A stretch of DNA of 30,438 bases, from the IMG/VR virus record IMGVR_UViG_3300031784_000136, positions 1-30,438 of that record; one strand, 5' to 3'. The notes under the pieces are model-generated. The model worked only from the letters and a program-made list of their open reading frames with translations. It made no database searches and had not been told where the DNA came from. Origin of the DNA: a virus. Position numbers and translations under genes: made by a program. This document shows, in pieces, positions 1-30,438 of this stretch (the first letter of the stretch is position 1; every line of letters begins with the position of its first letter).

Positions 1-199
1 AGATGTACAGCGTTGGAACTTTAGCCCGCAAAGCAATCGCAAGTGCCAGCGTAGATTTACCTGCGCCAGGAGTTCCTGCGATCATTGATATTTCCGATCT
101 CCGAATAACGACCTTGTTTGCATCAAAAGTGCGGAACACTGACGGCAAAGGTTCGCCACCAATATCAACACTGCCTACTGCTCGGGCTAGAGTTCTCAT
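1..199 (-). CDS. P-loop ATPase, DnaB/RecA-like helicase (N-terminal part, cut by window edge)
   Basis: Only the first 66 residues are in the window; the gene runs off the left edge. A clear Walker A motif, GTPGAGKST, lies at residues 42-50, preceded by a hydrophobic strand (EISMIA) and followed by a helix rich in Ala and Leu. A P-loop this close to the N-terminus, after a short lead-in, is typical of stand-alone RecA-fold domains such as phage DnaB-type replicative helicases and RecA-like recombinases. I infer a replication or recombination ATPase. It sits downstream of a RecB-like nuclease on the same strand, which fits an early DNA-metabolism operon. The ATG at 199 is chosen because it begins the reading frame just before the motif and overlaps the stop of a possible upstream micro-ORF (ATGA). 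The family (helicase or recombinase) cannot be settled from this fragment. Confidence 0.75.
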   Translation of the reverse strand, partial: MRTLARAVGSVDIGGEPLPSVFRTFDANKVVIRRSEISMIAGTPGAGKSTLALAIALRAKVPTLYI

Positions 200-267
200 C
201 GTCTATGCATCTCCAATACGAATATAATTGCTAGTGCTACGAATAGCCCTGTAAGGGCTGCTCCCAC
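196..267 (-). CDS. Possible 23-codon single-pass membrane micro-ORF
   Basis: Directly after the TAA of the upstream gene, in the same frame, a GTG codon opens 23 codons ending in a TGA that overlaps the ATG of the downstream ATPase (ATGA). The product would be almost entirely hydrophobic (core ALTGLFVALAIIFVL) and end in Arg-Arg, the pattern of a single membrane helix with a basic cytoplasmic end. No good Shine-Dalgarno precedes the GTG. It could be translated by re-initiation, or be a stop-readthrough extension that adds a membrane anchor to the upstream protein. It may also be chance. The hydrophobic composition and exact ATGA junction are the only support. Confidence 0.3.
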   Translation of the reverse strand: MGAALTGLFVALAIIFVLEMHRR

Positions 268-696
268 TTAAAAAGAAGCCCATTCTGGATCGTTGCGACG
301 AACCCATACAGGCTCGCACTGATCTGGAGTTCCCTTAGGTGAAGGACACATGAATGCCTTCCATGGCCCTTTAGCCCCAGCGCCTGTGCGCTTGGACATC
401 AGACCGTGAGAACATGATCTTGAAGTTGGCGCACCAGTGTTACTCGCTCCACCTGTCACTGGATGTGCAGTGTGGATGATGCTTGCTCCAAGTCCTTCTC
501 GGATATTCTGTACTGCCTGAACACCATTTGTAGGCGCTCCGACGAGTGATGATGCCATCTCCTTCAAGAGGTCTTGCGACTCCTCGATACCGACAGCACT
601 CTCTAGTGCTTCACAGAAACCAGCAAAGGTCTCTGAGGCTACCACGAAGATGCGTCCATCGGGTAGTTTACTGCTGACTTGGAAGTTACCAGTCAT
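268..696 (-). CDS. Small early protein with C-terminal Cys/His zinc-ribbon-like region
   Basis: The product has 142 residues. The ATG at 696 is preferred over the longer frame because a clear AAAGGAG lies just upstream and the longer version would run into the nuclease gene. The N-terminal half (about residues 1-70) is a compact alpha/beta segment with no motif I recognise. The C-terminal half carries C95-x-H97, C117 and C126, spaced like a small zinc-binding module, with aromatic and basic residues around it (GPWKAFMCPSP, PVWVRR). I do not recognise a named family. A single-stranded-DNA-binding or nuclease-partner role is possible given its place between a RecB-like nuclease and a helicase-like ATPase, but that is inference from context only. 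Confidence 0.75.
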   Translation of the reverse strand: MTGNFQVSSKLPDGRIFVVASETFAGFCEALESAVGIEESQDLLKEMASSLVGAPTNGVQAVQNIREGLGASIIHTAHPVTGGASNTGAPTSRSCSHGLMSKRTGAGAKGPWKAFMCPSPKGTPDQCEPVWVRRNDPEWASF

Positions 697-707
697 GTCT
701 TTCTCCT

Positions 708-1448
708 TTATCTCTGTGTGGTTAAAAACTTGCAGTGGGATATTACACCACATCTGCCACAGTTATTAAGGTTAGGCAAGAAAATAGTTTCCTTGCGCGC
801 CTTGTCGAAGGTATTGAGTATATCTTCAATACGATCTTCATGTAAGTTATCTAGGCTCCACTGAGTTACGTGTCCTGTACGCGCATCCCAGAAGCCAGCA
901 CGATCTACTACTACGCCGTGCTTCTTCAAAGCCCAAGCGTAGACGGCTAATTGTAGTGGGTGTCGCTGGCTAGAAGCACCTGTCTTGATATCAAGTAGGA
1001 CTAACTTGCCTTCGAAGTCAACCATTACACGGTCAATAGCCATCTTGACTACGGTATCCTCGATAGGGATCTCGTATTCCTTTTCGACAAAATCTTTATA
1101 GACAGACCAGCCAGAGTTACGGAACTTAATCCAACGCTCTAGCATCCAGATGCCTTCGCCGTACCACCACGACATATCCTCACGCTTGGCAAACTGCCAC
1201 TCGCTCATATCGCCATTGGCTTCTTCATCTTCTTTGACCTGTTGGAACCAGACATTGTTCCAGATAGTTTCTAGATCGCCACCTTCTAAGTCATAGACTT
1301 CGGTAGCCTTGTGGACGGCAGAGCCACCTGTGAACCAGACGGCGTGACCTTCGGAGTGTTTCTCGACCTTGGTTAGATAATACTTCCAACCGCACTCTTG
1401 ATAAGTAGATAGGGACGAGTAAGAGATATGTTCAGGTAATGAGTTCAT
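708..1448 (-). CDS. PD-(D/E)XK exonuclease, RecB/Cas4-like, with probable Fe-S cluster
   Basis: The product has 246 residues. RecB-family nuclease motifs are visible in order: H46 in GSAVHKATE, D139 in AIDR, the D153-I-K155 core in LLDIKTG, and Q166-x3-Y170. Four cysteines are arranged as C19 near the N-terminus and C230-x2-C233-x5-C239 at the C-terminus. This is the layout that binds a 4Fe-4S cluster in Cas4 and AddB-type nucleases. The protein is therefore likely a DNA exonuclease used in recombination-dependent replication or in processing host or phage DNA ends. No cas1, cas2 or array is nearby, so this is phage DNA metabolism and not CRISPR adaptation. The ATG at 1448 is chosen over the GTG at 1466 because a TANNNT box sits six bases before it and no Shine-Dalgarno is present, as expected for a leaderless transcript. 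Confidence 0.88.
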   Translation of the reverse strand: MNSLPEHISYSSLSTYQECGWKYYLTKVEKHSEGHAVWFTGGSAVHKATEVYDLEGGDLETIWNNVWFQQVKEDEEANGDMSEWQFAKREDMSWWYGEGIWMLERWIKFRNSGWSVYKDFVEKEYEIPIEDTVVKMAIDRVMVDFEGKLVLLDIKTGASSQRHPLQLAVYAWALKKHGVVVDRAGFWDARTGHVTQWSLDNLHEDRIEDILNTFDKARKETIFLPNLNNCGRCGVISHCKFLTTQR

Positions 1449-1454
1449 GGGTAT

Positions 1455-1460
1455 AGGGTA
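1455..1460 (-). promoter_or_regulatory. Candidate leaderless -10 box for the nuclease operon
   Basis: Read on the minus strand, TACCCT is followed by six bases and then the ATG of the nuclease gene. No ribosome binding site is present. A TANNNT box at this distance from a start codon is the classic arrangement of leaderless actinobacterial transcripts. No convincing -35 is seen. Confidence 0.45.
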
Positions 1461-1496
1461 ACACACCCCGGACTAGGGGGAGACCCGACGACACGG

Positions 1497-1534
1497 GTTT
1501 CTTAAACCATGCCTGAGTCCTGATTTTAAGAAAC
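1497..1534. repeat. Inverted repeat in the divergent intergenic region
   Basis: A perfect 10-base inverted repeat, GTTTCTTAAA (1497-1506) and TTTAAGAAAC (1525-1534), is separated by 18 bases. It lies inside the 219-base gap (1449-1667) between the divergently transcribed nuclease and zinc-protein genes. That gap also holds a C-rich then A-rich tract (about 1535-1557) and no open frame I can support. It could be an operator, a replication-related element or a hairpin. It has no terminator T-run on either side. Confidence 0.5.
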
Positions 1535-1655
1535 GCCCCCCTACCCCCCAAAAAAATTTGGTGGTTCAGGGGAGTGGATTCAGACGTTGCCGTCATCCTT
1601 CATTTGAAGTTTCCGCCCCACGGCTTTCACCGCACATCGGACTATACACCTGTGT

Positions 1656-1661
1656 TATCGT
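1656..1661 (+). promoter_or_regulatory. Candidate leaderless -10 box for the plus-strand zinc-protein operon
   Basis: TATCGT is followed by exactly six bases and the ATG at 1668, with no Shine-Dalgarno. The spacing is identical to that of the minus-strand promoter candidate at 1455-1460. Together they mark a divergent pair of leaderless promoters. The -35 is not recognisable. Confidence 0.45.
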
Positions 1662-1667
1662 ATTCGC

Positions 1668-1841
1668 ATGACGACTAAATTGAAAACATCACCCGATGTG
1701 TGCTCCAGCAAAAGACGCTGGGCATGCAAATCCCATGCTAAGACTTTCTTAAAGAAACATAAGTGGTTGAAGCAACATCCATACACCTGCAATATCTGTG
1801 GGTTTATTCATCTAACATCCTACCCGAAGGAGATGTCATGA
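1668..1841 (+). CDS. Small basic Cys/His zinc-finger-like protein (57 aa)
   Basis: This short frame encodes 57 residues: a Lys/Arg-rich body with C20-x2-H23, then C41-x2-C44-x3-H48. The pattern suggests one bound zinc ion. The segment YTCNICGFIHLTSYP looks like a treble-clef or ribbon knuckle. The basic charge fits a nucleic-acid-binding role, perhaps an early host-takeover or regulatory protein; this is inference. The ATG at 1668 lies six bases after a TANNNT box and has no ribosome binding site, so the message is probably leaderless. Its TGA overlaps the next ATG (ATGA), placing it at the head of a three-gene operon of zinc-binding proteins. No specific family is recognised. Confidence 0.7.
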   Translation: MTTKLKTSPDVCSSKRRWACKSHAKTFLKKHKWLKQHPYTCNICGFIHLTSYPKEMS

Positions 1842-2074
1842 ACGGATTCTGCGAAATGTGCGACATGCCGACAGAGCATTTAACTTGTTCAGCATGTGAT
1901 GCGTCTAGCCAATGCCAAAGATGCCTCGTATGTGGGGAGTGTGGAAACTCCGTCGAATACGAGAGATGTCGCGGATGCGATAAAACAATTAACACTGAGA
2001 ACGATGCTTTCCACATGATCGACAGTGTTACCTACGAGTGCTGGGATTGCTATGGCTTCCCGCCAGGGAGATAG
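1838..2074 (+). CDS. Cysteine-rich protein with six CxxC pairs
   Basis: The product has 78 residues, twelve of them cysteines, all in CxxC pairs: C5/C8, C17/C20, C26/C29, C32/C35, C44/C47 and C68/C71. Such a protein could hold about three zinc ions in ribbon or RING-like folds. The ATG at 1838 is chosen because GAAGGAG precedes it closely and it overlaps the stop of the upstream zinc-finger gene. An upstream in-frame start would overlap that gene heavily. The C-terminal aromatic segment (YECWDCYGF) is distinctive. I do not recognise the family; the pattern resembles generic phage-coded zinc-ribbon arrays. A role in binding host transcription or replication machinery is a guess from its early-type location. 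Confidence 0.75.
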   Translation: MNGFCEMCDMPTEHLTCSACDASSQCQRCLVCGECGNSVEYERCRGCDKTINTENDAFHMIDSVTYECWDCYGFPPGR

Positions 2075-2076
2075 CC

Positions 2077-2253
2077 ATGCCTACCTACGAGTACAAGTGT
2101 AACCAATGCGAACACACGTTCGAAACTATACGCTCTTACCGCGAGCGCGAGACTGAGATTGATTGCCCCAAGTGTGGACTAGCCTCTACCCGAGTCTATT
2201 CAGCACCTGCGGTGGTCTTTAAGGGAACTGGCTTTTACTCTACGGGTGGGTAA
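2077..2253 (+). CDS. FmdB-family zinc ribbon protein
   Basis: The product has 58 residues with the standard FmdB opening MPTYEYKC. It carries a C8-x2-C11 and C30-x2-C33 zinc ribbon and the typical ending with VFKGTGFYSTG. FmdB-type ribbons are small putative regulatory proteins common in actinobacteria and their phages; their biochemical role is poorly defined. The ATG at 2077 is chosen because GGGAG precedes it and the family begins exactly there; a longer frame from 2038 would overlap the upstream gene. It is the last gene of the plus-strand trio and ends a few bases before the shared terminator. A paralogue with the same cysteine spacing lies on the minus strand at 8004-8135. Confidence 0.88.
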   Translation: MPTYEYKCNQCEHTFETIRSYRERETEIDCPKCGLASTRVYSAPAVVFKGTGFYSTGG

Positions 2254-2258
2254 AAGAC

Positions 2259-2304
2259 AAAAAAGCCCCCTATCCTGAGTATTTCTACTTAGGTAGGGGG
2301 TTTC
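2259..2304 (-). terminator. Strong intrinsic terminator between convergent operons
   Basis: Arms at 2266-2281 and 2286-2300 form a stem of about 15-16 base pairs, with five G-C pairs at the base, one bulge and a four-base loop. On the minus strand the stem is followed by six T residues (2264-2259), so it ends the long lysis-operon transcript. On the plus strand the tail is TTTCCTT, which may also stop the zinc-protein transcript. Confidence 0.85.
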
Positions 2305-2344
2305 CTTGTCTCTACGGGGCTGCTAGAGGGCTTAAAAAGGCTCT

Positions 2345-2539
2345 TTAGGCCTTGCTGCCGCGCCCAAATTCCTTGGCCTTAGGGTCTAAAGCCTTCCAGA
2401 GTGGTGCTATAAAGGCAGAGGCAAAAGCGTAAGCCAATGTCTTAGGATCTGTTACACCTGCTGCATATAGAGCCACTACTGATGGCACTGCTGCACGTGC
2501 GTAGGTTGTTACTACTGCGATGAGTTTATCTTTATTCAT
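2345..2539 (-). CDS. Small membrane protein, holin-like
   Basis: The product has 64 residues. A basic N-terminus (MNKDKL) is followed by hydrophobic Ala/Val-rich stretches, about residues 8-27 and 34-48, split by the short segment GVTDPKT, and then a charged tail. I recall small actinophage proteins with the same GVTDPK and LDPK.K.FG-like segments annotated as hypothetical or holin-like; I cannot check this here. It follows the endolysin gene directly, with AAGGAG overlapping the end of that gene, and is the last gene before the terminator. A role in membrane permeabilisation at lysis is inferred from size, hydrophobicity and position. Confidence 0.7.
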   Translation of the reverse strand: MNKDKLIAVVTTYARAAVPSVVALYAAGVTDPKTLAYAFASAFIAPLWKALDPKAKEFGRGSKA

Positions 2540-2548
2540 TGTTTCTCC

Positions 2549-3061
2549 TTAGGACTTGAACACTGGCTTGCCGAAGCCAACCACTGTTACTGCTTGTGAC
2601 TTGCGTAACTTAGAACCATTCTTCTTCTTGAAGGCGCGTACCTTGAGGCAGACCTGACCGCCGTTGCGCTGGTCGCCTTTCTTATCTGGGGCAGTATTGC
2701 CTTCGATGCAGGTAACTGTTCCGTCTCCGTTGTCCTTGACCACGATACCGATATGTGAGATGCGATCTACACCATCGTTAGGGAAATCAAAGAATACGAT
2801 GTCTCCTGGAAGTGGCTGTGCAGTATCGCTAGCCTTCTCCCATTGACCCTTCTTTTCAAATGCTTTAGCGCCCACAACTGTTGATACGCAGTTAGGGATC
2901 TTTAGCCCTACTTCGTTAGCACACCAGTTGACGAATGAGCCACACCAAGGCAGGAAGTTAGCCTTAGTAAAGGCTCCATACTTGGTCTCGTTGTCCTTTG
3001 GGCCTTCGATGTAGCCCATCTCACCACGAGCAGTGGCGATGAAGTCCATGCGTTGTCCCAT
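2549..3061 (-). CDS. CHAP-domain endolysin
   Basis: The product has 170 residues, a single CHAP (NlpC/P60-like) domain with no extra wall-binding module visible. The catalytic cysteine is C40 in PWCGSFVNWC, the histidine is H103 in ISHIGIV, and the polar third position lies in the C119-I-E-G-N122 turn. LPGDIVFFDF before the histidine is the usual CHAP strand. CHAP enzymes cut peptidoglycan as amidases or endopeptidases. There is no signal peptide, so release through a holin is expected, and candidate holins flank it. The start at 3061 overlaps the upstream stop (TAATG). A second ATG four codons later is also possible. The C-terminal Lys-rich stretch may help wall binding. Confidence 0.9.
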   Translation of the reverse strand: MGQRMDFIATARGEMGYIEGPKDNETKYGAFTKANFLPWCGSFVNWCANEVGLKIPNCVSTVVGAKAFEKKGQWEKASDTAQPLPGDIVFFDFPNDGVDRISHIGIVVKDNGDGTVTCIEGNTAPDKKGDQRNGGQVCLKVRAFKKKNGSKLRKSQAVTVVGFGKPVFKS

Positions 3062-3303
3062 TATTCGCTCGCTTTCTTATCAACCTTAGCAAAGGCTGCG
3101 TTAATTTCTTCCGCTGATAGGTTTCCATCAGCGAGGAAGAAGCGGGCTAGGGCTTCTAGTACTCGTGCTGCGCCAAGAGCGCCAGCAAGTACTGCTGCCT
3201 GCCATACTTCAATACCAACTAGAGAACCAGCACCGATAACTCCTAGTGCTTCGGCTGCGATAACAGCCAAGATCCTCATCATTACATTCTTCAATGTATC
3301 CAT
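3061..3303 (-). CDS. Small membrane protein, candidate holin
   Basis: The product has 80 residues. Two hydrophobic segments, about residues 10-30 and 32-50, contain small residues (Ala, Gly) and little charge. They are followed by a soluble tail with DGNLSAEEINAAF, a short EF-hand-like or helix-capping segment seen in several phage membrane proteins. Position directly upstream of the endolysin and TAATG coupling on both sides make it the leading holin candidate. Holins are not reliably recognised by sequence, so the functional claim rests on topology and context. Confidence 0.7.
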   Translation of the reverse strand: MDTLKNVMMRILAVIAAEALGVIGAGSLVGIEVWQAAVLAGALGAARVLEALARFFLADGNLSAEEINAAFAKVDKKASE

Positions 3304-3470
3304 TATTCGTCCTTTGGGTTTCTAAGTGGGTAAGTAACTGCCCACGCGAATAGAGTTGCAAAGATAGCAACGCCTACAACTTGCTTGGCTGAACCATCAA
3401 GGACTACCCAGGCAATAAACATGCCTAGAAGTGTCCAGAGTTGTTCAACCATATCTTTTAATATCTTCAT
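3303..3470 (-). CDS. Small membrane protein (55 aa)
   Basis: The product has 55 residues. Two hydrophobic stretches ([14 protein letters not shown] and [15 protein letters not shown]) are joined by a short polar turn, ending in a basic-acidic tail. The start ATG at 3470 overlaps the stop of the upstream secreted-protein gene (ATGA), and its AGGAGA ribosome site is encoded inside the last codons of that gene. Its own stop overlaps the next start (TAATG). The two-helix hairpin and lysis-cassette position suggest a holin or antiholin partner. No family is recognised. Confidence 0.75.
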
Positions 3471-4846
3471 GGTTTTCTCCTATATGCTCCTGCTGCACCT
3501 GCTGCTGCTGATACTGCAGCCTGTCCAGCGATAACTGCTGCAACAATCGTCTGTTCTGATTCGGTTCGTTCTTCATCAGACATATCTGCACCAATGCTGC
3601 CAATGGCAAGCAAGGCTTGAGCAGGATCTGTGAAGATTGCGTTAATTAGTTCTGCGGGGCTTTCAAGCACTAAGAGTGCTGCTGCTACCTCTGCTGTGAT
3701 AACTACTTCGTTACCTTCATCATCTGTACGCACCTCAACAGGAGTCTCTGGAGGTAGGTCAGCGTATGTAAGTCCAGCATCTGCAATCGCTGCAGCGGTT
3801 ACTGGTTGCCCACCTGCTGCTTCAATAATTGCGTCAGCAACCTCAGCCTTTTCCTCGTCTGTTGCATTTTCATCTGCTACCATAGGAGGCTCTGGCGCTA
3901 TTTCTGGCGCAGGTTCTTCTACAGCAGGAGGTTCAGGTGCAAGTTCAGGAATTGGTTCAGGCTCTGGAACAGGCTCAGGAGCGACTTCGGGTTCTGGCTC
4001 AGGAGCAGGTTCAGGTTCTGGGTCTGGCAGTGGCTCAGGTTCAGGAATGGGATCAGGCTCGGGCGCAGGTTCTGGGCTGGGATCTTCAACAGGTTCGGGT
4101 TCAGGAGCAGGCTCTGGTACAGGATCTGGTTCTGGAGCAGGAACTGGCTGAGGCTCAGGTTGCGGAGCAGGTGCTGGTGGATCAGGAATTGCCACAGGCT
4201 CAGGTCTAACAACAGGTGGCTCAGGTACTACAATAGGTGTAGGTTCTGGAATAACTGGAGGTTGCGATGTCGCTGTCGAAGTATCAACTACTGTCGGGGT
4301 TTCTACTACTACTGTCGCTGTATCTTGGACTACTGTGTTTGAGTCAGTATTTTCGGATACGGGAGTTGAAGTATCGTTTGCAGGCGGCGTCGGCGATACA
4401 ACGGTTGTTGTCTCAGCGACGGGTGCGGTCTCAGTTTCCGAAGGAACAACCTGAGTGGAAGTCTCAGAAGTCGAAGGGCTAGGGCTTGGTGATGGACTTG
4501 GCTCAACTACAACTGTAGGAGACTCAACTGGCGCTACACCATTGTAAAAGCGTAGCGACATATCAGTAACTGATGTACTTATGAAAGTTCTAAATGCTCC
4601 AGCGTATCCACCTTCGCAGAATAACTTAGCAATATCACCTTTACCATCAAAGAATTGTTCAGCATTATCCCAACCAACATTAAATGTTTGCGCTACACCC
4701 TCAGGATTAGCGCAAGTGATCGTTGCTGGGCCAGTACTTACTGCGTTTGCTGTCGATAAATAAAAGAATGATGTGCCAAATACAAGAAGTAAAACGCTTA
4801 ATTTTCTACTTGTCTTTCTCGCAAAGAAGGAGGTAAATTTGGTCAA
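3467..4846 (-). CDS. Secreted Pro-Glu-rich rod protein with signal peptide and C-terminal hydrophobic anchor
   Basis: The product has 459 residues. The start is TTG at 4846; an in-frame TAG lies four codons upstream and no other start gives a signal peptide. Residues 1-35 form a signal peptide: basic start, hydrophobic core and a likely cut after STANA. Residues 36-105 form a small domain with two cysteines (C45, C77). Residues about 105-200 are Ser/Thr/Pro-rich. About 200-330 is a dense PEP/PEPEP repeat. About 330-430 is acidic and helical. The last 25 residues are Ala/Val/Ile-rich and end in YRRKP. The layout suggests an exported extended rod crossing the wall with a membrane-proximal end. 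It lies in the lysis/membrane block, so a spanin-like, wall-bridging or superinfection-exclusion role is possible. The Pro-Glu rod is reminiscent of the spacer in TonB. Function is not established. Confidence 0.8.
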
Positions 4847-5006
4847 CGCGGGATTCTAACCTTTCAACTTGGTCTTTCACAGATGATCCCCCGTTATTTT
4901 TAAGTTCGCTCAGATAGTGCTTAACAAGCCAGCGCACTGATCCAATAAAACTTCCTACTATTGTGGTGATGGCAACGGCTAACGCTGCCCAATCTACGGC
5001 TGTCAC
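4806..5006 (-). CDS. Small membrane coiled-coil protein
   Basis: The product has 66 residues. It has one N-terminal membrane helix (about residues 5-30, [20 protein letters not shown]). A charged helix with heptad-like spacing ([15 protein letters not shown]) follows, ending in CEKDK. The start is GTG at 5006, overlapping the upstream stop as TAGTG, with AGGAGCG just before. The 3-prime end overlaps the secreted-protein gene by 41 bases in another frame. The topology, one membrane helix plus a short coiled coil, is common in phage lysis cassettes (holin-associated or XhlA-like hemolysin-type proteins). I infer a lysis-related membrane role at low confidence. Confidence 0.7.
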
Positions 5007-6976
5007 TATAAGACGCTCCTGACTGTTACTAGGAGTAGACCACCGAATCCATCAAACTGACCGTTAGGTGGAGTCTTACGTGAGAAGTCAATGCGCTCAA
5101 TGATTGCTTGGATACGCTCACCAGTGGTGAAGTCTTGCACGTTCACAATATCTCCCTGCGCTTCAATCTCTTCGAGAATTTGAATACGCTCCCACGCACG
5201 GCCTTCATATCCAGTTATTATGTTGTACCTGTCTTTTTCGATATCGTAACACCAGACTGGAAACTGAATCAGTCTCTGGCGCTTAGTGGCAGGTAGTGCT
5301 TTCGCTTGGAACCCTTTGAATATAGGGCCTCTACTGGTATCGCTTGCGCTGCGTGAGAGCGTAAACTTGTATGATAGGAACTCTTGTGGGCCTTCTGGGT
5401 TAGTTGTAGCAGCCTCAGGTGTTCCAATGCTTGAGTTATAAGTAATAATATTATATACAGCAGAGTCGCTATCAATGGCTTGTAGATCCATAGCGCCATA
5501 GGAGTAATCTCCACGCGCGCGGATTAACTTATAATTCTTAGGTTCTAGTGTTCCATAACGGATAGCACCAGTGGTTACGTATCCAGAAGATACCAAGGTA
5601 GATGCATTCTCTATATAGCAGCCACCATTGTTAGTGTTGTAAGCGCTGCAAAATGCTAGACGGTTAGTAGTTCCAACAAAGCCAACAGCAGTAGTTGGGT
5701 GAGCAGTTGCCTGAACTCCAATGATGTCATTTGCATAAGCAAAGCGAAGTGCTTCGCCTTCAATGAGTTGGCTTAAATCTACACGAGTAAGTCCTACGTT
5801 GCTTCCTACACCAGTAGTAGCCCATACGAAACGATCACGAGCAGCAAAGTCATAGACTGGCTGAGTTGATTCAAAAATTAGTGGGCCATAGGCAAGAGAT
5901 CCGTCTTGATCGTTGATCTCAGCAACACGCATACCTTTGCTAGTGCCAATCATCATGTAGCCAAGATAGTAATAAACTTTATGAACTATTTCTCCAGGAG
6001 GAAACTCAGCAGCCACAGAAGCCTGTGTGAGAGTAGGCATAGCGCCATTAGTTCCTAGTGTGTACTTCTGGATAGTTGAGTAGAGTCCGGAGTGACCAGC
6101 AGTGTAGATAGCAGGGCCAGATGCGGTAATACTTGTATAGGTGTAATTAGTATTTGGATTGGTATATACGGCAGTAGGCAAAGAACTTGAGTTAGTTGTC
6201 ATTTCGTATACAGCGTTATTAGCGCAGAGAATAATACGATCTTTAATGTATTCCATTTCAGCAGCGGTTACTGTTATGCTTGGGTGTGTGAATACAACTG
6301 TTGGGGCTACGCCAGCACCATCTGAAATAAGTTTCTTATTGAACTCCAATTTGCCAGATGCGGTGTCATTGGTAATCCAATAGCCAAACTTTCCATCATC
6401 GCACAGAGCATATACAGGATCATCTGTTCCGCTAGCATAATCAACCCAGTGGACAACTGTTCCGTCAGCGTCAATTCGATCTACATCGTATCCATCATGA
6501 AGCAAGATAGCATCAGTGTTGTTGTATCTAACAGAACGGATATGCTGTTCAGCCTTGGTTGTGGTAGTTGTATTAACTGGTGTTGTGACTACGTGGACAT
6601 TGGTGGTATCTTTAAGAAGAGTTACTTGTCCTTTAGTCCAGACATCTACGCCTTGAGAGTCCTTAAAACGGTATCCGATAGACTCACCAGCAGTAGGATC
6701 ATAGAAGTTAATGCCAGTTCCACCATGAAATGATGACTGAGAACGGATCCACCAGCCAGTAAGAGACTGCTCGCCAGGTTCGCGTGAGTTATCAAATTGT
6801 TCCTTGCGATAAGGTGCAGTCTCTCTCTGGTATGGATTGACATCTGTTGGTGCTAAGAAGAACGGGATGCCACCAAAGGCTACGTCGTAATCCTCGGCAT
6901 TGTTAGTCCAGAAACCTGCAGTTCCAGGATTACCAATGTTTAAGGGTAAATCTTCCGTGATATCTGGGGTAGCCAC
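5006..6976 (-). CDS. Large tail protein (minor tail / nozzle-like)
   Basis: The product has 656 residues. The N-terminal 110 residues (with PGEQSLTGWWIRSQSSFHGG) resemble a segment I associate with actinophage minor tail proteins. Residues about 110-480 consist of short repeated beta strands with Gly/Tyr/Asp turns, in the manner of a beta-propeller. The last 90 residues contain YDIEKDR, YEGRAWERIQ and a final FGGLLLVTVRSVL strand. The start is GTG at 6976 with AAGGAG well placed. Position after the fibre block and before lysis genes suggests a virion tail protein. In a short-tailed phage it could be the nozzle or tail hub. No enzymatic motif is seen. The structural assignment is fairly safe; the exact part is not. 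Confidence 0.72.
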   Translation of the reverse strand: MATPDITEDLPLNIGNPGTAGFWTNNAEDYDVAFGGIPFFLAPTDVNPYQRETAPYRKEQFDNSREPGEQSLTGWWIRSQSSFHGGTGINFYDPTAGESIGYRFKDSQGVDVWTKGQVTLLKDTTNVHVVTTPVNTTTTTKAEQHIRSVRYNNTDAILLHDGYDVDRIDADGTVVHWVDYASGTDDPVYALCDDGKFGYWITNDTASGKLEFNKKLISDGAGVAPTVVFTHPSITVTAAEMEYIKDRIILCANNAVYEMTTNSSSLPTAVYTNPNTNYTYTSITASGPAIYTAGHSGLYSTIQKYTLGTNGAMPTLTQASVAAEFPPGEIVHKVYYYLGYMMIGTSKGMRVAEINDQDGSLAYGPLIFESTQPVYDFAARDRFVWATTGVGSNVGLTRVDLSQLIEGEALRFAYANDIIGVQATAHPTTAVGFVGTTNRLAFCSAYNTNNGGCYIENASTLVSSGYVTTGAIRYGTLEPKNYKLIRARGDYSYGAMDLQAIDSDSAVYNIITYNSSIGTPEAATTNPEGPQEFLSYKFTLSRSASDTSRGPIFKGFQAKALPATKRQRLIQFPVWCYDIEKDRYNIITGYEGRAWERIQILEEIEAQGDIVNVQDFTTGERIQAIIERIDFSRKTPPNGQFDGFGGLLLVTVRSVL

Positions 6977-6985
6977 TATATCTCC

Positions 6986-7069
6986 TTAGTATATTTGTAA
7001 TTCTGCTTCATCTACTGCATCATCTATATCCCGTAGTAACGGAACTAAATCAGTAAGTAACGTATCCAT
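6986..7069 (-). CDS. Very small acidic protein (27 aa)
   Basis: An ATG at 7069, preceded by GGAGAAAAT, opens 27 codons. The product is acidic (LLRDIDDAVDEAELQIY) and probably one amphipathic helix. Its TAA overlaps the ribosome site of the large tail gene, suggesting translational coupling. It begins only about a dozen bases after the strong terminator that closes the sulfotransferase gene. No family is recognised. The well-placed ribosome site and tight spacing support translation, but it could be only a leader peptide. Confidence 0.5.
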   Translation of the reverse strand: MDTLLTDLVPLLRDIDDAVDEAELQIY

Positions 7070-7081
7070 ATTTTCTCCAAC

Positions 7082-7103
7082 AAAAAACCCGCCGAAGCGG
7101 GTT
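7082..7103 (-). terminator. Intrinsic terminator after the sulfotransferase gene
   Basis: Read on the minus strand, AACCCGC and GCGGGTT form a perfect seven-pair stem around a TTCG tetraloop, with a run of T on the far side (7087-7082). This is a textbook terminator. It lies inside the otherwise continuous late gene series, 22 bases after the sulfotransferase stop. Confidence 0.88.
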
Positions 7104-7125
7104 AGTTGTTATCTAGTTTTTGCTT

Positions 7126-7965
7126 TTAGAAATCTTTTCCTCTAACTTTCATTAGAGAACCGTCACGCCAGAACTCCATATTAGAATACTTATGCTTGAT
7201 GTAATCTGAAAGTATATCTGTATCTGTTGTTGATTTAGATAGGCTTTCTCTTACATCGTGTAAGTCACTTGGCAGTCCCAAGATAGTATCGTTATCTACT
7301 TCTACTTTTTTAATGTTATCAAAGTTATGCTTATAATCAGGAAGTCCTAGGAACTTATAGATATCAGACATTGTTTCTTCTGGCTTTAATAACAAGTCGT
7401 TATATTCTACGATATGGAATACGCCTTCATTTTCTGGATAAAAAGCAGAAGCCAAAGATAGCAAGGCTTTATCTATATCACCATTGAGTCGCATCAAATA
7501 TTCCGCTATGTTATCTTCTGGTGAACGATAATTATTAATATATAAACCACTATTTGCTGTATCATTTTTTAAATAATCAGCATCCATTGCAACAAATGAA
7601 GCAATAATCTCAAGAATATCACGAACCGTAATAATTATTTTAGGCGTAGGAGTAATAAACTTTTTAATTAAATCAAGATTGTCTGGAGTACCCCAGTCTT
7701 TTTCTCTTTCAATTATTACAGGTTTATTTACGTCTTCGTAAAATGTATTAACAAAAGAAGAAAGCAAGTTCATTGCTCTAAATTGATTTTCTTTATTGCG
7801 ATTTATTTGCTCTGTACGACTACAGATATTTGTATATTCCCACATTAGTTCAGGTAATGGACTCAATGGGGTGCTATAGATATCTGGATTTTGATTTAAG
7901 ATTGCTGATAAAAGCGTATTACCACTTCGCGGTAGCCCGCTCAAGAAGAAAATTTCTTTGTTCAA
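7126..7965 (-). CDS. Sulfotransferase family protein (PAPS-dependent)
   Basis: The product has 279 residues. The 5-prime-phosphosulfate loop is visible as GLPRSGNTLL (residues 10-19). The 3-prime-phosphate site is VRDILEIIASF, with R115 and S123. A late YNDLLLKPEETMSDIYKFLGLP segment is characteristic of P-loop sulfotransferases. The enzyme would move sulfate from PAPS onto a hydroxyl or amine, perhaps on a sugar, lipid or protein. I prefer the TTG at 7965 because AAAGGA precedes it and the P-loop then lies at the usual distance from the N-terminus. A longer start at 7998 is possible. The gene looks AT-richer than its neighbours and ends in its own terminator, like a moron cargo gene. It lies between a zinc ribbon gene and tail genes. 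The substrate cannot be told. Confidence 0.85.
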   Translation of the reverse strand: MNKEIFFLSGLPRSGNTLLSAILNQNPDIYSTPLSPLPELMWEYTNICSRTEQINRNKENQFRAMNLLSSFVNTFYEDVNKPVIIEREKDWGTPDNLDLIKKFITPTPKIIITVRDILEIIASFVAMDADYLKNDTANSGLYINNYRSPEDNIAEYLMRLNGDIDKALLSLASAFYPENEGVFHIVEYNDLLLKPEETMSDIYKFLGLPDYKHNFDNIKKVEVDNDTILGLPSDLHDVRESLSKSTTDTDILSDYIKHKYSNMEFWRDGSLMKVRGKDF

Positions 7966-8003
7966 GATAGTCCTTTCGTCTTGAGCAGGATACCACATTA
8001 ACC

Positions 8004-8135
8004 TTAGTTAGTTACCTCAACGTACTCTGCAGCCTGGCAAGAGTTGCAAGTAGTCTTAAACTGTGGGTCTTCTACATCTCGTTGTTCAAGGTAATCATGT
8101 CCACAGTTAGGACACTTATAAAAATACTTAGGCAT
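8004..8135 (-). CDS. Minimal FmdB-like zinc ribbon (43 aa)
   Basis: The product has 43 residues, opening MPKYFYKCPNCGHDYLE. It has C8-x2-C11 and C30-x2-C33, the same spacing as the FmdB protein encoded at 2077-2253, but lacks that protein's VFKGTGFY tail. A GGAGG lies just before the ATG at 8135, which fixes the start; longer frames would overlap the upstream gene fully. The start overlaps the upstream stop by eight bases. Role unknown; a structural or regulatory zinc ribbon is all that can be said. Confidence 0.75.
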   Translation of the reverse strand: MPKYFYKCPNCGHDYLEQRDVEDPQFKTTCNSCQAAEYVEVTN

Positions 8136-8316
8136 TTGTATCCTCCGCTGGGTTACTAAATGTATTGGTTTCTGGATTGTAAACCCAGCCAATTACTGTC
8201 GGTTGGGTTTTTGGGTCATATTGAACTGCAGTTCCAATAGTTTGTGCTTCTTCTAAAGTATCGCAAACTATTAAGTTTTCAACCGTGTTATTGTTTAATA
8301 TAGCAAATTTAGGCAT
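8128..8316 (-). CDS. Small conserved phage protein (62 aa) near the fibre genes
   Basis: The product has 62 residues. The N-terminus MPKFAILNNNTVENLIVCDTLEEA, broken here as a strand-turn-strand plus helix, resembles small proteins that often accompany phage tail fibre genes. The second half contains QYDPKTQPTVIGWVYNPETN, with the Trp-containing strand seen in that group. AAAGGA precedes the ATG at 8316. I infer a tail-fibre accessory or minor structural protein from position; no catalytic motif is seen. Confidence 0.65.
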   Translation of the reverse strand: MPKFAILNNNTVENLIVCDTLEEAQTIGTAVQYDPKTQPTVIGWVYNPETNTFSNPAEDTNA

Positions 8317-8332
8317 TTTTATCCTTTCAATC

Positions 8333-9130
8333 TTAATAGTAAATTAAAATACAACCAGAGCCGCCAGTTGAGCCGCCGCCTCCGCCACCGCCACCAGAAC
8401 CGCCTTGGCCTCCGCCAACGCCTGATGTTCCAGCGGCTAAAACTCCACCGCCTCCACCACCAGTTTGGGAACTAGAACCACCAGTTCCTCCAGCGAATAA
8501 CCCTGCTCCACCAGCACCACCAGTTGTGCCGTAACCGCTTCTTCCTCCGCCACCGCCAGTAAAGCCACCGTTACCACCTGCGCCACCTGCACCGCCAGAA
8601 GAAACTCCACCGCCTCCACCACCAGCAAGACCTTGGCCACCTGCTTGAGCCGTACTGCCGCTGTTTGAGCCTTGGCCTCCACCACCGCCAGTACCAGTAC
8701 CGCCGTTAGCAGTACCAGCGATTCCACCAGTAAGGTAAGATATAGAGCCAGCACCGCCTGAATAAGTACCAGAGCCGCCGCCTCCGCCGCCACCAGCAAC
8801 TCCGCTGCCACCGCTGCCTCTTGCACCAGCACCGCCGTAGCCAGCAATGTAACCGTTAAACCTAGTAAAACCACCACTTGAGCCAATAGCGCAGGTGTTA
8901 GTTGCTTGTGTTTTTACCCAAGTTTGAACAACTGCACCACCACCGCCGCCGCCAAAGTGTGCAAAACCTCCGCCGACATTGCCGTCTCCGCCGCCACCAA
9001 CAATCATTGCGTATACCCAAGTAACACCAGCAGGAATAGTAACTGTTGTGCCAGAAGTAATAGTCTGTTGAAGAGTTACTTTGGTTGGGTCAAATCCAGC
9101 GCTTGGCGCTGGGAATACTGAATATGCCAT
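8333..9130 (-). CDS. Glycine-rich adhesin-like tail tip protein
   Basis: The product has 265 residues. A short N-terminal beta domain (about residues 1-45, with a TVTIPAGVTWVYAMIVGGGG strand) leads into a Gly-rich body (about 45-255). The body holds runs of up to nine glycines divided by Ser/Thr/Ala, and the chain ends GCILIYY. Phage receptor-binding proteins such as the distal adhesin of T4-like phage S16 use stacked polyglycine helices with exposed variable loops; this layout matches in composition. I infer a host-receptor-binding tip. The start overlaps the upstream stop (TAATG). The strongly biased composition makes the opposite strand and other frames open, so only this frame is taken as real. 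Confidence 0.78.
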   Translation of the reverse strand: MAYSVFPAPSAGFDPTKVTLQQTITSGTTVTIPAGVTWVYAMIVGGGGDGNVGGGFAHFGGGGGGAVVQTWVKTQATNTCAIGSSGGFTRFNGYIAGYGGAGARGSGGSGVAGGGGGGGSGTYSGGAGSISYLTGGIAGTANGGTGTGGGGGQGSNSGSTAQAGGQGLAGGGGGGVSSGGAGGAGGNGGFTGGGGGRSGYGTTGGAGGAGLFAGGTGGSSSQTGGGGGGVLAAGTSGVGGGQGGSGGGGGGGGSTGGSGCILIYY

Positions 9131-9432
9131 TACGCTATCTCCACTCCGCTAATGTGAAATGCTACTGTTATTGCGCTAGCAAAACCAGCAATAATTTTAG
9201 TTGTAGCAAGCACTTGCTTTAAATCAAATGTTGCTGTTGAGTTGGCTGCAATAGCGCAAGTCTTAAACAAGTCAACACCATCAAGTGTGATTGTAAATGT
9301 AGCAGCAGATGCTGCTGAGTTAGTTACCACAATGTTAGTCACAACTGTAGTTGTGCTTGACGGTACTGTGTATAGGGTTGTGCTTGATGTTGCTGCTGCT
9401 GTTCTAGCCAGAGCCTTTGATGTTGTAGCCAT
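9130..9432 (-). CDS. Small beta-rich structural protein
   Basis: The product has 100 residues, rich in Thr, Ser and Ala. A regular pattern of beta strands (TLYTVPSSTTTVVTNIVVTN, FTITLDGVDLF, ATFDLKQVL) suggests a jelly-roll or Ig-like fold. Small proteins of this type are common in phage tail-fibre loci as trimer or decoration proteins. It is coupled to its neighbours by TAATG overlaps at both ends. No enzyme motif is seen. The assignment as virion protein is from fold pattern and location. Confidence 0.7.
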   Translation of the reverse strand: MATTSKALARTAAATSSTTLYTVPSSTTTVVTNIVVTNSAASAATFTITLDGVDLFKTCAIAANSTATFDLKQVLATTKIIAGFASAITVAFHISGVEIA

Positions 9433-9641
9433 TAGTTACTACCTCCGAGTATGAGTTGTGCTTCTTCTTCTGTTAAACCTAGACGGTCAAGGACTGCTTG
9501 ACGGGCTGTTGCTTTTTCTTCTTGGGCTGCAATATGGGCAGCCTTTGCTGCTTGGTCAATTTCATATTGAGCCAGTTCTGCCTCAGTCATATCGCGTTCA
9601 ACGACTTCACCAGTCTCTACATTGTGTTCTTTAATTTTCAT
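9432..9641 (-). CDS. Small helical fibre-accessory protein
   Basis: The product has 69 residues and is almost all helical and charged (EAELAQYEIDQAAKAAHIA). It ends in RQAVLDRLGLTEEEAQLILGG. The same C-terminal motif ends the neighbouring 84-aa protein encoded at 10141-10395. Each of the two sits directly after a beta-rich fibre-like gene. This pairing suggests fibre-specific chaperones or assembly factors, a role known for small proteins next to phage tail fibres; here it is inferred. TAATG junctions on both sides. Confidence 0.68.
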   Translation of the reverse strand: MKIKEHNVETGEVVERDMTEAELAQYEIDQAAKAAHIAAQEEKATARQAVLDRLGLTEEEAQLILGGSN

Positions 9642-10141
9642 TACTTTACTCCGTATAAATAGTAGGAACCGCTAGTCATTGCATCTAAAGTCAAAATGCC
9701 AGTAATTGCGTTTGTTGAGGCATAAGTGCCAATGTTCCAGACTGCATTTTTATTTCCGCCAGCGTTACCATTAAATATACTTGTAACCGCTTTGTGAGAG
9801 TTAGTGTTTGCATAGTTATGAATAGTCATACATAACGAACCAGGGGCTGAGTTAAAACTTGGTTGGTTTGTCTGCAGTACTGTATTATTTGTTGAAGTAT
9901 TAAAAGAAGTCAAGCCTGTTGCATATTGCGCCCAAGAATAGTTGGAACCGCTATCTGAGTTTAATCTAAAGTTAGTATCAGTTCCACCGCTACGATAGTA
10001 ATTTTCAAAAATAAGAATTAAATCCTTATATGCACCGCTAATAGAAGTTAGAGACAAAGCACTAGATGAGAATGTACCACTAGCAAGAAGTGTTCTACCA
10101 CCAGTAGCATTGGCTACGGTATAGGCTTTAGTATTAGGCAT
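9641..10141 (-). CDS. Beta-rich tail fibre or receptor-binding protein
   Basis: The product has 166 residues. The opening YTVANATGGRTLLASGTFSS, with alternating hydrophobic residues, many Asn/Ser/Thr and an ending SGSYYLYGVK, is typical of small phage distal fibre domains. One beta-sandwich domain is likely, with aromatic-rich loops that could meet a sugar receptor. It is followed by the 69-aa helical gene and preceded by the 84-aa helical gene. No enzyme motif is seen. Role as virion receptor-binding component is inferred. Confidence 0.7.
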   Translation of the reverse strand: MPNTKAYTVANATGGRTLLASGTFSSSALSLTSISGAYKDLILIFENYYRSGGTDTNFRLNSDSGSNYSWAQYATGLTSFNTSTNNTVLQTNQPSFNSAPGSLCMTIHNYANTNSHKAVTSIFNGNAGGNKNAVWNIGTYASTNAITGILTLDAMTSGSYYLYGVK

Positions 10142-10395
10142 TAGTTACCTCCCAGTAATAGTGCTGCTTCTTCTGCTGTAATGCCCAAACGATTTAAAAG
10201 AGCAGTTTTTGCGGCTGCTTTATCTGCTTCTTGTTCAGCCTTCCAAGCATCATAGGCTGCAAAGCCATCTTCAAATGCTTTTTTAGTTACGGGTGTTACG
10301 CCTTCATCATAAATGATTGAATCAAATTCGTTGCCGATAATAACCCAACCGCCTGTTGGGATAAGCATTGCAAGAACATCTGAACCTTTAGCCAT
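10141..10395 (-). CDS. Small helical fibre-accessory protein, paralogue-like to the 69-aa protein
   Basis: The product has 84 residues. The start is ATG at 10395, one base after the upstream stop and preceded by GGAG; the longer frame from 10482 would lie inside the fibre gene. The N-terminal 45 residues include GGWVIIGNEFDSIIYDEG and form a small beta unit. The rest is helical (FAAYDAWKAEQEADKAAAK), ending TALLNRLGITAEEAALLLGGN. That ending matches the 69-aa protein. Probably an assembly chaperone or connector for the preceding fibre; inferred from position. Confidence 0.68.
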   Translation of the reverse strand: MAKGSDVLAMLIPTGGWVIIGNEFDSIIYDEGVTPVTKKAFEDGFAAYDAWKAEQEADKAAAKTALLNRLGITAEEAALLLGGN

Positions 10396-10396
10396 A

Positions 10397-11200
10397 TTAT
10401 GCTCCAATTTCCATAAGAGTAATAGTTGAAACCGAGTTGTTTGACCCTGAAGCGTAGTTTTGAACATAAACAACGCTGACATTTTGTTGTGAGCAAAATT
10501 GAGTCTTGTAAGTTACTGCTGAAGTGGTCGCTGGAGAATCCAAATATGAACTAGTAACCGAGCCAATATTGTTGAAATCGCTTGCGCCTGTATAAGCGTT
10601 AATATCGCTCATTTGTAAAATATCAGTTGAATCGCGCCGTAGTTTTAAGTGCATTCTTGTTGAGCCTGACTTTGAAACGCCCATTTGTGAGACTATAACT
10701 AGAATTTTACTTGTTGAAGCGGTTGGAGTAATTGTCGCAGTAAGTCCAGTATCAACGAAAGTGCTTGTTGTTGAAGCCACTTCTGTTGCATAAGTGGCAT
10801 TTACAACCTGCAATACAGAGCCAGCCTTTGCTGGGTAGCGAGCATCTGATTGAGCCTGAGTGTAAGTATTGGCTACACTAAATGAGTTAACAGTCCATAC
10901 TGTAATTACGTCATTAGCGAGCAATGCGGTTAGACCAGTAATAGAAGTACCGTTGGTGGCTGTATAGTCATCACCTCGGTCAAGTAACACACCGTTTAGG
11001 AATACAAGTTCTTGACCTACTGTGTAAGCAAGTGTGCCGTAACCTGTGTCTCCAGTACCAGATACAGATGTTTCTCCACCAGAGGCGGTCTTAACCCAAG
11101 TAGCAATAGATGATGATGTGGCATTAGTACCAGCAGGGCCTTGCGCTCCATCACCAGCAACCGTTACCCAGTTGGTTCCGTCATATACTTTAACTGGCAT
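10397..11200 (-). CDS. Tail fibre protein with collagen-like turn
   Basis: The product has 267 residues. The N-terminal VKVYDGTNWVTVAGDGAQGP segment is a short beta hairpin followed by one GAQGPAGT collagen-like stretch. Residues about 35-100 form a beta domain with the LVFLNGVLLDRGDDYT motif found in many phage fibres. SDARYPAKAG follows, then a C-terminal beta domain (about 130-267). These are standard modules of trimeric tail fibres. The stop is followed after one base by the next ATG. Role: receptor binding or fibre shaft extension; the receptor is unknown. Confidence 0.78.
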   Translation of the reverse strand: MPVKVYDGTNWVTVAGDGAQGPAGTNATSSSIATWVKTASGGETSVSGTGDTGYGTLAYTVGQELVFLNGVLLDRGDDYTATNGTSITGLTALLANDVITVWTVNSFSVANTYTQAQSDARYPAKAGSVLQVVNATYATEVASTTSTFVDTGLTATITPTASTSKILVIVSQMGVSKSGSTRMHLKLRRDSTDILQMSDINAYTGASDFNNIGSVTSSYLDSPATTSAVTYKTQFCSQQNVSVVYVQNYASGSNNSVSTITLMEIGA

Positions 11201-11201
11201 A

Positions 11202-13166
11202 TTAGTACGCTCCCATAATAGACATTATTGTTAAGTCTGCACCAGCAGATGCTGTTGCATCTACCCACACATCACCTGATACGGGAGATGTAGGAGTAGT
11301 AGTTCCTGTAAATATTCGTTTACCTGTGCTAGCACCAGTCGGTGTTAGTGGCTGAACCTTGATTGTTCCAGCAGTAGCGGTGTTAGTACCCATACCAACA
11401 AAGTCAACATAGTCATAAGTGACGGCAACTCCGCCTTCAATTTTGACCTGTGAACCTGCTTGGATAGTTCCCCAAGAGGAAGTAGTTCCATCTGTTGTTA
11501 AGTACTTACCATTGTTACCACTCTGGCTAGGTACAACATATTGAGTTGAGTCTGTAGCCACAAGAGTCTTGCTAGATGGAATCGGTGTTCCGTTGATAGA
11601 TGTAGCAGTAGCCACACCAAGTACTGGAGTAATAAGTGTTGGAGTGTTATCCATTACAAACTTGCTGCCAGTACCAGTCTGTGAGGCAACAGATGTTACG
11701 TTACCTACAGATGTGATTGGGCCAGTCAAGTTAGATGGAGCAAGGACTGCAGTATCAATGTAATTCTTAGTTGCTGCATCCTGTGCGTTGGTTGGGTCTC
11801 CAAGACCTGTAATCTTGTTGGTTCCCATAGCAAGCGCACCAGTCATTGTGCTACCAGACTTGAGTACTACTGTGTCTGAGAACGAAGCATTATCAGCCAG
11901 GGCTGCAGCAATCTCATTAAGAGTATCAAGTGTGCTTGGCGCACCGTCAATCAAGTTTGCAATAGATGTATCTACGTAAGCCTTAGTTGAAGCATCTGTG
12001 TTAGATGTAGGTGTACCTAGGTTTGTAATCTTGTAGGTAGCCATTGACACATCTGCAGCAGGTGCTGCCATCTGGTTTAACTTAGATGTACGAACCTGTG
12101 TATCAAAGTCTGAAATAGTTGAGGCAGCCTGTGTGCCTGTGTGGTTAGCACGGGCTAGTGGGTCTGTAGCCAACTTACTTAACTCAATCGCTGCGCTTGT
12201 AGCAATGTCCGCATTAGCAATAGAGTTGGTAAGAGTTAACTTGCCATAAGCAATCTGAGCAGAAGTGTTGATGTCTGCGTTAACGATTGTTCCATCTGCA
12301 ATCTTGGCAGAAGTTACCGCACCATCAGCAAGGTCTCCAGTTGCAATAGTTCCATCTAGGATTTTGGCAGAGGTGATAGCACCGTCAGCAATATCTCCAG
12401 CCACAATAGTACCGTCAGCAATCTTGGCTGAGGTAATGGCTGAGTCTGCAATCTTACCTGTTGTTACGTTAAGGTCTGCAATCTTTGCGGTTGTAACGTT
12501 GCTATCTGAAATCTTTGCGGTGGTAACTGCGTTAGGTGCTAACTTACCTTCTGTTACAGATAGGTCATCAATCTTAGTTGTACCTACTGCACCAGTAGCA
12601 ATCTTGCCGCTTGTAATTGCGCTATCTGCAATATCGCCTGTGGCGATTGTTAGGTCAGCGATCTTAGCGGAAGTGATTGCACTGTCGGCAATCTTTGCTG
12701 TAGTTACGTTAGCGTCAGTAATCTTTGCTGTAGTAACAGCGTTAGACGCAAGCATTGTAGTTGATACGTTACCTGTGCCAGTTGACAAGGTTACGTTAGC
12801 AAGAGTTAAACCATGCGCTGTAGTTGTATTTTCAATGTGAGTATTAGCCTCACGGAAGTCACGGCCGATAGCCATGTGGCGAACTTTAGCGCCAGCAGAG
12901 TGAGCAATCGCTGTGGTTCCATCTACGCCAGTACCGCGAGTAATAGTAAGAGTGTTGCTTCCAGGCGCGCTAGGGGTAATTACATCAACAATTTCTTCAA
13001 GCGCTGTATCTGGATCGATAACTACTGTAAAGGTTTCACCTGATGCAGGAGTAATACCAGAGAGGAGACCAGACGCAGAAGCCACAACCATTGTACTTGC
13101 GCTTGATGTTAGCGCTGAGGTGAGTGTAGTTTCCTGTGAAGTGGAGGAATATTTTCTTATTGGCAT
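11202..13166 (-). CDS. Long tail fibre with decapeptide repeats
   Basis: The product has 654 residues. An N-terminal domain (about 1-135) includes GETFTVVIDPDTALEEIVDV and a TRGTGVDGTTAIAHSAGAKV segment of the kind seen in virion-attached fibre heads. Residues 142-301 are sixteen consecutive ten-residue repeats of the type x-x-V/I-T-x-x-K/D-I-x-D, with degenerate copies to about 333. Residues about 345-480 carry two TGALAMGTNKITGLGDPTN-type units with TKNYID, common in phage fibres. The last 170 residues are beta-rich. I infer a trimeric shaft that joins the tail to distal receptor-binding proteins encoded just downstream. GAGG precedes the ATG at 13166. Confidence 0.82.
   Translation of the reverse strand: MPIRKYSSTSQETTLTSALTSSASTMVVASASGLLSGITPASGETFTVVIDPDTALEEIVDVITPSAPGSNTLTITRGTGVDGTTAIAHSAGAKVRHMAIGRDFREANTHIENTTTAHGLTLANVTLSTGTGNVSTTMLASNAVTTAKITDANVTTAKIADSAITSAKIADLTIATGDIADSAITSGKIATGAVGTTKIDDLSVTEGKLAPNAVTTAKISDSNVTTAKIADLNVTTGKIADSAITSAKIADGTIVAGDIADGAITSAKILDGTIATGDLADGAVTSAKIADGTIVNADINTSAQIAYGKLTLTNSIANADIATSAAIELSKLATDPLARANHTGTQAASTISDFDTQVRTSKLNQMAAPAADVSMATYKITNLGTPTSNTDASTKAYVDTSIANLIDGAPSTLDTLNEIAAALADNASFSDTVVLKSGSTMTGALAMGTNKITGLGDPTNAQDAATKNYIDTAVLAPSNLTGPITSVGNVTSVASQTGTGSKFVMDNTPTLITPVLGVATATSINGTPIPSSKTLVATDSTQYVVPSQSGNNGKYLTTDGTTSSWGTIQAGSQVKIEGGVAVTYDYVDFVGMGTNTATAGTIKVQPLTPTGASTGKRIFTGTTTPTSPVSGDVWVDATASAGADLTIMSIMGAY
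12168..12743 (-). repeat. Coding tandem repeat, 30-base period, in the tail fibre gene
   Basis: Sixteen ten-codon units in exact register (12264-12743), then about three degenerate ones down to 12168. The consensus protein unit is like SAITSAKIAD or GTIATGDIAD. DNA copies are diverged, so the repeat is old or kept by selection on the protein. Confidence 0.8.
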
Positions 13167-13169
13167 GAA

Positions 13170-14075
13170 TTAGTACCTCGTGTAGTGGATTCGGGTTGGA
13201 TAAACGTCTTTAAGTTTGCCTGACTCTTCTTGTAGGCGTTGCTGGAATAGACCAAGCATAAAGCGAGCAGTAGATGCTCCTGAACCGTATTGGATCTTTG
13301 TATCTGCGTTGTCTGCTTCTGCAGATGAATAGTTCAAACGGCCTGGGTCAATAAACGCGGCAAGGCGATAAGATGCACCATAAATGATTACATCCTTACA
13401 AGATGAAGGCAGTCCCGTCACTGTCTCAAATACTGCACTAGGTGCAGATGCTTCTAGAGTTGCTGGTTTCTTAGTGTAATAAATCTGAACCTTACGACCT
13501 GCTTCTACAGCATCGTAGATTGATACTGTGTTACCAGTTGTAAAGGCTGTAGAGTTTGCCAATGGGTCATGACGCCAGTTTCTAACTGGTAGCCATTCCT
13601 TAGACGCACCACTAACACTACGAGATACGTAAAGTATAGTTTCTACTTCTGTTGGAATTGCATAGGCAGACACTGCTGGATTATAGTTAAACTCATAAGT
13701 ACCGACAGCAAACAACTGAGGAAAGACTGCATTCAGCGTATCGTTGATAGCCTTCTTTACGGTTGCCTTGGGGAAGGTAGGGGCAACGGTAACTTTTGTA
13801 TTTGCTGTATGCAGTGCTGCAGTAGTACCGTTATATCCACGACCATAAGGTGCGATAGTAGCGGTACTTGAAACACGGTCATAAGAATCTAACCAGATGA
13901 GTTCATCATCAATTTCAACAACACCCTTACCAATATTGGTAACGCTACCAAGATTAAGTGAGAGACCAGAGGATGTTATATCCTGTGTAAGGTGCGTAGT
14001 ACGATCTTGTCGCAAAGTATAACCTGCTAGATTGAGAAGGATCTCATCTACCATATTGGCATAGGTTGTTGTCAT
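13170..14075 (-). CDS. Neck / head-tail adaptor-like protein
   Basis: The product has 301 residues. The N-terminus is helical (MVDEILLNLAGYT). A beta-rich insert (about 30-105) carries VEIDDELIWLDSYDR and YGRGYNGTTAALH, resembling a short capping domain found in phage structural proteins. A helical segment (KATVKKAINDTLNAVFPQLF) is followed by beta strands, and a final helical part (about 225-301) ends KDVYPTRIHYTRY. This mix of helices and an inserted beta domain fits gatekeeper or adaptor proteins of short-tailed phages. It lies between the capsid-side basic proteins and the fibre genes, as expected for a connector. The exact family is not recognised. Confidence 0.65.
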   Translation of the reverse strand: MTTTYANMVDEILLNLAGYTLRQDRTTHLTQDITSSGLSLNLGSVTNIGKGVVEIDDELIWLDSYDRVSSTATIAPYGRGYNGTTAALHTANTKVTVAPTFPKATVKKAINDTLNAVFPQLFAVGTYEFNYNPAVSAYAIPTEVETILYVSRSVSGASKEWLPVRNWRHDPLANSTAFTTGNTVSIYDAVEAGRKVQIYYTKKPATLEASAPSAVFETVTGLPSSCKDVIIYGASYRLAAFIDPGRLNYSSAEADNADTKIQYGSGASTARFMLGLFQQRLQEESGKLKDVYPTRIHYTRY

Positions 14076-14095
14076 TTTAATCCTTTGTTAGATAA

Positions 14096-14545
14096 TTAAG
14101 CAGTACGTCCGCCACCACGTTTTACAGCCGCTGCTGCTGCCTTGCGACGTGCTGCAACGCTTGCTGAGGTATTAGAATTTTTTCCTGTAACTGCATCAGC
14201 AGCAAGTGAGAAACCACCAAAACGTGGCTTTGCCTTTTGAGTAGGCGTTGCTGCTTTTTTAGCAGTCGCCTTCTTAACTCCGCTAAAGCGTGAGTCTGTT
14301 GGCTTTGGAGCAGCCTTTTTAACTCCTGAGAAACGAGAGTCAGTTGGCTTAGGTGCTGCCGCTGGCTTAGCCTTTGCTGTTGCAGCAGATAGACGGTTAG
14401 CACCATACATACGGCGTACACCTTCGATGAACTCTGCTTCGCCTTTAGTTCCCTTAGCCTGGAGTGAACCAGCGCGCTTGAGAGCCTTAGCCATACCTTG
14501 TGACTTAATAAAGTCAATCATATCCTGCTTTACTTTAACTGCCAT
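14096..14545 (-). CDS. Basic Lys/Ala/Pro-rich protein with internal repeat
   Basis: The product has 149 residues. The ATG at 14545 lies one base after the upstream stop; the longer frame from 14581 would overlap the previous gene. Residues 1-55 are helical. Residues 65-93 hold two copies of APKPTDSRFSGVKKA, with a shortened third trace (KPRFGGF) near 107. The rest is Lys/Ala/Arg-rich and ends KRGGGRTA. The composition resembles histone H1-like tails. It may bind DNA or RNA, or coat the capsid inside. It is the last of a run of six basic genes. No family is recognised. Confidence 0.7.
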   Translation of the reverse strand: MAVKVKQDMIDFIKSQGMAKALKRAGSLQAKGTKGEAEFIEGVRRMYGANRLSAATAKAKPAAAPKPTDSRFSGVKKAAPKPTDSRFSGVKKATAKKAATPTQKAKPRFGGFSLAADAVTGKNSNTSASVAARRKAAAAAVKRGGGRTA

Positions 14546-14546
14546 T

Positions 14547-14828
14547 TTACCACTTAACCTTGTCTGCCCAATATGCGGCACTCATTTTACCTTTTGAAAT
14601 ATTACGTGCGTGACGTGCTTTGAAACTTTTACGTTTCATTTTCATTCTTTCGGATTCCCCAGCCTTTGGTTTGCCAGCAGTGCTTGCGCCCTGTTCTCCA
14701 AATCGAATTGTCTTTACTTGAGTGCCTACCTTGGCAACCACTACGTGTGATTTCTTTGGGTGGCTAGGAGTTCTCTTAGGCTTGTTATAGCCAGATACTC
14801 CTGCTCGGGTTAGTCTTGAGTCTTTCAT
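14547..14828 (-). CDS. Conserved basic small phage protein (93 aa)
   Basis: The product has 93 residues, strongly basic. Distinct segments are SRLTRAGVSGYNKPKRTPSH, KTIRFGEQGASTAGKPKAGE, RKSFKARHARNI and a final AYWADKVKW. I recall near-identical segments in proteins of marine cyanophages and other aquatic phages, where the function is unknown. The start overlaps the upstream stop (ATGA). Very high conservation of a non-enzymatic basic protein would suggest a nucleic-acid or virion role; this is inference. The conservation itself cannot be checked here. Confidence 0.75.
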   Translation of the reverse strand: MKDSRLTRAGVSGYNKPKRTPSHPKKSHVVVAKVGTQVKTIRFGEQGASTAGKPKAGESERMKMKRKSFKARHARNISKGKMSAAYWADKVKW

Positions 14829-15061
14829 CTGTAACCTGCTGTTTTCTTTGCTATTGCTTTAGGTTGTTTAACAAATTGCTTGCCCTTGGAATTCCCTTTG
14901 GCTTTAGCCTTGTTGGTAGCGGCCTTCTCTGCTGGACTTAATGCAGACCAAGCAGCAGCAGGTAGATATCTCTTCTTACCCTTTGACGGCTTGCCATCAG
15001 AAGTTTTCCACTTCTGTGCAGTCCACTTCTTGAGCGACTGCTGAGATTTAGCAAGTGCCAT
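14825..15061 (-). CDS. Conserved basic small phage protein (78 aa)
   Basis: The product has 78 residues. The pattern LKKWTAQKWKTSDGKPSKGKKRYLP, split here as a Trp-rich start and a Lys-rich body, is followed by AWSALSPAEKAAT and a tail GKQFVKQPKAIAKKTAGYR. Proteins of this shape occur in aquatic phages and some large viruses, as I recall, with no known function. Two tryptophans in a Lys-rich helix suggest nucleic-acid binding. Start and stop overlap the neighbours (TAATG and ATGA). Confidence 0.75.
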   Translation of the reverse strand: MALAKSQQSLKKWTAQKWKTSDGKPSKGKKRYLPAAAWSALSPAEKAATNKAKAKGNSKGKQFVKQPKAIAKKTAGYR

Positions 15062-15246
15062 TATTTGTACCCTCCGCCTGCTTTCCTATATTGCACAGCA
15101 AGTAGTTGAGCCTTGCGAGCAGACCATTCTCCAGGATCTCCACCCTTAGAGCCAGCCTTAATCTTCTTAAATAAAGCAGCGCGCATGCCAGGCTTGGTAT
15201 AATTACCAGCAGCATTAACCTTAGACTTTGCGGCTTTTTTCTTCAT
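15061..15246 (-). CDS. Conserved basic small phage protein (61 aa)
   Basis: The product has 61 residues: a Lys-rich start, then NAAGNYTKPGMRAALFKKIK, then KGGDPGEWSARKAQLLAVQY and a final AGGGYK. I recall this NYTKP...GEWSARKAQ pattern from conserved small proteins of aquatic phages; function unknown. TAATG overlaps on both sides place it firmly in the operon. It is strongly basic and probably binds nucleic acid or a capsid surface. Confidence 0.75.
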   Translation of the reverse strand: MKKKAAKSKVNAAGNYTKPGMRAALFKKIKAGSKGGDPGEWSARKAQLLAVQYRKAGGGYK

Positions 15247-15446
15247 TATCTATTTTTGTTCTTTGCATCAAATACACTTTTAGATGCAGCAATATATTGC
15301 TTGTATGTCATACTGTTTGCTGCAGCAGATCCTTTATACTGACCAAGAGTTGGCGGTGTGAACTTAGGTTTTGGTGTGGCTTTTGCCTTAGGTGTCATAG
15401 TAGCCTTTGGTTTAGGCGTTGGAGACTTTTTCATCATGCCTGGCAT
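15246..15446 (-). CDS. Basic Pro/Lys-rich small protein (66 aa)
   Basis: The product has 66 residues. A disordered Lys-Pro stretch (SPTPKPKATMTPKAKATPKP) is followed by a short helical end (SMTYKQYIAASKSVFDAKNK). The composition is like a histone tail or a tether. The start follows the previous stop by two bases. No family is recognised. It belongs to the same basic run as its neighbours. Confidence 0.65.
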   Translation of the reverse strand: MPGMMKKSPTPKPKATMTPKAKATPKPKFTPPTLGQYKGSAAANSMTYKQYIAASKSVFDAKNKNR

Positions 15447-15448
15447 AA

Positions 15449-15607
15449 TTACATGCCACCAAATAGTCCGCGCTTTGCAGCCTTCTTCATGGTCTTTTTC
15501 TTAGCGGTTTTCTTAACCATCTTCTTACCAGTCTTTTTGGCTTCCATTTTGGCTGCCTTCATACCCTTAGCGGTGTATGCGAATTCTTTCATTCCTACCT
15601 TTGGCAT
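15449..15607 (-). CDS. Basic Lys-rich small protein (52 aa)
   Basis: The product has 52 residues, about one third lysine (KKTGKKMVKKTAKKKTMKKA), ending in RGLFGGM. The opening MPKVGMKEFAYTAKGMKAAK is likely helical. The ATG at 15607 overlaps the upstream stop (TAATG). The extreme charge suggests DNA or RNA binding, possibly packaged with the genome. No family is recognised. Confidence 0.7.
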   Translation of the reverse strand: MPKVGMKEFAYTAKGMKAAKMEAKKTGKKMVKKTAKKKTMKKAAKRGLFGGM

Positions 15608-16044
15608 TATATTGCTCCCACTTCTTTTAGTTTGGATACTGTGTTATTTTGGATTATCTTGCTATCGCCCATGGTGTTAGCATCAAACGCCTTACCCATG
15701 ACATCAGAGGCTCTGCGAGCCTCGTTGATCTTGTCCATGCTGGTTCCTACAGGTTGAATGCCCTGCGCTCTTGCCTCTCGGTAAGCGCTCAGTTCACCTT
15801 CCCACTTTTTATTGGTCATAGACTTTTGATTGCTGGCGTCTCCAGTAGATAGTTGTAGTCCTGCTGCTTTGCAGCCGAAGCACACATCTGGGCCACCACA
15901 TTTGCTATGGTCAATAAAAACATCTTTTACTCTAAACGGAACTGGAGAAGTTTCCTCACAGTTTGTACATCCATACTTTACAGCCTTGAAATCGTGCGTA
16001 TCAGTGAATCCCCATTCAAGCACCTTGCTGATATGTTCACACAT
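15607..16044 (-). CDS. Zinc-binding phage protein (145 aa)
   Basis: The product has 145 residues. The N-terminal 60 residues hold C26-x2-C29 and C55-x2-C58, plus C2, H46 and C49, so one or two zinc ribbons are likely. The C-terminal part (about 75-145) is helical and charged (KWEGELSAYREARAQGIQP, NEARRASDVMGKAF). The ATG directly follows the upstream TAA. It sits two genes downstream of the major capsid gene. The Cys pattern and location are seen in a few phage head-region proteins of unknown function; I cannot name it. Confidence 0.72.
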   Translation of the reverse strand: MCEHISKVLEWGFTDTHDFKAVKYGCTNCEETSPVPFRVKDVFIDHSKCGGPDVCFGCKAAGLQLSTGDASNQKSMTNKKWEGELSAYREARAQGIQPVGTSMDKINEARRASDVMGKAFDANTMGDSKIIQNNTVSKLKEVGAI

Positions 16045-16296
16045 TTATATCGTCTCCACCGTGTATCCTGCAGCCTCTAGTGCTGCCTTTTCCCCTGGAC
16101 TAACTTCATACGAGTATCCACCAATATAAGCAACTTCTGCTTCGGCAATCTCTTCTGACGAAGGTGAGCGATATTCGTAATACTCACCTGCTACCTTGAG
16201 GACTGAGACGCCCCTAGTAAGCCTGTAGCGGCTAAATAAGCGACCCTCAGCAGCAGGGCCTTCGCTTATTGTGGGTGTTGTGAATCTATATGCCAT
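16045..16296 (-). CDS. Small conserved protein after the capsid gene (83 aa)
   Basis: The product has 83 residues. Beta-rich start (YRFTTPTISEGPAAEGRLFSRY, split by Gly), a Tyr-rich middle (GEYYEYRSPSSEEIAEAE) and a short end GYTVETI. AGGAGG precedes the ATG at 16296. It lies just below the capsid gene, where head completion or decoration proteins often lie. No family is recognised, so a minor structural role is only suggested by position. Confidence 0.68.
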   Translation of the reverse strand: MAYRFTTPTISEGPAAEGRLFSRYRLTRGVSVLKVAGEYYEYRSPSSEEIAEAEVAYIGGYSYEVSPGEKAALEAAGYTVETI

Positions 16297-16323
16297 TTAG
16301 CCTCCTAAGCCGTTTTACTGATA

Positions 16324-16354
16324 GGTAGGGTACTGTTCGAATGTGTACCCTACC
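16324..16354. other. Strong hairpin directly downstream of the major capsid gene
   Basis: GGTAGGGTAC (16324-16333) and GTACCCTACC (16345-16354) form a perfect ten-pair stem with an 11-base loop that has a TTCGAA core. It begins 15 bases after the capsid stop on the minus strand. There is no T-run, so it is more likely an mRNA stability or processing element, or a weak attenuator, than a full terminator. Confidence 0.75.
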
Positions 16355-16369
16355 CACCCGTCTAATTAC

Positions 16370-17557
16370 TTAGATACGAACTGACGATGCAGTTTCGATG
16401 CGGTATAGTGCTTCCTGACGGAAGATAGACCAGTTAAGGATACCGTGCCAGCCGACTGGGCGGAAACGGTTCAACTTGTCTACAACGTTACCAAACTCAA
16501 TGCCTGGTTCCTTCCATACTGCTTCAGCAAGTGCTTGCTGTCCGAGTACGTAAGTGTTGTAAACACGAGCCTTTGGAGTTACTGTAAGTGTGTTTGTTCC
16601 AACAGTACCTGAGTTAGCAACAGACACAGTGAATGTTGTGTTTGTAGCGCCAACTGAGATTGCTGTAATCAAAGCACCAGTACCTACGTTTGTACCTGAG
16701 ATAGCATCGCCAACCTCAGCAAGACCACCGAATGCAGCGTTGGCTGCAACGATTGTGAACTCGCCTGAAACACCTGATACTGCAGAAGCAGTAGCAAGTG
16801 CTGTTAGAGCCTTACCTGAGATAGTGTTGGTCATGCGTGGTGTCTCGATGAAACGGACACCTTCCCATGCGCCGAGTTCTCCAGCAAGGAGTGCTCCTGC
16901 GTTCTGGTACTCATGTGGTGTACGCCAGATGTTGTTTCCTGTCTCTGTGCGGAGATCGTGTGAAACTTCTGGGTGGATGTATGAAACATACATTCCGCCA
17001 CGGGTTAGAACGTTTCCAGCGCGCAACTTTGTTACTGCGTAACGTACGTCGCGTCCCTTGAAAGTATCTGTTGTATCGATTGTTGACTTAGCAGCAGTTG
17101 TTGAAAGTGCTCCGCCTGATTCACGGATAACGTTTGTACCAGCATCAAGAGTTGATGCGATACCGTTATCTAGTGTTGTTGCCATGTTGAACGCAACTGC
17201 GTTAGCAATCCATGGATCAACATCTGATAGAGACATAAGTGCCAACTTGCGTGTAGGAAGTACTACGCGACCAAGTTCAACCTGTGAAACATCGAGTGTT
17301 GTGGTTGCTGGCATTGCTACTGCGTCTGGGTCTACAGTTTCAGCGAGTGTTGCACCAGCAATTGTGGTGTCAGCAATATCGTTGTAGAACTGGAAACGGA
17401 TTGAAGAACCGTCGTGGGTTGGGTTTCCGACCTTCTTGTCCGCGATAGCGCGGAACTGTGGTGTTGTACGCAAGTTCATTTCGATCAACTTGTCGTACGC
17501 CATAGTTACAAGATTGGAACCTAAACCAGAGGTTGAGGTTGAAAAGACATCTGCCAT
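16370..17557 (-). CDS. Major capsid protein, N4-gp56/P22-coat-like
   Basis: The product has 395 residues. The opening helices (LVTMAYDKLIEMNLRTTPQF), VVLPTRKLALMSLSDVD (about 98-114), GGMYVSYIHPEVSHDLRTE and GAWEGVRFIETPRM match the pattern I associate with the N4-gp56 group of HK97-fold capsid proteins. Residues about 248-330 look like an inserted Ig-like beta domain with repeated small strands (TFTVSVANSGTVGTNTLTV), located before the final strand-helix part. Upstream lies an acidic scaffold-like gene, as expected. The start at 17557 is the only one that keeps the N-terminal helix; AAGGGGA lies 11-12 bases before it. A hairpin follows the stop. High expression is likely. Confidence 0.88.
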   Translation of the reverse strand: MADVFSTSTSGLGSNLVTMAYDKLIEMNLRTTPQFRAIADKKVGNPTHDGSSIRFQFYNDIADTTIAGATLAETVDPDAVAMPATTTLDVSQVELGRVVLPTRKLALMSLSDVDPWIANAVAFNMATTLDNGIASTLDAGTNVIRESGGALSTTAAKSTIDTTDTFKGRDVRYAVTKLRAGNVLTRGGMYVSYIHPEVSHDLRTETGNNIWRTPHEYQNAGALLAGELGAWEGVRFIETPRMTNTISGKALTALATASAVSGVSGEFTIVAANAAFGGLAEVGDAISGTNVGTGALITAISVGATNTTFTVSVANSGTVGTNTLTVTPKARVYNTYVLGQQALAEAVWKEPGIEFGNVVDKLNRFRPVGWHGILNWSIFRQEALYRIETASSVRI

Positions 17558-17593
17558 TTGGAGATATCCCCTTTCTAGTTAGTGTGCGGTTTT

Positions 17594-18076
17594 CTACTGA
17601 CCGCTGAGAATGGATAAAACTTCATCTTCTGATTGTGCATTCGCTATGCGATTTGCAAGGTCATCTGATGCTGCAGGCGCTTCTGCTCCAGTTAATGCGC
17701 TGTTCATTCTTTGCATGCTTTGGATATCCTGTTGGCTAATTGCTTGCTTTTCTTCGGTTTTAATTCCGAATACATCAGCATAGTTATCTAGCCATTGATT
17801 AATTGCTTCTTCCGAAGCATCGATATCTTGTGGAACGAACGAAGCGATCTTTGGATTCACGCCTTTGGATGCAAAAGCATCCTTGATAATCCGCTCACGC
17901 TGGGACTTACTGAGTTCTCCGAGACTGCCTTCTAGTTCTCTATTACGCTTCTGTGCCTGCTTGAGGTCTTTGCGTAGTTTTCGAACCAAGTCAGTATCTG
18001 ATTCAAATGATGGCGTAAATTCATCATCGTCATCTTCTTCAGTTTCCCAGTTGATGTTGTCGCGGTTGTTGCTCAT
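17594..18076 (-). CDS. Scaffolding protein
   Basis: The product has 160 residues, acidic at the N-terminus (ETEEDDDDEFTPSFESDTD). A clear coiled coil at about 28-60 (VRKLRKDLKQAQKRNRELEG) precedes a helical, Gln-rich C-terminal half. Size, charge and position directly upstream of the major capsid gene fit a phage scaffolding protein, which guides procapsid assembly and is then lost. GAGAGG lies near the ATG at 18076. No protease motif is seen, so scaffold exit would be intact or by a separate protease. Confidence 0.82.
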   Translation of the reverse strand: MSNNRDNINWETEEDDDDEFTPSFESDTDLVRKLRKDLKQAQKRNRELEGSLGELSKSQRERIIKDAFASKGVNPKIASFVPQDIDASEEAINQWLDNYADVFGIKTEEKQAISQQDIQSMQRMNSALTGAEAPAASDDLANRIANAQSEDEVLSILSGQ

Positions 18077-18196
18077 AGCAACCTCTCCCTTAGTTAGTAG
18101 TTGTCGTACGCCTCAATATAAATGGGGGTCTATATTGGCTCGCACTCTCGGTCTTGCACACCACTTGGGGCCGATGGATCCAGTGGGATTCTATTT
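18077..18196. other. 120-base gap before the scaffold gene with an inverted repeat
   Basis: This is the longest gap in the head block. It holds CAATATA (18114-18120) and TATATTG (18131-18137) around a ten-base G-rich loop. It also holds a TATATT box that could serve as a -10 on the minus strand, and a weak GTG frame of 24 codons that I do not call as a gene. An extra promoter for scaffold and capsid would make sense here, but no -35 is convincing. Confidence 0.4.
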
Positions 18197-19483
18197 TTAG
18201 ATTAAGCCAGTAGTTGATCTACCACCGAGTGATCCACCTGATAGGCGGGTTGCTCCGATAGTTCCTGACTTACGTTGGAAGGCAAGTTGCTCTTCCTCAG
18301 TACGACGCTTGCGAAGTTCTGATGCAGTTCCACGGAACTGTTCTTCTTCGAGCATCGTTTGGATACCTGATCTAATTGCTGTATCCGATTTACCAGCATA
18401 GTCACCAGCACGGCGACCATAGATACCTTCAAGTTTAGTCAAAGGATTAAGTTGCTGGGCAATAGTTTCATAGCCTTTGGATGCAGTTATTTCTGCTTCT
18501 AATTCGTTACCTGATCCAGCAGCAAGTTGTTCAATTCTTGTCTTATCAAATGCGATACCGGAATCGGCGCGCTTGATTGCTTGCTTAGCAAATGCTACGT
18601 TAGTTCTGCGTCTATTTAATTCGTCTTGTCCAATTTCAGGATCTGCATAGAAGTCTTTAAGATCCTGTGCGCTATTGATGAATCCCATAGCCTGTAAGGC
18701 TTTGACGTTATTAGGATCTGCTTCTGCAGTTTTAAGCGTAGCGGCAGCAAATCGTTCATCTAGGTCTGTAATTCTTACACCATTTTGGATATACTTTTTG
18801 AGAGAGTCCTGAGATGCAAACTTAGTACTGAAACCAGTTTTAGCAACTAAATCTTTTACTCCTAGAGCAAAGTCCATAAGATACTTAGGAGTTTTACGTG
18901 CATCTCCTACAAGTCCTTCTCCGAGAGAGGTGAACTCTGCATAGAACGGGGAACTTAACTTATTGCCTTTGCGGGTTGTAAAATCTTTGAAGTTATAAAG
19001 GATCTCTACGGCGCTGGTATAACCAGCAGCATCGTTGTTAAAGTCTCCATCGTCAACAAGAGCCTGGACGAAAGAGATAGAACCTTCAATAATATTTGCT
19101 GGGAAGCCTAGATCAACTAACTTCTGACGGATAAGTTGACGGCTGCTAGTTGGAGGTGCTGTTACTTTATTTGTAAAAGGATTTACAATGCTTCCAGTAA
19201 CAGCCATAGTTTCTTTGGCTGATGTACGCGCTGCTGCAGCCGCTGTACGAGTTTCAGTAACATTGGTTTGCAACTCTGTAGATAGAGTAGAAAGTTGCGC
19301 CTGAGTATCCTCAGCAATAGCAAGTCTAGCGTTTTGAATTTCAATCAAAGCCTGTGCTTGAGCAAGCGGTGTCTTTGCAGCGTTGTACTTAGACTGAGAG
19401 GTAGCAAGATTTACTTGTTGCTTTACCTGCTCTGGATTAAGTTTAGACTTGGTTGAACCAGTCTCTGCTGGTGCTTTAGCCAT
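18197..19483 (-). CDS. Large helical virion protein (candidate internal/ejection protein)
   Basis: The product has 428 residues, nearly all helical. Residues 10-95 are Gln/Ala-rich coiled-coil-like (AQALIEIQNARLAIAEDTQA and TELQTNVTETRTAAAAARTS). A central globular part (about 110-215) carries SRQLIRQKLVDLGFPANII. The C-terminal part holds RTEEEQLAFQRKSGT and a Gly/Ser tail. It lies in a trio of large helical genes between portal and scaffold. Candidate role: internal protein ejected with DNA to form a conduit, inferred from location and helical content. No catalytic motif is seen. TAATG coupling to the gene above. Confidence 0.65.
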   Translation of the reverse strand: MAKAPAETGSTKSKLNPEQVKQQVNLATSQSKYNAAKTPLAQAQALIEIQNARLAIAEDTQAQLSTLSTELQTNVTETRTAAAAARTSAKETMAVTGSIVNPFTNKVTAPPTSSRQLIRQKLVDLGFPANIIEGSISFVQALVDDGDFNNDAAGYTSAVEILYNFKDFTTRKGNKLSSPFYAEFTSLGEGLVGDARKTPKYLMDFALGVKDLVAKTGFSTKFASQDSLKKYIQNGVRITDLDERFAAATLKTAEADPNNVKALQAMGFINSAQDLKDFYADPEIGQDELNRRRTNVAFAKQAIKRADSGIAFDKTRIEQLAAGSGNELEAEITASKGYETIAQQLNPLTKLEGIYGRRAGDYAGKSDTAIRSGIQTMLEEEQFRGTASELRKRRTEEEQLAFQRKSGTIGATRLSGGSLGGRSTTGLI

Positions 19484-20676
19484 TACTTAAACCCCTTTTC
19501 AAAAGCATCTGAAATAGTCATGGCAAGTTGTCTGCCAGTTGGACTAGAATCAAATTCAGGTTGTGACTGTGCAAACTTCTCAAGTTCGGAAGCGTTCATA
19601 GCGCGAACTGTCTTTCCGTCGTTGAAGTTGAGCACTTGATTTAGGCGCTTATCGTTGTAAGCGATATTTACTCCTAGGTAACTGCTGAGAGCCTGTGCTG
19701 CTGGTTGAGCAACAGTTCTAACATCTGTGCCAGCGGCAAGTTGTTCAGCAAGTCCAGGATAGAGTTGAGCGGCTGCAGTACGAACACCAGCAAGTTTGGC
19801 GTCAATCTTCTGCTTGTAGATGCCTTCATCTCCTGTGCCGATTGCTTCTGCGGCAAATGAAATGATCTCATTCATTGGTGGCTCAGCAAGTAAGTTATCA
19901 CGGTAGACGCGCTTGATATCATCAATAACGGTCTTAACTCGACCACTCTCTTCTTCACCAGTAATGTTGTAGTTATCCTTCAAGAAGCCAGCGATAAACT
20001 GATCTTGTTCTTCCTGTGTAAAACCCTTACCTGTGGTAACGCTCTTGGAAGTAGCAGAAGTGCTACCAGTGCCAGCGCCTGCGCTTGTCCCAGTGGTAGT
20101 AGTTTTAGCCAATTGAATCTGTGCTTCTTTGTTAAACTTATTCTTAAATGACTCGATCTGCTTGTTATCTGGCATAGTTCCAAATGCTTCGTAGTATGCT
20201 TTAGAAAGGATGCTTTCAGCATCTGTAGAGTCAATCATCTGCAAGGCAGTAGATACGGACTTTGAGAACTTCGGGCCTGAGTTTGATGAAGCGTATGGGC
20301 TTTGGGCATATCGCTCAAGCCAAGTCTGCCAGTCAACACCTGTGAGGTATGCACTCTGGTATACGTCTTTAATTGCAGTTAAGTCTTTAGGATCTACTTG
20401 ATTAAGTGGGCCAGTTCCTTTTGAAAGTCCAGACTTACGAATAAGAGCCTGCATGTACGCATAGTCACTCATACCTGGCTTAATTGTTGAACTGACTCTC
20501 ATAGCGTCAAATTCTTTACCAGCAATTTCAGCAAAGGCTTCTGGCTGCATGGAAAAAGCATTAAAATATACGCTACCTTCTGCACGGATAGCAGCAAGTG
20601 CTTGAGCATCTCTAGATGCTTGATCTCCCATTAAACCAGACTGTGTGCTTGTTGGAGTACCATAATAATACGTCAT
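19483..20676 (-). CDS. Large helical virion protein (candidate internal/ejection protein)
   Basis: The product has 397 residues. A Tyr-rich start (MTYYYGTPTS) leads into a helical domain (about 25-190), then a flexible Thr/Ser/Gly linker (TTTTGTSAGAGTGSTSATSK, about 192-215), then a second helical domain (about 218-397). The two-domain layout with linker, and position directly after the 1970-aa gene, suggest a partner of that protein in the virion. AGGAG before the ATG lies inside the last codons of the 1970-aa gene. No enzymatic motif is seen. I do not recognise the family. Confidence 0.65.
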   Translation of the reverse strand: MTYYYGTPTSTQSGLMGDQASRDAQALAAIRAEGSVYFNAFSMQPEAFAEIAGKEFDAMRVSSTIKPGMSDYAYMQALIRKSGLSKGTGPLNQVDPKDLTAIKDVYQSAYLTGVDWQTWLERYAQSPYASSNSGPKFSKSVSTALQMIDSTDAESILSKAYYEAFGTMPDNKQIESFKNKFNKEAQIQLAKTTTTGTSAGAGTGSTSATSKSVTTGKGFTQEEQDQFIAGFLKDNYNITGEEESGRVKTVIDDIKRVYRDNLLAEPPMNEIISFAAEAIGTGDEGIYKQKIDAKLAGVRTAAAQLYPGLAEQLAAGTDVRTVAQPAAQALSSYLGVNIAYNDKRLNQVLNFNDGKTVRAMNASELEKFAQSQPEFDSSPTGRQLAMTISDAFEKGFK

Positions 20677-20677
20677 G

Positions 20678-23600
20678 TTATTCTCCTGTCTTTTTCAAAA
20701 GGTTTGCAAATACTGAGTAGTACATACGGGAAAACGCTGGGTTCTGCTGCATTAATTGGTTTCCAAGTAACTGTAACTCTTCTCTGTATTTGGTATTTAG
20801 CCAGAAAGAACTTCCTAAGTCTGGCTGAGGTGCAAGACGGGTATCTTGAAGTGATGTAATGCGTTGCTGATAAGCCTCGTAGAACTCTTGAGTTTCTTTG
20901 TAGATAGGGGATGCCTTGAACGCATCAACCTCAAGTGCTCTACCAATTGCTGCGGCACGAGACTCTTGACGACCTACTAGAACGCTAGATACTGGGCGTG
21001 TGCCACCGTATCTCTTGTTAAGTTCAACTACCTGATCTTTGTACCAGATATCTGAATATCTATTGAGCGCCTGTTCGTTTGAAATCTCAGACAACTCCAT
21101 GTTGTATACAAGTTCTGTAGCAGCAGATTGTAGTTCCTCTGACGATAGTTTCTCACGACGGCTAGTAGATAACTGCCAGTTGTAATATGAAACAGCGGCT
21201 TCTCCGCCAGGGAAGAAATATGGAACAATATCTGCGTTACGAGTAGCATACTCTTTGGCTATCTCAGGGTTCTGATTTAAGAAGCCCCAAGCATCTTCTG
21301 TACCTGTAACGGACTTTGTAGATCCGCTGAGGATAACCATAAGGTTCTTGATGCCATACTGGTCAGCAAATTCTTTAATTGCTTCCTCGTAATCACCAGG
21401 ATTAGCCTTTGAGATATCGTCCCAGTTCTTGTATAACTGAGTCATTGTAATAAAGTTATACTTGTTATCAGCACCCTTGATAGATGCAAGTACTTCCTGA
21501 GAAGGTGTAGCAGGTGCGATACTCTGGAATATGGCAGTCATAAGCGATGTCCAACGAGACATAGATTGTGCTTTTTCAAACAACTCATTACGAGTAGTAT
21601 TGTTAGCAAATGGGTTATCACCAAAGTCACCTGTTGAGGCTAGATAGCCTGCCCAGTCTTTAGTGTTACGCTCAATCTGCTCACTATTGTTTGTCGCTAG
21701 CAAGAACGATTTGTTAAGCCATGAAGGAAGCACTGTGTCTGTAACAGACTTTGGCTCACCAAATGGGAAAATCCATTCACGCGCTATATCCCAAACAGGG
21801 CCAAATGCATGTGATTTACCACTAGCAAGATATCCTATTTGAGCAACTGGGCCAATACCAGGCATACCTGGGTTAACTGATCCGAATGCAAGGTTAAGTG
21901 ACTGTACTGGCGCTGTTAATTGAAGCGCATCTTTGTCGGTCATACTCTTACCAGCGAATGCACTAAAGAGTCCACCAACCATCGGATAACGGAAACGAAG
22001 TGTTCCATATTCATCCTTGTAAAAGAAACCTTGTCCTTCTTCGTACTCAGTTCCAGTCAGGTCATAGATTGCGCTAGTTCCTGGTTTAGTCAAAGAATCG
22101 TATGCTTTAGCAAACTTATATACCTGACGAGGGTTTTTAGCGGCTAGAGTACCCCACTGTTTAATAGTATTGAAGTGCGCTTGAATAAATGGGAAAAAAA
22201 TACGCACACTATTTGCAGCATTATTTTGACGTGCAGCATCATAGAATAGATTGCGAGTATATTCACCAGCCATACGAGCAGCAGTGCTGTGTGCGTCTTG
22301 ATAAGTCATTACTGTAGGAAGTGGGTTCTTCTCACGACGTTTAATCTCACGTTGAATAATTGTAAGCGTTGGGTGCTTCTTGCCTAGAGGCCTTACTTTT
22401 CCATTTGCCAAGCGTGAGCGAATAGGCGCTAAAGTCTTAGTTGCCTCACCTCTTAGACGAATTAAATCATCTAGTCCAAGTCCAGGAGCATATCTTCCAA
22501 TATGATCCCAATATGACATTCTAAATTCAGGGCCGTACCCAGCAATATTTTCTGCTTTAGCGGAAAGAGCAAAGAAGCCATCAACAGCCCGCTTTAGAAT
22601 GCTAGAGTTATCTTGCAACCAAGCCTTGCTATCAGCAAAGATAGCCATAGATCCTGGCATCTCATCTGCTGGGAAAGCCTGTTCTAACTGCTTGCGGAAA
22701 GTTGCTTCTGCCTTAGAGCCTTCTTCTACAGAAAGTGAGTTCTTGTAGCGAGGCATACGGATAACCATAGGTGTGCCGCTTGTTGTAGGAAGTGTTACCA
22801 CTCCATCAGCAAGTAACTTACGTATATAGATACCACGTTGTCCAGTACCCATAAGGTTGTTTAGTGCTGTCTGGTATGAAGCACTTGAGGCTGGATCAAA
22901 TAGCCAGTTACGCAGACCTTCTGTGTTAATGTTCTTGTATGAGAACTCAGCCTCAGGATCTCTCAAGAATATATCGGCAAAGTCTGAAACTTTACGATTA
23001 CCGCGACTTACGCGAGATCCATTGTAGATTTCTTCAATAATATTTGTACGCTCAACATCGTTAATAACGATTGGCTCATTGTTGGCTAGTTTCTTGACTA
23101 GATCATCTTGTAGTTGCTTGGTATCTGCCTTAGCAACCAACTGCATCATATCATCTAGGTTAAAGCGCGAAAGAGTAGTAGAAAAAGCCTTATGGAAGTT
23201 AGGATCTGTAGATCCAACAACCTTATATACTTTACCAACTAAACGAGTCTTAACATCTACTGAGCGCATATCGCCAGCAGATACGTTGCGAGACATGAAT
23301 GTTAGATACTCATCTACAGCCTCAGTCATTAACTTAGCGCTTTCGGGATTTTTGAAATCATTACCCATAATATCGTTGCCGTATCTAGCAATATGCGTCG
23401 CTAACTTCTGCATAGCATTGCCTTGAGGGTTTGCAATCATCATTGAGATATAGCCAATTGGATGTGAAAGCAGTGTTTCGTGTCCAGATAGATACTGGCG
23501 GAATTGCATTTCCCCAACGTTACGAACTAAGTATGAAATACGGAATGCTAACTGTGCGGTACGCCATACTTCGTTGAACTCTGTGCTTACCTGTTCTAAA

Positions 23601-26590
23601 GCAGCACGGCTTCCAACAAGTTTTCTATTGGCTTCATATTTCTTAACTGCACGATAGATAGGCTTAGTATCTGGTAAACGGACTACATCATCCATAAACT
23701 GATGAGCATATACTGCCCCAGTCATAGGTATTTCTATTCCATCTTGGATAAGAACACCAGGAAGTGTTCCATCTACGATAGCCGCGTTAGCGTATTGAGT
23801 CATTAAAGCCTTATCATCGCCAGCAAGTTTTAACTCTTTGGCAAGTAAGTCTTTAAGTTCTTGGCTCTTTGGATTGACTGAATCTACAATTGCTTCTTGA
23901 GCCTTGATAAAGGCATCGTCAATAATCTTGCTTCGTACGGCACTTAGGCTGCGTGTAGTTGTAGCACTTGCTGAAACCAACTTGTTTAATGTTTCATCAA
24001 TAAGTTCTTGCGGTACACGAGCAGTACCCATCCACTCTGAAAGACCTTTACCTAGTCTATCTAGGTCATCAAGTGGTAGCACTTTAGAGCGCGCATACTG
24101 CTTACTAAGGATCCTTTCCATCGTCTCAACAGCCTTCATAGCCTTAGCATTAACTGGCATGGTTGACTTGAGCATAGGAACAGAACCTAGAGCGGCTTGA
24201 CCACGGAGAGTTAGGCTACGTGCAAGTTGTGGATCTGTTGTAGCAGCAGCCATGTGTGCGCGTAATACGCCTAACACTTCATCTGATGTCTCTGCTTTGG
24301 CTAGAGCGCCTGCAACTTCTAGATCAATCTTATTGTTAAATAAACGCAATACACGAGCAGCGCTTGTTTCTGCTGCAAGAACCTCTGCTACAATAGCAAA
24401 GCGCTTGCCTAGTAACCACTCATTAACCTTAGATATATCACCAGCAATAGGGCCACCGATGCCATCTACAAGTCCAGCCTCAGCCATATAGATTTCTTTA
24501 AGGAAACGCTGATCGCCAATTTCTAAATCTAAATCCATAACACTTTTAAGTTTAGTGTTTTCAGGATTGTTTACAATCTGTGCAACAAGATCAGGATCTT
24601 TAGATACATACTGACGTAGTATTTGGATCTCACGCAACTTCTTGTTGGTGATCTCACGCTTTTCAGCAGCAGCATCACGGGCTTTGCGCGCCTTTTCTAC
24701 TGCCTTTTTAGCATCTTGAATAGCCTTAGGAGCGTCTAATATAACCCCTGGAGTCATGCTATCTGCTAAGAACTGGCTAACATTTACGGCTTTGGCTGCA
24801 ACGATGTCTTTATTAACAATAGCAATACCGCCAGTGCCGCCATGGATTGCACGAATGTTTGCAAAGGCGTCAACTTTCCAGATATCTTCAATCATATTTG
24901 TAAGCAAGCCTACAGCGTGCTGATTTTTGGTATCTCCTACAGTTTTAATAACAGTAGCAAGAGTTTCTGTAACCTCATCTTGGTTAAAACCTAGAAGTGA
25001 ATCGATATGCTTAGTAGTCTGGATCTTTCTTGCTGCATCGCGTGTGGCTTTAGGCAAAGTTGTATCATTTGTGACTTCTACAATGCGATCATACAGTTTA
25101 GAACGGCGTAGTAATTCCGCATTAACTTCATCTAAAGATGCGTTTGCAAAATCTGCAGTTAAATCAAGAACATTTACTTCTGATTTGGTCAGAGATAGCG
25201 CGTACTCGTCCATGTTCTGCGCTGAAAGAGCAAATCCTGATGGCTTTGGTAATTCTTCTACAACGAATGCACCAGGAAAGGCTTTGTTTGTGTTGGTAAA
25301 GTCAGCGGATAGTTGTGATAATCCACGGATAATGTTATCTTGTTCTCCAGATATAACTGAATCGCCCAAGAATTTAGTAATCTTCTCGTCACCTAGTTCA
25401 GGAGCAACCTTAGATGTGGCCGCTTCTACTGCATCATAGTGCTTTGTGAGTTGTAGGTTCTCTGCTTCTACAAGTATGCGTTCTGCTTCTGTGAGTCTTT
25501 CGTCAGCGCGCATGTAATGGTTATCAACTGCGCGTGTAATCTTACCTGCAGCATTTTTACGAGCCTTGATAAGTTCTTTTTCAGTCTTTGTAGGATTAAG
25601 AGTGTTGCGAATTTCCGCTTCTTTTAGTGCGCGTTGTTCTGCTTGAGCAATTGCTTTGCTCTCAGCAAATTTACGACCTTTGCGAGCAACACCGGTGAGT
25701 CCAGGAGTAAATGCTTCTTCCTTAAAACCTTTTAGGCCCTTACCTGTTGCTAGTGCTTTTCCACCGCGAATTAATGGAACTACCCCAAGGGTAGCATACG
25801 ATGTTGGATCTGCAAGCACATTGAGTGTTGCGTCAATAAGACCAGATGCTGTCTTGTATAAAGTGCTGTTTGGATCTGCACCTAGAGTAGATAATGATGC
25901 ACGACCAATAGTAAATGATTGTCCATTGACTCGACCAAAGGATTGCATAGCCTTTGCTTGCTGTTTTCCTACGCGAGAAGTTGGATCAATAAAGAAACCA
26001 GAACCAGTGCTAATGCCACCACCGTCAAAGGTGTCTCTTACGAGTGCGCCTAGTCCTACGGTTTCGCCTACAAGCATAGTTGCTGGATTAAGGTTCTTAA
26101 TAAATTCCTTACCAGCACCCTTTTCGCCTTGCATAACTGCATAAGCGTCGCGTCCTACCGTAGTAATGTAGTCATACGGTGCGCGTAACGTTGTAAATCC
26201 TACACGGCTTGCGCCTTTAACAGTGCCATATACGGCATCTCTTACTGTTCCAAATAATGATTTATCTTTATCAAAGGTAGATGGAAGTTTTTCCACTGCA
26301 GTTGCTGCACGGATAGTCTTGTTAATTCCATCAAGCGTTGTTACTTTATCAATTCCTGGTGTATCTGCGTTAGCGCCAGCCTTGATAAGACCTACAACAA
26401 CTTCCTTGCTGAGAAAAGGATACTTACGAGTAATCGAGGTAAAGTTCTGCAGTTCAGTACCATTAAGTGCAGCCATTTGCTGATTAATGATACGGTTAAG
26501 CATATCACCTTGGGTGTTGGCAAAAAGACTTGCGTTCTTTTTACTTTGAATTGAAGTTGGCTCGTATATCCCTAGGTCAATATCTGGCAC
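20678..26590 (-). CDS. Giant 1970-aa protein, candidate internal virion protein
   Basis: This single gene takes about a fifth of the window. The start is GTG at 26590, overlapping the upstream stop (TAGTG). The chain is mainly helical. A hydrophobic Gly-rich part (about 110-290) comes first. A highly charged coiled coil (AKKAVEKARKARDAAAEKRE) lies near 615-655. A conserved-looking helical core near 1020 holds FRISYLVRNVGEMQFRQYL. Near 1460 there is SVRIFFPFIQAHFNTIKQWG, then an aromatic-rich part to about 1700. I see no lysozyme, protease or nucleotide-binding motif. Such size next to the portal fits an ejected internal protein (T7 gp16 is a functional analogue, not a homologue) or a polyvalent protein injected to counter host defence. 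A tape measure is less likely, as it lies before the capsid gene and no tail-tube genes exist. Confidence 0.68.
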   Translation of the reverse strand: MPDIDLGIYEPTSIQSKKNASLFANTQGDMLNRIINQQMAALNGTELQNFTSITRKYPFLSKEVVVGLIKAGANADTPGIDKVTTLDGINKTIRAATAVEKLPSTFDKDKSLFGTVRDAVYGTVKGASRVGFTTLRAPYDYITTVGRDAYAVMQGEKGAGKEFIKNLNPATMLVGETVGLGALVRDTFDGGGISTGSGFFIDPTSRVGKQQAKAMQSFGRVNGQSFTIGRASLSTLGADPNSTLYKTASGLIDATLNVLADPTSYATLGVVPLIRGGKALATGKGLKGFKEEAFTPGLTGVARKGRKFAESKAIAQAEQRALKEAEIRNTLNPTKTEKELIKARKNAAGKITRAVDNHYMRADERLTEAERILVEAENLQLTKHYDAVEAATSKVAPELGDEKITKFLGDSVISGEQDNIIRGLSQLSADFTNTNKAFPGAFVVEELPKPSGFALSAQNMDEYALSLTKSEVNVLDLTADFANASLDEVNAELLRRSKLYDRIVEVTNDTTLPKATRDAARKIQTTKHIDSLLGFNQDEVTETLATVIKTVGDTKNQHAVGLLTNMIEDIWKVDAFANIRAIHGGTGGIAIVNKDIVAAKAVNVSQFLADSMTPGVILDAPKAIQDAKKAVEKARKARDAAAEKREITNKKLREIQILRQYVSKDPDLVAQIVNNPENTKLKSVMDLDLEIGDQRFLKEIYMAEAGLVDGIGGPIAGDISKVNEWLLGKRFAIVAEVLAAETSAARVLRLFNNKIDLEVAGALAKAETSDEVLGVLRAHMAAATTDPQLARSLTLRGQAALGSVPMLKSTMPVNAKAMKAVETMERILSKQYARSKVLPLDDLDRLGKGLSEWMGTARVPQELIDETLNKLVSASATTTRSLSAVRSKIIDDAFIKAQEAIVDSVNPKSQELKDLLAKELKLAGDDKALMTQYANAAIVDGTLPGVLIQDGIEIPMTGAVYAHQFMDDVVRLPDTKPIYRAVKKYEANRKLVGSRAALEQVSTEFNEVWRTAQLAFRISYLVRNVGEMQFRQYLSGHETLLSHPIGYISMMIANPQGNAMQKLATHIARYGNDIMGNDFKNPESAKLMTEAVDEYLTFMSRNVSAGDMRSVDVKTRLVGKVYKVVGSTDPNFHKAFSTTLSRFNLDDMMQLVAKADTKQLQDDLVKKLANNEPIVINDVERTNIIEEIYNGSRVSRGNRKVSDFADIFLRDPEAEFSYKNINTEGLRNWLFDPASSASYQTALNNLMGTGQRGIYIRKLLADGVVTLPTTSGTPMVIRMPRYKNSLSVEEGSKAEATFRKQLEQAFPADEMPGSMAIFADSKAWLQDNSSILKRAVDGFFALSAKAENIAGYGPEFRMSYWDHIGRYAPGLGLDDLIRLRGEATKTLAPIRSRLANGKVRPLGKKHPTLTIIQREIKRREKNPLPTVMTYQDAHSTAARMAGEYTRNLFYDAARQNNAANSVRIFFPFIQAHFNTIKQWGTLAAKNPRQVYKFAKAYDSLTKPGTSAIYDLTGTEYEEGQGFFYKDEYGTLRFRYPMVGGLFSAFAGKSMTDKDALQLTAPVQSLNLAFGSVNPGMPGIGPVAQIGYLASGKSHAFGPVWDIAREWIFPFGEPKSVTDTVLPSWLNKSFLLATNNSEQIERNTKDWAGYLASTGDFGDNPFANNTTRNELFEKAQSMSRWTSLMTAIFQSIAPATPSQEVLASIKGADNKYNFITMTQLYKNWDDISKANPGDYEEAIKEFADQYGIKNLMVILSGSTKSVTGTEDAWGFLNQNPEIAKEYATRNADIVPYFFPGGEAAVSYYNWQLSTSRREKLSSEELQSAATELVYNMELSEISNEQALNRYSDIWYKDQVVELNKRYGGTRPVSSVLVGRQESRAAAIGRALEVDAFKASPIYKETQEFYEAYQQRITSLQDTRLAPQPDLGSSFWLNTKYREELQLLGNQLMQQNPAFSRMYYSVFANLLKKTGE

Positions 26591-27027
26591 TAAAAGATAC
26601 CTTCTTCGTTATACGCCTCTACATATCGGCGTAGTTCAGGAGTTGGATAAGCAGCATACATAGCGCGTACTAGGACTGAACCTGCGTCTACGGAGTTAGA
26701 ATTAGCCATTAGATCGCTTGGTGACTTGCCAGGAGTTTGTCCACCCATACCGTCAGTATCTGGACGGTCAGGACTTCCTGGTGCAAAAGGGCTTACAACA
26801 TTAGTTGTTGGAGTACGCATCGCTGGATTAACACTTACTGCACTAGCGGTTCTAGACATAGCCCCACCCTGTGATAGTTCACGATTAACTTTTGCAGTGC
26901 CACGAGGAGCACCTGTTGCGTTAGCCATGTTGGCTTCACGCTGTACGCGCTGTGTGCGTTCTACAATGTTTTGATCTGTGCGAGATGAGTTCTTGCCAAC
27001 ACCTGATACTTTTTGCTGAATTGCCAT
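26590..27027 (-). CDS. Small disordered protein upstream of the giant gene (145 aa)
   Basis: The product has 145 residues. Residues 1-105 are Arg/Gln/Asn-rich and low in hydrophobics, with a Pro/Gly segment (PFAPGSPDRPDTDGMGGQTP), and probably disordered. The last 35 residues form a compact helical end (VLVRAMYAAYPTPELRRYVE). A short C-terminal anchor helix on a disordered chain recalls scaffold-like or portal-bound proteins. The stop overlaps the GTG of the giant gene. No family is recognised. Confidence 0.65.
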   Translation of the reverse strand: MAIQQKVSGVGKNSSRTDQNIVERTQRVQREANMANATGAPRGTAKVNRELSQGGAMSRTASAVSVNPAMRTPTTNVVSPFAPGSPDRPDTDGMGGQTPGKSPSDLMANSNSVDAGSVLVRAMYAAYPTPELRRYVEAYNEEGIF

Positions 27028-27030
27028 GTA

Positions 27031-27258
27031 TTAGTCCTCATCATCGTCATCGTCATATGGTTCATCGCTAATTTTTTCTAGCGGTTTAACTGGGAGTATC
27101 CAAGAAGGAAAAGAGTCTTTATCAAGTATCATCCAGTACGCCATGTCTGTAGAAAATCCAGCACGACGTAATGATTTGTACCACTCGTTCAAAGAAATTG
27201 CGTAAGCATCCATAGCAGAATAAGTATCTAAGTCAATGACTTTTTTACGTGGTGCCAT
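27031..27258 (-). CDS. Small acidic-tailed protein after the portal (75 aa)
   Basis: The product has 75 residues. A helical body (DAYAISLNEWYKSLRRAGFS, MAYWMILDKDSFPSWILP) ends in a run of acidic residues (YDDDDDED). Start at 27258 follows the portal stop by four bases, and GGGATAG lies just before it. Short proteins with this N-E-W-Y-K-S-L-R-R and W-M-I-like pattern sit next to portal genes in actinophages, as I recall. Role unknown; a portal- or packaging-linked factor is possible. Confidence 0.7.
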   Translation of the reverse strand: MAPRKKVIDLDTYSAMDAYAISLNEWYKSLRRAGFSTDMAYWMILDKDSFPSWILPVKPLEKISDEPYDDDDDED

Positions 27259-27262
27259 TTTA

Positions 27263-29008
27263 CTATCCCATCGTTGCTAGAATGCTTGCTAAATCTTGTG
27301 GTGGTGCTTCTTGTTGTGGAGAGGCCCCACCAGAAGGTTGTCCAGGAGTGGCTGGGGACGGGGGCGCCTGCTCTACTGGGCCTTGTGTGCCTGGTGGAGC
27401 CATCTCTGGCTGCATCGGTTGTTCAGGCTGTGGAGGCGTGAACACTGCCAAGGCAGCATCCTCTATGTTTTCCCCCTTGCGACGACGTTCAATGACGTCG
27501 GCAATATTACGGATTAGCGCAGATGGATCTTGTCCCTGTGCGACCATCGCAGGAATTGCTTGTGCAGTTGCTGTGATAGAGGCGGTGAGATTATCGCGCA
27601 TCTTTTCTATTTCAATTCGCTGTTCTTCCAGCGTTACGTTTACGCTCCATGGAAGTTCACGACGGATGAAGTCTTTCGATACTAGGTCTGCACCTAGTGC
27701 TTGAAGGGAGAATATTAGGGCGCGGGAAGGATCTAATCCAGCCATCAAACCATATCGAACCTCTATTGAAGAGTCTCCATTGATGTCTTTGCTTGGCTTG
27801 TACTTTAACTCGTACGGCGTACCTTGCGCTGTTCCTCTAACACTCTTATCTTCATCGAATAGCATTTCATCTATTTCGAAACACAACTTGAGTACATCTT
27901 CAAACACCTCAGCAAGAATGGTTTGACCAGCCTTGATCTGAGAGTCGAAAGCACCAAGTAGCGCCTGGACACCTTGACCAGTAATAATACTGGCGTCAAT
28001 GTTTCCAGTTCTACCCTCAGGATATCGAGCACCAAGTCGTAATTCAGATTGGAGTGCTGATTGCTCCTGAAAAGTAGCAGCGGGAATGTCAAGTTTGACA
28101 CGCCCGACACCTTGTGGATTTGCAGTTCTGATGATTGCATCAGGCCCCATAGGCAAATCAATTACATCGTTAGGGACAACAAACGGCGCTTGGATAGACT
28201 TTTCAGCCGCTTCCATAGCAAGGTTTGCAAAACGAGCACGAGCCATCTGTACATAGATAACATCGTCGAACTGTCCGCGTGATTCATCATCGATACCTGG
28301 ACGACGTGCGATACGCACCATCATCTTACCGAGTGGGTTCTTGATACGGCTCAGAACTAAGTTACTGCGTGAAGGTACATAGAGAACTGTTTGGTCTTTG
28401 TCCATGTACTTGATGAGTTCAACATCTACGTTGTTGTCTCGATCATAACCCATACGACCAAGAAGCGCAGGAGCGTGTTCTGGAAACTCATTAGCAAGTT
28501 CATGTACAGTTTTCATATAACGCTTTGCGTATGCTACGCAACGCCCGAAGCGATCAAACTCTGGGTATGAACCCATAGGATCTTCAACTCGGATACGAGG
28601 AAGGTTATCCTCAAAGTCTGGCTCTACGTGAATAGGAAGGAACCCGTATGAGAAGTACCAGTCAGCGCCCCAGTACATCTGTGACTGTAGGCGTGAGTTG
28701 TACACGTAGTTGTTAGCAACCATGCCACGCTTATCAGCGAAGGCGCGAGCCTTTGAATTAGCAACGCTAACTGTAGAGCAGTTAAACGATGGCAGTGGAG
28801 CCAATACTTCCGCTAAGTCGCGCGCAGCAACATCGATGAAGTTGGCAACCATTGAGTGAGGCATGCCTTCAGGGAACAACTCTGGAAATACATCTGCCAT
28901 ATTGCCCTTGCGGACAGCCTGGATTTGTTCCATGCGAATGTCACGCTCTGCATGGCGCTGTTTGAGGTTATCAACGCGCTTAGCAATAGTATCAATATCT
29001 GCAACCAT
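27263..29008 (-). CDS. Portal protein
   Basis: The product has 581 residues. N-terminal helices (RVDNLKQRHAERDIRMEQIQ) and a PHSMVANFIDVAARDLAEVL segment are followed by a mixed alpha/beta body, with GFLPIHVEPDFEDNLPRIRV as a wing-like part. A long-helix region follows (about 330-400, QALLGAFDSQIKAGQTILAE). The C-terminal 60 residues are Pro/Gln-rich and probably disordered (PPQPEQPMQPEMAPPGTQGP). The size and layout match portal proteins, and the gene lies two genes below the large terminase. It forms the dodecameric DNA gate of the capsid. GGACAAT lies before the ATG at 29008. Recognition rests on pattern and position, not on a catalytic motif. Confidence 0.82.
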   Translation of the reverse strand: MVADIDTIAKRVDNLKQRHAERDIRMEQIQAVRKGNMADVFPELFPEGMPHSMVANFIDVAARDLAEVLAPLPSFNCSTVSVANSKARAFADKRGMVANNYVYNSRLQSQMYWGADWYFSYGFLPIHVEPDFEDNLPRIRVEDPMGSYPEFDRFGRCVAYAKRYMKTVHELANEFPEHAPALLGRMGYDRDNNVDVELIKYMDKDQTVLYVPSRSNLVLSRIKNPLGKMMVRIARRPGIDDESRGQFDDVIYVQMARARFANLAMEAAEKSIQAPFVVPNDVIDLPMGPDAIIRTANPQGVGRVKLDIPAATFQEQSALQSELRLGARYPEGRTGNIDASIITGQGVQALLGAFDSQIKAGQTILAEVFEDVLKLCFEIDEMLFDEDKSVRGTAQGTPYELKYKPSKDINGDSSIEVRYGLMAGLDPSRALIFSLQALGADLVSKDFIRRELPWSVNVTLEEQRIEIEKMRDNLTASITATAQAIPAMVAQGQDPSALIRNIADVIERRRKGENIEDAALAVFTPPQPEQPMQPEMAPPGTQGPVEQAPPSPATPGQPSGGASPQQEAPPQDLASILATMG

Positions 29009-29035
29009 TATTGTCCTAACGAAGTTTGAAAAAAA

Positions 29036-29527
29036 TTATTTATCGAAGTAGCGGTAAGCAGTCTTTTTTAATTTACTGCCTTTTGCGCTATCAATCTTGA
29101 TAAGGTTAGGCATATTTTTTGCCTGATTGTAAGACGGTGCTTTTGTCTTTTTTGGAAAAGCAGGTTTAATATCTCCGCCAGATTTAATCTTAACTGGTTT
29201 AGGCATAAGTCCCATTGCTCTATCAGCAGCAATTGCTTTTTCTTTGTACTGCGCTGCTGCTTTAGCCCTTTCGCCACTTTTTGCAAGATTGGCTTTAATT
29301 GAACTAGTTGTATTAGTCGCTGCACGACTTATCGCGTTGGTGGGCTTTACAACCTTGACTGATGCTTTATCCGTCGCCTTAACAGCAGCCTTCTTCTTTA
29401 GTGCTGCTTGCTTTGGTGTCATAGCAATTTTCTTTATGGGTGCTTTCTTTACTGCTTGAGTAGCAAGTTTCTTTGCAATAACACGTGCCGCAGCAGCGGC
29501 AGCAACTCCTATTAGTGGTGCTGGCAT
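29036..29527 (-). CDS. Basic Lys/Ala-rich protein between terminase and portal
   Basis: The product has 163 residues. A hydrophobic start (APLIGVAAAAAARVIAKKLA) leads to a histone-tail-like Lys/Ala body (KKAPIKKIAMTPKQAALKKK) and a basic C-terminus (GSKLKKTAYRYFDK). GGAAAA lies before the ATG at 29527. The composition matches the block of basic proteins at 14096-15607, but this gene lies beside the packaging genes. It may bind packaged DNA, or be a portal or terminase accessory. No family is recognised. The Ala/Val start could be a signal-like helix or a capsid-binding helix. Confidence 0.68.
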   Translation of the reverse strand: MPAPLIGVAAAAAARVIAKKLATQAVKKAPIKKIAMTPKQAALKKKAAVKATDKASVKVVKPTNAISRAATNTTSSIKANLAKSGERAKAAAQYKEKAIAADRAMGLMPKPVKIKSGGDIKPAFPKKTKAPSYNQAKNMPNLIKIDSAKGSKLKKTAYRYFDK

Positions 29528-29536
29528 AATGTTTTC

Positions 29537-30438
29537 CTATTCGTTTCCATATTCATAGTCGTTTACATTGAGTGTGAAACGATTTTGAAGTTGACTTCTT
29601 GTAGCCCACTTATTGCTAATGTGAGCCTGACCGTTACGGGTAACACCGATGACTTCTCTAGCGCGTAGTTCACAGAACCATAGCGCCATCACACAGTCGG
29701 TTTTACCCTTGGTATTAGGTTCCCATGTGATTAACTGTTGAATCAAAGACTTAACGCCTTCTGAGCCGTCCTGTGAAGGAAGTTCAATCAGGTTATCGTC
29801 CTGATGTTCCTTGCCACGGACTGTACCGAAAAGTCCAGCCATAGCCGCAACACCAAATCCAGTATCCCATTTGTTCTTGCCAGTAAATTGACCAGAGAAC
29901 TTGACTCCTACGGAGGCTAGGTACTGCTGTAAATCTGTATCTAAGGCGTAAGCCTTCTGATGTGCGTTAGTTTCAATACGCAATTCGTGGGGAGTGTACT
30001 TATCAACCCATCGTTCAATCAGGTTCTGGATCTTCTGTGGAGTAGGTTCAGACATGTTCTCGACATCAAGTACATATCGCATGCGACTTACTCGGTCAAC
30101 CGTCATGATTACTGCTGCAGTACGCCCAGACATCGCTGGGTCAAGACCCATGATGGTGTACCAGTTACCGCGCTCAGTGGGGTGTCCTGGAGTACCTACT
30201 CGCAGTGGCCCTCTCTTTCGCATTCGGTTAGTAGCACCTTGGACAGCGAGAGGGGAAAATATAGAGTCCTCTTGTACGTCCTGTTGCTGATAAACCAATG
30301 CCCACGCGCTAGGGCTAACTTCGCTTCGTCTACGAAAGAGTGCTGGCCCGTTCCATTTAGGATACAGACCGTCCTCATCTGGAACGACATCTTCATCTGA
30401 ACCCTCCCAGGGTAGATGTGACTTAGGCCATAGCGTGA
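29537..30438 (-). CDS. terL: Terminase large subunit, C-terminal part (5-prime end beyond window)
   Basis: The frame is open to the right edge; 299 codons are in the window and the start is outside. The first part carries PKWNGPALFRRRSEVSPSAW and ALVYQQQD, the linker segment typical of phage large terminases between ATPase and nuclease. The RNase-H-fold nuclease then appears: the first metal-binding Asp in TIMGLDPAMSG (D99 of the visible part), the Glu in LRIETNAHQKAY, and a later acidic patch (KEHQDDNLIELP). The ATPase half with the Walker motifs is missing only because of the edge. The enzyme cuts concatemeric DNA and drives packaging through the portal. An internal TTG at 30298 is not the real start. 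Confidence 0.9.
   Translation of the reverse strand, partial: TLWPKSHLPWEGSDEDVVPDEDGLYPKWNGPALFRRRSEVSPSAWALVYQQQDVQEDSIFSPLAVQGATNRMRKRGPLRVGTPGHPTERGNWYTIMGLDPAMSGRTAAVIMTVDRVSRMRYVLDVENMSEPTPQKIQNLIERWVDKYTPHELRIETNAHQKAYALDTDLQQYLASVGVKFSGQFTGKNKWDTGFGVAAMAGLFGTVRGKEHQDDNLIELPSQDGSEGVKSLIQQLITWEPNTKGKTDCVMALWFCELRAREVIGVTRNGQAHISNKWATRSQLQNRFTLNVNDYEYGNE

Follow-up and report, generated by a model that had tools for sequence, protein, structure and literature searches.

A predicted PAPS-dependent sulfotransferase as an optional gene in the tail-fiber module of a probable actinobacteriophage

What does a sulfotransferase gene do amid the tail fiber and adhesin genes of a phage, and is it a self-contained cargo gene or a part of the module in which it stands? 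This question is raised by a linear virus record of 30,438 bases (IMGVR_UViG_3300031784_000136), which was analyzed as a whole, is referred to here as the window, and is probably a fragment of a larger virus genome. An earlier note on this DNA had placed the gene inside the tail block and had described it as a moron; the placement is borne out, the site lying within a block of tail and adhesin genes. The portal and tail genes of the window resemble those of Streptomyces podoviruses, e.g., Immanuel3 (about 32–45%), and are closer to those of OX376640 and OX376641 (52–57%). By their chromosome names, LanE43-AprE7 and LanE43-AprF5, these two are the Planktophila phages E7 and F5 (PMC10202952). 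Because they are the closer relatives, the host of the window phage is probably a freshwater actinobacterium (acI/Nanopelagicales).

The enzyme and its reading frame

The gene product matches the Pfam profile Sulfotransfer_3 (PF13469) at 5e-18, covering positions 3–213 of 216 with 66.6 bits compared with a curated cut-off of 27. Sulfotransfer_1 is matched above cut-off as well (5e-12). The 5′-phosphosulfate-binding (PSB) loop reads GLPRSGNT (7915–7938, minus strand) and is conserved in 35 homologs, and the end residues of the 3′-phosphate-binding (3′-PB) segment R126…S134 (7597–7623, minus strand) are invariant in them. Herein, G21, P23, R24, G26, T28, R126, and S134, numbered from the upstream ATG, do not vary across the 35 sequences. 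The earlier note had named R115 and S123 as PAPS-binding residues; counted from a TTG start, these are R126 and S134 of the ATG numbering and, thus, the right ones. Structure prediction, which the note had proposed as a check, gave an AF2 model of sulfotransferase fold with a pLDDT of 88.8. Its best PDB matches in Foldseek are TPST1/TPST2 with PAP (E 2e-8), with other sulfotransferases behind; at a TM of about 0.5, these matches do not discriminate the acceptor class. The full-domain Pfam profile, the PSB/3′-PB residues, and the α/β fold together make it highly probable that the product is a PAPS-dependent sulfotransferase, as the note had held. The family phrog_27463 matches the protein end to end (E 1e-98) and is essentially the same family; it carries a function-unknown label and can be annotated as sulfotransferase.

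By sequence (5e-4) as well as by fold, TPST1/TPST2 are the closest relatives of solved structure, at an identity of about 15–20%. In TPST, the first helix is followed by a GEETR motif that contains the catalytic Glu; the aligned region of the window protein reads YSTPLSP and lacks a Glu, in an alignment that the low identity makes uncertain. TPST membership is, thus, not claimed, an equivalent of the catalytic Glu not being clear in the alignment. A C-terminal stretch, KYSNMEFW, was dropped as a family hallmark because it had served as a search pattern and distant members were thereby preselected; by regular expression, it occurs in one of 81 bacterial and none of four other phage proteins.

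The reading frame extends from an ATG over 7126–7998 (minus strand, 290 aa). The TTG at 7965 is likely the better start, giving a gene of 279 aa (7126–7965, minus strand), because the homologs begin there (residue 12 of the ATG form), because an AGGA-type Shine–Dalgarno sequence lies a few nucleotides upstream, and because residues 1–11 of the ATG form are modeled with a pLDDT below 50. With a GC content of 0.331, the gene ranks below every other gene of the window (0.450 ± 0.040 for those), and in this sense it is AT-richer than its neighbors, as had been noted. Its GC3 of 0.265, however, lies inside the range of the other genes (0.353 ± 0.071, minimum 0.257). Comparison with 46 further carrier contigs gave the same picture, the GC3 of gene and carrier differing by no more than about 2 SD in nearly all of them. 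The low GC, therefore, stems mainly from amino-acid content, with ordinary codon usage, and does not by itself show recent acquisition. Foreign codon usage was accordingly rejected as a mark of acquisition, and base composition falls away as an argument for a moron.

An exchangeable slot before tailA

The genes of the surrounding module named here lie on the minus strand. A tail fiber protein (11202–13166) forms one border, and the tail-region protein tailA (phrog_11667; 5006–6976), which serves as the anchor of the slot, lies downstream. The interval between the two is a hypervariable tail-fiber-tip module with Gly-rich adhesins (Gly_rich_2). In the window, it includes a Gly-rich adhesin-like protein with 42% Gly (8333–9130), a candidate acceptor or partner of the enzyme, and a 100-aa protein (9130–9432) that recurs near the sulfotransferase in several carriers. 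In all seven carriers of the window lineage, the sulfotransferase gene is the final one ahead of tailA and follows diverse adhesins. Elsewhere, the slot before tailA holds GT2-like genes, a methyltransferase, or small fiber-accessory genes only; in the cultured Planktophila phage E7 (OX376640), it is filled by a GT2-like gene (L216:9269-9991).

Presence or absence of the gene at this site, another check proposed in the note, can be followed to the nucleotide. Four gene-less relatives (L087, L089, L091, and L093) are 82–97% identical to the window over neighboring shared segments, and by blastn break points their homology restarts at window position 7068/7069, just past the terminator of the gene. 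This point coincides with a conserved small ORF of 27 aa (6986–7069, minus strand) before tailA. In L087, L089, and L091, nothing separates this ORF from the stop codon of the small gene before it, and the site is empty. Compared with L087, the window contains about 1.06 kb extra (7070–8127, minus strand; blastn and sequence comparison), comprising a zinc ribbon, the sulfotransferase, and the terminator. The zinc-ribbon gene (8004–8135, minus strand, 43 aa; Zn_ribbon_8-like, below cut-off) is, thus, co-inserted with the sulfotransferase relative to L087. By eye, it resembles another small zinc ribbon of the window, an FmdB-like ORF at 2038–2253 (plus strand).

Complete fiber-to-tailA intervals number seven with the gene and 41 distinct ones without it, most of the seven having been found by searching with the sulfotransferase gene itself; among 80 loci found with tailA, the gene occurs only in a contig nearly identical to the window. 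The gene tree requires three changes between the window lineage and other phages, at least two of which are forced by well-supported branches, and the freshwater sulfotransferases form a clade of their own (20 rows, 99/95 support). With high confidence, the gene is an accessory, exchangeable member of the receptor-binding module.

The same interval also takes unrelated genes, i.e., an integrase-family gene (L128:1184-1987) and, by eye, HNH-like genes. This would suit a metabolic enzyme whose acceptor is a small molecule or something else in the cytoplasm and whose gene is carried at a recombination hotspot, and Sulfotransfer_3 enzymes have many acceptors. Such a role is nevertheless quite improbable, since the neighbors of the sulfotransferase outside the window lineage, among phages and bacteria alike, are again adhesins and not metabolic genes.

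Several further features of carrier loci were observed. Two or three sulfotransferases occur in one stretch in L004, L015, and L016. A neighbor with the start ‘...PASKFIPDWYK’ recurs (L005:5802-6476, L004:3531-4238, and others), its L005 copy being without a Pfam match, and a similar protein is found in the sulfotransferase-less fiber intervals L057 and L100. In the marine loci L034, L036, L040, L041, and L043, genes resembling 2OG-Fe(II) oxygenases flank the sulfotransferase by eye.

The gene is followed by an intrinsic terminator (7086–7103, minus strand) with a 7-bp stem, a TTCG loop, and a U-tract; the 50-nt stretch around it folds at −17.3 kcal/mol (z −3.8), which agrees with the textbook terminator described earlier. 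Equivalent terminators follow the gene in L003, L011, and L026, and the homology of L003 to the window spans gene and terminator as a single block. The moron described in the earlier note can, therefore, be retained in part: the gene is optional, horizontally moving cargo with a terminator of its own, but neither deviant codon composition nor a promoter of its own was found. A self-contained moron is not supported because a scan for sigma-70-like promoters just upstream on the minus strand found none, because about 38 nt separate the gene from the one before it, and because the terminator is present in about four of the seven carriers of the window lineage.

Candidate acceptors and the supply of PAPS

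Among 29 freshwater carrier contigs, which represent several phage types and are in many cases partly near-copies, a Gly-rich gene lies within four genes upstream or two downstream of the sulfotransferase in all 29, compared with 12 of 96 control genes. The link is marginal when only the tailA lineage is considered (7/7 carriers versus 23/41 noncarriers, p = 0.036). Because of this genomic context, modification of the phage’s own fiber or adhesin, or of a glycan attached to it, is tentatively and somewhat favored over modification of the host surface. The enzyme would herein be a soluble PAPS-dependent sulfotransferase of type-II-like Sulfotransfer_3 fold and a swappable accessory of the receptor-binding module. 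It would be transcribed late along with the fiber genes, transcription ending at the gene’s own terminator, and would transfer sulfate in the cytoplasm onto adhesin or fiber tips or their glycan. The altered charge of the fiber tip may then change receptor binding or virion properties. The sequences show the enzyme family with its cofactor motifs and fold, the optional presence of the gene, the exchange within the slot, and the adhesin link; activity, late transcription, acceptor, and effect are predicted in this scheme. Besides the marginal link and the near-copy contigs, the Gly-rich fibers argue against a virion target, as they offer few obvious acceptor residues.

Gene neighborhood does not fix the substrate, as enzymes that modify surface glycans of the host may likewise stand beside fiber genes, and the gene could instead serve late sulfation of a surface glycan or a teichoic-acid-like polymer of the host. 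The receptor would thereby be changed or masked and superinfection excluded, such that sister phages or released progeny would not bind lysed or infected cells. Type-II-like sulfotransferases commonly have carbohydrate acceptors. The homolog of cyanophage S-SRM01 adjoins a glycosyltransferase and a nucleotide-sugar epimerase in a sugar-gene cluster, which speaks for a host glycan and against the virion. In the same direction, the alternatives in the slot are glycosyltransferases, and for the Planktophila phages, genome protection or cell-wall glycosylation by such an enzyme has been discussed (PMC10202952). Conversely, the position after the fiber genes would be late for exclusion, judged from gene order, and neither a signal peptide nor a membrane segment is apparent in the sequence by eye.

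The adhesin link, moreover, recurs in bacteria. Bacterial homologs (27–35% identity) often lie between Tail_collar genes and the gene of a giant adhesin, and Tail_collar motifs occur in about 40 of 80 bacterial loci, which comprise the best matches only and are rich in Pseudomonas. By coordinate comparison, 20 of the 36 Tail_collar genes in 25 bacterial genomes fall inside the sulfotransferase locus, where about 0.1 would be expected. A recurrent chromosomal cassette (L207, L203, L163, L190, and L210) consists of a GNAT acetyltransferase gene, one to three Tail_collar genes, the sulfotransferase, and a giant repeat adhesin; the one adhesin scanned, at L207, is of the DUF4347/Big_12 type. A literature search for sulfotransferases with tail collars gave nothing relevant by title and abstract. 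Taken with the bacterial loci, sulfation of the host surface is possible but rather unlikely, and the virion fiber or its glycan is kept as the preferred target.

Any sulfation requires PAPS. The genomes of acI bacteria reportedly lack assimilatory sulfate reduction (PMC5301498), and in the probable acI/Nanopelagicales hosts PAPS may, therefore, be missing, which weighs against sulfation of the virion. The protein could then be an enzyme of PAPS-binding fold that is inactive or of changed chemistry, the host making no PAPS. An APS-kinase-like gene was found in five of 30 carrier contigs, most of which are fragments, and the 42-kb carrier contig to which L026 belongs yielded no APS kinase. This alternative is very unlikely, as the PSB and 3′-PB residues are invariant across the homologs, which argues for retained PAPS binding, and as some carriers bring an APS-kinase-like gene beside the sulfotransferase. 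A virion-modifying enzyme would have to rely on the host for its PAPS; some other carriers could draw on this phage gene instead.

Fusions of an APS-kinase-like and an NMN-adenylyltransferase-like (nucleotidyltransferase) part are present at L027:10298-11053, L218, L219, L222, and L261. Such a fusion lies near the sulfotransferase in only eight of 79 loci, directly abutting it in four phage loci, and is very common in phages (at least 600 matches), so that co-occurrence is weakened as an argument. A small membrane protein, presumably resembling DUF2061, follows in L021, L022, L027, and L037. A Burkholderiales cousin of the sulfotransferase lies near an APS kinase (L134:10093-10680) and near a fusion of an aspartyl/asparaginyl hydroxylase domain with a second sulfotransferase domain (L134:6831-8684).

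Comparison with known systems

To our knowledge, no earlier case of virion sulfation has been described. If the preferred reading is true, phages would sulfate virions with an enzyme that shares its slot with those of glycosylation and methylation. The precise empty site, the glycosyltransferase and methyltransferase alternatives, and a cultured relative with a glycosyltransferase make the target of decoration testable, and a concrete puzzle is posed by the origin of PAPS in hosts reported without sulfate assimilation.

Phage sulfotransferases are already known from genome papers, without an assigned function. Those annotated in the cyanophages S-SKS1, S-SRM01, and S-SCSM1 are 26–35% identical to the window protein, and in the cyanophage-like IMG/VR loci L029 and L038 the gene lies, by eye, among fiber-like and GT-like genes. 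Proteins of OM43 phages share the Sulfotransfer_3 domain, and their function ‘remains unclear’ (PMC10580990). Both groups differ from the window in phage lineage and host. The bacterial cassette of Pseudomonas, Rheinheimera, Acidovorax, and others resembles the window by joining a sulfotransferase to fiber- or adhesin-type proteins; it differs by being chromosomal, by its place in another part of the tree, and by its acceptor candidates. That related sulfotransferases generally accompany phage receptor-binding modules and bacterial Tail_collar/giant-adhesin cassettes in order to sulfate their proteins or glycans is conceivable, though unlikely on present grounds.

Mycobacteriophages possess glycosyltransferases that glycosylate virions. 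These (cf. PMC11256854) and the glycosyltransferases of Planktophila phages E7 and F5 have in common with the window that a transferase gene lies in the structural block, that of E7 even in the same slot. The window enzyme would differ from them in transferring sulfate instead of sugar, with the virion as its candidate target.
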